From Hexactinellida sp. DTS-2022 (taxonomy: Eukaryota; Porifera; Hexactinellida): DNA of 64,000 nucleotides. The first letter of the stretch is position 1, and each line of letters begins with the position of its first letter. The position numbers and the translations under genes are program-made. The stretch spans positions 2,976,001 through 3,040,000 of the forward strand of contig JAPNXP010000013.1 of assembly GCA_028753945.1 (NCBI GenBank). Direction: 5' to 3'. Positions 1-64,000 of this stretch are shown here, piece after piece. The notes beneath the pieces are model-generated. The model was not told the DNA's origin, made no database searches, and saw only the letters and a list, made by a program, of their open reading frames with translations.

Positions 1-480
1 GGAGTTGAACGAGGGGTCACTAGATTGGATAGGCACACAATTTGAGAATGAAATGTTCGCACATTCCTTACATATTTTTGATACATTCCAGCGTTGCTAT
101 GGAAAAAATCCTCCAAATGTTGTCATGTGATATATCAAATTGCTGGAAATTTTACGCTGAGTACAAATATGGTGATTATAAGTTGATTAGATTTGATTTG
201 AGAAAGTTAGCCACGAAAATGTCGGCGATTTACTATGAAATGGCCGACACTGCCACCCGTGTAAAATATTTCCCAAAACGGATTTTAGCGGATTTTGGAT
301 ATGTTATTCTACGAAAAATTCCGCTTCTAATGAAACTAAAATACGCTTTGTATGAATTTTTTCTAGGTATGACCCATTTTGGGATTTCAACGACCAGATT
401 AAAACTGTATATTTGGTTCATAGTTGTCTCCCAACATAAATTCAAGCTCAAAAAGTATATTATTCTAAGTTGTTTAATAC
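1..480. repeat. Dispersed repeat, no gene recognised
   Basis: The first 130 bases resemble 10610-10720 (shared wording such as TTTGAGAATG, ACATTCCAGCGTTG and GGTCATGTGA-like runs). More loosely they resemble the inside of the fold-back elements near 22770, 45990 and 57690 (ACATTCCTCGGTTGCCA). An open frame of 155 codons crosses the stretch, but its composition is AT-driven and it has no motif, so it is not called a gene. Confidence 0.5.
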
Positions 481-800
481 GTCTTTTATTGTCTACGTAT
501 TACGTATAATACGTATAATGTAATACGTATTATACGTATACCTTACTTATAATATCGAGCTCATGGAATTTGAATTGAATAACTTTTGGTTTAATCGTTA
601 TTCTTTTATTGTTAATCGACTCGTAGTATAGTTTGTATAGTACAAATATGATTATTTGTTAGATGTTGTTTTTACAACAAGAATTAGAAATATTCTATTG
701 AATTTACTTCAAAGATATCCCTGGTTGATCATAGATTTAACGTATAATACGTACTGGTGGATAGCGTATCACGTATAATACGTATTATACGCAATACTCG
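481..800. repeat. Palindromic CGTATAATACG repeats
   Basis: Two clusters (about 495-540 and 740-795) are built from CGTATAATACGTATTATACG, which is its own reverse complement. They flank about 200 bases of unique AT-rich DNA. The same word family makes up the mobile array at 13421-13969, so this may be a degraded member of that element. No target duplication was found. Confidence 0.5.
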
Positions 801-1088
801 TATTAAACAACTTAGATATTATTACTTGCAAACTAGATAGTAAAAATATGAAAATTAAGCAAAAATTTAGAGGAATTTCTTAGGAGTTGCTTTGGGGCAT
901 GGTAGTAGGAACAATATGGTTCTTTGCCTTGTTGCTGTTAAGTACAATTGGCTACTGTTGTTAAAATATAAAGTAATAAATTGATTTTCCTTCTGTCTAA
1001 GCAATCTATGCACTCATCAACGAAGTCTTCGCACCATTCACTATCGAGTTTTAGGAGAGTGAGTTGCTTGAATCCGATTGAAAACATA
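801..1088. other. AT-rich spacer, nothing recognised
   Basis: Unique-looking AT-rich DNA between the CGTATA palindromes and the inverted-repeat arm. Short open frames only. The similarity between the two Harbinger copies stops at the right edge, near 1100. Confidence 0.4.
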
Positions 1089-1951
1089 ATTGTTGGTGAT
1101 TCGAAATTATCGACAGCACCTGAGATTCCGATAAAAGCTGGGTGGTCTCAAACATCTCTCTAATTCTATCAGAGTTATTTATACTCCTATCTGCAACTAA
1201 AATTAATACGTCTTCGTCTTCGACAATTCCAGCGGTGTTTGAGCCACCTCCGCTCATTCTAGATTCCCTGAAGCTAGCATCAACCTTTTGACTTGGCAGC
1301 TAACTTCAGGTTATTCCATTTCTTTCTTATGTCTTCTACCCCTCTATTATTTCCATATACAGCGTTACTTTGCCTGTAATGGTTTTCCACAGTTCCTTCT
1401 TCTTATGGAGTTCAGCGCTGTTTCCTGAACCTCTCAATAAGTCGCCAGCAGATTCAATTTCACCGATGAGGATCCTTAGTCCAATTATCTTCCTGGATTT
1501 TTGCATTTCGTTTAGAATTGGTTTTGTTCAACAGCAATTTACAAATGGGAGAAAGAACATTGATCTTATTCCCCCATGAAAATTAATAATCTTCAATGGA
1601 ATTTTATGCATTTGTTATTTTAGCTTAAAAGCTACTTTGTATATGTATAGAAAACTTGACTGTTTCATGTATAGACAGACTGACGTACGTAGACACTCCT
1701 CTAAATGTTCTTACGAAGCACTTGTCTACATACCAGTGTATATTTCTTTTTTGAATTAATTAAATATACTTCAACTAATTATCTTCATTTACATATATAA
1801 ATTCAATCAAAATTATGAATAACAAATTGGTCACTGTAATGCTTAGCAGCCCAGTGTCCAAATTCTTCAATTACAATAGGTTTATCCATAAGTTGGTCAA
1901 TAGGTCAATCGTCCAGCATTGGTTGCTTCCAAAATTATAGCCATATTATGT
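1089..1951 (-). repeat. Arm 1 of a large inverted repeat (Harbinger-derived)
   Basis: The reverse complement of this segment matches 5936-6750 plus 7765-7830 nearly base for base; two translated stretches of about 45 and 69 residues are identical between the arms. At the inner edge both arms read ACATAATATGGCTATA; at the outer edge both stop matching just after CACCAACAA. The arms lie about 4 kb apart. The hAT element present in arm 2 at 6751 is absent here, so this arm preserves the empty site. Confidence 0.85.
1102..1620 (-). pseudogene. Harbinger-type Myb/SANT-like protein fragment
   Basis: On the minus strand this carries the same broken reading frame as 6355-6745. One part reads ELWKTITGK and, after a frame change, RKKWNNLKLAAKSK, the pattern of Myb/SANT-like (trihelix-type) DNA-binding domains. 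A glycine/serine linker (MSGGGSNTAG) and an acidic helix (RIREMFETT) follow. PIF/Harbinger transposons encode such a protein beside the transposase, where it helps bind DNA and move the transposase to the nucleus. The frame is broken by at least one single-base loss and stops, so it is a relic. Upstream on the same strand (1897-1951) lies the matching tail of a Harbinger transposase (HNMA and GRLTY). Confidence 0.55.
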
Positions 1952-2001
1952 ATCCATTCTTTAATAAATAAGAGATTCACAAAACATTGTAGGCAATGTT
2001 T

Positions 2002-2059
2002 AAAAAGTTCATACTTAAGTTCAAACTTAACTAAGTTTGAACTTAAGTATGAACTTTTT
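2002..2059. repeat. Near-perfect palindrome, 27-bp arms
   Basis: Arms 2002-2028 and 2033-2059 are exact reverse complements around a 4-base spacer. The words AAGTTC and ACTTAAG recur in the Harbinger-like terminal region at 8310-8400, so this may be two terminal repeats of that family brought together. Confidence 0.75.
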
Positions 2060-2264
2060 GCTTTCAATTTTATTTCACTCATTTTTTATTCTCTTGGAGT
2101 TTGGAATCGGCCTCAAAAAATAATATACTTAAATTTACCTAAATATTACATAAATATTTGTTGCCTACAAAGTTTTGTGGATCTCTTATTTATTAATAAG
2201 GAGATAGAGTCTCAAATTAATATCTCTTATTAAATAAATGAAAAAATTCTTGTTGAAGCATTCC

Positions 2265-2600
2265 AACTATACTTTGATACACTATCTATCCAATTCCGGA
2301 AGAAAAATTCGATTCGGACATTATTTTTACATTTTTGACCCCACCAAAGGTCCAAATCATCTTCTTATAGAATAATAATATGGCCGTAGAATAGTCAATT
2401 ATTGTAAATTTATGAAAAAGGATAAATTTTAGTTGAGCCACTCCTAGATATACCTTTACATGCCATCTATCCAAATCTGAAAGAAAAATTTGATTCGGAC
2501 ATTTTTTTTACCTTTTTGAAGTCACTAAAGTTCAAAATAAACATCATTTTGTACAAATACATTCCGTAAGCATTTCCGGGGAGTGACCTTGTTTATGTAG
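2265..2600. repeat. Diverged direct repeat (~180-bp unit)
   Basis: Two units (about 2265-2440 and 2441-2600) share the order CTATCTATCCAA, then AAGAAAAATT, GATTCGGACATT, a T-run and a GTCC/GTTC word. Identity is only moderate, so this is an old tandem duplication of non-coding DNA. Confidence 0.55.
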
Positions 2601-4712
2601 AGGATATCTCAAAAATATAAATCGGATAAAAAGAACTATCCCTCAAAAAAGATCCTTATCAGTAGAGCTACCAGATCCGCCTTGTCAATTTCAACTGTAA
2701 TACAAAGTTATAGAGTTAATAATTAATCAGAGCCAAATACAGTATTGGTAAAATTTGAAAATCTACAGAAAAAAATAATTAAATTAATTCTGATAAATGT
2801 ACGTGGCGGATTTGGTGTAACTAATAGTAATTAGTTAAAATAGCACTATTACAGAACTCGCGCCAAATAGAGTAAATTGCTAGCTCTTACATTATCTAGC
2901 ATGGATTCACTATTAGGCTAAACTTTGTCTATCAATATCTAATTCAAATTTTTCGATTTTAGAAATTCTAAGTTTCTATGTCCATCTTAGAATAACTTGT
3001 ACTGTCCAAAAACGCAATAATAATTGGGGGTTATCGGGTGTCTAAAATTTGAGCCTCTATCTCCTTTTAACCCTCGTCTGGCTAGGAATGTAAAATTGAA
3101 ACTGAAAGTTAATTGAATTTCAATTGAAAGTGAAAGTGGGGTTTTTCTATTTATACCTTTTACCCCAAGCCAGCCGAGGGTAAAAAGAATACATATAAAA
3201 TAACTTAGATTATACTTTAAATAATCAAAGTCAAAGTGCTTGTACGCGGTGAAAGGAATGTAAACACATTTATTAATCACTAAGCACATAACAATTTACA
3301 TAAACGTTGTTAGATTATGATTAATTACTAGTGTATAGACATGAGTATAAGATCATATAATCAATATAAAATACCGTAAATACATCAAAAACTATATTAC
3401 TTTTCATAATTTATATTCAAATGGCGGGTTTGATTCCACTGATAATTTCTGAACAACAACAACAAGAATCTCTAGCTCGGGAGCGAGTTTCAGGTCATTG
3501 TCTACATGGGGAGATCCGAATGGCTCCTGACAAGGTTTGCACCATTATTGCTTCATGTGCTCAGTGGCGGATTTACCATAGGGCTGCTCGGGTTAAAGCC
3601 CTAGGCCCACTTTAGGTCAACTTGATCTGGAAATGGGATTGATTTGGGAGTAGAAAATGAACTTCAAGAGATAATGAATAGTAAGTTCAATAAGTTTCAA
3701 TAAAATTTTAGCTACACCAGATACATTAGTACTTCGTTACTCTTATCTCAATAAATGTTATCTATCCATATATTAAAAGCACAATTGTTTTCTGCTTTTG
3801 TGTGTGTTATTTAGTGCTAATTAGGCAAGACCATATGCTCTAGAAATATACAAATTGGCATTCAGGCTAACACGAACAAGTCTAACACGAATAAAAAAGG
3901 ACACGATGCGACCTAGACCGAAGAACTGGTTTATATTAATAACAAATAATTAGTAGTAATTATGGAAAAAGTGCAACAGTACATAATGGACATAGTGATA
4001 ATGGTGGGGACATGGAATTGTTGGCCAAATTATCAATATATGACTGTACGTATATATTGTCAGTACTTATATTCTCATATGTAGAATCAAATTCCTTATC
4101 GAATTCAACTGGTAACAATATTTATATTGCAAAATATGAAATTATGGGGACAAGGAAGGTCAAAAATCCAATATTCTTGTATAATGTGCACAAATTATTA
4201 CTACAGTCTACGAGTCCGCTTAATTGGGACAAGTTTGTTGTAGGCCTCTTGTCCCAATTAAGCGGAGATCCCAATTAACCGAAAAATTATGTAAAGTAGT
4301 GATATACACAGCGATTTGCAACAATTTACTTTAAACCTGTCACAACAATTCCTCAAATACCTGCGGAACCTTGATTCTACTCAAACCCATTTATGAGCCA
4401 AAATATTATGTCGACCGTTTGAAACTATCCCTGAAACACAAGGTCATGGTCTCTGGTAAATTCCGATTTTACGGAAATCAATAAGAAAATAGACCCTAAT
4501 TAGATATTTTGTTATGCCTTAATAATCAGAATTACTAAAATTATTAGAATTTGTTCTGATCAATATGAATTGAACGAGCACCAATTTTGAACACAATATG
4601 TCGAGTTAGTCCCGATTAACCGAAAATATTTAGTATTAGGTGCTATGGAAAGGATTCGGTTCTTGGTGATTGTCCCAATTAAGCGGTTGTTCCGATTAAC
4701 TGGTGTCCCAAT

Positions 4713-5722
4713 CAGGGGCGTAACTAGAGCGTTGGCCAGGGGGGGGGCCAGGTGGCACAGGGGGGGCCCAGAAAAAAAGAGGATTTTTAGTAGTATAAAA
4801 CCTGATGTAAATATGTATTTATAGTAGTATAAATCTGTAATACGCTGTATTTTATATTCTCGGGCGACCGAAATAGGTTTCAAAAATTAGCTACCACCGA
4901 TGCTGGCTACATAATAATTTCAGAAATATAGTTTCGCTATTTTCTTGTAGAGTTAGTAGTACGCGTGCATTCATGTCCAGCAACAAGCGCCCTCGCACTG
5001 AGAGTGTGTCCTCCGGGGATGAAGAGATGCCTGAGCCTGGAATTCCTAGTTTCCGCTCTGAGTCTGAGTCTGACTCTGGGTCTGTAGCTCTCTGCACAAC
5101 ATCCTCTCACTTCCTGTCATTGGAGAGGTTGCGTGACTTCGCTCTGCACTACCTCATCGACATGGACATCCTGCGTCATGATATCGCTACGTACGGATCA
5201 TGACTGCAGGCTTCGTAGCCAGGGATCCCGAGTTCGTCCACCCCAAGTGTTTGAGCGACCTCATCAACATGGTAACGCCCTACCGCATGGCAGTTCCTGC
5301 TCTGTTGGAAATCGCAACCATTGCCATCACGATCCCTGTAGGCACGGCCGGTTGCGAGAGGGTGTTCTCTGTGATGAGAAGGGTGAAGACATGGCTTCGC
5401 TGCCAGACCACGGACGATCGGCTCTCGGACCTCGCAATACTTGCGGTGCACCGGAAGCGAGCGAAGGAGCTTGGGGCCGTGTGGTGCAAAGGTTTAAGGA
5501 GGATTGGCATAGGGTGGACATATTGCTATAATTATATAATTTTAGTTATTTTCATGTTTGCAGTTGTTAGCCGACAAATCCGGTCCCAAGGGATCTCTGT
5601 TAAACTTAAGTGAGTAAATTATAAATCTGGCCCCCCCGGCCGCCACCGTTGGCGGGGGGGGCAGAAGCCCTGAGTGGGGGGGGGGCATGGCCCCCTCTGG
5701 CCCCCCCTTAGTTACGCCCCTG
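4713..5722. mobile_element. Nested hAT element, target duplication GTCCCAAT
   Basis: Ends CAGGGGCGTAACTA and TAGTTACGCCCCTG are perfect inverted repeats, flanked by GTCCCAAT at 4705-4712 and 5723-5730. Just inside each end are G- or C-homopolymer runs. The middle (about 4960-5520) is much richer in G+C than its surroundings and encodes an hAT transposase tail. Confidence 0.95.
4973..5613 (+). pseudogene. hAT transposase relic: acidic N-terminal piece plus dimerisation domain
   Basis: Frame 4973-5203 encodes an acidic, serine-rich segment (SVSSGDEEMPEPGIPS). A frame change leads to 5200-5613, which carries the hAT C-terminal dimerisation signature: TAGCERVFSVMRR followed by DRLSDLAILAVHR. In complete hAT transposases (about 600-700 residues) this domain follows a DDE catalytic core, which is absent here, so the element is an internally deleted derivative. 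Codon use is GC-rich, unlike the AT-rich surroundings, which fits arrival from a different base-composition background. Confidence 0.7.
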
Positions 5723-6750
5723 GTCCCAATTAAGCGGAGTACACTGTATATCCAATATATCACTCACTATATATCCAATATCACTATATCCATTATGTAC
5801 TGTATTTACATTGTTTCTGCTTAAATATGTAAAGTAGGGACTATCAATGGAAAAATCAAGGATATAAAAATAGGCCCAAAAATAATGACAGCCCTAGGCC
5901 CACAACACGCTAAATCCGGCACTGCATGTGCTGTGCTACATAATATGGCTATAGGTAGTTTGGAAGCAACCAATGCTGGACGATTGACCTATTGACCAAC
6001 TTATGGATAAACCTATTGTAATTGAAGAATTTGGACACTGGGCTGCTAAGCATTACAGTGACCAATTTGTTATTCATAATTTTGATTGAATTTATATATG
6101 TAAATGAAGATAATTAGTTGAAGTATATTTAATTAATTCAAAAAAGAAATATACACTGGTATGTAGACAAGTGCTTCGTAAGAACATTTAGAGGAGTGTC
6201 TACGTACGTCAGTCTGTCTATACATGAAACAGTCAAGTTTTCTATACATATACAAAGTAGCTTTTAAGCTAAAATAACAAATGCATAAAATTCCATTGAA
6301 GATTATTAATTTTCATGGGGGAATAAGATCAATGTTCTTTCTCCCATTTGTAAATTGCTGTTGAACAAAACCAATTCTAAACGAAATGCAAAAATCCAGG
6401 AAGATAATTGGACTAAGGATCCTCATCGGTGAAATTGAATCTGCTGGCGACTTATTGAGAGGTTCAGGAAACAGCGCTGAACTCCATAAGAAGAAGGAAC
6501 TGTGGAAAACCATTACAGGCAAAGTAACGCTGTATATGGAAATAATAGAGGGGTAGAAGACATAAGAAAGAAATGGAATAACCTGAAGTTAGCTGCCAAG
6601 TCAAAAGGTTGATGCTAGCTTCAGGGAATCTAGAATGAGCGGAGGTGGCTCAAACACCGCTGGAATTGTCGAAGACGAAGACGTATTAATTTTAGTTGCA
6701 GATAGGAGTATAAATAACTCTGATAGAATTAGAGAGATGTTTGAGACCAC

Positions 6751-7764
6751 CAGGGTTGGGGCCGATTACTTTCAGATGATTATGATTACGATTACGATTA
6801 TGATTTCTTTTTTAAACGATTATGATTACGATTACGATTACGATCTATAATTTTTAGTAATTACGATTACGATTACGATTACAGTGGAACCTCTATAAGT
6901 GGGGAGCATGGGACGGGGAAAATTTCAATTTCCCCCCATTCCCCGGTTATAAAATTCAATTGGAAAAACATTATATATGCTATATTATACAAAGTATTCA
7001 TATAACACACACATTAATGCACGTTATAGTCATTATTTGTATATTATGACAATTTAGTTAACTGCTGATCTACACTAGGTGATTTCTTCTAAAAACATCA
7101 GAGTAGATCAATCGAAAATATTTTTTCTGTAGAACTTTAGAGTCAATTTATTGGAAATATTGTATTATTTTATAAGAATCACGTTAGGATTTGTCCATTC
7201 CCCCCATTTATGGAGGTTGTTTTGTATGCAGATAAAAACTCCTTGAAATTTATGGTCCCCCATTCCCCACTTCCCCGCTTATAGAGGTTCATTTGTATGG
7301 ATATATACGAATATGGTGTAAAAATTCCCCACTTACGGAGGTTCCCCATTTATAGAGACCCCACTTATAAAGGTTGCACTGTACAATTACTATAAACTTG
7401 TAAATGATTACGATTATGAAAATAACACAAGATGTATACTAAATGCGGTCTGGCTAAGTCTGATAAATTCGAATCTAAAAGTACTAACAACAAGGAAAAA
7501 TATCAATTTCACTGTTACTGTATAGTATATTAGGATGGAATTCAAATTAATGTGACTGTTATTGGATAAAAGCACTTTCGCAGGTGCAATCCCACGAATT
7601 GATAATATATCCTTAATTTCAAAGATAAATACGCTAATAAAATAGCATGATTACGATTTCGATACGATTACACTCTAATATAATTATCTGATTACGATTA
7701 CGATTACGATTACAGCGAAATGTGTAATCGATTACGATTGTAATCGTAATCGGCCCCAACCCTG
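6751..7764. mobile_element. hAT element with GATTAC arrays, target duplication GAGACCAC
   Basis: Ends CAGGGTTGGGGCCGATTAC and GTAATCGGCCCCAACCCTG are exact inverted repeats, flanked by GAGACCAC (6743-6750 and 7765-7772). The terminal repeats run into tandem GATTAC/GATTACGATTACG hexamers at both ends (6775-6880 and 7680-7755). There is no coding sequence. The inverted-repeat arm at 1089-1951 shows the uninterrupted site. Confidence 0.95.
6882..7381. mobile_element. Tc1/mariner-type MITE inside the GATTAC hAT element
   Basis: Ends CAGTGGAACCTCTATAAG and, reversed, CAGTGCAACCTTTATAAG, each next to a TA dinucleotide. The interior repeats the CCCCACTTATAGAGG theme (near 7268 and 7340), suggesting internal duplication of terminal sequence. 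Non-coding. Confidence 0.85.
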
Positions 7765-8111
7765 GAGACCACCCAGCTTTTATCGGAATGTCAGGTGCTG
7801 TCGATAATTTCGAATCACCAACAACAGCAGCAGCCAGCAGCGAACAGATTCCTCAGCTAGGTACTGTAGACGATACGTTAATTTTGTATGCTCCCGACGA
7901 TCCCAACGTTAACATTAATCGTAACGGGAAGAAAAGTAGGAAGCGAAGACGTGATCCAGCAGATTATCAACGTACAACTGAGTCCCACCAGCTGCCGGAA
8001 ATGAAGGTAGCTGACTTAATTCCTTTACAGCAGGAAGTGCTGTTACAACAGATGGCTGTATTCGCAGCACAACTTCAGCTAATTGAAGAGCAGAGGGAGT
8101 ACTACGGCTAA

Positions 8112-8852
8112 AACGTCAGAAGCTGTTAGAAAAATCATAAATTTTGTTACTAACTAGACTAGATAGTGTGCAGAAATATAACGAAGTTACTTGAATTATG
8201 CTTACCAAATTAGAGAGTAGCATAAAAGTATACTATTATTATTACGAATCCGAAGAAATTCTGAATTAGTCTAATACAAAATTACTTAAGCAACCTCCCT
8301 AGTTTGCTTAAAGTTCTTACTTAAGTTCGAACTTAAGTGCGAACTAAAATCTTAGTGAATACGACTTAAGTTCGAACTTAGTACTTAAGTCTTAATCCCG
8401 AACTTAACTTCTTAGTGAATATGGCCCCTGATATGCATTTAGTTTTAATAAAAATATTTATATTTACATTATGGGTATAATAGAAAATCCCCTTTATCTT
8501 ATCCCTTGTCCAGGCGCATTTGGCTCAGTGAAATGGATTACTATTTACTACTTGGTTATATATCTCTAACTATAACATTTATTGTAAAAGAATCAATGGA
8601 CTTAAACGACATCCATGGTCCAAATTTTAACACTAATGAACAGGCCTTATTATAGCGTAGGTCACGGCCCAGGCTATTCCCTGGACTCATGTCACGAATT
8701 CCCTGGAAATTGACTCATTCCCTGGAAACATTGCTAGCGGTTCGAATGTCTAAAACTTTTAACAACGCTCGCATAATTTTAATGAGCAACGCTCGCATAA
8801 TTTTCATCAATAACAACATGTTGTCACCGTATATGCGGAATAGTATCCCCAC
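8112..8852. other. No gene; Harbinger-like terminal repeats and an isolated fold-back end
   Basis: At 8310-8430 the words AAGTTCGAACTTAAG and CTTAGTGAATATGGCCCCTG look like the terminal region of a Harbinger-type element; the matching left end was not found. At 8645-8670 AGGCCTTATTATAGCGTAGGTCACG is a lone copy of the terminal repeat of the fold-back family described at 22412. The short open frame near 8689 is made of the repeated words AACGCTCGCATAATTTT and CCCTGGAA. Confidence 0.5.
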
Positions 8853-9098
8853 CAGGGTTGCCAACTTTTTGTAAGCACAAAGCGTGAAATTTTGTACCTT
8901 TTTTGAAAAAAAGTGTGAGATTTTGACTAAAAAGCGTGGAAATAATTTTTCACCTCAAAAAGCAGTATATTGAGGGTTTTGTTTAGCGTCCACCCCTTAA
9001 TTTTATGCTACTTTCTCAAGCGCGGGACATCCTTTCTAACGTGAGGTTTCGATTGTAAGCGTGAGATTAAAAAAAAAGCGTGATAGTTGGCAACCCTG
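8853..9098. mobile_element. Short hAT MITE
   Basis: Ends CAGGGTTGCCAACTTTT and, reversed, CAGGGTTGCCAACTATCA. The flanking octamers ATCCCCAC (8845-8852) and ACCCCCAC (9099-9106) match at 7 of 8 positions. Inside, the word AAGCGTGA(A/G)A is repeated in both orientations. Non-coding. Confidence 0.85.
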
Positions 9099-11108
9099 AC
9101 CCCCACCCTCGAATAATCCCCCCCCACAAATTAGCAAATATTTTTTAACCACTTGGTCCACTTCCCAGAGTCAACATCTTTTTCATCTATAAATTATAAT
9201 CTATTTATTAAAGTCGGTTATCTAACGACTTTAATAAATAAATTGTAACAACATGTGATATGCTCGGGAACCCATCAAATTTCTGGTCCCAAAATCACCA
9301 AAACAGCAATAATCGCATATAAATAATGTATTTAATTGACATATTTTCGATCAGTAAATACAGATCTTAGTCACTGTCAGAAGTGATATACGGAGTTTGT
9401 GGAGCACAGTGGACTAAATACGTATCTGAACGGGTGGACCATGGGTAAAATCCCCTTGCGTGGGCAGGTACAAAATTGGGTGTGACTTGTGAACGCGTAT
9501 AATTACCGTTAACACCATTTAACGTCAACATGCTAACTTTCAGATATTTACCGTTTGCATGAGCCGTGTCTAAGCTGTTTTTACAGCTTCTTAAGATTTT
9601 ACAAGTTATTTTCGTATGGATAACGGGTTTCCCTGTATTCCCTGTATTTCATTGCTAAATACCTGTAAATGGACATTCTATATTTCCTCTTGAACTATCT
9701 GTCATGATTATTTTCTTCAAGAATAACATTATATACTATATATACACGCAATGCGTACATATTTAATTTCTAAAATCCCTATATCCCAGGATAGTTTGTA
9801 AGTATGACAAAGTTATTGTAGCTCCAATGTTTTCAAATAAATTCTTGAGTGATGGAATGTTGCCCCCCTGAAAAATTGGTAGCTCCCCCTCTAGCTCTGC
9901 CCCCCCCCCCCCCAGTTCGGAAAGTCTGGCGCCTCGCATGGTTGTAATCGCTATTTTGGATGCGAAATATCGTGTTTTAATAACCTGCTTTTACCATAGT
10001 AAACGCTTCTATGTGCCCCCCTTGGGATTTGAAATAATACATTGATCAAAGCAAAAGCCGCCGCCCCTCACATTCCCAAACTATACTTTGCCCCCCCTTG
10101 CCTAAATGTCTGAATGAAACAATGCTACCGGGTAATCTTCATTCAATTCTTGATCTTGTTCAATTAGTCTAAATAATGAATTAATATTATAGTTTTTATA
10201 AACTTATTACTACAAATATCAGCAGTGATGGAACCACTGATTTAATTTGATATAAGGGCTTCGCGTGCTTGCGCTGCGGCAGTGATACTGTGTCCACACA
10301 CCAGAAAGAACAAACCTAATCCTGCCTACACCACTGCATATATACATACTATCATAATTACTAGTAGTGGGGCAGCATAGCAATAAAATTGTTCAATTTT
10401 TGATACAAGCATGAAAATTGGCACATACATAGATATATTATAAAAAGATATGGATATGGAGGCATCACGAAATGTTAATATCTTCAAGATGGCGGCCAAA
10501 AATTGTCGGAAAGTGTCGGACAAAAGCCCTCTCTCGCGATTACTTGTTAAATGACCTCGTAGAGTGTTTATATGAGCATAGTTATTCTCAAATGACTGCG
10601 ATGAAGAAAGAGGTGTCACTCGATAGGATAGAAACAATATTTGAGAATGGCATCTGTTACATTCCAGCGTTGTCAAGGAATGTCCTCCCTCCCAAACATG
10701 GTCATGTGACCCCTATAATGACTGGAAATCTTTGGCTGATTAAGAATTTAAGCATTAAACATTGATTAAATTTCAATTGACAAAGTTAATTTGCTTTGTA
10801 TACATATATATATATCGGCTTAGCAGGTGCTAATCCCATTAGTAAATATATATGTATCTCTATACATAATGTAAAGTCAGTTAGTACGTACACTTGGATA
10901 ATATGCACAAATTTTCTCTCCCGAGGGGCTACATGCTAACCGAGTTCTATTTAAAGCCAAAATGTCATTCCGTCCTAATATCCTGTTAAACTTTTACTCG
11001 ATTAAGCGGAGATCTATTAACTGGTGGTCTAATAGCGGAGTCGACTGCGTTTAATGGACAGATCAGACACCAATACTTATCTTATATTCAACGGATATTT
11101 CCATATTA
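9099..11108. other. Intergenic, degraded repeats only
   Basis: Contains C-homopolymer stretches near 9900 and 10085 next to GCCTCGC-type words, which look like decayed hAT ends. A copy of the dispersed repeat seen at the window start lies at 10470-10740. At 10258 there is TTCGCGTGCTTGCGCTGCGGC, one of a scattered set of short GC-rich hairpins. Open frames at 10326-10765 lie on both strands over the same repeat and show no motif, so they are not called. Confidence 0.45.
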
Positions 11109-11287
11109 CAGTAGAATCTCGTTAGTACGAACACGGTTAATACCATTTCGCGGTAAAGACGACAAACAGTTCCACAGAATCAGGTCCCTACAAGCTACAA
11201 TGGGTTTTACTCCGGTTAATAAGAACTCTGGATAAAGCTAACAAAATTTTATCGTCCGTTGGAGCTCGTATAAACGAGGTTCTACTG
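11109..11287. mobile_element. Tc1/mariner-type MITE
   Basis: The left end is CAGTAGAATCTCGTTAGTAC and the right end, reversed, CAGTAGAACCTCGTTTATAC. TA precedes the left end; the right flank is TT. The length (179 bp) and the CAGTxGAACCTC start are typical of pogo/mariner-derived MITEs. Confidence 0.8.
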
Positions 11288-12165
11288 TTTATAGGCATGC
11301 ATGTAAAAATATTATCCATGTTTTAATATAAATCAATACTGTGTATTCCAGGTTTTTTTTTAAAAGTTGAGACCTTGGTTACTCCAAAACATTTTGGTGC
11401 AAAATTTACACCAAGATGGCCTTAAAAACCCTGGTGTATTCTATTTCCTGAAAAAAGTGGATCTCATACTTACTATAAGAAAAATATTGAAAAGTCTGCG
11501 CCGATTGAGGACTACATCCTCCAGGTGAATGGCTCGATACGCCCCTGCCATTCGAGTAACCCAGTGATCATCGATTATTAATAGTTGCAGTTATAAACTC
11601 TTCTAGGTCGTTATTTATTAAATAGGAGCCTTCTGTTTCGGTCGCTTTGCGACGGATAGGTGCTACGCACCTCAAGTTAACTGCCGCTATGCGGCCTTAC
11701 TCCTCACTAAACCATTGATGATAGAGTTAGTAAAACATCCCTTCCTACCATTTCCATACTTTAACTTGTTTAGCTATTATACCCGTGAAAGGAAACTTCT
11801 AGGGTGATTTTGAATTTTCATTAATTTGTTATCTTTTTTGTAAACAACAATAATAATATTCATACTAAAATTAAAAAATGCGAATTTTGAAATCAGCATA
11901 CGTACTTGTTTACTTATTATAACATTTGGAAGTTAGTTTCTATCTCGTATATAAATGTAGTTTCGATTTCCCCATCACTTTAATACAACCTGGACAATCA
12001 AACACATAATGGTTACACACACAAGAAGAAACAACACAGTCGAGTTTTAAAAATATAGATTCATCAATTGTTTCTTAAAATCCTTAGCCCCTGAATGTTC
12101 TCGACTAAAATATTTTTGAGCGCTTAAACTAAATAAATCCTAATAAATTCAAAAATTGAAATATA
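11288..12165. other. AT-rich spacer containing a cluster of short GC hairpins
   Basis: No gene is recognised. At 11624-11702 lie three short palindromes in a row: TCGCTTTGCGA, GGTGCTACGCACC and GCCGCTATGCGGC. The same cluster occurs in opposite orientation at 52755-52890 (see there), so this is a copy of one repeat. The rest is AT-rich and featureless. Confidence 0.5.
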
Positions 12166-12504
12166 CAATATAACCTCATTAGTACGAACACGGATAATGC
12201 GAATTTCCGGTTACTTTGAACACAATTTTTGGACGCTTCAAAGAATCTTCAATTCGAATAATACCGGTTGATACCAAATTTGTTGCAAATAGACTAGGGA
12301 AAAATAGCCGACACAAAAAGTGATTACATTATATTTTTAGTGCGGATTAACAAGGTTTGTACAAGTTTGGTTCGGATTATCGAGATACTCATTTATATAT
12401 GCCCATAGAAAATGCATTACTTCACTAATCCGAACGAATTCACTAATCACCACAGAAATTTATTGAATCGGAACACCTCTGTTCGGATTAGGGAGGGTGT
12501 ATTG
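12166..12504. mobile_element. Tc1/mariner-type MITE
   Basis: The left end is CAATATAACCTCATTAGTAC and the right end, reversed, CAATACACCCTCCCTAATCC, each flanked by TA. Words like CGGATTATCGAG and TTAGTACGAACAC recur inside. Non-coding. Confidence 0.75.
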
Positions 12505-12835
12505 TATATCGTAAAATAAAATCAGTTTAGTTGAAGAAAGGTAGGAAACCTTATGATAAAAATTAGCGAAAAGTTAGTAATAATAACATAGACGGCAGAA
12601 AATAACAGTAATACCTTATTACTAAAATTATTACAAAAACGGACCAATAAACACACAAATACAGATGCACCACAATTGAGTTTAAAAAAAGGATAGATTT
12701 ATGCTATAATGCGAGTAGAAATAATTGAGACTAGGTACTCCTACAGTAAGTGGCAGTCTAAAGATTGAAGTTTATCTGTTCAAGTTGTAGTCTCAATCTA
12801 TCAAGATTTCATTTTAAGGGAGAGGTGATCTCTAC
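12505..12835. other. Unique AT-rich spacer
   Basis: Nothing recognised, apart from the octamer ATCTCTAC at 12828-12835, which is the left target duplication of the next element. Confidence 0.5.
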
Positions 12836-13415
12836 TAGAGGCGAGCGTCGTGTTCAATTTTTCTTTAAGACTAACACGAATTGCGCCACACGGCCCCACA
12901 CCAATATGTCACGACACGAACACGAAAAACGAAACACGAACGTCAACACCAAACACGAACATCAACAAGAAATACAAATTGGAAAAATTAAATGAATAAA
13001 TATAATGAATTAAGATCATATCATACGAATATGATACAATAACTTGTTCACCTCAAGTATTGTATAATATCTTAGGCGTAGGCTCCGGTAGGACTTGTAG
13101 GGCAATAGCCCTACCTATAATTGTCTTTTCTCCATAGAAGCTAATTAGCACAAATATGCCAAGATGGCCCTACCATTCCTAACATCCAGCTATAAGGGCC
13201 CTACCAATCTCCAAAACGAGTCTACGCCCCTGATTATATTAATAATAAAACCCCCATGAAATTTTAACAGAACACGACATGATACATGAACCTTGAACAC
13301 GTAAACGACATGAACACAAAAAACTTTGCCCACCACGACACGAGACATGAACTTTGAACACGACACGAACACGAATTCGGGTCGTGTCGTGTTCGTGTTT
13401 TATCGCTCGGCTCTA
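12836..13415. mobile_element. hAT-like element with AACACGAAC arrays, target duplication ATCTCTAC
   Basis: Ends TAGAGGCGAGCG and CGCTCGGCTCTA. ATCTCTAC stands at 12828-12835 on the left and, once the next insertion is removed, at 13416-13420 plus 13978-13980 on the right. Inside, (A)ACACGAACACG words are repeated in one orientation on the left (12870-12970) and again on the right (13265-13400), closing with a palindrome ACACGACCCGAATTCGGGTC-like in both orientations. A smaller degraded CATAGGCGTAG/CCCCTG element sits inside at about 13071-13232. Confidence 0.75.
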
Positions 13416-13420
13416 ATCTC

Positions 13421-13969
13421 CATAGATGCATTATACGATCATACGTTATACGTTCGGGGAGCGTATAATGGATCATATATACGTATAATGGATCATATAT
13501 ACGTTCGAGCGTATAATCAACGTATAACAAATGGCCAACGTATGATACCATCATACGATGAAACTGAATTTAGTCAATTTAGTAAAAACTAAAACGTGAC
13601 TATTAGTGATGCTAAGGAAGACAGGTTTCTTCGATACATAACGTATGGTAACGTATAATGAACGTATAATGAACGTATGATGAACGTATGATAACGTATG
13701 GTAACGTATAATGAACGTATAATGAACGTATGATAACGTATGATGAACGTATGATAACGTATGGTAACGTATAATGAACGTATAATGAACGTATAATGAA
13801 TGTATGATGAACGTATAATGAAAATCGTATAAAATCATTATACGTTATACGTCGTATGATGATTATACGTTTTGACCATATGATCCTCTAACGTATGATG
13901 GCATTATACGTTCACCTAACGTATAATGGCACCATATATACGTTATACGTTACGTATAATGCATCTATG
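13421..13969. mobile_element. Mobile tandem array of ACGTATAATG, target duplication CTAATCTC
   Basis: A 17-bp inverted terminal repeat (CATAGATGCATTATACG on the left, its exact complement on the right) is flanked by CTAATCTC (13413-13420 and 13970-13977). The duplicated copy of this locus reads straight through at 15530-15545, so the insertion is proven by an empty site. Nearly the whole 549 bp is (A)ACGTATAATGA and ACGTATGATGA units of 9-11 bp, with the units reversed toward the right end. No coding potential beyond repeat-driven frames. The 8-bp duplication suggests mobilisation by an hAT transposase. Confidence 0.92.
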
Positions 13970-14308
13970 CTAATCTCTACCCCTGATGTCCAATCAAAAT
14001 GTTTCCTTGAAGTTTTTTGTGTCTATTCCTTCGGCATAAACCGTCAAAACTGCAATAATAACTCTTCGAACTAGTAAGGGATTTTTAAATTTCATAATGA
14101 GTTTGCGCCAGAATTATAACAAATTAAAATATTAAATTTGTTGTTCTTAGGGTTGAAATTGCTCAATTGTGAGCGAGTTGGTTAAATATTAATGTGTAAA
14201 AATGAAATTTGTCAGCTTCCAGAAACTACGATCCGAAACTAGGCAAAATTACAGATTAACAGAACAATAGTAAATAAGTTATATGTATTAATGTGAAAGA
14301 GCGAATAA

Positions 14309-14385
14309 ATAGCCTTCCCTTGTCAAATTTGTGTGAAACTGTTGAGTTATCGACAGTTTCTCACAGATTTGACAAGGGAAGGCTA
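14309..14385. repeat. Long hairpin, 33-bp arms
   Basis: Arms 14309-14341 and 14353-14385 (ATAGCCTTCCCTTGTCAAAT inward) are complementary with two or three mismatches and an 11-base loop. The corresponding position in copy B (about 17400) lacks it. It may be a minimal fold-back element. Confidence 0.8.
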
Positions 14386-14461
14386 TCAACATATACTGTA
14401 TTTAATTAGTTCGGAGTTAATTTCTGAAAATGGTCATTATTAAACACATATAAAACATGTA

Positions 14462-14645
14462 CAGGTAAACCTCCCAAAGCGGCACCTCCGAGTAGCGGCA
14501 ACCTCCGAGAAGCGGCACAAAATCATTCTCCCGATGGGTGCCGCTTTGGGAGTTTTACCTTACGAGCAACCTCCCAAAGCGGCAACCTCCGAGAAGCGGC
14601 ACAAAATTATTCTCCCGATGGGTGCCGCTTTGGGAGGTTTACCTG
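14462..14645. mobile_element. Tc1/mariner-type MITE (CAGGTAAACC)
   Basis: Ends CAGGTAAACCTCCCAAAGCG and CGCTTTGGGAGGTTTACCTG, flanked by TA on both sides. Copy B at about 17470 shows the uninterrupted site. The interior is a tandem pair of about 95 bp, each unit itself an inverted repeat. Confidence 0.92.
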
Positions 14646-14991
14646 TATATACTTATGTTAGAAATAAGTATTATAATTATTATACATAGCACTATTATAT
14701 AACACTAGCGCGCTTCGCTTGCAAAGTCGCTTCGCGGCAGAACACAACCACACACCAACCACTTCGCGGTTGGTGTGTGGTTTATTTATATACTCCTAAT
14801 ATTGATTATAAAGCGTAAATAGGCCTAAATAGTCAAATTTAACAATGTGAAATTTTAATGATTACGTCATCATGTTATAATGAGTTAGAATAGTGGCGAT
14901 CTGGTGTGACCAACGTGTCCGCATCATTAATGTACATGTTCTATTAAATTTTCAGATTTTTATCTCTTAGAGGGCGGGAATTATGCGCGAT
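14646..14991. other. Spacer between duplicated copies, with a 15-bp hairpin
   Basis: At 14746-14782 AACCACACACCAACC and its exact complement flank ACTTCGC. Just upstream are GCGCTTCGCTTGC and GTCGCTTCGCGGC, further members of the short GC hairpin set. Otherwise unique AT-rich DNA without a gene. Confidence 0.6.
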
Positions 14992-15636
14992 TAAGACTAA
15001 CACGAACACGAAACATGTGACACGAACACGACACGAATTGCCCACACCAATATGTCACGATACGAACACGAACACGAAACACGAAACACGAACGTCAACA
15101 GCAAACACGAAATACAAATTGGAAAAATTAAATGAATAAATATAATGAATTAAGATCATAACATACGAATAGTATACAATAACTTGTTCATCACAAGTAT
15201 TGTGTAATATCATAGGCGTAGGCTCCGGTAGGACTGGTAGGGCCATAGTCCTGCCAATAATTGTCTTTTCTCCATAGAAGCTAATTAGCACAAATATGCC
15301 AAGATGGCCCTACCATTCCTAACATCCAGCTATAAGGGCCCTATCAATCTCCAAAATGAGTCTATGCCCCTGAATATTAATAATAAAACCCCCATGAAAT
15401 TTTAACAGATCACGACATGATACATGAACCTTGAACACGTAAACGACACGAACACGACACGAGACATGAACTTTGAAAACGACACGAACACGAATTCGGG
15501 TCGTGTCGTGTTCGTGTCTTATCGCTCGGCTCTAATCTCTACCCCTGATGTCCAATCAAAATATTTCCTTGAAAAATTTTTGTGTCTATTCCTACGGCAG
15601 AAACCGTCAAAACTGCAATAAAAACTCATCCAACTA

Positions 15637-17166
15637 CTGTATTTCTCAGTCAATTATCCGATTGGGTCAACCAATTATCCGACTCGGTCAACCAATTATC
15701 CGAATCCATTCTAAGGATGATAACGATATAGATAATGATAGTATAAGACATAAATGATATATAATGGTAATAGTGTTGATAGAGATTAGTATATTAGGTA
15801 CTATAGATCTTCGAGTCTAATAGCTTTAGCTGCTGTAACAGTCAATACATGGTAAAATGCATTGAGTGTGGCAGCTTGTGTAATACTTTGTAAAGCTCCA
15901 GGGCAAATATTCAATAGCAATTGCCTTCTTGCTGATATAAATGTAGTCCCATCTGGAGGTGTACATGGTCCATGTTGACTGAGAGCTCGTTTTACGTGAG
16001 CTTTAACGCTGTTAAAGGTGAATTCGATGGGGTTTAATTCACATTAATAAGGTGGAAGTCGGACCAACTCGAAGTTCGGAGGGATAATTTCACCTAACCG
16101 GTTTTCTACACCCCTATGACAAGGAGCGTTATCAAGAATGATATGCGTTTTGGTAAGTCCTTGATGTTCAACTAACGGTTGTCCAAAATCGCAAACGAAC
16201 AATTCTTGAATGAATTGATCGAAGTGGGATTGTTTAGCTCCTCCAACGATGATGGTGTGATGAATCAGTCCCACGTTTGGAGATACTGCACAAAGCATCG
16301 TAATATGTGGTGTGCGTTGGTTCCCTGTTATTTTCTTAGCTGGCAATCCTTTTACAGCTCTACCTCTTGTTCTTGATGTGTAGAGTCCAAACCCGCACTC
16401 ATCAACATAACAAAAACGAGCACCCATCTCATGCTGGGACATCAACCATGTTGCGTGTTCCCTTCTTGATGCCTTCAGTTCATCGCAATTCCTATTTATT
16501 GGAATTTGTTCCAATTTTTTCATTGTAATGAATTTCCCTTCAAGACATCTGGCTATCGTGCTCACTGAAACCTGTACACCTTTTAAAGCCAGTTGTTCTT
16601 TCAATTCATTGAGCATGATGTCTGGACGGGATTCAACCTTTTCAAGTAAAAAATGAACATCTGTATCATTTAATTTCTTTCCTCTAGAGCCACCTCTATT
16701 CTTCACTTCATACTTTCTCAAACTACAAATCCTATATGCAGTATCTACTTTTACACCAAATAGTTGGGACATTTGCTTGTAGGTCACGCCTGCTTCGTGG
16801 GCATCAATTAATCTCCTGCGCACCTCGTTTGTAATTGTATTGCCTCCTTTTGGAGGTACACTGTTACTTCCAACAGATTCGGAGGTTCCCAATGTTGTGT
16901 CCATTTTTGAAGAATCAAAGTTTCTTGAAAGTTATTGAGCAAATTATTTGTTTGTGCCTCATATTTACCTGCTTATATAAATACACCAACCGTATACCAA
17001 AATGAAAAACAACTGTATTCATATTCATTGGATGAGTCGGATAATTGGTTGACCCAATCGGATAATTGGTTGACTGAATCGGATGATTGGTTGACTGAAT
17101 CGGATGATTGGTTGACTGAATCGGATGATTGGTTGACCCAATCGGATAATTGACCGAGAAATACAG
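15637..17166. mobile_element. IS630/Tc1/mariner-superfamily transposon, TA target
   Basis: The ends read CTGTATTTCTC(A/G)GTCAATTATCCGA in inverted orientation with TA on both sides; copy A keeps the empty site (GAACTAGTAAGG near 14070). Next to each end are direct repeats of a 20-bp unit containing TTGGTTGAC and CGGATAATTGG, three on the left and about six on the right. These are candidate transposase-binding sites. The element encodes one transposase on the minus strand. Confidence 0.93.
15801..16904 (-). pseudogene. IS630-like DDE transposase with one in-frame stop
   Basis: The frame starts at 16904 (MDTTLGTSESVGSN). Residues about 25-75 form a helix-turn-helix of the IS630/homeodomain-like type (RRRLIDAHEAGVTYKQMSQL). 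The DDE_3 catalytic domain follows, with the first Asp in FCYVDECGFG and the second in IILDNAPCHRG. A TAA at 16044-16046 interrupts LPPY, but the same frame then continues as CELNPIEF, supplying the third acidic residue, and runs about 80 more codons to a stop at 15801. Counting through the stop, 35 residues separate the second Asp from the Glu. The stop is one base from TCA (Ser), so this is probably a recently silenced gene; read-through cannot be excluded. The full frame would be 367 codons, normal for the family. Confidence 0.88.
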
Positions 17167-17520
17167 TAGTAAGGGAATTTTGAATTTCATAATGAGTTTG
17201 CGCCAGATTCATAACAATTTAAAATATTAAATTTGTTGATCTTAGTGTTGAAATTGCTCAATTGTGAGCGAGTTGGTTAAATATTAATGTGTAAAAATTA
17301 AATTTCTCAGCTTCCTGGTACTACGATCCGAAACTAGGCAAAATTACAGATTAACAGAACAATAGTAAATAAGTTATATGTATTAATGTAAAAAGAGAGA
17401 ATAATTTTTAATTAGTTCGTACTTAATTTCTGAAAATGGTCATTATTAAACACATATAAAAGATGCATATACTTATGTTAGAAATAAGTATTATAATAAT
17501 TATACATAGCACTATTATAT

Positions 17521-19768
17521 TACATATACTCACTTTCAAAGTTTGGAGATAGTTTGGGGTTAAAAAAACTTATGAAGCTGACTTGGGGCAGGAATACGAT
17601 ATGGTAATTTCTTTGTTTGAATAACATCGTTTTCCTACTTTCTTAAGAAACTCATTGTTTGACTTTCGGTTTAGTTTGAGCGAGTAAACTTTGGTATTGT
17701 GAAAGTTGAACACTGATCAGAACGAGTGAGAGTGGGTCGCTCTTCGGTACAGTTTAATTGCTTTTGCTTTTTGAGGCTAAGGTCCTTCTGGAATTGAAAA
17801 ACCTAACTATCTTCCTTAGCTTGTATTCTATTTACCCTCTTTATTAGCTATCATTTAAAACAAAGTTTGACTCTCTAGCTCATATACCTTCCTAGTTACA
17901 GTCAGGTATTTAAATATGGAACTAAATGACATCTCATTTATTTTAAGGGTAAAAGTAGCATTTGTACAGGTAGGAAATCTACTCCGTAGATTCCAAAAAT
18001 GTTGCCATTTTTTCTTACACAAATGGAAATATGTGAAAATGACAATCTAATTTAGTATTTTGATATTTTAATGACCAATATTAATAATAAAATATTAATC
18101 ACTCTATATAATATATATTATGGATGCTTCGACTGAATTACTATTAGGTCGTATTGGTAGTTTCTTTGTTAGTGCTTGTATTGAACTAGTTTATTGCAAA
18201 CATAAATTCAGTGTATCATATAAATAGAATATACACTATTGTATAACTTCATTTGATCAATTTTAGGAATGCTGATCAAATCACTTTCAGGATGGCTTCC
18301 ATCACCCATGTACAATAGTGTTGGATTACACTATAGTTCTTTTTCTGAAAGTATGCATGATAGACTTCCAAAAACTTCAGTGTTTATTCATTACAACTAG
18401 AAAGATAAAATTGACCTATTTGGAGTAATTAACTTGTGTTAAATATTACTACTATACGGTAGAACCAGGAACTCTCCAAAAAGGGTCGAAAACTCAAGTT
18501 TTTAGGCTATCCATGGGTAAATATATGCAATCCAACTATTCCATTGCCTTAACGTAAATCCTTATTACCCCAAAATCGAAATTTTGCCACACTGTAACTT
18601 AGGCTGATTATCAACAGCGAAACGTTGTGGTAAGGTAATTGCTTCACCGATGACAGAAGTAAATTATTTCGTTTGTGAGGAAGATTGGTTGTAGAAGAGA
18701 ACAAATCGTACCTTGTCTATATACCTGGTGACTAAATGATCGCATTCCCTCAGCATACTTAGTACTTAGTTGAAACTTCTGGAAGAGGAAAGATAAATTG
18801 CTTTGGTATGCTTTCTATATATTTTTCAGAAGTGCTAGACCCTATATATTAGGGATGGGAAAAGCTCCGTTTAACATCCCTTGATGATTCTCACATGCGT
18901 CCCATCCAAATTATATTAATTTACTTATATAATTATATATATTTTTAGTTTTGAAAGCTTAATTAGAATCTTTTTGATGATTGATTACTGATTATATATA
19001 AGTGTTTAGTATATATTCTTGTTTAGTGAGTTGATTAGTAATGATGTCAGAGTTTTATTTCATGGTGTACCCACTAAGATAAAACTACAGATTACTATTG
19101 TATAGATGAAAGCCATTTGGATTTGAGCTCCCGTGGAGTTAAAAAATTCCATATACATCCCATCGTTATTGTCTTTCAAGTACCAGTGCACAAACCATGC
19201 TAACTACATAAATCTACTCTAATTTTTGTAATACCACTTAAACAACCAGTGTTACAAACTACGATAAAGAATATAATCTATTTTAGAAATAAATCAAATA
19301 ACCTGTGCCAAAAACATGCTTATAGCATCTGTTTAGGTTTTAGTAACGTTTCAAACAGGCCAATAATTATGCTGTAATTAAAACTCCTCAATTTTCAGTG
19401 ATCTTTAATCAACCAGTGTTGCTATATTAAGAGAAATTGCAATTGCACTTTTAAATTATTTTTTGATTATGTATTTGTTTACCTCGACATTAATCCCCAA
19501 TTTCTTTATATTTGAAGGAATTTTTTATGTTTCTTGATGTAACGTTGCACATGACCAACTTGTAACTTGTTGTGTTCCCTTACTGTACCGTAGTTAAACT
19601 CTATTTTTGGTTAATGAAAGTTCAGAATATGTGAACCTGGCTGTACCTGTACTTGTCTATGTCTTACTAATGCATAATCTTGTACAATCATAATACTGAA
19701 ACATATCATGCTTTGCGAGAATGTGTGTACGTACATTACGTCGCCTAAACTCTAAAGGATACATTGCA
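17521..19768. other. Long AT-rich stretch without recognisable gene or repeat
   Basis: No convincing open frame, inverted repeat or target duplication was seen over more than 2 kb. It is one of the few stretches that may be old unique host DNA. The pentamer TTGCA at its right edge (19764-19768) is the left target duplication of the next element. Confidence 0.5.
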
Positions 19769-20148
19769 CAGGGCCGTAGCCACCAAAATCAAAGTGGTCA
19801 GGTAATTTGACCACCTGACAGAGTGGTTAGGTTAATTTGACCAACCTTACCGAGTTGCAAGGTTAATCTGGCCAAAAGGACAGGGTGGTCAGGTTAATCT
19901 GACCAACCTGACCGAGTGGTGCCCAGTGGTGTCCTGCTGTGGGAGCGGTGGGAGCGCCGCTCCCATAGTGTTTCAGATTGTGGGACCTCCGCTCTCTTCT
20001 TTACTTTCAAATTATATTATTTGCTGTTTGTGAGACTATAACAAGTTATTAACAACTAGGTTGATATGGCTTAGAATTTTTCCCAATATAAACGTGGAGT
20101 TAAAATTAGTAATTCCCAATCTCAGGATTATAATGAGATTTTGAAGTA

Positions 20149-20413
20149 CAGTCAACTCCGTTATAACGAAGTGCTCGGGACCGTGGTTTCATTTAGTTAT
20201 AAGCAGAGTTTGTTATAACCGGAGTAAAATCAATAGCTTAGAGGGTTATGCGATTTAAATCACTTCGTTATAAGCGGAATTTCGTTAATTACATTTCGGT
20301 GTAACGAAAGTTTTAATACTTTAATATGATAGAAGGATTTCCCGACCATTGAATGACTTCGTTATAAGCAGGTACTTCGTTATATCCGACTTGGTTATAA
20401 CGGGAGTTGACTG
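20149..20413. mobile_element. Tc1/mariner-type MITE (CAGTCAACTCCGTTATAAC)
   Basis: Ends CAGTCAACTCCGTTATAACG and CGTTATAAC-type right end closing GGGAGTTGACTG, with TA on both sides. Inside, ACTTCGTTATAAGC words repeat in both orientations. Non-coding. Confidence 0.88.
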
Positions 20414-20416
20414 TAC

Positions 20417-21462
20417 CATGCGCGGCGCAAGGATTTTCGAACTGGGGGGGCACAGGGGGGGCAACCAATTTTTCAGGGGGGCAGCATTTCCATCTATCAG
20501 AATTTATCTTAAAACAATGGAGTTACGATGAACTTGTCATACATTCAAACTATCCAGGGATTTTGGACTACATAGAAATTCAAGTGATTTTTTTGAAATC
20601 ACTTACTAGATATGCATTGTATTACAAACATGGTTGCCATTCCAATCCAATCCAATCGACAATCCAATCCAATCGAGCCATTTTTTGACAATCGGCAATC
20701 CAAATTTCACCAATTGATTATTCGGATAACAATCCAATCAAAATCGACAATCCAAAATATCATCGATTGTTTTTTCGATTTTTCGATTTTTTTGGATTGT
20801 TTTTGGATTGTTTCAATTGTTTTTGTTTAGCGTTATTACTTAGTGAAACACTATGTATAGTATAGTTTATGGTCAAAAAGAAACATTCGATAAAAATCAA
20901 TAAAAATTCTTCAATTGCAATCCAATCGATAACAATGGAAGCAATCCAATCGACAATCCAATCGATGAAAAATGCAGCAATCAATCGACAATCCAATTGG
21001 TAAAATCGAAGCAATCCAATTGACAATCCAATCGATGAGAAATGCAGCAATCCAATCGACAACACAATCGATAAAAATCGAAGCAATCCAATCGACAATC
21101 CAATCGATGAAAAATGCAGCATTCGGCAATCGATAATCTTCTCGATTGGATTGGATTGGCACCCCTGATTACAAATGATGTTATTTTTGAAGAAAATATT
21201 ATCACAAATACTGTTAATAAATTTTTATTAGCTACTTTTGGGTGCAGCGATGCTACTATACGAAATATACAATAATAATACTATGTATGTTTTTTGATGA
21301 AAATTGAGCGAGCGTAGCGAGCGAGCTAAAATTTTCAGACAATAGAGCCTCTAGAAATGTGTCCATGGGAATGAGCTTTGGGATTATCATGGGCGAATTT
21401 ATCACATATAATTTTAACTTGAGAATACACTAAATCCTGCCCCCCCTCTGGCGCCGCGCCTG
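20417..21462. mobile_element. Nested hAT element inserted in the MITE edge, target duplication GACTGTAC
   Basis: Ends CATGCGCGGCGC and GCGCCGCGCCTG, flanked by GACTGTAC (20409-20416 and 21463-21470). The target straddles the right end of the preceding MITE. Inside are G-runs (GGGGGGGCACAGGGGGGGC), a GAGCGAGCGTAGCGAGCGAG palindrome near 21307, and another nested element. Confidence 0.92.
20629..21167. mobile_element. Innermost hAT-like element made of AATCCAATCGA arrays, target duplication ATTACAAA
   Basis: Ends CATGGTTGCCATTCCAATCC and, reversed, CAGGGGTGCCAATCCAATCC, flanked by ATTACAAA (20621-20628 and 21168-21175). The interior on the right (20915-21125) is a tandem array of a 36-38 bp unit containing CAATCCAATCGACAATCC and GATGAAAAATGCAGC; the left is denser CAATCCAATC. 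Frames crossing it are repeat-driven. Confidence 0.93.
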
Positions 21463-21665
21463 GACTGTACTAGTGGTTTGGTATTTTGTGAGTAATTATT
21501 TAATCATTTACTTTTCAATTTATTCAATTTTTGGAATCACACTACCGCTCCCACAGTTATAAATTGAGCAGAGCACCACTGGTGGTGCCATATTGGGAAA
21601 TTAATCAACCAAAATGGTAAGGTTGAAACCTGACCAACCTGACCAGTGGCTACGGCCCTGTTGCA

Positions 21666-22026
21666 TGATGCTACTCGTTAATTCTTACGCTATCAACAAA
21701 ACTCATACTCAATGTATAATAAGCAATTCTCGCTGAAATTCGTGAGTGCGTATATTTCTCACAATTGTACTTCAACATTGACTCTCTTCTTGTACAACTC
21801 GTCAAACTAGTGCATTGGGGTTTATGGAATTTCAGTCGCGCTCTTTCACAATACATTCAATCAATCAACCGCACAGGCAATATTAGACTACTTTAGAACA
21901 TAATCCGCTTATTCCCTATTTAGGACTAAGATAAATACTTTCAGTTTAATGTTCATAACTCTGTTTTCTCTTGCAGAGCTGATCTTGTTGGTTTGAATTT
22001 CGGATTTTCGGCCATATTTCCTAGAA
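21666..22026. other. Unique spacer
   Basis: AT-rich DNA without recognised features. The 61-codon minus-strand frame at 21671-21856 has no motif. Confidence 0.4.
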
Positions 22027-22264
22027 AAGGGGTGCCCAACTCGATTTAATTGCGGGACACGTAGGGGTTCCTCAAATATTTAGGTGGGCCATATAGGCCT
22101 TTTGATAAATTTCAGATTTATTTAGGGAGAGATAGGTTGGGGTATCCAAGCGGGAAATGGGACAGAAAAGAGTAAGAAACACATCAAAATCATGACACTA
22201 CATAAAATGCGCAAAAATATTAACCGAATTTAAATTTTTAGAGGGCCGTACGTGAACACCCCTG
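22027..22264. mobile_element. Degraded hAT-like MITE
   Basis: The left end is AAGGGGTGCCCAACTCG and the right end, reversed, CAGGGGTGTTCACGTACGGC. Flanking octamers TCCTAGAA and TCTTAGTA match at 6 of 8 positions. Non-coding. Confidence 0.5.
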
Positions 22265-23355
22265 TCTTAGTAGGTCAGACGCGATGTTTGAATACTTTCT
22301 AAAATATAAATAGTTATTCACAAAGTTTATGCTTAGGTTGTTTTAATATTCACCTTTTCCTTTTGAAAGGTGTAATAAGTTGGTTTGAATATTTTCTAAA
22401 ATAGATCTGATCGTGACCTACGTTATATAAGGACTATGCACCAACTTTGTGAAACTGGACCATGCATTTAATTAATTAAGGCTATTGATAATTAGGTTAT
22501 TTATCGTTATCAAATTAACTAGTAGTGATAGACCTCATAAATGTTCTATAACCATATAGGAACATGGTATCAAGGTATATATAGCACCCTTCAGAATTGA
22601 GTTATGGCATCATTTGATTACGTAATCGCAATTTTTTATGGGTAATATAGTGTTTTTATAGCACGCTTTTAGCATAGTTTGACGCGTTATAAATGTTCAA
22701 AATTGAAACATGAGGATATCCATAACTAGTTGAATGAAATATATCGAAATTATAAATGGAATGTTGACACATTCCTCGGTTGCCAGGGAAGTCTATATTT
22801 CCTAAAATGAGCCATAACTCAAAAACTATCTATTTTATGTAAACTAGGCTAGTACTGATCTATCCGCAATAGGTAACTTCCTTTGATAATACATTATACG
22901 TATATGCCTAACTACAATAATTTTTGAGAGAATAAGATAATTAGCACTTAATTCCATATGAGGTAATACACTCATTATCTCAAATATAATTGTAGTTAGG
23001 CATATATAATGTATTATCAATGAATAGGAAGTTACCTATTGCGGATAGATCAGTCGTAGTACTATTGGGCATCATGTTCCAATTTGAAAACATTTATAAC
23101 GCGTCTAACTATGCTAAAAGCGGGCTATAAAAGCACTATAATACCCACCAAAAATTGCGATTACGTAATCAAATGATGACATAACTCAATTCTGAGGGGT
23201 GCTATGTATACCTTGATACCATGTTCCTATATGGTTATAGAACATTTATGAGGTCTATCACTACTAGTTAATTTGATAACGATAAATAACCTATTTATCA
23301 ATAGCCTTAATTAATTAAATGCATGGTCCAGTTTCACAAAGTTGGTGCATAGGCC

Positions 23356-23501
23356 TGTTGTGTGGTATTTTGAGACGCTGTGGTATTTTGAGACGCCTAT
23401 ATGATACACTCTATACATCATGGATGTGCTATTACAAATTAGACTGTGGTATTTTGAGACGCTGTGGTATTCTGAGGCGCAACTATATAAGGTAAATTAT
23501 A
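23356..23501 (+). repeat. Left terminal inverted repeat of the Ginger-like element
   Basis: Contains the box GTGGTATTTTGAGACGC(T/C) twice at its tip (about 23362-23398) and twice again about 90 bp inside (about 23446-23481, the last copy varying to GTGGTATTCTGAGGCGC). Between them is unique sequence. Paired direct repeats at this spacing are candidate integrase-binding sites. The right repeat is 30824-30969. Confidence 0.88.
23484..23490 (+). promoter_or_regulatory. Candidate TATA box of the integrase-OTU gene
   Basis: TATATAA lies inside the left terminal repeat, 114 bp upstream of the first in-frame ATG favoured for the gene. The right repeat has TATACAA at the equivalent place, one of only two differences between the ends, so only the left copy keeps a good TATA box. 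Confidence 0.5.
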
Positions 23502-23603
23502 TTACTCTGCTTGTCTACAACTATCACAACACAATCAATCAATCAATCAAACAAACTAATCAAACCAAACCAAATAATCAATCATTTCTATTCTGATTTT
23601 CAA

Positions 23604-26600
23604 ATGAATTCAGAAGAGTATCAAGAAATTATTCAGTTTCTTCGCGAACAAAAATATCCTGAGACAGTACAAGACTCACGGCAAACAAGATGGAATTACA
23701 AAAGAAAACTGTCCTCCTATTTCATTGCAGAATCCGACACACTATTCAAGGTGAGATTTTTTTAAACCCCAAAAATGACTCGCTATACTAATAAATAATC
23801 CCATTATTTATATATTAATTAAAAATACAGTAGATCCTCTTTAATTAACAGCCACTGCATAACGGTTACTTGTCTATAACGGCCATTTTGCCCTGTCCTT
23901 TCCTGGTCCTTATTACTTAGCAGGTTCTACTATATTTGATTTAATAGTTTTAATTAATCTTCTCCTTAGAGAGTTAAACTGGGAGGTACAGAAACAGATT
24001 TGGAAGTTCCATTGAAGTCTCAGTTGGATGATATTTATCAAAGGTTCCATGACCAAGTTGGTCATCCAGGGATTCACGCCACTCTTCATTCAGTTCAGCA
24101 AAGAAACACATGGACAGGAATGCACATTGACGTTCGAGATTATGTAAGTTAATATGATAATGAAATTTATTTGAACAATTTGTATTTGATGTCTTTCGAA
24201 TTAAAATTGCTTAATTAATAAGGGTAACTTATCTACTCAAAATAGGAAAAAGTAGTTACTTTTCAAATTATAGCCAACTGGATCACCCTGGTCCTCATTT
24301 TGCAACTTCAACCAATCTAATCTTTGACTTCTGTACGAAAAATTTCCCTATTTCCTAACGATTATATAATTATATAATTATCCCTTAACCTACTATTAGT
24401 TCGATTTATTTTCAATTAAAATCAATTTGTAATGTTATGTAGATATATTCATTTGATTTATTTTACAATTACTGGGTAAATTGCATTGCAATTATCAATT
24501 CAGTACATACTCGAATCAGACGTACCAATTTCTATTCCCAACTAAATTCTGCTAGTATGTACTCTTAGAAAATTGTCAGCAGAACTTCGTTAGTGTTTTG
24601 ATTGTCTGAGTACGTGACAACCAAAATACTTTTATATTATCGTTGAGTATGTTTGAAGACTGTATACCCTTTACATCGTATTTACACAATTCAACAAGTC
24701 AGCATTTCGACCTGTGGATTATGCATACGGATTTAGACATGCCTTCCGTTAGTACGTACTTTGTCTTGTTTCCCAAGGCTGGTACGCCTTAATCGAGTTC
24801 TATTATATTTCTATTCTAATTGATGTACGTACATCCCAAAATAGCATTAGAATGCAGTGTTAGTGGAACATTTGAGTTGAATCATCCATGTGCTGTAATC
24901 GTAATTATTAAGTTCTAGATTGTCTAATTAGTAAAGCATTTTATTTTGACGACTAATAGCAACTAACATGATTTCGCAAGATCCCAAATTGTTTTTATAT
25001 TTATTTTTATAATGTTCAGTTAACTTTAATCAACCATTTACGAAATTTATATAATGGTGTAATTAGATATCGATGCTGTAACTAATACAAAATTATTAAA
25101 AAATGCCATATTATAATTACTTTATTGTATACTAAAGGTAAGGACTTGCCATACATGTCAGATGACAGCGGCCTTGCCACCACAACCGCAAAAGAAGCTC
25201 CAACCAATCCCACCTCCATCTAAAACGTGGAAACATATAGGGATGGACCTTATATGTGATTTCTCTGAGAGCAAAGATGGATATAAACACATCTTAGTCA
25301 CTGTTTGTTATCTGAGCAAAAACGTTGCAGTGCGCGCTCTCAAGTCGAAGACATCAGAAGAAGTAATCCAGAATCTTAAGGATATCTACCTCGATATGGG
25401 ATTACCCGATATTATTCAGCACGACCAAGGAAGGGAGTTTACAAGTAATGTGAGTTGCATAATCATTTTTCTACATTATAATCGAATATTATCAGTGACA
25501 TATTGCTAAATATGTATTTTTTATAATATTAGTACGTATTCGATAGTAATTTTTCTTGTATTATTCATAGATATTTCAGGAATTTCACCGGAAATTAGGA
25601 GTTGAAAATCGTAGCACTCGTGCATACCACCCGATGGCTAACGGTTTAGTCGAAGCACACAATAAGATTCTCAAAAGGTAGTGTTATTAGTTAACTAGTA
25701 AATGATAACAACATTTCGAATGCATGATTTAGGATAATATACCAACTATGAAAGTTCTTTTTTAGTAAACTGAACAAAATGGAGATCCAGACTGGGGATC
25801 ATTGGACAAATCTTCTAAAAGCTGCTGCAATAACAATGAATTCTACCTTTAAAAGGTCCCATGGTCAAACTCCATTCAAGGTTATGTGGGGAAGAGAGTC
25901 CAGGCATCAAGATCTTCTATCGACCATTAACAACCTGCAGTGCAACACTGAAGAAGATTTTGCAATAGACGATGCTATTATGAGCGAATTCATTCCTCCA
26001 CTCGATGATATTGAAGAAATATCAGACATCTTTTCTCCACCACTTGACATTCCCCAAGAAGAAGTTACTAGTATTGATGAATCTCGTACTTCTACACAGC
26101 AATCAGCAATGGATAGTATCAACTTTGAGCAAATAAAACAGAAGATGCAGTATGATAAGAAGGTCAACGAAGGACGGTTAGTTTAGCTATATTATAAATT
26201 CAACAATGTTTTCTTACTCACATTTTATTATCATTATGACATCTGTAGTGCCTCTCTGAAGATGGATGATAAGATCATATACACTAACATGCCAAAGATC
26301 AAACACTTACCCAAAACGAAGAAGCAATCAAAATATATTGGGCCTTACACGGTGTCGAAAGTAACAGATAGTCATGTTACTATTTCTCAGACAGAATTAG
26401 GAGCCAAAAAAGACAAGAAAATTCCAATCCATATCACACGTCCTTATTTTGTAAGAAACACTAAGAAGAAAGTAAACCTCGATTCGAGCATAGGTGTCGA
26501 CACATCACAGGTACTATTGATCAAATCATACATAATTAGAAATTAGTGTCAATTTAATTGAAAATATTCAATTTTAGACTTGCCTGAATCTCTATGGATT

Positions 26601-28365
26601 TACAGCAGTATCTATATTTACACATCTAACTACTTTCAAAGTAAGGATTCCATTCTCTTTACATTCCTGAATTATTGTTGAGAAGTCATTGTTATTTATA
26701 ATTTACTTCTCCAATTGATGTCAATTTCAGTTATCTCATAAACTTCCAGGCAATAATGATTACTTCATCATTTTTTTGAATTTCTAGGAAATTCTAAAAC
26801 AGAATATTCTCCAAGGAACCTTCGCGACTCCTTTACATGAGAAATTGTACAGAAGCTTAAACAAACAACACATCTATACTCCCAACACCTATTTATTTCA
26901 GTTTTTGAATGGTGAAAAAGAAGATAAAATTGTAAGTCTAACCGAGTATAAATTAGAAAATTTTAGATTAGTTAAACACAACTTATATCCATTGTATTTA
27001 TATATCTGTAGAAGAGAGACATAATTGAGACTGTAATGGAATGGACACCAGATATTTATCCTAGTTTTACAGATAATGAGCGTGCTAGACATACACACAA
27101 AATACTGTATTTCGTGGTAAGTATTCTACACAATATTATTGAGATACCTTATATGGATGCTCTAATTAATTGTGTAATTTTTTTATACTTAATGATTCCT
27201 ATATACCTTTATTAGGCGATGGAGTATCTCAATACAATGCTATGGGACACGTTCGACGAAAAAGATCAAACCGTTATTACAGATGCCTATCCGGATGACC
27301 CAAAAATTATTGTTATAGATGAGAATTGGCAGCGTAGTAAATGTGTTCTCTTGGGGATAACATTTGATTCAGTTAGCAAGCAACCATCGGATCTCGTTGG
27401 ACAGCCACTAAGCAAATACGAACCAGAGCTGACAGAGAAAATCAAAGGAGATGGTAATTGTCTCTTCAGATGTCTCTCCAAAATAATTACTGGGAGTGAA
27501 AACAGCCACCTACAGCTTCGTTCCATTATATGCCGATTTATAGCCAGTGAAGGGACAACAAAACTTGGATGGTATTTTAAATCAAAGCAAACAACACCGT
27601 GTCATTACCTCACACACGAAAACGCTATCTATCGTGAATCCATTTGGGGAAGTGATGTTGAAATTATGGCTGCTTCTGCTATTCTGAATGCCGATATCTA
27701 CGTTGCTAACAACGATTATAGAATGCCAGAGTCTGTAATTCGTCATGTGCGTTGGAGCTTGCTCAGATCTACTAACAGCCCGACTGCCAATCTTTACATC
27801 AAAAATTTCGTCCTACATTATGAACCTGTTGTATCAATGCTGAAATCTCCTATCCCGACGTATGGAACTACAACAGATGAAGTCCTAACAGTGTAATAAC
27901 AACTCACAACACTCTTTCGAAAGCGCTCAAAGACAAGGTACATCGAACTTTGTGGGGACCTCTGCTAGAGGTTATTCAGGCAACGCAATCCCTATCATGG
28001 TGAGCCCAGATAATGGAAACGTGACCTGCAACGGCACATCCCCAGTGGCGAGAGACGAGCTGTTATCTACAAGGTAAATAAAAGATGACAACAAATAGGT
28101 AAGTGATATACCTATGGAATCAAGTGAGTTTTAAAGTTATTTTTTTAATTGTAGTTAATATTGTTTGCGTTTATTTCTTTTAAGTTTTAGGTACATTGGA
28201 AACCGCCTCGCCTTCTTAGGGTTCTTCATAATACCTGGAACTAGATCAACAAAATTTCCCATGCCAATTCTTCCGTTTATCCAGTTTCATAAACATATAG
28301 CGAACTCTCGATTAAATTATAATAGGAAATTAGAACAATTTACAAACAAACTGGTTTTTAATTAA
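23604..28365 (+). CDS. Integrase-OTU protease fusion of a Ginger-like transposon (10-12 exons)
   Basis: Exons inferred by eye from GT-AG borders that keep frame: 23604-23750, 23970-24143, 25138-25449, 25571-25677, 25766-26176, 26249-26510, 26578-26640, 26788-26931, 27012-27116, then 27216-27830, 27892-28073 and 28191-28365 (898 codons). If the last-but-two intron is retained, exon ten runs to a stop at 27896 (801 residues). There is no internal stop. Domains: HHCC zinc finger (His76, His81, Cys111, Cys114); integrase core with Asp144 (HIGMDLICDF), Asp203 (IQHDQGREF) and Glu239 (ANGLVEAHNK), D-D-35-E spacing; GPY/F motif (YIGPYTV) near 415; OTU domain with GDGNCLFRC (Asp654, Cys657) and the likely catalytic His in NFVLHYEPV near 776. 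The integrase would cut and join transposon ends in the nucleus; the OTU part would be a deubiquitinase-like cysteine protease whose target is unknown. An ATG 93 bases upstream is also in frame. The second intron (994 bp) is the longest. Confidence 0.85.
23828..23931. mobile_element. Mariner-type MITE within intron 1 of the integrase gene
   Basis: The left end is CAGTAGATCCTCTTTAATTA and the right end, reversed, AGTAGAACCTGCTAAGTAAT. The same MITE occurs in the relic Ginger copy at about 46600-46690, so it entered before that copy was made and travels with the family. Confidence 0.7.
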
Positions 28366-28373
28366 AAAGAAAT

Positions 28374-29481
28374 AGAATAATTAATTTACTAATACTACAC
28401 TAGGTACAGCAGCTAGAAACGATATTAATTAATAATTGTTATATAGCGCTGTCGTATGCCATAAAAAAGAGTATCTAATTTCAGTACATATGTCTGGCTA
28501 TAATTTGGTTGTTGTTGTGGAATACTGAGATAATAACTAGCCAAAATTTCCATTTCTTTCAGTTAGCTAAGTTAAAACTTTCGTTGTGATAACTTATCAT
28601 AGTTTTTATTAAACCTTCTGTTTAATAAAAACCCTCAGTCTCATGTAATGGGTAAATTGTCCTGAGCCTAGGTCCCGCTAATGGTGTCAAGAGATAAGTT
28701 CGGTGTTTTCAGGTAAGCTCTTGACATCCCTCAACCGTTAGGCTCGCGGTTGGGGAAAGGTACAGAGTGTGTTCCAAGTACACTCACAGCGAAACTACTC
28801 TTTAGTAGCTAGCTGCAGCCCTGAGGGACCAACCTACTATTTATTCATTAATCAATTAATTAATTAACACTACTTCACAGCATAATCAATTATCTTTCCA
28901 TATAGCTTACTAACAGGCAGTTATCAAGACATGTTATCTTATTACTCTGCGAGAAGAATCGAGCCTGAACATTGTACAAGCCAGAACAAGTAGTTCCCGT
29001 CCTGAATTTGAAAATTTTGATGGATTAGTTTATATCCTTTACACATTAGTTATGTGGTATATTTATTATATCTTTCTGAAACTGTTACTCTGATATTTCC
29101 CATTAAATTTATTAATAAAAGATATCAATGCATAATAGTGGCTAATCTTAATAACAGGGTGATAAAAGTAAATTTTTAATATAAATTGCTTTTAGTTAGA
29201 CATAGGTATTTATTATAATCAAAAATATAATCAGGGAGTAATTAGGTATGTATTGTAGCCAAACAAAGTGGAGAAATAAGATAATAAACTAGTAGTTAGA
29301 TAAATTAGATATCGTGTTACTTAGGAATCATTTTAAGCTTCCACAATGTGTGCACTTGGCCCATATTACACAAGTTTCATAAGCTTCCACAATGTGTGCA
29401 CTTGGGCCAAATTACGTTTTTAATGTTTCATGACTCAGTTTTGTGCTACAATGATTTACAACTTACAACTATAAATACCAT
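28374..29481. other. Non-coding 3' half of the Ginger-like element, part 1
   Basis: No long frame. A perfect hairpin TTTTTATTAAAC / GTTTAATAAAAA lies at about 28603-28631, the structured segment at 28669-28836, and a direct repeat of AAGCTTCCACAATGTGTGCA at about 29335 and 29381. Confidence 0.5.
28669..28836 (+). other. Multi-stem RNA-like segment inside the Ginger-like element
   Basis: An outer stem, GGTCCC (28671-28676) with GGGACC (28825-28830), encloses at least four more: GTCAAGAG/CTCTTGAC (28686-28693, 28718-28725); CCCTCAACCG/CGGTTGGGG (28728-28737, 28747-28755); GAGTGT/ACACTC (28765-28770, 28780-28785); CTACT/AGTAG (28795-28808). It is G+C-richer than its flanks. It was compared from memory with tRNA, hammerhead, HDV-like and group I intron cores, without a match. 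Function unknown. Confidence 0.5.
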
Positions 29482-29511
29482 ATGAAATATGCAAAAGTAA
29501 TTACAGCTATA

Positions 29512-29697
29512 ATGGATTCTTCAGATAGATACTATATTGAATTTATTGAACAGATGGAAAAAGAATACGAAGAAAAAAAAATGAGCATGATGGAAGAGAC
29601 ATGCAAAATGATTGATGAACACAAAGCGTATCTAGATATGAAAAGGGCGGAATGGGAAATCGAAAAAAAGCATTTGAAAAAAAAATCAGAAAATTAA
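29512..29697 (+). CDS. Small coiled-coil protein of the Ginger-like element
   Basis: 61 residues from the ATG at 29512 (MDSSDRYYIEFIEQ), or 71 from 29482. The frame is highly charged, with a long predicted helix of heptad character (EKEYEEKKMSMMEETCKM, then DMKRAEWEIEKKHLKKK). A TATAAATA lies at 29470-29477; if that is the TATA box, the downstream ATG is the better start. AATAAA follows at about 29814. No family was recognised. A decayed duplicate at 30240-30650, with matching 3' untranslated words, argues that this was a real gene unit within the transposon. Confidence 0.5.
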   Translation: MDSSDRYYIEFIEQMEKEYEEKKMSMMEETCKMIDEHKAYLDMKRAEWEIEKKHLKKKSEN

Positions 29698-30239
29698 AAC
29701 AAACGATAATACGAATGGGGGATAAAGATTCAGATTAAGTGGAGAATTATTTAATTAGAAGAAGAGTATTAGACTTTAGTTTGTAATGTGTTTTTTGTTA
29801 ATTCATAAGATTAAATAAAGTTGTGCTTTACTAGTATTTTAATTAATGGTATTTTTTAATTAATTAATCTATAAGGGAAAATGCATATAGCTTGACTAGA
29901 TCCTGTCTTTTTTAAGGCAAGTGGATTAGAGAGTTAAATCTTTCAGTTATAAGAATTATAAATATGATATTTAGCCAACAAAATGCTTTAGAGAGAAAAA
30001 AATTAAGATTTGCAAGATATCGAATTTAGTAATCGTTTGGGAACCAGTTCCTCATTCTTGTAATCGGAAGTGCTAAATAACTAACGCATTCCATTTAATT
30101 CCGGAATTTGATTCAAGAATATAAGCTAATAGTTCGGATTACATCAAATTTAATGACAATGCACATGATATTCGTGATTACTTCGTGAGTCTTTCTATTT
30201 GATCAAAGATGTATAAACTTAGAAACTATAAATACGTTA

Positions 30240-30650
30240 CAGTTTAGGAATTATTGAATTAGGATGGTTTCAATGATTTATGTGGACGAGACGTTGACAG
30301 AAGAAATTCAGAATCAGCCGAAGAGCAGATCGAGCTGCCAAGATGCAGTCGAACAATTTTAACTAATTGATTCTTTTAATTAAGAGCAGAGGATCCCTGG
30401 AGAATGAGAGAAGAGTATGGCAGGATGAGAGAAATGCTTTGAAAAGAAAAATTAGGGAGAATTAGAAAACTGCGAAACATGGAGACTTAGCTGGAGGGTT
30501 CCGAGAAGTGTAGGGATATCATTGGAAACTAGAATAATTTGTATACTTTATTATTTAGATGTTTGTTGTGTCAATTAATGAAATAAAGTTGAGTTGCTAC
30601 TACGTATTAATTAATAAACACCTTCTTTTAATAAAGCAAGTGGATTACAA
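30240..30650 (+). pseudogene. Decayed duplicate of the small coiled-coil gene
   Basis: Encodes a broken frame with ENERRVWQDERNALKRKIREN, similar in character to the intact frame at 29512. The trailing sequence (AATAAAGTTGwGyTkyTAC, ATTAATTAAT and GGCAAGTGGATTA-like words) repeats that after 29697. It is therefore one half of an internal tandem duplication. Confidence 0.5.
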
Positions 30651-30823
30651 TTATCTGTAAAGTGGAAAATTATTTTCACTACCAGCGCTCGAAATACCAC
30701 AGTAGATTGGAAAAGCAAATCCAGAATTCACTAGTTATACTAAGTCTCAAATTCACAATTTAATTAATTAATTAATAATTAAGTATAACATTAAATGTTC
30801 AGTAAACTTATAGTTTGAGTGGA

Positions 30824-30969
30824 TATAATTTACCTTGTATAGTTGCGCCTCAGAATACCACAGCGTCTCAAAATACCACAGTCTAATTTGTAATAGCACA
30901 TCCATGGTGTATAGAGTGTATCATATAGGCGTCTCAAAATACCACAGCGTCTCAAAATACCACACAACA
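30824..30969 (-). repeat. Right terminal inverted repeat of the Ginger-like element
   Basis: The complement of 23356-23501 with two mismatches noticed (ACACC against ACATC, and TATACAAGG against TATATAAGG). Confidence 0.88.
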
Positions 30970-30999
30970 GGCCTTATATAACGTCGGTCACGATCTGAT

Positions 31000-31640
31000 A
31001 TATTTTTAAATGACTGTACTTTGGTGGCTTGAACTTTATGCAGTCATTATATGTGATTGGATAATCGGAAGGCGCCCGCATAGGTAGAACAGCCCCGACT
31101 ACTGCCGCGAAAACCGAACAAAACCTATTGGTGCATCATACATCCAGGATGTATGTACTTTAAATATGCATAAAATTTAGTCTAGTTGTTGGTAGTTACT
31201 ATATAAACTTCTGCAATCTTTTATTTTTTATATTAGTGGTAAAGGATAATGAATTGATAATTCAACCTATTTTTTATGACTTCTTGGCTAGGAAACTCTA
31301 CATCACAGTAAACATGCAGTCACTACGACGAAATACGAGGCAAGGACTTGAGCTGGAGAGATAGGATGGGACTGATCAGGGGTTAAGTGGGATCGGACAC
31401 CAATGTAATGCTGATACTTAAGACCTTTTATGCTCATAAATTTCTTTTTCCTAAGTTTTTGGTGGGCAAATTTCCTTTGATGTCATAATAGGTGCCAGTC
31501 CTAAAGGAATATTCTACAATAATATAGAGATATTAATGCCAATATCATTGGAAGCTTCTAAAAAGTGGGACTGCCAATGCGGCAAGGGCCCACCTACATA
31601 CGATGGCCTTGACAGCAATTGAGGCCCCAAACCTGTGGAG
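31000..31640. other. Spacer, nothing recognised
   Basis: No gene or complete repeat was seen. It ends with GAGGCCCCAAACCTGTGGAG, which continues in GAGGCCCC after the next small insertion. Confidence 0.4.
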
Positions 31641-31796
31641 CATAGGCGTCGTAATCCGCCCGGGTGCCCGGAAATGTCCGGGCGGCACGGAAGTGTTGCC
31701 CCTATGCTACTAATACTATACCCGGAGTTTACCCGGATATTACCCGGAATTTCCGGGCGGCCCGAAGGATTGACCTTTGCATTTACGACGCCTATG
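31641..31796. mobile_element. CATAG-type hAT-like MITE, target duplication CTGTGGAG
   Basis: Ends CATAGGCGTCGTAA and TTACGACGCCTATG are exact complements, flanked by CTGTGGAG (31633-31640 and 31797-31804). The interior repeats CCCGG(A/G)A and CCGGGCGGC words. The CATAG tip and 8-bp duplication are shared with the array element at 13421. Confidence 0.92.
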
Positions 31797-31812
31797 CTGT
31801 GGAGGCCCCAAG

Positions 31813-33578
31813 CTATAGCTTAGTTAGCTTATTGGGTAATCCGGCTCTGTTCACAGGGCGTGCCTTAGTTGGTTTCGGTACCTTATTCAGCCTTTCTTTT
31901 CGGTCCTGCCAATATTGAGCAATATCTTCACTATCCGGAACTGGATTTAAGCTCATACTCATCGCGGCCTCCAGATTAGATCCTCTCAGGCGATTTCTCG
32001 TTTTGGTTTGAATTCTATTCAGAGTACTGAACCCCGTTCTGCCACAGCAGAGCCTCAAGAAAACGAGCCGAAAATATTTATAAAGACCTTCAGGATTGAC
32101 TGGTCAGGCTGATCTAATGTGAATATTTTTTGTGCCTTAAATAAGTCGTATATGTTCCTCTGGTGCGCCGCCTTACAGAGCGATCTATGGAGTGGAATCA
32201 GAACTTTCATCACTTCCTTTTCGTCCCCATGTGCTGCGTAGAAACGGAAAATTGTTCCTAAGTGCCATTTGATACTTTTTTCGACTAGGCTTTGAGGGAA
32301 GTAGTTTTCTGCTCCTAAATTATCGGAAATTCGAAGCACTCGAAGATCGTAAATAGCTGCAAGCTTTCCTTCATTAATTGGAAACCTGCGTTGAACACTG
32401 AGCATAAGATCCTTTGCCAAGGATTTTCCGACGCTTTCATCTATTTCCTCATCAGAATTGTCCGCATCTTTATATACATCTTCTAACTGGGTAATTTCCC
32501 TTTCAATGACGAGGTATGCGTTCCATCGGCTCTGTGTATTATACTGCAAACGAATAGATAGCCTATATAATTTTTGCTCGAAGTGCTCGTCTTGTTGTAT
32601 TCAAATCAGCCAGAAAGGTATTGTCGGTTAATGATGCAATCACAAACTGTGCCTCATGCGTATTTTTATGTGGGAGTTCGTTGCCCATTGGACAATAGCT
32701 TTGGCATTTTCGGTGACTGAATTCACAGCCGAAAAACGGCTAAGCCATCTCGTATCGCACCAAGCTCCAGGAAGGGTAATTCGTGAAAATGTGTTGACGA
32801 GCGATTTATATTATTTCCGTCGTTCTGGACTCCTCGAAAAATTATAACAATATTTGATTACTATTTCGATCTTGTCGGCAACGTCACATACCTTTTTCTT
32901 CACCATCGACAGCAAGGATTACCAGAAAAACAACAGCCATCATCCATGCCCAATGCTTGTTTAATGTAGGGGTCGAGTCGCACCTGTAAACCAGTCTTCG
33001 AACCAACCATGGTGGAAGCTCCATCACTGCTGAAACATGCAACGTTACGGATGTCGAACCCCCTATCATTTACGAGTCTCATGATCGCATGCAATAAATC
33101 CTCACTGGCTCCACTACGCACTTTGACGAGCCCCATGAAACGTGATTCTCCAGCCACTTTGACATAGAGTCATAGACAATGAGCTGCTTTTCCACCGCCA
33201 CGTCAGTAGTCTCATCAACCGTTATTCCAAACGGCATGCCAGGCCCGAAATCCTGTAAACTATGAAACTGCAATGCCGCTCCAGCTCGAAGAACACGAAC
33301 GGATAGTTTTTGCTCTAGTAAGGCGTAAACATCCACATCGTGTTTCTCTAGAAGCCGTGCAATAGGGTCAACTTTAATTATTGCCAATTCTTGTGTAGCG
33401 CAGAGTGAAACCACTTCTACCAATGGAATAACCTGCCTGCGGTTTGACTCAGACTTGCTCTATTTTGCTTTCAGAACCTGTTTATTACTTTTCTTGACAA
33501 CAGACGACAGAGAAGGCTGGGTCGAATGCTTGTACGCATCGTGCTCTCTGAAGGGTTCCTTCTTGGAGTTTCTATTAT
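31813..33578 (-). pseudogene. hAT transposase (ZMYM/ZNF862-like lineage), broken
   Basis: Read on the minus strand from 33578 to 31813. First come the N-terminal words KKEPFREHDAYKHS (about 33530), then FGPGMPFGITVDETTDVAVE (about 33210) with the first catalytic Asp of the hAT core. Next are SRFMGLVKV and DIRNVACFSSDGASTMVGS (about 33040), with a second conserved Asp. After a helical stretch at 32055-32549 comes the dimerisation domain TGFSTLNRIQTKTRNRLRGS near 31990. At least four frame changes and stops separate these. A more N-terminal piece lies beyond the fold-back insertion at about 35478-35620 (KLWQKEFSRWLQVQ). A dead transposon gene; ZNF862/ZMYM-type host genes descend from the same family. 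Confidence 0.75.
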
Positions 33579-34237
33579 CGTGACCTACGTTATAATAAGG
33601 CCTATTCAGTGTTATCAAAATGTGGACTATGGATACTGTCGAAGGCCATTGTAAAATAGAGGTCACTTCTTTATCTCAATTAATAGTAATGGTAGACCTG
33701 AATATGTTTTGAAATATATGGGAACATCCGAATATTATATATAGAACCTTTCAGCATTGAAATATGTCATCATTTGATAACTTAATCGTCAATTTTCGTT
33801 CGAATTATCATGTTTTTAAAGCCCTGTTTTAACACAGTTAAACGCGTTATACATATATGTTCAACATTGGTACATTATGATACCCAGACCTAGTTAAATA
33901 AAATATATCAAAAATAAAAATAGAATGTTTACACCTTCCTCGGTTGTCAGGAAAATGTATATTTCCTAAAATGAGCCATAATCCCATAACACCAAAACTA
34001 TAATTGTTATGTAAACTAGACTACGCCTCATCTACCCGCAATAGGTGACTTCCTATTCATCGATAGTACATTTTCTATATTTTATTTAACTAGGTCTGGG
34101 TATCATCATGTACCAATGTTGACATATATAAAGCGTTTAACTGTGTGTAAAACAGGGCTTTAAAAACATGATAATTCGATCTAAAATTGACGATTACGTA
34201 ATCAAATGATGACATATTTCAATTCTGAAAGGTTCTA

Positions 34238-35306
34238 TCTATATATAAAGTTGTTGTGTGTGTATGTTTGTCCTCACATCTCCTCTGAGAGTTCTCAACA
34301 GATCTGAACCAAATTTTGTATGTCACTTAGGGGCTACCCAACCACCCTGAATAAGGAATTTTTAAGAAATATCTACGTTTCTCGCGGAGTTAACTCGAAA
34401 TATATGATATTTTTGCAACCTCGTACATTTTAATGAGAATTATCAAAGATTAAAGTGCTGCTAGAAAAACAATTCAAATTCTTAATCTGGGGTTTTGTTA
34501 TATGAGGAATCCGAATATGATATTTTAAATTCAATAGAATACATATTTTGCAACTTACCATATGCATATTTAACACTACAATTCTACTGACTATTAAATT
34601 AATACTAATCAGATTTCAGAGTTTTTATTGGACTAATTAAATGAGTCAATATAGTATCAAAGAAGACAACAATTAAATGTCCCTAAAGCAGTAATAATTT
34701 TAACCAATAAAATTTCAGGTTCCATTGAGGTGTCAATAGTCTCATAATCGGCCCCCAGGTGATATAAATACAACTGATCTACTTTAATTTTAACATCCGT
34801 CATATTACACATTCGTCATACACTTCCGTCATAATACACATATTACATAAATGTCACTTAAAAAAACGTTCGCATGTGTCCAACGATTGCAAACAAAGGT
34901 GCAATTCAGCAAGAAAGCGACTCAAGAGAGAGAACGAAACAGAGGAAGAGAGAGTACTGCGCCTCGAAAGAATGCGGATTTCTGCTGCAATTATTCGTAG
35001 AAACGAAACCGAGGAGGAAAGAGTACTGCGCCTCGATAGAAAAAGGACAGCTACTGCAGCCTCTAGATCAAAGAATTGGGATGACCTCACTCGAATTGCC
35101 TTCAAATACCAGGCCAGTACTGGTAAGTAGTGACTATGACAATCAATCTCTGCGGATGAATTCATTGATTCATCTGCCACTGATATTTACTGTGAAATAA
35201 ACTGTAATTGATTGTTCAGACGTATAATAATGCCAAATATATTTTATTTGGAGGAAATATTGGACAAAACTTCAAATTCCGCTGCGAAGCGCGGGTACCC
35301 GGCTAG
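34238..35306 (+). mobile_element. Helitron-like element between A and T
   Basis: Starts TCTATATATAAAGTTGTTGT and ends with a hairpin CCGCTGCGAAGCGCGG followed by TACCCGGCTAG. The host reads A|T across the insertion, without duplication, and the other palindrome arm shows the empty site. 5'-TC, 3' hairpin, CTAG and A|T insertion are canonical Helitron features. At 1069 bp it lacks Rep/helicase, so it is non-autonomous. Confidence 0.9.
34876..35130 (+). CDS. Fragment of Helitron-associated protein with ETEEERVLRL repeats
   Basis: 84 codons containing two copies of R(N/E)ETEEERVLRL(E/D)R(M/K)R with basic surroundings. Comparable charged repeats precede the Rep/helicase region in some animal Helitron proteins (recalled, not checked). 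No Rep or helicase motif follows, so this is a residual N-terminal piece; expression is uncertain. Confidence 0.4.
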   Translation: MSNDCKQRCNSARKRLKRENETEEERVLRLERMRISAAIIRRNETEEERVLRLDRKRTATAASRSKNWDDLTRIAFKYQASTGK

Positions 35307-35477
35307 TATATCATACTCGGATGTTCCCATATAGTTCCAAAACATATTCAGGTCTACCATTACTAATAATTGAGATAAAGAAGTGCCCTCTATTTTACAA
35401 TGGCCTTCGACAGCATCCATAGTCCACATTTTAATAACACTGAATAGGCCTTATTATAACGTAGGTCACGCTATTAC

Positions 35478-36007
35478 ATATTCGCCATTGCGTCCAAGCC
35501 ATTGGCAGCCCTCGTTGTTAACATATTACACAAAGGTATTCCTGAATGTGCTGATTTCCCACTACAGTCTGTACTTGAAGCCACCTAGAGAATTCTTTCT
35601 GCCATAATTTTACTGAAGGCATTTGATAAATCAACTAGTGGTATAGTTTAGATTTAAAAAATCTTTATTGATAAGAATAAGTGAATATAAAAACATTTAA
35701 TGAAGAAAGCTGGAATTTCAAATTAAATGGGAAACTATTCCCCCATCCCAGGGAAATAGTCTTGCTTTCGATTTTGAGGGGTGCAGAATATATTTATGAA
35801 GTCATTTTGAGCGGCTGCAGAGTCGATTTGACCGGCCAGCCGGCCGGTCAAAACGCTTAGGGGGAACACTGGCAGAGAGTCAGAAAATTTATTATGAAAT
35901 CCAGGCAGGGGCAGAGCTAAGATTTTCAAGAAGAGAGGTTGTAGTTTTGTAAACTTTTTTGTTTTGCTAATCAAGGCAATTATCACCTTCATACACAATT
36001 TCTCTCT
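35478..36007. other. Remainder of the hAT relic and spacer
   Basis: About 35478-35620 (minus strand) is the N-terminal remnant of the hAT gene interrupted at 33579. A palindrome CCGGCCAGCCGGCCGG is at 35831-35846. Otherwise unassigned. Confidence 0.4.
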
Positions 36008-37887
36008 ATGATGGACGAGGCTGACATCTCAGAACCTGCATTCATAAGTGTATCTCCTCAAGAGATTGTCAATAGTATCAGAGAAAAGGGTATTGTTGCT
36101 TACACTGCAACTGATGACGTTCGATTGTCAGAACAGCAGGAAGTGAAATTAGGATACCAGAAGCCCCACTCCTCTCTAACCCAAATTGAAAGAGCACATA
36201 TAATACTACAGTCAGGAAACATCTCATTTGATCCCAAGCTACATTTTTTCAATGTTATTGGTTCTGGCAACCGCCCATATGTTTTCCGCCTATTGCAGTG
36301 GTTCTCAACCTTTTCACCCGCGACCCCCTATGTCCAATTTAAGGAGATCGCGGACCCCCTGCCATTAACCGTAATATAAACCCCAAGATGTCCGCGGACC
36401 CCTTTTGGGTCGCGGACCCCAGGTTGAGAACCACTGGCCTATTGCCACGGGAGATATGTAGTTGCCCTTCAAGTGGGATATGTTATCACATCATAGCTGT
36501 AAAAATAAGCATTGGTAGCGAAACTAGTGTTACGAAGCATCAGAAATTAAATTTGACAATGTTTCGTAAAAGAACTCGCATTCGTAAAGATGAAACATCA
36601 GGAAGGAAGAGAGCACGAAAGATGGACGTAGATGAGAACCAGATAAATAGATATCCCAGCATATTTTCCACTTGACCTAACACCTGAAAATATATGCTCG
36701 AATTCAAATACTACTCAAGAACGTCTGGTGGATTCTAGCCCTGAAAATTCTAATCTATATTCCATTTCACTTGTAACAATAAACCCACAAGATGCAAAAC
36801 AAGAAGACAATTCATCCAAATTCAAACAATCAGTTCCTCACGTCAACATACTAGATACGAAAGAAACAATTCTTCTCAATACTCGCATTCTCTATTTCTA
36901 TGTGATAATATTTCCGAGACCTCAACTGGAAATATGAGTGAAAGTGAATCCCTCAATTTAACTTATAAACAGGGAAACGAGACACATATACCCACTCTTC
37001 AATATGAGTGTAAGAAAAATGAGCTTGCACGCAATCTATTGTATTTTCATAAACAGAAGGAAAGTTACCTTCTAAACGATGATGTAATTGAGATTGATGA
37101 GTCTAGACTCTAAAGCTTCACAAAGTCATTGTGAAGAAAACGCCTATTGGCTAAAACAATCAAATCTATTACAGGACCACAAACAGATGTTATTAAGCAA
37201 TAATTGGATTGATGATAAGTTGATTGACGCGAGTCAGAAAATTCTAGCCAAACAATTTGTGAATAGATTCGTCGGGTCAGGTTTCCAAGATACAGCTGTT
37301 GGATTGTGCGGCAATTTCTCGATTGAAACTGGCGAATTCATTCAGATTCTTCATGGCGGGTCTAATCATTGGTTGACAATTCTACAATTGGAACTAAGCA
37401 CCCTGAAGTACGCTTGTATGATAGTTTATTCATTACCGTAGCAGAAGATGTGAAAAAACAAATTTCAAGTCTACTTTGTACAAAGAAGAGTGGATTATAT
37501 TAAAATTTGTGAATACATATAGTCAAACAAGCTGGAGTTAATGATTGCGGGATCTTTGCTATAGCTTTAGCAACAGCCTTATGTTTCGGAAAGAGTCCTG
37601 GTAAGTATCGCTTTAATCAAAAGCTATTTCGGAACCATTTGCTGACCTGCCTTGAACGTGAACATTTTTCAATGTTACCTGTTATCAAAGAGAGAAGAGG
37701 CGATATTATAAACGTTGAAAGAAACATCAGGGTATATTGCTACTGTAGGATGCCGGAAATCATTACCATGGTTAGATGCCATAGTTGTTCCGAATGGTTC
37801 CATATTGGAGCCTGTGTATCTATAACAGACTCCCAAATGAAGGACAAAGCTTTTAGATGGTCATGTAGAACATGTCCTAAAGTCTGA
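36008..37887 (+). pseudogene. Broken SWIM / C48-like peptidase / PHD protein, transposon-type
   Basis: Pieces in order on the plus strand: an N-terminal region (36008-36290) ending GSGNRPYVFRLL; after the MITE 36296-36436, a SWIM-type zinc finger CSCPSSGICYHI (CxC...CxH, about 36455-36490); a basic stretch RKRTRIRKDETSGRKR; a Ulp1/SENP-like (C48) segment with GSNHW (37365, likely catalytic His), YDSL in a shifted frame (Asp) and NDCGIFAIALA (about 37545, catalytic Cys); and a PHD finger YCYCRMPEI...VRCHSCSEWFH...WSCRTC (37735-37880). Several frame breaks lie between them. Similar SWIM/C48/PHD proteins are, as far as I recall, encoded by animal DNA transposons; which superfamily is unclear. 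The cysteine protease would act on SUMO-like modifiers. Confidence 0.6.
36296..36436. mobile_element. Short hAT (Charlie-like) MITE, target duplication GCCTATTG
   Basis: Ends CAGTGGTTCTCAACC and GGTTGAGAACCACTG, flanked by GCCTATTG (36288-36295 and 36437-36444). At 141 bp, with CGCGGACCCC repeated inside, it interrupts the SWIM protein frame just before the zinc finger. Confidence 0.96.
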
Positions 37888-38872
37888 TAGTGGTTTTTAT
37901 CAGATTTCACTTATTTCTAATAGTATTATTTATTTAATCTATCATTTAATTAATACAAATATTTATCTTTCAATAATTAAACACAATTTTACTCTTCACA
38001 TATTCTTTAGTCAGAAAGGGTGATAAATGCTTAATTAATCGAACAAGTTTCGGTCAGTAATAAACTATCAATCGTTCCTTTCCGTTCCGTAAATTAGGCA
38101 TCAACAAATTACGGAACTGTTCCATTCCGTTCGAGTTCCGTTCCGTTCCGTAAATTAGTATGTCCATCTTTTGTTGTTATTTTTCCCAATACGATATACT
38201 ACTAAATTAGGGCATGTATTCGAAAATTTGGAGGGCGGCACGAGTTCAAATTTGCCTAGGGGGGTGGATTTAGAACCCGACTCAAGGACCTCCACTGATC
38301 ATTTGTGTACATTATATCAAGTGTTGCATCCAGAATCGCGTTGAAAGCTGAGCTCTAGCACTAAAGAAACATCACAATATTTGGGAATTTGGACCCGCAA
38401 ATTGTCATTTTTCTGTTCGGATATATATTGATGATTTGAACATTGAAACCGTTGAGATCTAAAATATATCACTACCAATCCGAAGATCTATAAACTGGAA
38501 TAAATCATTACCATATAGTTATAGGCAAAAAGTGGTTATTTTGAAATTGTAATCTAGAGCATATATAATTACATCCTAACAAATACAAATGTATTCAAGC
38601 AGGAAATATTGTTATGCTAAGCTCTGACATTTATATTGCTTTAGTGCCAATTATGCCATATAGTATGGTATTTTTCGCCAAAACTTTCAAAATTATTGGG
38701 AAAACAATTCAATGGGATCTAAATAATAACGATATTTGGCATATATTTTCATTAAAAAACATTGGTATCGTCTTTTCTAGTATTTGTTATAACTCCATAG
38801 GGGTACACCGTTATATTAATCTATGCACCTTTTTGTTTTTACAATTGTAGTTGATCTTTGAGAAATACTTCA
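37888..38872. other. Upstream region of NUP85
   Basis: Contains a decayed repeat rich in GTTCCGTTCCGTAAATTAG (38070-38160) and AT-rich DNA. A pyrimidine-rich run ending TTGTAG at 38840-38850 looks like a 3' splice site 23 bases before the NUP85 ATG, so a non-coding first exon may lie somewhere in this stretch. No TATA box stands out. Confidence 0.45.
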
Positions 38873-40831
38873 ATGGACCAATTCCAGTTTAATTATCAAA
38901 ATCAACAACACCCTGTCATTTATGTGAAGAATATTAATCATTCTTTTATGATAAGAGCTACTTCATGTTCTTTTAATAATGTTCTCTTGTACCCATATTG
39001 TGTAAATCAAAAGTGTCCTTATCCAGAAATGGTGAACATAAGTTGTGTTGATTCTGAAATTCTGTCAACTATTATGCAAAACAAGGTAGAGCTATTTCAC
39101 TCCATTTTTTATGAGATGCACATTACTTCTGTTCCCCAACCCTTTCAACCGTCCTCAGATTTTTCTTTGCTCGATTATAGTATGAAATATAGAGCGGCTA
39201 TACAAAACTTGTGTAGCGACTTTCCGAATACAAAAACGTCTGAAGCTCTCTCTACTCAAGAGTTGATTTGGCACTTATCGGAAATATTATATATATCTCC
39301 CATAGGATTGACATTATCAATGAATTTATTAAATTGGATTCAGTTGCATGGAGAACATACATGCAAACTATTAGATATTGCTCTCAATATTGAACAACAA
39401 GCATCAGATATTTGGACCGCTATTTTCGCCTTATTACTTCAGGGGAGAATGGACGATTGTCTTAACTTATTGACCCTATTATTGGCTCAAAAGGAAGGTT
39501 GGCCAGTTCTTGGGAAAAAGGATTTGAATTGTATTCAACACATCTGTGATTTACTTAGGATTTGGCCCTTTCGGTTTGAAAATAGTTATTCTAATGATCT
39601 CTATCAAAAGTGGATTTCATGGAGAGAACTATGCAGAGAAGCTGTTAACTCTGGTAAATTACAGTCTATATTCGAAGTTGAGCTTATTGGAAAATTGTTA
39701 AGTGGTATTAAAGAAGCATTTGAACAAATACCTCTCATTGCTTGTCCTCGTTGGATTGACATGTTAGTTGGATTGTTGTTATACTGTAATCCCTTTGCAG
39801 AGGCCTTTACTACAGAACTAATGAATTTAGTTCGCCATGCTTATATATTCTTTAATGCATCTGGTAAAATAGATGAGTTATTGCTCAATCTCTTCACCAG
39901 TTCTTTACTTGAATTTTTCAAACTATTGTGCGATCTTGAACCAAGTTGGTGTTTTGCTGCTCATCTAGCTGATTTATTAACTTTTGCAGGGTATCAGGAA
40001 ATGACAACTCAATATCACCCAACCAGTGAAGATGAAAAACTAAATTTGAATGAACATATTATTCTTGGATATGCCACTTCCCTCATGTCGCAACCTCGTC
40101 AATGGATAGCAGGGGCTGATTACTTAATGTTAGCATGTCCATTATTGGGATTTAAGACGTTAGAAGCATACCTTGAAAGAATAGGATCTCGTAATGATCA
40201 AGAAACGTCGACTTCGGTAGTGGCGATTAGTGACAGGTATAATATAAAGAGTATACTTACATCAGTTTGTAAAATCCAAGCAAAGATTTCTTTGAGATCA
40301 AGTGATATATCTAAAGCTATTAACTGGTGTTTAATAATAGGAGATGACAAATCCAGTAAGTATTTGATACGAAAATATTTATGGCACTATATGAAAGAAG
40401 GATCTTTGCAAAACCTTTTTTACTTGAATAAATTCGATTTGCAACATTCTATGTTAAGCCAAGAGTTTGCGTTTTTACAAAAATTCTCTGAATTTCATTC
40501 ATTTTATGCTTCTGGAGACGTGTGGAATTCCGCTAAGCTTCTTACAAACATCGTACGTTCAGAGATCGCACCTAAAGCATTTTGGGTTACGCTTCTATTT
40601 GATACTCTACCTTTACTTGAGTTGGAAGAAAACCTGTTTTCTGAAGAGGACACGTATGAAATGATGAGGGTTCTTCAGGAACTTTCATCTTCATTTTCTA
40701 ATAGTCAAATTTTATTTCCTTTTAATAGAATGAAAGATTACTGTAATGAAGAAACTATTAGTGAAACTTTAAAACTATTGAGACTAAGGCTTACTAGAAA
40801 CTTGTCTAAACCTCTTTTCACTGAACAGTGA
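38873..40831 (+). CDS. NUP85: Nucleoporin Nup85, single uninterrupted exon
   Basis: 652 residues from the ATG at 38873 (MDQFQFNYQ) to the stop at 40829-40831, close to the 656 of human NUP85. Nup85 is a structural, all-helical (ACE1-type) member of the Y-shaped Nup107-160 complex that scaffolds the nuclear pore and binds kinetochores in mitosis. Recognisable blocks are ELIWHLSEILYISP (near 130), WCFAAHLADLL (near 360), WIAGADYLMLACP with YLERI (near 430), and the C-terminal FHSFYASGDVWNSAKLL ... IAPKAFWVTLLFDTLPLLE (near 550-580). The frame is intact and codon use matches the AT-rich host. It has no introns, although other genes here are intron-rich, and no trailing poly-A run. It is flanked by the SWIM relic upstream and a P element 290 bp downstream. 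Confidence 0.92.
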   Translation: MDQFQFNYQNQQHPVIYVKNINHSFMIRATSCSFNNVLLYPYCVNQKCPYPEMVNISCVDSEILSTIMQNKVELFHSIFYEMHITSVPQPFQPSSDFSLLDYSMKYRAAIQNLCSDFPNTKTSEALSTQELIWHLSEILYISPIGLTLSMNLLNWIQLHGEHTCKLLDIALNIEQQASDIWTAIFALLLQGRMDDCLNLLTLLLAQKEGWPVLGKKDLNCIQHICDLLRIWPFRFENSYSNDLYQKWISWRELCREAVNSGKLQSIFEVELIGKLLSGIKEAFEQIPLIACPRWIDMLVGLLLYCNPFAEAFTTELMNLVRHAYIFFNASGKIDELLLNLFTSSLLEFFKLLCDLEPSWCFAAHLADLLTFAGYQEMTTQYHPTSEDEKLNLNEHIILGYATSLMSQPRQWIAGADYLMLACPLLGFKTLEAYLERIGSRNDQETSTSVVAISDRYNIKSILTSVCKIQAKISLRSSDISKAINWCLIIGDDKSSKYLIRKYLWHYMKEGSLQNLFYLNKFDLQHSMLSQEFAFLQKFSEFHSFYASGDVWNSAKLLTNIVRSEIAPKAFWVTLLFDTLPLLELEENLFSEEDTYEMMRVLQELSSSFSNSQILFPFNRMKDYCNEETISETLKLLRLRLTRNLSKPLFTEQ

Positions 40832-41241
40832 GAATTTATCAAAATTATAGTTATGATATTAGCAACTTATTAACAGCTTAAAGATTTGTTAGTAATTATA
40901 TATATCATTAAAACACGCTGCTGTTTGGGTTTCCAATCCCGTACTGTTTTTCTGACCCCATGAATTCTGGATTGAGTTACTAATCCTTGATGCGTATAAC
41001 ACAATTGTATAATATTTGAATCTAAGTGAATTAGGTTCTCTAAGCCTCGAAAACTTAACTTGTATATTCTCTGCCAGTACAGGTAGCACAGAGTACTATT
41101 TGGTTTGATAATAGATATTGCCATAGCCTACTATACATAAGGCCTAACATCAAAATATGGATTTCGGACCAGGGATGGGTTAGCCGATATGAATTGATTT
41201 CGAAGGGAATATCATTCATTGGCTATTTCTGATACTAAATA

Positions 41242-41609
41242 CCTTATTATAGGAAACTAACCCCCCATGAAATTAACACGAATTTCTCCAAATCGCATTA
41301 ATTTCATGGAGCGTTAATTTCTATGACCTTAATTTCCTGCTATTTGGCAAAATTATACAATGGATGGACAAACTTCCGAGCTACATATTTTCAGATGTGC
41401 AACTAGTTTGAGAGGATATACCATGTATATCAAGTAGATTGGAAGCCTATTTGGGCACAATAATAGTTTTCAATCAGGAGATTAATAATCCTGAAATTTT
41501 TTTATTAAATTTATTCGCGTTAATTTCATGTATTTGAAAATGTTCAGCTCCACATCGCGTTAAATTCCTTCGCGTTAATATCATGGCGCGTTAATTTCCT
41601 ATAATAAGG
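41242..41609. mobile_element. Tc1/mariner-type MITE (CCTTATTATAGGAAA) in the P element
   Basis: Ends CCTTATTATAGGAAA and TTTCCTATAATAAGG with TA on both sides. The interior repeats GCGTTAATTTCATGG in both orientations. A collapsed version is at 62363. Confidence 0.9.
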
Positions 41610-41829
41610 TAGTCAATAATATGCCAAACCAACCATAAAATTGGTCAATTTGCAACCAGGGTTGATTTTGAACATAAATTATTAATAACCCATAATGTAT
41701 ATATTCACTAAACTACATATATAAACATTTATTTAAAAATTTGTATTTCCACTAATATCTCGTTATTTCTCACTATTAATCCACCTTTCTGATACTTTCC
41801 AATCTGTTTCCGTTTACCTAGCTATTATC

Positions 41830-44797
41830 ATGCCCAACAACTGTTCTCCACCAGGTTGTAAAAGCAATTATGACCCAACCGACAGAATACCTGTGTTCAA
41901 GATGCCACAGAAGCCGGATGAACTGAGACATTCTTGGTTACGAGCGCTACACAGAGATGATATAGATGAACTAAAAGTCGTGCACGTGTGCTCAAAACAT
42001 TTCGAGAAGATGAAGTCGAAACAACACACAAAGTTCCCAATGGAGATCGAGAAATACCAAGAAACCGTCCTAAGCTGAAAGATGGAGCTGTGCCAACTCT
42101 TTTACCAGGATATCCACGGTACTATTCATCTCATACTGCCACAAAACGCACACGTCTATCTCTAGAGGACAAGGATGACGAACTTCTCTATCAAGCAGTT
42201 AAACTAAGTCTAGAGTCAGGTGTCGAAATGATTTAGAAGCTAAGTTACCCTTGCTCTCAATTGCTAGTATATAGTCTACGTGGTATCCCGACGAATATAC
42301 ATTAATTTTTATGCGTCCTCGTATAGATAGTTGTAAGATTGAAGTTAATACGTACTTATCGGTAAATTTTGACTTGTCCGTCAAAGTTTTTCATAATAGT
42401 GTAAATCTTCCAATTTATATCGTAACGCTATGTGATGTTCGACAAATTGATTCGCTTCTAATTGAAATTTCTATTCCGCCATCTGCACCCAAAATCTCTG
42501 AGAATATTTCCACTAATTTTGATAACACATCTCATAAACCATATCCAGCAAGTTATTGATAACATGTACGACGGTAAATATGATGATGACTTGGTTCCTT
42601 GTCCTGAAGTTTCAAGGCTCCAGTTTGTTCTTTGTCAGCTTCGAAATAGTCTTGTTACAAAAAAGAGGCGGAGGTATAACGTATTGACGCAGATCTTAGC
42701 TCTTAAAACACATCTCATTTCTCCTGCTTCTTATCACTATCTACAGACATGGGCGGAAAAGTGGAGGGGGGCAGGGGGGGAGCGCCCCCCCCCCCCCCCC
42801 CCCAAATTTACAACTAGGCCCCATAGTTGTAATATGTACAACCGATAATTGACAGGTCACAGGTCTCGCCCCCCCCATAATTTTAGGAATTTTTAGAAAA
42901 CTTTCCGCTTATGTCTTGCATTTCTCTTCCTCATTCCAATACCTTACAAAAATTGAATTCATCCTTTGGACTTGAAAATGAATTTTTTATGTTTCTTAAA
43001 GAATCCACACATTCCTTTTCTCAGGAACAGAGGCATGTCATTATTCAAATGGATGAAATTCACGTGAAATCTGATATTTCTTATAAAGGAGGGAGACTGT
43101 TTGCTTCAAACCTCGATCCAGATAATCTTACCAAAACAGTTTTCGCTATCATGGTGTCGAGTCTGTATAAGAAATGGTCTTGTATTGTTCGTCTACTCCC
43201 ATGTGGTTCTGTAACAGCTGAAAAGTTATTCGACACTATCAAATCTTGTATTCATGATGTTGAAGATTGTGGCTTGTTCGTTGAAATCATCTCCACGGAC
43301 AACTATCCCCTTAATGTGAAACTTTTTGAATTGTTTCCCCCTAATAAAAAGCTGGAGACTCGAGTACCACACCCTTGTGATATACGCAGAGGTCTTTTCC
43401 TTACATTTGACTTCGTACATATTCTGAAGACTATTCGCAATAATTGGTTGAATCAACAAACTGATAATATGCTCTTTTCTTATCCTGAGTTGAACTGTAT
43501 TTCTATTGACCAACGCTTATCCATTGAAAATCTGTCATGCTTCTTTCCGTGATATCCGTATACTATATAATTCTGAGAGAGATAGCCTTGCTAAACTTGC
43601 CACTCGTTAGACTTCTAAGGCCTGTTATCCATCCAATTTAGAACGTCAAAATGTTAAGTTGGTCCTAAAAGTAGTACACGAATCTACAATTGCTGCTCTA
43701 GCTATCCAGGATGAGCAGCGTTCTCCTGCATTCAAATGCAACACTTCTGATTTCGTTGGAATTCTCCTATCTCTCTGGAAATTTTTCAATATCAATATGC
43801 CATATATCAGGTTGAACGACCCATTGTCTAATCCAATAAGATTTAACGATGACGTTTTCTCTTACTGACTAGGATTGTCTATTGGCTAGAAGCTTGGGAG
43901 TCACTATCTGGGAAAGGTGGCAAATTAAGTAAGCAAACGTTTACCAGCTTCAAACATGCATGCCTCGTGTTGCCACATATAGCAAATTTTCTAACTCAGG
44001 ACTGTGGGTTTTCATACCTCTTGACATCTTTCTTGCAGACTAATCCACTGGAACATCATTTTGGACTATATCGTATGATGTCAGGAGCTAATTATCATGT
44101 TTCCTATCTTCAGATCTTAGAATCAGAACATCGTCTTAAAGTATCCAATATACTTCTATTTTCCAATCAGAATGATTCTTGTACTTCTTTGCAAGAGTTC
44201 ATTCAATAATTTTCACCATCGGATAGCGCAGATTCTACCAGTGAAGTTGACCTTGATCCTTTCTTGAGCGCTATATCAGACCTCTCAGCCATTGACTGTA
44301 AATTTCAGGTACTTCAGTCATTAGCCTTTATTGCTGGCTATTCAGTACATCAATACTTGAAACGTAGTCAACCATGTCGTATATGCCGGGATTCTTTGAC
44401 TATTGAAAGAGATTTACTCGTCAATGAATCTGGTACTATATCTAAATTCAAACTATTATAACTCTCTGATCGCGGAGGTTTGAAATATCCATCGGAGGTA
44501 GTCCTAGAATCTATTGTCACTGTTTGGAAGGTCTTTATTAGCATAGAAAATGATAGCGAACTAATGGAGATATTTGTGAAAGGTCATTGTAGAAAAATTC
44601 TTGTTGACTTATCTATGAATGTATTATTAGATGCTGATGGTTGTCAATTATGGAGAGAGAAGTGTTCATCTTGTAGTGTGAATGGTTCCCATGTCCTTCA
44701 GAAGCTTGTATTCGTAGCTGGGAATTATTTCTTAGCGAATAAGGTTAAAAATTACAATTCTATGGTGATTTCAAGAATATTGAGAAGCGAAAGTTAA
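41830..44797 (+). pseudogene. P-element transposase with THAP domain, inactivated
   Basis: The THAP zinc finger is at 41830-42000 (CSPPGC, the Trp in RHSWLRAL, CSKHF: C2CH pattern). A missing base at about 42001 shifts the frame, after which DGAVPTLLP follows. Then come VSRLQFVLCQLRNSL (42600), a MITE at 42749-42913, and the catalytic RNase-H-like region SLPHSNTLQKL, VIIQMDEIHVKSDISYKG (43050), STDNYPLNVKL (43300) and the helix FDFVHILKTIRNNWLNQ (43410). The C-terminal blocks include GFLQTNPLEHHFGLYRMMSG (about 44040) and GLKYPSE (44480). It resembles THAP9/P transposases, which cut and rejoin DNA using GTP. Stops and frameshifts at 43550, 43870, 44210 and 44460 silence it. Confidence 0.88.
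42749..42913. mobile_element. Probable hAT-like MITE inside the P transposase
   Basis: Ends CATGGGCGGAAAAGT and ACTTTCCGCTTATG, with long G and C runs inside. The transposase similarity stops at LQT before it and restarts at CISLPHS after it. No clean target duplication was found. Confidence 0.6.
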
Positions 44798-45312
44798 TAA
44801 AATTCCATTAAAGCATACGTATTCATGTGTGTATTCTTAGTTGATTTGATTTTGTGTATTGTTAATTGGAACCACAAATATATTTTATCATTTTACACTA
44901 GGTAACAGAAAGATTTAGTGATGTTCCCGTCAGAATAATAAATAGTAATAAGAAGTTCGATGCTGTTGCGAGATGTTTGATGAAACTAATGAGTGATGAA
45001 TGTACCGTGTTGCCTCATAATGTATTTGTGACCTGTAATTGTAAAATTATGTCTATAACTATTAAATATATGTTGAATTATATATTGATATTAAATCAGC
45101 TGTATTCAATTTAGTATGCTTATGGGGTGAAAACCGTATTATCAGTGATATGATTGTTCTAAAGCTTTTAGAAAGGTTAAACTGACTAAAAATATACATC
45201 TTCTCTAAATTTGCTATTGCCTGTATTTTATCGTTTATATCGGCTAACCCATCCCTGGTCCAAAATCCACATTTTGATGTTAGGCCTTATGTATAGTAGG
45301 CTATGATATTGC

Positions 45313-45654
45313 CTTCATTTACATACTTATAAACTTTAATACTTGTAACCTAATACGTAATGTTGACAATTTTAATATGTTACGTTAGGTAGCCTTTCAA
45401 TTTTGAAGTATAGTCAACTCCGCTTAATAGAACCACCGGTTAATGGAATTCAGGTTAATCGGGTCAAAGTAAACTAGTCCCGAGGTGACTCTAGTTTGCG
45501 GATTCGACTGTATAGAAAATATTTATTAACAACAGTGAAACTGTCCTATTTCATATGGAATCGGAAAATGACTCCTTTATATTGTCTCCTTTATATGTTC
45601 TGTCGCAACGCGATTTCAATTACCAATTATAAACAATTAATAGAAATATTCATG
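45313..45654. other. Spacer between P element and fold-back element
   Basis: A mariner-like word AGTCAACTCCGCTTAATAGA near 45412 and AGGTGACTCTAGTTTGCGGA near 45482 suggest a small decayed MITE. No gene. Confidence 0.4.
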
Positions 45655-46476
45655 CGTGACCTTCGTTATATAAGGCCTTGCTACTGAGTAGATTTTGCTG
45701 GACCATAGATTACTTAAAGGCCATTGATTAGTAGCTAACATATATATTTATCTCAATAGCTAGTATTGACAGATCTGAGAAATGCATTACAATTATATAG
45801 GAAGTTAGGAACATGATATCAAGGCATACATAACACCCTTTAGAATTGTGATATATCACCATTTGATTACGTAATCGCTCTTTTTCGTAGGAATTATCGT
45901 GTTTTTATAGCCTGCTTTAAACATAGTTAAACGCGTTATAAATGTTCAAAATTGCAACATCAGTATGTCCATATCTAGTTGAATGAAATATATCAAAATT
46001 ATAAATTGAATGTTAGCACATTCCTCGGTTGCCAGGGAAATGTATATTTCCTAAAATGAGCCATAACTCAAAAACTATCGATTTTATGTATACTATGCTG
46101 TTACTAATCTATCCATTAATAATACATTTTCTAGGCCTAACTTCAATAATCTTTGAGATAATGAGTGTATTACCATATAAGGAATTAAGTACTAATAATC
46201 TCATTATCTCAAAAAATATTGAAGTTAGGCCTAGAAAATGTATTATCAAATGAATAGGAAGTTACCTATTGCCGATAGATCAATCAGTACAAGCATAGTT
46301 TACAAAAAATCGATAGTTTTTGATATCATGTTCATAACTTACTATACAAATATAATGTATTTCTCAGGTCTATCATTACAAGCTATTGAGATAAAGATAT
46401 CTCAGCTAATAATCAATGACCTTTAAGTAATCCATGGTTCGGAGTAGTAGTAAGGCCCTATATAACGAAGGTCACG
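45655..46476. mobile_element. Fold-back element, 7-bp duplication ATTCATG
   Basis: Ends CGTGACCTTCGTTATATAAG and its complement with one change, flanked exactly by ATTCATG (45648-45654 and 46477-46483). The palindrome centre is near 46180. An uninterrupted 822-bp copy and the best reference for the family. Confidence 0.92.
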
Positions 46477-46569
46477 ATTCATGTCAATAATTTGTAAATG
46501 CAAATTTCTTGTTCAGCATAATTGTTGACTAATTATACCATTTTGATTAGTCTCTTTCAATTTTAAACG

Positions 46570-46960
46570 CGTTTAACTTTTTTCTGTGTCTTCTAAATAA
46601 CAGCCACTCTACAGCGGTCACTTGTACACAGCGGCCATTTTTAGCTAGTCCCTTGACTAGCGTTATTAATCAACAAGTTCTACTGTATTTTAATTGATGG
46701 TGTCCATGAAATTTATCATTGGGCTTAGATTAAACTGGGACGAAAAACATTTTTGGAAGTCCATTGAAGTCTCTTGGAATCAATTTATCAAAGGTTCCAT
46801 GACCAAGGCCTTCATTCCGGGATTCACATTCCGGGATTTAGCTAAGATACTCATAATCAGGAATGACGTTTGAGAAAATGTAAGTTAGTTTCATAATGAA
46901 ATGTATTTGAACAATTTATCGAGTACAGTAATTATAATTTAGGTTTCACTAGTTTCGTGC
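46570..46960 (+). pseudogene. Relic of a second Ginger-like element
   Basis: About 46735-46880 matches exon 2 of the integrase-OTU gene (TTAAACTGGGA, CATTGAAGTCTC, TTTATCAAAGGTTCCATGACCAAG, GGGATTCAC). The preceding 46600-46690 matches the MITE in its first intron. Frames are broken. No terminal repeats are visible. Confidence 0.75.
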
Positions 46961-48209
46961 AAATTAACTTAGCCATGGTTCCCATGTCATAGGTACTTGA
47001 TCTTTTTTATTTTAAATTCCTAAATTACTTAATTACGTTTAAGCACAAATGATCCCTACTAAAAGTAGTGTTCTGGTCCATATGGTCCCCCATGGATATT
47101 TGGTCCGGGGGGACCATTTGGACCAAATTTCTAATTTTTTGGTCCTTCTAATTATGCAACGTTTTCAGTTTCAATATTGTATGTTTTCACATTGCGTTAA
47201 TAATAGGGCTTCTTTTGACCTCTCAAAAGGTCATGATACTACTTTGAATCGTGTTTTAATTACGCTGATTGTGGAATAATTTGAACATATTTATACTATT
47301 ATCGAACTTGTTAACCTTGTGGTTCTCTGATCCAGCCCAAACCTCACTAGTCGGATGCCTTTGAAACACTAGATTCAGTGTTCTAGTAACTCCTCTTCAT
47401 ATCTAAATAGTACACCAAACTATTTAATTGTAATTCACGTATATCGAATCTTATAAACAGCTGTCCTGCCTGTCCATGTTTCGAAAATAAATTAGTAATA
47501 CTGTCACGCCGCTGGTTCGTCCTAAACTGGCCCAGGGGAACCATCCTTGGCGCCATGGATGGTCCAACCGTAGGAGGACATATGGTGTCACAACACCACT
47601 AATCAAGGCTGAATTCGGTTAACCGGCTAACCGTTTAACCGCTGCTAATAGGTTGCAGATTTTATTTAGCCAGTTGAAAGTCTGTTGAATATTTACAGTG
47701 AAATTGAATAATATTTATATAAAACAATAAAATTATGATAATTTTATTATAATATAATATATCTTATAACAAGTAAATTTAAGTACAGTAACATCGTTTC
47801 TAAATTATTTAAATTACGAAGTATGTCGGTTAACTTAGGGCTGACTCTTGCACTGGTAAAGTTAAATCTAAAGTGTACTAATTAGTGTCTACAAAATAGC
47901 TTTGTCGTATTAATATATACTAATATACTTAACTTAAAAGTATTACTATTTCGCTATGTATACGATTGAACTAATAATTTAATAAGATCCTAGAGGAGCA
48001 TAGCAGAGTTGGGAAACTTTGACCTTTTTAATTCCATCGTAGTAGTACCATTCTTTTTTTTCAAATGAATCTTGGGTAAAGTGGTTTGAACTATGTACAC
48101 AAAGTAGACTAAGTGATAATTATAGCTACATCTTTATGGCGAATGAAAATTGACATGTTTATCCCTCTAGCATCATCTGGAAATAAGTGACTAAAATTCG
48201 ATGGAAAGA
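46961..48209. other. Spacer with a perfect-arm hairpin and a decayed MITE
   Basis: A hairpin at about 47069-47115 pairs TGGTCCATATGGTCCCCC with GGGGGACCATTTGGACCA (one mismatch). At 47610-47860 GGCTGAATTCGGTTAACCGG and GTCGGTTAACTTAGGGCTGA are an inverted pair that may be a worn hAT-like element. No gene. Confidence 0.45.
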
Positions 48210-48374
48210 CAGTGGCGGTCCCAGGGGGGGGCATCCGGGGCAAATGCCCCGGGTTAAAATATTTTGCCCCGGATTCCAGCCCAATTGGTAGTATAATTAC
48301 ATGGAGCATGCCCCGGATTTCTACTAAAAGCTGCTCTTTTGCCCCGGGCTGGCCAGATCCTGCGACCGCCCCTG
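48210..48374. mobile_element. hAT MITE, target duplication TGGAAAGA
   Basis: Ends CAGTGGCGGTC and, reversed, CAGGGGCGGTCGCAG, flanked by TGGAAAGA (48202-48209 and 48375-48382). Inside, GCCCCGG words occur in both orientations. Confidence 0.95.
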
Positions 48375-48404
48375 TGGAAAGAGCAAAGGATTTTCCATAA
48401 ATTG

Positions 48405-49076
48405 TCAATCTATGTTCTCTAGAATGGCTGTAGTGTCACAACACTTTAGACATTTTACTATCAATAGATACTTGACAATTCTCACTAACTTATACACTGA
48501 TGATAAGTTTAGAATTATCTCAGATATTGCAAACAGTTCCAACACTGCTATGAACTTTATATATATTTGAACCTGTAGCAGCCTCAAGAAATCTTAGAAG
48601 AAGCCCTTCAGAACCTAAAAAATCACGAGTATCATCATTTTGTTTGGAGACTTTGAGTTTGGGAGCTAGCCAGAGTTTAGTTGCATTGAATCTCCGGATC
48701 CTATTATTTGGAATAATTCGGAATAATTCGGAGTATTCTTCTGTTATAATTTCAACATTTCTATTAATGAGATTTTGGATATCCACCATATTTAAGCTGA
48801 TTAATGCCATCAAGTTATAGATTGAGCAAGTATTAGTAAATCGAAATGATTTACAATGCCCTCACCAATTAGGACACATCTTCTCTAATGCAGCTAGATA
48901 AGAGGTTCGGCTTGTGACTCGGTTATATTGTTGGGAGTACCAGATTTTGTTTCCAACAAAGGAACAATAATATCACCTATTACAGGATAAAGGATTTTGG
49001 TAGCATATACCATCGCTTTTTTATCCCAATAGGTCGCATGTACCCTATCTTCATCAGTTGTAAGCCAATATTTCAC
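48405..49076 (-). other. Unrecognised minus-strand coding-like frames
   Basis: Three minus-strand frames (48894-49076, 48520-48813, and one toward 48405-48587) follow one another. The middle one (VDIQNLINRNVEIITEEYSE, then DFLGSEGLLLRFLEAATGS) has a protein-like composition, and another (PDDARGINMSIFIRHKDV) continues across the MITE at 48210. They could be pieces of one decayed gene. No family was recognised, and no function is proposed. Confidence 0.3.
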
Positions 49077-49133
49077 ATTTGATTAATTGCCTCTTTATAC
49101 CACTGAATAAGCGTTTCAATTATACACAGTGGC

Positions 49134-49861
49134 TTAAGGTTAAATTACCCCACGTGAATGAAAGTTCTTGTATTAATCTGTAATTGTGAGAAATATATAC
49201 CTATCCGATACAAATCAATAAACCAAAAAGAAAATGTCCCTATCTATTATACTTTTTATTTTTTGTCGGTTTCAAAATTTGGCTAATACAAATCTCCCAT
49301 AGGGCGATTTCCAAAAGTGGTGGTAGATATTATGCGGTAATTTGGCAATGCGGCCATCAATGTTTGTTTTCAGAATCAATATTTAAAGATTATAAGCGTA
49401 CGGAGTAGGTAGACGGTTTAGATTTTTGAATTATGACTTGGAATTTTTTTTATCAAGCATTTTATCAAATTTCGCATGAAAAGATGACCTTTTTATTCAT
49501 TTTTTGGTTCCAAAAGGTCGCAATATTTTTTATTTAGATCTTATCAAAATTCTAAACCACTCACCAACCGCCCATAACGATGATCTATCTGATAGATCAC
49601 ACAGTACAGGTCTTTAGCAAATAATGATCTTGCAAACCACACACTTATCAGGTGGAGTCTGAAAAAATCCCCCTATGGGACTTTTGTATTAGCATAATAC
49701 TGCAAGCCCAATAATTTCGAATTTATAGAAGATAATTAGATTTCGTTTTCAGTTTCGATATAGCTATAATGTCTTCCATCATATATGTGAAATTCAAACT
49801 CCCACCTTCAAAACTAAATTCATGTGTTTTTTTGGGTGAATCTGCCGTAATTTAACCTTAA
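49134..49861. mobile_element. Two nested inverted-repeat elements, superfamily unclear
   Basis: The outer pair is TTAAGGTTAAATTAC and GTAATTTAACCTTAA. An inner pair at 49282-49693 is GCTAATACAAATCTCCCATA and TATGGGACTTTTGTATTAGC. No convincing target duplication and no gene. Confidence 0.55.
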
Positions 49862-50003
49862 CACATGGAAATAGGAATTTTTTTATGATTGTCAAAATGC
49901 TTCTAAATGGTATTAAATCCAAGTTAGATAGTATACTAACATTCATATGAAATTTCAATTGATTCGAATACAAACTACGGATAGAAGTGTACGTACTTTT
50001 AAT

Positions 50004-50859
50004 TAGAGCTGTACCGGATTAGAGATTCTCTACTCTAGCCGGATCCGGATATCCGGTGCTCAATTATCCGGTTATCCGGCTAAATATGTATTTGACAAAT
50101 GAAACCATAATATTACATCAATAACAAGTTGTGCTTATTCATAATTAAATTGTCCATAAACTAAGCTTGTATTTTTTAGGGAGGCTTCTAAAATAATTTA
50201 TGTGATTCCACAATTGATACAGTATATGAATATACTTTCAATCGCATTCACCTATGGTAAATAAGATTTTTTCAATAATATATTTATTTTCGATTCCTAT
50301 ATATTATAGCTTGAAAGGTTGCATTTTTTATCAATCCCAGCATGAGTTAAATTTGGCATTTTTCTCACTATCTAATAACGATTCTTTCAGAGCACTCTGT
50401 AATGAATGTGATGCCAATACATATATCACGTGGTAAAAATCCTAAACATATAGCACGTCACCACTGTGGAACCACATAAAACATTCACATCCAGAAATTT
50501 ACAAAGAAAAAACAATAAATGAAAATCCTCTTGTAGAAATTCACAACAAGGTGATCATAATATTTTTTCAATCAACTAGTTCTGCTATTACACACATCTA
50601 AATTCTATTCCAAAAATATCTATACAAGAAAACCTATACCAGACATTAGAACGACAGAAAAAATGGACAGTTAATGACCCTAGAGCTATGCAAATTCACT
50701 TGATATTCGGAGAGATATTTATTCTTTAATTCATACACTAATACAATTGGGACCGTTATCCGGCCGGATAGTTGTTCATATCCGGTTCCGGCCGGATATC
50801 CGGTAATTGGCCGGATACACCGGATACCGGATTAGAACCGGATATCCGGTACAGCCCTA
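50004..50859. mobile_element. hAT element with CCGGATATCCGG arrays, target duplication CTTTTAAT
   Basis: Ends TAGAGCTGTACCGGATTAGA and, reversed, TAGGGCTGTACCGGATATCC, flanked by CTTTTAAT (49996-50003 and 50860-50867). Both ends run into repeated CCGGATATCCGGT/CCGGTTATCCGG words. The interior is unremarkable and non-coding. Confidence 0.94.
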
Positions 50860-50989
50860 CTTTTAATCATTGGCTGCGCTAGCGCGCCACTGATTGAGAG
50901 AGTTAGTTCCATACTCATTTTATGTACACTGTCATGCACTTCGTATAAACGTAGCGGTTGTTGATGTTCGCAAAGGCTGCTAAGATTAG

Positions 50990-51720
50990 GAATATATGTT
51001 TTGCACACTGAAGAACCTCTACAAATTCTTTTCCAGCGTCATTCCTCACAGTTCATTCATCAATGCTCAGAAGGAGCACTATCCTTATCGACAAACACTG
51101 GAACTGCCGTTAGCGACACTCGATGGGTTTGTCAGCATAGAATATGTAAGACTGTATCAGTCTATATGTATGACACCAGTAGCGTAACTAGGTAGGGGCG
51201 ATGGGGGAACGTGCCCCCAGCGGCACGCTTTGGGGGCGGCATTTTTACATTTTGTTTACCATTTTTTCTCACAATTGCACGAATTACATGCTAATAAATA
51301 TCTCTTTGAAGCATTTCAAGTTAATTTTTCCAGGTTTTTTCTTAACGATTGCAGTTGTCACCCGATACAGTAATATTTTTGAATAATTCAGTAATACATT
51401 TAGTATATGAACTCTAAACGTTCAAAAGGTCGCGACCGGCTGAGCGGGGCTGGCTACAAACGTCAACGCGATGAACGTGATTTTTGTCTGTGGGGGGAGG
51501 GGGGGGCGGCGTTTTTGATCCTTGCCCCCAGCGGCACTTTACCACGTTACGCCACTGTATGACACTACCGGCAATTATTGAATCACTTGATGATCTGTCC
51601 TTTGGTGAATGTAATGAAAGAGCCGCAAGAGCTCGAAGTTTGATGACAAGAATTGATTCTGCTTTCGTTATACATCTTGTTGTAATGAAAAAGCACTACA
51701 TTGACTCGCTCTTTACCAAC
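50990..51720 (+). pseudogene. hAT (ZMYM1/THAP12-like) transposase fragment, split by MITE
   Basis: Before the MITE the frame reads SEGALSLSTNTGTAVSDTRW (near 51085) then RICKTV. After the MITE it continues PAIIESLDDLSFGECNERAA and FVIHLVVMKKHYIDSL (51560-51715). TDTRW-like and AxxIxxSLxxL blocks belong to the C-terminal half of the hAT core in the ZMYM1/THAP12-like group. Both termini are missing. Confidence 0.65.
51177..51557. mobile_element. hAT MITE, target duplication TATGACAC
   Basis: Ends CAGTAGCGTAACTAGG and, reversed, CAGTGGCGTAACGTGG, flanked by TATGACAC (51169-51176 and 51558-51565). GCCCCCAGCGGCAC occurs near both ends. Confidence 0.95.
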
Positions 51721-51729
51721 AGTAGCGTG

Positions 51730-52049
51730 TTTTACAGCAATCCGAACACCTTTCCGAATGTTGTATTTCGGTTTGCGAATATACTTCTTAGGTTTATAGG
51801 GTGTGGCAAATAGTTCTTCATCGCTAGTTTGCGAGGACAATCCGATGAACGAGAATGAAGTTCCCAATGATTGTGAAGGAGTAGATGGTGTATTTGGGGT
51901 GGACGGTCGGGATAGACTTTCAGTCTCGTAGGGAGTATCCAACTCACTCGAGGAATCTTCAGGATTGAAGGGGAATGGATTGGACAGAATAGGTAGGTCA
52001 GCGGACCTAAACCTCTTGACTGGTTCGGGAATTTCTTCATCCGAACCAT
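51730..52049 (-). other. Unrecognised minus-strand frame, serine/proline-rich
   Basis: A minus-strand frame reads EEIPEPVKRFRSADLP, then TESLSRPSTPNTPSTPSQSL and a basic ATPYKPKKYIRKPKYN. It is cut at 52050 by the next fold-back element, and at its other end it runs antisense into the hAT fragment. It may be a disordered regulatory segment of a transposon gene. No family recognised. Confidence 0.3.
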
Positions 52050-53382
52050 GGCCTACTTAATACACGGCCGTGTATGTCACCGAGAAGGCCAAAAAAATAG
52101 AAGGCCAGTTTATAAATTTCATTCTAGGATAAACTATGCCTCCTATTGTTATTATTTGGGTTGTATATGGAGTAATCAACCATTGCGAGTCCAATGGAAC
52201 CACTTTTGAGAATCTCAGATTTGTGGTTAAGCTGTTTAGGCGCCATTTCATGGTGACGGTAACAATTTATGGTAAAATGGAAAAAATTTCGAATGTCTTA
52301 AATTTCATTTTCTTCCTACTTTCTAATCTATATATAAAAAGAGGAATTGTTGTTTGTTTGTTTGTTTGTCCAGAATTAATTGGAAAGACTACGAGTCCCA
52401 GAAAGCTGAAAATTTGTATACAGGGGTAATTTTGTACTGCGACAACGATCTATTGGTTTTTGAAGAGAAATATTAACATTTGAAGGTGACAAAATATGTT
52501 AGCCAATTAAATTCGAGGGTTTGTCAGTTGGGATTAGCAGATTTCATCAATTAGTATAAATAGATTGTGCATAATAGAAAGATTTTCTGAGGCTCCAATT
52601 TGATTGATTGAAAATTAATACATTTAACCAATCAATCATTTGTCTATTCGATTGCCTGTTTTTCTTTTAGTATTATTTTGATTCGAGCTTTCTTATCGTG
52701 CAACTGAAATTTATTGAGCTATTAAAACTCATTATTAATGTGATTGCTTTTGGGGAGGGAAAGGCCGCTAAGCGGCCGTTAATTGTATTGCGTAGTGCCT
52801 AACACGAACGAACAAAAGTCGCAAAGCGACTTTTGTGAGAGAGTGATCTGTCGCGAAGCGACCGAGACCGAAGGGCTCGTAAATTTAAAATAGGAACACT
52901 GAATAGGGATATATTTCATACCCCAAAGACTACTAAATCACAAAATGGCGACATTCTAAAAATTAAAAAAAATTATAAAGCAATCACATGCTAAATTACA
53001 GGTAGTATCCGAGTTACAACTTACTATTTTCGTCCATAAAACGTATATAATTGCTGGTTAATACATATTCATACACATTGTATATTCTGAAAATGTATAC
53101 TAAGTATATTTGCAAATTATCTTCATTTTCTCGTAGTTCTTTAGACTCGAATTGTATATTTTGTATATTTGTTGTCATCATTAAATTGCGCCTTAACAGC
53201 TTAACCATAAATCTGAGATTCTCAAAAGTGGTTCTAATGGACTCGCAATGGTTGATTACCCCATATACAACCCAAATAATAACAATAGGAGGCATAGTTT
53301 ATCCTAGAAAGAAATTTACAAACTGGCATTATATTTTTTTGTCCGTTCTCGGTGACATACACGGCCGTATATTAAGTAGGCC
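52050..53382. mobile_element. Fold-back element of the GGCCTACTTAATA family
   Basis: Arms of about 200 bp (52050-52255 and 53180-53382) are inverted copies, beginning GGCCTACTTAATACACGGCC. A shared CAATGGTTGATTAC block lies near the arms' inner part. No clear target duplication. A half copy begins at 57347. Confidence 0.75.
52322..52900 (+). repeat. Helitron-like start and GC hairpin cluster inside the fold-back element
   Basis: TCTATATATAAAAAGAGGAA followed by repeated TTTG and GTCC resembles Helitron/Helentron 5' ends. At 52755-52890 lie three hairpins, GGCCGCTAAGCGGCC, AAAAGTCGCAAAGCGACTTTT and TCGCGAAGCGA, the same set (reversed) as at 11624-11702. A CTAG end was not pinned down. Confidence 0.5.
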
Positions 53383-54040
53383 ACAGCATCGAATGAAGGA
53401 ACTTTTAATATGATGGCCCGCATCAAGGACTGCAAAAGGTCTAGAATGCTAGATTCCAGATTTCGGGGTTAGGTGTATTGGGAGTAAACAGAGTAAGACT
53501 TTGATCGATGAGAATGCTTTAGTGGGTAGATTTGCAACAAAACCCCGTCGTATCACTCTTAACTAATATACTATTTATTGCTTCATACGTTATTATGATT
53601 TTTAGTTGCTCTTTGGATAAATTATAAATTTGGCGTATTTTATTTTATTACGGTATACATTATGTGGGTGGTCAGCCTTTTAACTGGGTGGTCGGCTGAC
53701 CACCCTTGTCGCCGCCACTGCTTTTAATTATATCAAATGTATAGTTCCATATGTGGTTTTGAGAATTCTAAAAATACAGCTAGTTTCACACTAAATACAT
53801 TGTATAAGCAGGGTTTCATTTAGGGGGGGGGCGGGAGGCATTTGACCCCCCCCCCCTTGGATCCTAAGTGCCTCACATTGGGATTTGAAAAATACATTGA
53901 TCAAAGCTGAAGCTGCCCCCCCCCCCCCTCATATTCCCAAAACTCTACTTGGCCCCCTTTGCCTAAATGTTTGGATGGAATACTGATAGGGAATCGTGGT
54001 TATTTTAAATTCAAATATATACAAAATGAGTAGGCTAAAT
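53383..54040. other. Spacer with decayed hAT ends
   Basis: GTGGTCAGCC/GGTCGGCTGACCACC near 53670 followed by GTCGCCGCCACTG at 53709 looks like an orphan right hAT end. G-run and C-run clusters lie at 53822-53935. No gene. Confidence 0.4.
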
Positions 54041-54382
54041 CATAGCATTCTATACATAAGGCAATGGCGCGCTTCTATATTTTTGGACCAGGGATTGGTT
54101 AGTTACTTAGAGAATCTACTATTACTATTGTGGTTATATCATGTTTATGCTGAATATTCCATTATAATATTTAGGTTTCTAATGCATAGTATTGCATACG
54201 ATTAGTTTAGACTATTTAGAATCAAATAAGAGACAGTTTAATGTATTTCTAAACACTTACAAGAAATGAAGAATAAAATAAATATCTATAATAATAAACA
54301 AGTAGTAACAAAGATGTAGTATGTAGTAAAATATACAAGTAGTATTGTCTTGAAATAGAAATTAGCGTTCCTTTGCCTAGCA

Positions 54383-54524
54383 GTGAGAGCTGCGTTCTTA
54401 ACTGGTTGGTGTCACCGCTCCTCGTCTCCTCGTCTAGTAGTTATAGTAAATCTGTGAGAGCTGCGTTCTTAACTGGTTGGTGTCACCGCTCCTCGTCTCC
54501 TCGTCTAGTTGTCATAGTAATGAT
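54383..54524. repeat. 71-bp direct tandem duplication
   Basis: Two copies beginning GTGAGAGCTGCGTTCTTAAC (54383 and 54454), nearly identical. They lie between the P-element end and its transposase 3' end. Confidence 0.9.
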
Positions 54525-55871
54525 GCAAACTTCTGAAGTATTATTAGTTGAATTTCTAGAAGGTTAAGAAGAATTAGGAAGAAAATTTCTGAAGTTTTGA
54601 ATTATCGCGACCAACTACAATGTTATTAAATTTTTTTACTTTCTTAGATAAAATGCAATTAGCCACTGTTGTTAACAATTTCTTAAGAATATTCCATTTT
54701 GATGCCATACATATACACCACCCCCTCCATATTTCACTGGAATTTCTTTCAATTTCGAGCAATGAAATGTCGACTAATTTTCTACGGCAAGGTCCCTCAT
54801 AAAATCGACGACTTAAATTAGGATGATTATCGATCTTAATAAATATTTCGTACATTGTTACGACAGATTGATAATCATTTTCTGATGGATATTTAAGGGA
54901 ACCTCTATCGAGCAGATTAATTAATGAAAACCCTGTATCGTTATTAATTTGAATATCTTTTGGAGAAGTCAAAAAATCATGGCAGACTGAACATTCAGAG
55001 GATTGTTTAAAATATGAAAACACTGCATACCCGGCAATATAGTTAAGGCATTCAATTTGAGAGTTATCAAATATAGGGTTAGTAATGTCAAACAACTCAT
55101 GTGTAAAATATTCTAAATCGATTTCTGAATGTCTTTCTTCGACATTATCATCAGCAAAACTTTTTTAAATATTCTTTAATACATATCGTATCGGTACCAG
55201 CTTGTTCAACAAATAGAAACTTAAGAAGGTTAGATAACTGAAGTTTACGCTCGCTTTCTAAAATTTGACAATATGATATGTTATAGTGGGACCCAGACAT
55301 TGGGCGATAAAGTCCAAAGTGATGTTCTAATGCGTCGTTTTGTATTCGGGATGTCAGCAAATATTCATAAACACATTCTAAGGTTAATCTATTAATTAAG
55401 AATGGAAGAGCCAGACAAGTGTGTCTGAAACTGGTAAACGTTTGAGGTGTAAGCTTACCCCTAGTTGATGGAATAGCTCTCCAACAATCTAGCCATTTAA
55501 CAACATTTTCCAAAAATACTAATCTCTCGTCGTTATAGTGGAGTGGGGCTAGATATGGATTATTGAAACGTATGTCTTTCCCGACCCAATTAACATTGAA
55601 GATGCTCCAGATATGATTTATGAAGTTAAGAAAATCAACAGTTTGAAGGGGGTTATCAATGTTAGCATGGTTAATGAAACTACAAAGACCTGCAGCTGTA
55701 GATTCATGAAAAATTCTCAAAGCCAAGTTCACATTCTGTCGCTCTAACTGAGATGGCCAACATGCTTTTGATGTTAATTTGGGGCCCTCTTGATGATATA
55801 AAATTTGTCAGCTTTGAACAAGGTCCGAAGATCGTCAAATGCTGCATAAGTCAGCATAACATATTGTAGGA

Positions 55872-56812
55872 CAGTGTTTCTCAACGTGGGCGATACCAGA
55901 GTCGAGGGGGGCGATAAAACGGTTAGGGGCGATTGGGGGGCGATAAGACTGTAAGGGGGCGATATACTTTGTGTAGGATTTACTTTAGCTAGAATCTAGA
56001 AATTTACATGTTCATCATTTCGGCTATTCTTGACCTAATTCAATCCCGATCTGAAAAATCTTGTATTTGGCACCATCAAGGGCCTCGATACTGGGGGATC
56101 CTCGACCCCCGAAGTCAATACATTCGTGCGAGAGCCTTATTTCTCTCCCCCAATATTTTGTGCATCTCATGTATTTATCTCCCCTGAAATCAATAATATA
56201 TTGTTGTCTTAAAATTATTTAGTTATACTCAATGTTATTTGATTTCTTCTCGCTCGCTGCGCTCGCTCGTTTGTAAAATCCAGGTATTCTTAGAATAAGA
56301 GGAAATCAATTAGTAATTTTATACAACTAAAAATCCCTGTGGTTCGCCCCCCGACCCAATCTGCTTTTTAAATCTACGCCCCTGGGCACCATGCCCAACT
56401 TTCACACTAAACATGGTTGTCAAATGTAAATATACCGTATTTCCCCGAATAAGCGCCTCGGCGCTTATTGATTTCATGGTTAAAATTTGCACTCATTTTT
56501 TCATGAAATTTCCAGAAAATAATATTAAGGTGCATTCTAATGGTTCCCAGCGAGAGTAAACATCCTATAATTGGCTAAATCACAACAATTCCATTGCAGT
56601 TATCATTTATTGGGAATAAATTTTAACATACAGATACCATTTTTATAGAGCCGGCGCTTTTTTAAGCCCAGGCGCTTATTCGGGGAAATACGGTTTATAG
56701 AATATCTGTCTTAGTTGCTTGGTTCTTTTTTATGTTACAATTGGAGGGGGGCGATAAGCACTGGCAGTATCCGCTAAGGGGGCGAACGACTGAAAAAGGT
56801 TGAGAAACACTG
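55872..56812. mobile_element. hAT (Charlie-like) element, target duplication TTGTAGGA
   Basis: Ends CAGTGTTTCTCAACGTGGGC and, reversed, CAGTGTTTCTCAACCTTTTT, flanked by TTGTAGGA (55864-55871 and 56813-56820). GGGGGGCGATAA words lie at both ends. It contains a CTCGCTCGCTGCGCTCGCTC palindrome near 56250 and another MITE. Confidence 0.95.
56435..56693. mobile_element. MITE with CCGTATTTCCCCGAATAAGC ends
   Basis: Inverted ends CCGTATTTCCCCGAATAAGC and GGCGCTTATTCGGGGAAATA closing with CGG. The left flank is TA and the right TT. It is similar to mariner-type MITE ends widespread in animals (recalled). Confidence 0.8.
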
Positions 56813-57346
56813 TTGTAGGATATCTAGACCCCGTCAGCTGGCTGGGATTCAAAATAATGTTGGCAGTAGGTATAGAAATTCTTAACTGATTGCAAGGTAG
56901 ATTTAGGGATTTTGATGATTCAATTGTACATTCATCAAACTTGGGATATATAAAAGTCGTTTCAAAATCTTTTAAATTCAGCCAATTATTACGAATTGAC
57001 TTGATAATATGAACAATGTCAAAAAATAATACAAGATTACGATCTGGATTACAAGGATGTACAACCTTAGGATGTAATGTTTTCCCGTCATCTGAAAATA
57101 ACTTATGAAGGTTAACATTTAACGGATAGTTGTCAGTACAAATAGCTTCGACAAAGAGACCACAAGTCTCGATATAAAATATAGCTTTGGTAATTATTGG
57201 TAAATAAGCAGCAGTAGAAGAACCAGGGATTGATACAGAAATTTTTCCTGGAGGGGGGAAAACTTTCCTCGAAAAAGACTGTTCCCTTGGATAAAGGAGC
57301 AGCATATACATGTATCTGCCAAAACTAATGTATTTAGTTGGCACAT

Positions 57347-57960
57347 GGCCTACTTAATATACGGCTATATATGTCGCCGAGAAGGCCATAAAACAAAGAG
57401 GCCAGTTTCTAATTTTCAAAATGGAGAATTGATCTTTATTCGAATAATTAGCAATGATAGAGCTGAAAAGTGTATTATAACTATATAGGAATATGGTATC
57501 CATGTATACATATCACCCTCCAGAAATGTGATATGTCATCATTTGATGACGTTATGGTTATTTTGGTTGCGAATTATCTTGTTTTTCTAGCATACTTTTA
57601 ACATAGTTAAACGCGTTATAAATGTTCAAAATTGGAACATGGGTATACCCAGAAGTAGTAGAATAAAATATATCGAAATTATAAATGGAATGTTGACACA
57701 TTCCTCGGTTGCCATGGAAAATGTATATTTCCTAAAATGTGCCATAACTCAAAAACTATGAATGTTATGTAAACTAGGCTGGTACTGATCTATCCGGAAT
57801 AGGTAACTTCCTATTCATCGATAATACATTTTATATGCCTAACTTCAATAATTTTTGAGATAATGAGATAATTAACACTTAATTAATTATTAGGTAATGA
57901 CTCACTATCTCAAAAATTATTGAAGTTAGGCATATAAAATGTATTATCGATGAATAGGAA
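57347..57960. repeat. Partial fold-back element
   Basis: Begins with the GGCCTACTTAATATACGGC end of the 52050 family, then carries the inner palindrome of the 22412/45655 family (ACATTCCTCGGTTGCCATGG; inner arms meeting near 57885). It breaks off at 57960, so it seems to be a hybrid or truncated copy. Confidence 0.65.
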
Positions 57961-58029
57961 AAATTATGAATCCTAAATTAGACCACAAATTTGTTCAAAA
58001 TATAATGTAAATAATCATCATTTTATCAA

Positions 58030-61000
58030 TCAATAGGCTATATAGCTAGTTCTGCGACACTCTCCTTCACATGCACAAAGAGCAGTGCATTGCAGATTAG
58101 CTCTTTTGCATTTGCATTGGCCACGACAACCTTTTTTGCAGCCACAACAGATCAGTTCATAACACGCTTTCGCTGCTTCGGGGAGAGTAGTCCAGTTTGG
58201 CTCATACAGTGCATCATCACTCTTAATCCACCCCCAGTTCTCGGGTGAAGGAAGTTCAGGAGCTAATTTCTGTGTCTGTCCCCATATGTGCCCACCTTGG
58301 TAGGCTGCTCTCTTGGTATGTTGCTCAAGTGCAGCATATGTGGGTGGGATGGCTCCTGGTGATCGTTTCTTGGGGAACAACTTTCTTCTGGATTCATTTA
58401 TGTCAGTACATGTGGTTGTGCGATCATACATGAGTATAACAAATCTTTCAATGATGCTCAAGCACTCAAATGACACATAGCTAGGAGCACAAACTAAACT
58501 AAGCAGGGCGTCAGTAAGCTGTGGAAAGGCCTTCCATTCTGCCCAGGCAGTTTTCTTACCATGTCCAACAAAACGACACCGTGTCACAACCAGTCAATGC
58601 GTGAAACATTGGAAGAGCACGTGAAGCTTCTTTTCCAAGAGCAGCACCTATTTTATGTGCAGCCAGAAAACGATACCGCTTTTCAGTTCCAAAGGCAACC
58701 CAGAGCTCAGATTGTGCTGGTAGTGTTTGTGAAACCATTATGGCAAAGACTACAACGTCTGTGTCTACTGTACGTATAAGTATTTTCTGGTGGTTTTCTG
58801 AGGCATGTGTTGCATGTAGCAGCAAGCGAGTATCTGCCTCTTCATGGAGGCATGGCATCAATGTTACTAGATCTTTTCGAGGAGGAAAGCACAAAACTTG
58901 CTCTTCATTAGTAACAATGATTTCTTTTTCTTGTTCCTGGATGGAGCTGATGACTGATTTCGATAGGAACTCCGAGAGTTCTTTTTTATTTTCATCTACA
59001 CGCAAAAAATCCTGCCAATTTCTTGGTATAGGTGCAGAGCCACTGACTCGTCTGCGCACACCTTTTCCACGTTTGGCTCTAGCAGTGCCTTTTAAGCTGT
59101 CATCAATATACCTGTCCCATAAAGATCAAGGCGTTTTACTCGTTCAAGTTGTGTTCTGACATAGGGAATGAAAACATGATGGGCATAATCATCTAATGTT
59201 TTTGTTGTCCCCGGTTTCAACATTTGCACTGTGACAGATGCATCAATTATTGTACAGGTTACATCAGGTGACTGGTCAACAGGTCCAGCAAGGGTTTCAA
59301 GGCAATCTAATAGATCACTCTTACAACCAAAGTAGAGGGTGCCTTCCTGAGATAGTGAAGGTGGCCAAGCTGTGTTCTCATAACGAAAAAATCATCTAGT
59401 TTTCCGTCTCGAGTCTGGCAAGCAATGTACATTCGTGAAAAAAGCTCCAGGTCTCCTTTCATTGAGGTTATTCTTTGCTTGTTCTTCACCTTTGATCCAG
59501 ACTTTACAAAAAGAGGAAATTTGTTGCGAGAAATTACATCACCTATGTGTTTACTTCTGTCAATGAAGCGTTCTCTGATGAAATTCTCAAACTGTTTTTT
59601 GCCAACCTCATGTGCATTTTGCACTGTCTTCACTGAAATTTGATTAGCAATTTCCTTAGTATCAAGGACGATTAAGTCAATACTTTCCTCTAAGAAGGGG
59701 TTTCCAAGTTCCTCTATAATTGCTGCAAGAGACTGCACATCCTTAGCAAATTCATTTTGAACACTGGGTGTTATGTCATGATGGCTGTGGTCGTCTTTTG
59801 TAAACTGTGTTTGGTCTTCAAATTCTGTAATTATACTGGAAACCTCTGGCCCAGAAATCATCCAGCGACGAAGGGCACTTGGATTGTCTGTCAGACCAAT
59901 AGCTCCTCCATCACCTTTGATGAAGGCATTATTTTGCTCATGAGCATGATCTATTGCAATGCACGAAAATGAACGCAGGGTTTTTCTGACAGTAAATTTT
60001 CCTTCTGCAAATACCTTTGCTATATTTGGGTGTTTGAATTCAAGTTGACACATATCTCTCAAATGTACAGATATGCACCTAGCATAGTTGGTATGGTCTA
60101 AAGCAAAAAACCACGGTACTAATTCAGTAAGGGCATCAATGTACATATCGAAGTTCGACTCTCTTATTGAACGTACGAAAACGAGCATACACAGCTCCAA
60201 TTCAAGAACAGTTGTCCAATATTTGAACTGTGGACATACTGCTGATCTTTCATTGCACCAAGCCTCAAATTTCATAGGCACATTTTCACTTTCTGTCGCC
60301 TCACTACAGTACTGCTGATAGGATTGGTTATTGAACAAAATACAGAGTGGACGCTGTGATCTGATGTGCGTGCAACATGAGCTCCTCGAAGGAACGATTC
60401 TGCAATTCCACTGGTAGCAATGTTTGCTTGTTCTAAAGCCTGTGTCCATCCACTACCCCGTAACCAGTCTCCAAGTGTTTTTAAGACTGCCATTTCAATA
60501 TGGAGGCCACCAAAATGAACTACATATTTATCTTCTCCATACTCTGTAGGCCATGTCCATTGAATTTGCTTTGCAATTGTGAAGAGGGGTTAATCAAGAA
60601 TGATTACTGGTGTTTGCCCAGGATTTAGATGTCCTATAGAAGATTTGATAATATCCATTGAATGCTTTATCATTGATACTGTGTGGGCATTTTCATGGAA
60701 GAGGGGCAATAGTGCCGTAGTGGTTATGGCTTGCTCCTTTTCAGGCTGGCGATTTGCATGAAATGCAGCCCATAATACATGTATATTATAATTTTTCTCC
60801 ATGCTCTTATCTTCTAAAAATTTCCTTGTGTTATTCAGCCACCGGTATTCATCCTCCATTTGCTTTTGTACTCCTCGTCTTTCAATAGAGAGTGATTCAT
60901 CTGAAGGTACCAACGACCCTTTGATACCTACTTCCACAGATGGACAATCTGTGTAATAGTGTGGCAAATCTCTGATTGCTTTTGTCCTTGTTTCCCCAAT

Positions 61001-62136
61001 AATTATTATACTACGGTCAATACCTTCCCCAGCAGAACTAGGATGCTGGAACAAGGAGATCGAAGTTCCATGAAATGAATCCTTAGAAGTTGTTGAAGAC
61101 GGATTGTGGTCAATGTTGTCAACTGCAGCAGATGTAAATACTTTTCCACGAAACTTTGGTGGACAGACCACCTTTTCCCTTTCAAAGCGCTCACATACTC
61201 CATTTCCCAGTTGGATGGAGAGAAGAACACTCTATCATAGGAAATACTAAGTCCAAGGTGATGCAACCGATCAACAAGCTCTCTCTTACGATGTGTGCAT
61301 GCAACATCAATCCAATATATGTTGGAAGAGGTGTTTCCTGGTTTATGTTGTGCCTAACTGATGTCACCATTCCTGTGTGTTTACGTTTGTGCATGACACT
61401 GTTATACCTTAGCAGCTGTGCAATAGCAAGTGACGCAGGTGTTAGAGAGCTGTGAGTCTGATCCTTGATACTAGGTCCCTACAATATCAATGATACTAAA
61501 GCAAGTAGTGTGCTTGGGACTGATTTTTATTGACATTTATCATTAAATGTTCCATCAAATGGTTTACTTGCTCAAACAAATGTTTGCGAATAATTGCTGC
61601 TGCTCTCGCAAGATGAATCCCATCACTGTCACTGTCCTGCTGACAGACTTTAGCCAATGCTTCTCCTATGACGACCTATGTTTTGGGCTCTCATGCCTGG
61701 AAAGTGAGCTAAGATACGTTGCTTTAGTCGTGTAGTGTGAGTTCTCTGATTCATTTGAACACCAAACTGTTCCATTCTTGCATTATAAAGATTCGCTAGA
61801 TCATATAGTTTGAAGACTGGTGTAACATTTTCCTGAATTCGTGTTTCTTCAATGTACATTAACAAGTTCTGCAAAGGCTAACCCGGAAAACACTTGATCT
61901 TGATCACTTTCAGTTCCCTTACATTTTTCAGCTGCCCTTGCTTTGTTGTACAATGCAGCCAAACATTTGGCATGATATTTGCATTCAAGAGCAATCATAT
62001 CTCCATTACTGAGTTTGCCAAGTAGTCTTGTGCCTTCAATGATGGCTGCACTTTTACGCACACGTCTGTCCAGTTCTAGAGTGGATGCTTCATGGAGTTC
62101 AGATGAACCACCCGGATGCCCACAGAAGAAACACAA
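58030..62136 (-). pseudogene. Large transposon protein with PIN/XPG-like region and CXC cluster (possibly Academ)
   Basis: Pieces run on the minus strand from 62136 to 58030: a zinc-binding-like start CFFCGHPGGSSELHEAS; EETPLPTYIGLM-like and GLSISYDRV blocks (61200-61400); PPKFRGKVFTSAAVDNIDHN (61160); HFGGLHIEMAVLKTLGDWLR (60500); DHAHEQNNAFIKGDGGAIGL (about 59910); a nuclease-like segment EADTRLLLHATHA, RTVDTDVVVFAIMV, FHALTGCDTVSF (58560-58870); and a C-terminal cysteine cluster CGCKKGCRGQCKCKR. Together these would exceed 1200 residues. The acidic EADTR...DTDV spacing resembles FEN1/XPG-type nucleases, which points to an Academ-type transposon; that assignment is tentative. At least four frameshifts (near 58560, 59120, 60450, 61650) and a stop near 60590 break it. 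Confidence 0.6.
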
Positions 62137-62457
62137 GTCAACACCAATTTCAGAAATGTCAAACGATCTTGATCTGGTACGCTTACAACACCTGCTGTAT
62201 CCTTACTATCAGCTTCCAAATGTATTATTTAGGTATAGGAAGTCGGCTATTCTGAACATTTTTACTGTTGGAAGCTAAGTTCTATCTAGTACAGAAATGA
62301 GTTAGCCATTTGGTTCCAATTATGTCCATATATGGTCATATGACTAATAATTCGGCTACATACCTTATTATAGGAAATTTCCTATAATAAAGTATTTTAT
62401 TAACATCGTTTCCAAATGCATTAGCTAGGTATTTGAAGGCCTTTATCCTACGTACTA
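62137..62457. other. Spacer with a collapsed MITE
   Basis: Contains the 30-bp palindrome at 62363-62392. Otherwise AT-rich, without a gene. Confidence 0.5.
62363..62392. repeat. Two MITE terminal repeats fused head to head
   Basis: CCTTATTATAGGAAA directly followed by TTTCCTATAATAAAG, with TA on each side. These are the two ends of the 41242 MITE family without any interior. Confidence 0.85.
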
Positions 62458-62721
62458 ATGGCCAAAATATTTAAACTTGTGGATGCAACACAGTCATCCA
62501 CATTCCAATCCACTACATTTCAAACTAACTGGAATCTTTGTGTTATATGTCAATATGACAAAAATGAACCATTTCAATGTCCCAGTCACTCAACACAACT
62601 TGACAAGCTGTCTGGATACAAATCACTGGCTGAAAATATAATCAGATTTCATGAACTAGGAGAACTGCCAAGAACTTTGCAGTTAGCAAGATTAGAAAGC
62701 AATACAAGGTTCATTAGCTGA
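62458..62721 (+). pseudogene. N-terminal zinc-binding fragment of a transposon protein
   Basis: 87 codons with CVICQYDKNEPFQCP (a CxxC...C pattern) followed by GYKSLAENIIRFHELGELPR. Similar openings occur, from memory, in invertebrate proteins of the kind broken at 58030-62136, so this may be the start of a second, oppositely oriented copy. The frame stops at 62721 and nothing recognisable follows. Confidence 0.45.
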
Positions 62722-62894
62722 GTATTAGTCATATTACCAATTTACCATATATGGGCATTAAAATGGCACAATTGGAACCATAGAGGTATAATTCTAGGTG
62801 CCTCCCGATCTTAAATAATTATATATACAATTTTCTAGTTGCACAACAAATTTGATGCTTTTATCACTAAATGCACAATTGTTAAGCTAATCCG

Positions 62895-63345
62895 CCCCAC
62901 TATTCACCTTTAAGAGGGGAATTTATGTTGAACAGTTTCCAAATTTGAAGAAGCATTTCAACAAAGTTGTGTGTATTGTTTCGGTCTTCTTGGTTACAGA
63001 GTTCATTCTGTAACTTCAGAGCTGCAACAGTTAATTCGTTGAATACTTTCAAAACAAGTTTCACATTTTGGCGCTCAATAGCAGAAGGATAACGAGCTTT
63101 GATAGTCAAGCTAGGAGCTAACTTAGCTAAGGATTCTTTCTCTAAATTATAGAGGAGACGCACAACACTAAAAGATGCAGCGTAAACTTGAACAGGATAC
63201 ACAAAATAATCCAGCTTAATGTTCTGAAAGTTGGGAAAGTGAAAGGTTTTCCGAATATCTTTCTGATTCAACCAGTTTTTTCGAATACTTTAAAAAATGT
63301 GCACAAAGTCAAAAGTAACATAGAGTTTTCTTTTATTATCAGCAG
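62895..63345 (-). pseudogene. Third P-element transposase fragment
   Basis: On the minus strand FDFVHIF (near 63320) and WLNQKDIRKTFHFPNF (63265) precede ASFSVVRLLYNLEKESLAKL and ERQNVKLVLKVFNELTVAAL (about 63080). This is the same central region seen in the other two P copies, so it is a third and distinct family member. One stop interrupts the helix after FVHIF. Both flanks are lost. Confidence 0.8.
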
Positions 63346-64000
63346 TGTTCGGAAAAAACCGCCCTTTTCTAGAAAAGACCGGGGCAGGTGGAAAAAACCG
63401 CCCTTTTCTGGACTTTTCTGGGATTCATCTTGCGAGAGCAGCAGCAATTATTCGCAAACATTTGTTTGAGCAAGTAAACCATTTACTGGCCCACGCATGA
63501 TTAATATATTTCGGTGACAGTGCGGTTACTATTTTACTGTCTATAGTAAGTAAATGCATATGCCACAATTTGATATCTTTCATATGGTCAGATTACTTTT
63601 AAATGATTATTTGGTATCGAAGAATTCCTGTATACCACACTTATCAGCGTTCACCTAGCACCTTTGGTACTTCGTATTAGTAAACATATCATATACGTAT
63701 ATCAGACTTATTATCAGTGTATTCAGTGGTTAATCCACTAACCATAGTTTAACATTAGGGACGTGACCCACTCTCAAAAGTCCCAATTTAACAATCGGTG
63801 GACTAGAAGTGTAGAATCTCATTAGAAAATTTGTCTCTTGCATAAAGAAGCATACCATAGATGGGCATGCAGTGTTGCCATATATGGTCATAAATGTTTT
63901 TTTCCAAATTTAGTGCCCTTTTCCGGGGGGGAATCCTTATATAGAGCTGAGCTTTGTAGAGTTCAGATTTTTTCCCATACTAAAAGCCCAGGCTTACTTT
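63346..64000. other. Right edge, short repeats only
   Basis: GGAAAAAACCGCCCTTTTCT occurs twice within 63353-63415 and may be a decayed hAT end. The word CATATATGGTCATA(A) at 63885 also occurs near 62325. No gene. Confidence 0.4.

Follow-up and report, generated by a model that had tools for sequence, protein, structure and literature searches.

A probably autonomous Ginger1-like DNA transposon with an OTU-tailed integrase in a glass sponge genome

A 64,000-nucleotide stretch of the genome of the glass sponge Hexactinellida sp. DTS-2022 (contig JAPNXP010000013.1; hereafter the window) contains a gene in which a Gypsy-like integrase is followed by an OTU domain, and it raises the question of whether this gene belongs to a mobile DNA element, to the host or to a fragment of some other repeat. 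Judged from its sequence, the locus is very probably a young, structurally intact DNA transposon of Ginger1-like type, and probably an autonomous one. The first-pass annotation had assigned it to the Ginger type, an identity supported by the H2C2 and rve integrase, the GPY/F motif, the terminal inverted repeats (TIRs) and the 4-bp target duplication. The available part of Bao et al. (2010; PMC2836005) gives as hallmarks of Ginger1 TIRs of about 40-270 bp, TGTNR ends and a 4-bp duplication of CCGG or CCGT/ACGG; it also describes transposases of Ginger1 that end in an OTU or Ulp1 domain, those with OTU being Ginger1-1, -2, -3 and -11_HM from Hydra, Ginger1-1_AC from Aplysia, and Ginger1-1 and -2-AP from aphid.

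Ends, target site and copies of the element

The transposon spans positions 23356-30969 of the window, a length of 7,614 bp. Its inverted arms, taken with their flanks, lie at 23351-23502 and 30823-30974 and are 99% complementary over 152 nt. The TIRs themselves (23356-23502 on the plus strand, starting TGTTG, and 30823-30969 on the minus strand) are 147 nt long with two mismatches; the mismatch count reported earlier stands, while the length of 146 bp is corrected. The mismatch at 23418 is private to the window copy. That at 23488 is family-wide, with T in 21 of 21 5' ends and C in 13 of 14 3' ends, and as a consequence the TATA-box-like TATATAAG (23484-23491, plus strand) is intact only in the 5' TIR, where it could serve as promoter. 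Within the TIR are two tandem 18-bp repeats TGTGGTATTTTGAGACGC (23361-23396, plus strand), putative transposase binding sites, and a second 18-bp repeat pair (23445-23480, plus strand), the last copy of which carries two mismatches. A bacterial-type promoter scan was set aside as uninformative for an animal.

The element is flanked on both sides by GGCC (23352-23355 and 30970-30973), exactly as first described. This sequence is just one case of a broader target, for the duplication reads GNNC in all 21 of the 5' ends examined and CCGG or CCGT in none; the two duplications are identical in 12 of 14 paired ends. Because the duplications are GNNC and never CCGG or CCGT/ACGG, we class the element as a Ginger1-like variant and not as canonical Ginger1. 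The change of target from CCGG to GNNC provides a natural pair for locating the part of a Gypsy-like integrase that reads the target.

The TIR is not a chance match, since all genome copies scored (the best 40 of 445 candidates) are 96-100% identical, and the search for other copies that had been proposed thus reveals a multi-copy family. Our genome searches score the best candidates only, so that copy numbers are lower bounds. The interrupted target is the arm of another transposon, an uninterrupted twin of which lies nearby at 22398-22495 on the minus strand of the window. When the joined flanks were compared with the genome, 38 of the 40 scored matches (from 228 candidates) spanned the insertion point. 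Empty target sites are present both within the window and among these matches.

Against 19 other copies (L031, too diverged, was excluded), the window copy shows 19 substitutions of its own over 7,581 columns, in keeping with the recent movement claimed for it. The gene is open, with all GT-AG borders, in the window copy and in seven of the 20 fetched copies, the other 13 being broken or incomplete; a family in which every copy carries stops, named in advance as a ground for refutation, is not what we find.

The gene and its predicted transposase

The element carries a single gene of ten exons and nine GT-AG introns, in a splice model based on conservation, with a predicted transposase of 801 residues. 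All exons lie on the plus strand: exon 1 (23604-23750) holds the start codon, exon 2 (23970-24143) both histidines of H2C2, exon 3 (25138-25449) the CxxC and the first two catalytic aspartates, exon 4 (25571-25677) the catalytic glutamate, exon 5 (25766-26176) the end of the core and a linker, and exon 6 (26249-26510) the GPY/F motif; exons 7 (26578-26640), 8 (26788-26931) and 9 (27012-27116) lead to exon 10 (27216-27896), which encodes the OTU domain and the stop codon. The nine intron positions are identical in a second family whose OTU exon is about 65% identical. In exon 9 the reference copy of family F2 differs by a net 2 bp in length, with no read-through. Ten to twelve GT-AG exons in one frame had been predicted, a range into which this model falls. 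The accompanying protein model of 898 residues was dropped, because the open frame after the stop codon shows no clear coding signal. Behind TATAAATA a possible second small gene (29512-29697, plus strand) was recognized by eye as a 61-residue, charged, coiled-coil-like frame; it is open in the window copy and in 10 of 15 full-cover copies (L031 left out).

The domains of the transposase follow in the order H2C2, DD35E, GPY/F and OTU. The zinc finger has the spacing H-x4-H-x29-C-x2-C (counted by eye), the catalytic triad is D144, D203 and E239, with 35 residues separating D203 from E239, and GPY occupies residues 415-417 in the sequence YIGPYTV, which begins at 413 (by eye). The OTU motif GDGNC contains C657, with H776 further on (protein numbering). 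All of the motifs named previously (HHCC, D-D-35-E, GPY/F and OTU) could thus be located, and Pfam supports three of them above cut-off: Integrase_H2C2 (PF17921, 2.8e-16), rve (PF00665, 4.6e-10) and OTU (PF02338, 2.7e-9). Ahead of the finger, KYP near residue 18 and further aromatic residues would be compatible with the YPYY motif of Ginger1.

The predicted structure supports the conclusion that the C-terminal part adopts an OTU fold with its cysteine, histidine and aspartate in place. An AlphaFold model of this part has a pLDDT of 88.2 and a pTM of 0.85, the best 50 of 264 Foldseek matches in the PDB are all OTU proteases, and a profile match to OTUD5 reaches 2.6e-11; structure prediction, proposed at the outset as a test of the fold, therefore upholds it. 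Across 40 aligned OTU sequences GNC is invariant, as is C82, and D79 and H201 are conserved at 90% or more (exon numbering). Between families F1 and F2, dN/dS is 0.065 for exon 3, which carries the DDE residues, and 0.28 for the OTU exon; in this sequence comparison both exons are under purifying selection, and the faster evolution of the OTU exon points to a weaker constraint on it.

These data allow a working model of the transposon cycle. Transcription would start at the TATA box of the 5' TIR, and the transposase would bind the 18-bp repeats of the TIRs, excise the element and insert it at A-GNNC-T through cuts staggered by 4 bp. As for the OTU domain, it may deubiquitinate the transposase itself or else chromatin or repair proteins in its vicinity. 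The first-pass annotation had proposed that it may shield the integrase or modify chromatin; the activation of DNA-repair factors is one possibility suggested by Bao et al. (in the available part of PMC2836005). Young copies with an open frame make it possible to test what a ubiquitin protease does in transposition.

Other readings of the gene have to be weighed against this model. The integrase core is like those of Gypsy integrases and host genes derived from Ginger1 exist (PMC12863088 and the available part of PMC2836005), both of which would suit a gene domesticated by the host, or a piece left by an LTR retroelement or a Maverick, in place of a cut-and-paste transposon; yet the TIRs and target duplications, the tens of near-identical dispersed copies and the empty target sites in the genome speak against such an origin, as does the finding that only H2C2, rve and OTU, and no further Pfam family, exceed the cut-off in the three pieces scanned, and we regard it as extremely improbable. 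It is rather unlikely, too, that the OTU part has been carried along by inheritance, with no protease function in transposition. Many of the OTU-exon matches in the genome are free of stops, the catalytic cysteine is invariant and the aspartate and histidine nearly so in the 40 relatives, and dN/dS is far under 1, although the constraint on this exon is weaker than on the DDE exon and the same integrase occurs in an Oopsacas relative without a Pfam OTU match.

The segment behind the stop codon and hammerhead motifs of sister families

Behind the stop codon lies a hyperconserved segment, presumably within the 3' UTR, whose 137-nt core occupies 27915-28051 (plus strand). A region of about 27895-28070 is common to the window element and family F2, and the F1 and F2 segments are 95.5% identical over 176 nt. 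Distant families with saturated silent sites share about 93% identity in this core, whose pairwise differences are star-like (F1-F3 9, F1-F4 10 and F3-F4 9 of 137). An Rfam search at the gathering threshold returned nothing in the whole window, and around the segment it gave one match of 11.9 bits, far under cut-off; a 20-nt stretch of the core had no exact match among contigs of viruses or prokaryotes. The idea that the segment is a structured RNA was rejected, with a z of -1.03 for the segment alone and no covariation found, double changes occurring in 2 of 29 predicted pairs (L067 and L068 left out).

Constraint has two competitors as the source of this near-identity. Repeated gene conversion or recombination would fit the star-like differences among F1, F3 and F4 and a segment that has neither covariation nor a clear coding signal; it is nevertheless somewhat doubtful, given that in F1-F4 the segment is sharp-edged and sits close behind the stop codon, and that the modules 3' of it, of either F1/F2 or hammerhead type, seem, by eye, to track the families, which agrees with the prediction of vertical descent. 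That the segment is a coding exon, reached through alternative splicing or readthrough, is distinctly improbable. A 45-codon frame is stop-free in 138 of 150 scored copies and the pooled changes show an excess at third positions (91/224, with 89 synonymous against 63.5 expected, the partly matching L067 and L068 included), but the independent changes (L065, L067 and L068 excluded) number 36 synonymous, 67 non-synonymous and 3 stop against 28.9, 73.7 and 4.1 expected, and are thus near neutral. Moreover, the silent sites of the segment are conserved as well, and by reading the window copy lacks an in-frame ATG close to where the segment begins.

In several sister families, but not in the window, the segment is followed by a hammerhead motif. 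The hammerhead core pattern has 85 matches genome-wide, 49 of them downstream of listed Ginger features, against none for the reversed pattern. A strict scan (CUGANGA and GAAA core, stems I-III, NUH cleavage triplet) is matched by eight loci; of four loci folded, three have the hammerhead as their minimum-energy fold and the fourth, L061, very nearly so. Seven of 13 loci match Rfam RF00008 with 25.2-29.5 bits (E 0.0037-0.061) and the other six are unmatched at E 1; as all loci fall under the gathering score of 48.5, we speak of hammerhead motifs. A hammerhead in the window was rejected, the strict scan finding none there or in F1 copies and a model match at 61836-61896 reaching only 15.4 bits (E 0.095). 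The weak resemblance to U6atac at 29997-30101 (minus strand, E 0.031) is attributed to chance, since a good 60-bit U6atac exists elsewhere in the genome and 29997-30101 is absent among the 14 matches listed (best 46 of 4,217 candidates scored).

The hammerheads known in animals are mostly of type I and reside in retroelements, according to the available parts of PMC7761336 and PMC7229834; in the open-licence literature searched we met no description of a hammerhead within a Ginger element. Those of retrozymes and Penelope-like elements share with the motifs in the sister families the core CUGANGA...GAAA and three stems, whereas here stem III is open and a DNA transposon carries the motif. The post-stop segment may act on the RNA, through its stability, export or translation, and in the sister families it would work beside the hammerhead, which could remove the poly(A) tail and so limit the transposase. 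We tentatively suggest, as a possibility and not as the expected outcome, that segment and putative hammerhead form an RNA control module that sets the amount of transposase; a cut-and-paste DNA transposon would then regulate itself by a built-in ribozyme. Should the two parts work, DNA transposons could be controlled by a ribozyme that their own transcript carries; hammerheads would then occur in a new kind of carrier, and transposons would have a novel way of regulating themselves.

Relation to known elements

The fusion of integrase and OTU is not new, having been published in 2010 (PMC2836005, in the part available), and the present element confirms this type in another genome. It shares with the OTU-bearing Ginger1 elements a Gypsy-like integrase (H2C2, DDE, GPY/F), a C-terminal OTU domain, TGTNR ends, long TIRs and a 4-bp duplication. 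It differs from them in its target (GNNC in place of CCGG/CCGT), in its nine introns, against 0-4, within 7.6 kb, and in its conserved post-stop segment, with hammerhead motifs in the sister families; hammerheads are not mentioned in the available part of PMC2836005.

Among other relatives, integrase LOD99_1838 (P0001) of the glass sponge Oopsacas minuta is 38% identical over 66% of the query and has the same H2C2/rve layout, but it lacks a Pfam OTU match and has another C-terminal part with an NTCSIDN motif. Ginger2/Tdd elements likewise have a DDE integrase, TIRs, TGTNR ends and 4-bp duplications (5-bp in TDD-4/5); they are without GPY/F and YPYY, and their target is the AT-rich RTATAY (PMC2836005, in the part available). 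Helitron-type elements have a related OTU domain, and P0064 and P0066 also share the upstream WQ..C region (P0052 lies outside the alignment), but there the OTU domain is joined to helicase-like sequence and not to an integrase. P0052 is named PIF1 helicase by its source, and P0064 and P0066 open, by reading, with helicase-like sequence.

Element ends, target site and interrupted host transposon

The Ginger-like element (23356-30969) is bounded by terminal inverted repeats (TIRs) of 147 nt that differ at two positions; the first-pass annotation gave 146 bp, with two mismatches. Within each TIR an 18-bp repeat is present four times, as two tandem pairs. The mismatch at 23418 is private to the window copy; that at 23488 splits 5' from 3' TIRs across the family, with T in 21 of 21 5' ends (TATATAAG) and C in 13 of 14 3' ends, so that a TATA-like box is retained in the 5' TIR. 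Among the window copy and the 13 of 20 fetched copies with both ends located, target duplications are identical in 12 of 14, the exceptions being L037 (one base) and L044 (3' TIR tip unmatched). The 5' flanks of the window copy and the 20 fetched copies are GNNC in all 21 cases, preceded by A in 20, and none of the 21 is CCGG, CCGT or ACGG; the left flank of F2, a second Ginger family in this genome (reference copy L051), is likewise of GNNC type (GAAC).

The element is inserted within one arm of another inverted-repeat transposon of about 1 kb (22398-23355 and 30974-31006), whose inverted arms (22430-22697 and 23089-23356) are 96% complementary and whose interrupted arm continues at 30974-31006. 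The uninterrupted arm represents the empty site, with the four target bases present once only (GTCC there versus GGCC at the window insertion). When the flanks, joined with one GGCC, were compared with the genome (112.4 Mb in 18 contigs; window at C5:2976001-3040000), 38 of 40 scored matches (228 candidates) crossed the junction, the other two being the element's own junctions. The interrupted transposon has many relatives across the genome, and a palindromic repeat lies within it at 22901-23006 (50-nt arms, 80% complementarity).

Transposase gene, OTU domain and age of the family

The transposase gene model comprises ten exons with GT-AG borders and encodes 801 residues, in place of the 898 of the first-pass annotation. 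All nine introns of F2 lie at the positions seen in the window's family (F1), with differing lengths, and dN/dS between the two families is 0.065 in the exon carrying the first two catalytic aspartates and 0.28 in the OTU exon. The gene is open, with all splice dinucleotides, in seven of 20 fetched copies (coding identity 98.9-99.8%; one extra codon in two of them), the remaining 13 being incomplete or disrupted; stops are thus not common to all copies, and eight of 21 are open with the window copy included. Of 7,581 columns represented in at least eight of the 19 other copies, 19 carry a substitution private to the window copy. These few substitutions and the open, near-identical copies indicate that the family moved recently, as had been proposed, and it is plausible that it is still mobile. 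The element unites complete ends, target duplications and young open copies with a constrained integrase and OTU part.

The OTU assignment, for which a structural check had been suggested, is upheld. Pfam OTU scores over its cut-off, and G80, N81, C82, G93 and W144 (exon numbering) never vary across 40 sequences, with D79 and H201 almost as constant. An OTU profile search of the PDB matches OTUD5, OTUD1 and OTUD3; the AlphaFold model of this part has a pLDDT of 88.2 and a pTM of 0.85, and all 50 best of 264 Foldseek matches are OTU proteases (top E 6.3e-9). The OTU exon has at least 151 matches genome-wide (150 of 881 candidates scored), many of them stop-free, which cluster in near-identical groups at about 100, 65, 54 and 47% identity (families F1, F2, F3 and F4), with further matches between these groups; the DDE exon has at least 150 (150 of 871 scored). 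The transposase has its two best protein relatives in the glass sponge Oopsacas minuta, which makes a sponge host likely. An integrase protein of that species (LOD99_1838) has an NTCSIDN motif where the OTU would be, in a region with no Pfam match. By eye, the elements at L061, L062, L066, L068, L071, L072 and L073 appear to end in another, FYKYD-like coding part, and our guess is that this is the same domain as the NTCSIDN part.

Bao, Kapitonov and Jurka (2010; PMC2836005), who defined Ginger1, describe a C-terminal OTU or Ulp1 in all families except one, so the integrase-OTU fusion, treated as remarkable in the first-pass annotation, was already published. Ginger1 is described there with CCGG/CCGT duplications and 0-4 introns, whereas the window family has a GNNC target and nine introns; we name it a Ginger1-like variant because its target sequence, when tested, departed from the published CCGG/CCGT. 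We propose that a promoter in the 5' TIR would drive expression, that the transposase may bind the 18-bp repeats and act by cut-and-paste with a 4-bp stagger at A-GNNC-T, and that the OTU part may deubiquitinate during transposition. The OTU fusion alone is little new; what adds interest is a near-invariant segment and its hammerhead neighbours.

A near-invariant segment behind the stop codon

The stretch directly 3' of the transposase stop codon, which from its position is probably 3' UTR, hardly varies among families. Its 137-nt core (27915-28051) differs at 9 positions between F1 and F3, 10 between F1 and F4 and 9 between F3 and F4, and F1 and F2 are 95.5% identical over 176 nt of the segment. 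In the adjoining upstream OTU exon, protein identity of F1 to F2, F3 and F4 is 66, 54 and 44%, and third codon positions are identical at 60, 44 and 31%, so that those of the two distant pairs (F1-F3 and F1-F4) are saturated or nearly so. The segment occurs in at least 150 places (150 of 247 candidates scored). Twenty further places, picked so as to include diverged ones, align at 85-96%, 18 across almost the full core and L067 and L068 partially; at L061, L062, L066, L068 and L071-L073 it apparently stands, by eye, behind another coding end.

Independent changes in the segment give no clear coding behavior; pooled changes lean synonymous (89 seen versus 63.5 expected), an excess to which we give less weight, since one change shared by related copies is counted repeatedly. 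The segment's frame occurs in six short predicted proteins from other public records. The segment has no credible Rfam match, and its predicted pairs have no covariation support. Our best guess is that it could control the message at the RNA level.

Further downstream, 28640-28845 is G+C-richer, with several strong hairpins within a closing stem (z -1.69). A 61-residue frame behind TATAAATA (29440-29930) is open in the window and in 10 of 15 full-cover copies, with an apparent decayed tandem copy of its region at 30220-30650 (by eye). A weak U6atac-like match (29997-30101, minus strand) was taken as chance. In the F4 copy L053, the segment is followed by CGGTACAACAAGACTCT-like units in a long array.

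Hammerhead motifs in sister families

In F3 and several other families, but not F1, the segment is followed by AAGTGTA-TTGCG...CGCAA-CTGACGA-GTCC-AAGCCG-GGAC-GAAACAC, usually 190-200 nt from the segment start. The layout is that of a hammerhead: stems I and II are closed, and the short stem III (four pairs) is open. Scanning the fetched loci and the window under strict structural criteria located the motif behind the segment in eight loci (L052:984-1042, L055, L058, L059, L060, L061, L062 and L064) and in neither the window nor any F1 copy scanned. Rfam Hammerhead_3 scores 25.2-29.5 bits in seven of 13 loci, under the gathering score of 48.5. Minimum-energy folds adopt the layout in L052, L062 and L064 and nearly so in L061, with energies in the ordinary range (z -0.95 to -1.49).

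The core pattern AACTGANGANTCCNNNNNNGGANGAAACA has 85 genomic matches and the reversed pattern none. The stem II pair that this pattern does not fix is a standard pair in 83 of the 85, with both sides changed in five (A-T in four, T-A in one); the four A-T cases have no adjacent Ginger feature among those listed. Position 7, which accepts all four bases in known hammerheads, shows all four here, and in 73 matches the second loop contains GCC, a possible pairing partner for GGC in the first loop. A scored segment lies no more than 0.7 kb upstream on the same strand in 37 of the 85 matches (about 0.17 expected), and a scored DDE or OTU exon lies upstream on the same strand in 31 and downstream in one. 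Together, segment and exon partners account for 49 matches; the 36 without a listed partner may belong to unlisted families or reflect another use. In these sister families, a hammerhead behind the segment could shorten the message.

According to two papers (PMC7761336, PMC7229834), animal hammerheads are mostly of type I and reside in retrozymes and Penelope-like elements, whereas type III is found chiefly in plants and infectious RNAs. Among the papers listed by searches of the open-licence literature on hammerheads, Ginger, DNA transposons and sponges, we found none linking hammerheads with Ginger elements. Canonical hammerheads of type III are also numerous elsewhere in this genome, where at least 64 exceed the Rfam cut-off (64 of 68 scored, from 12,319 candidates), for example at C1:4755915-4755968.
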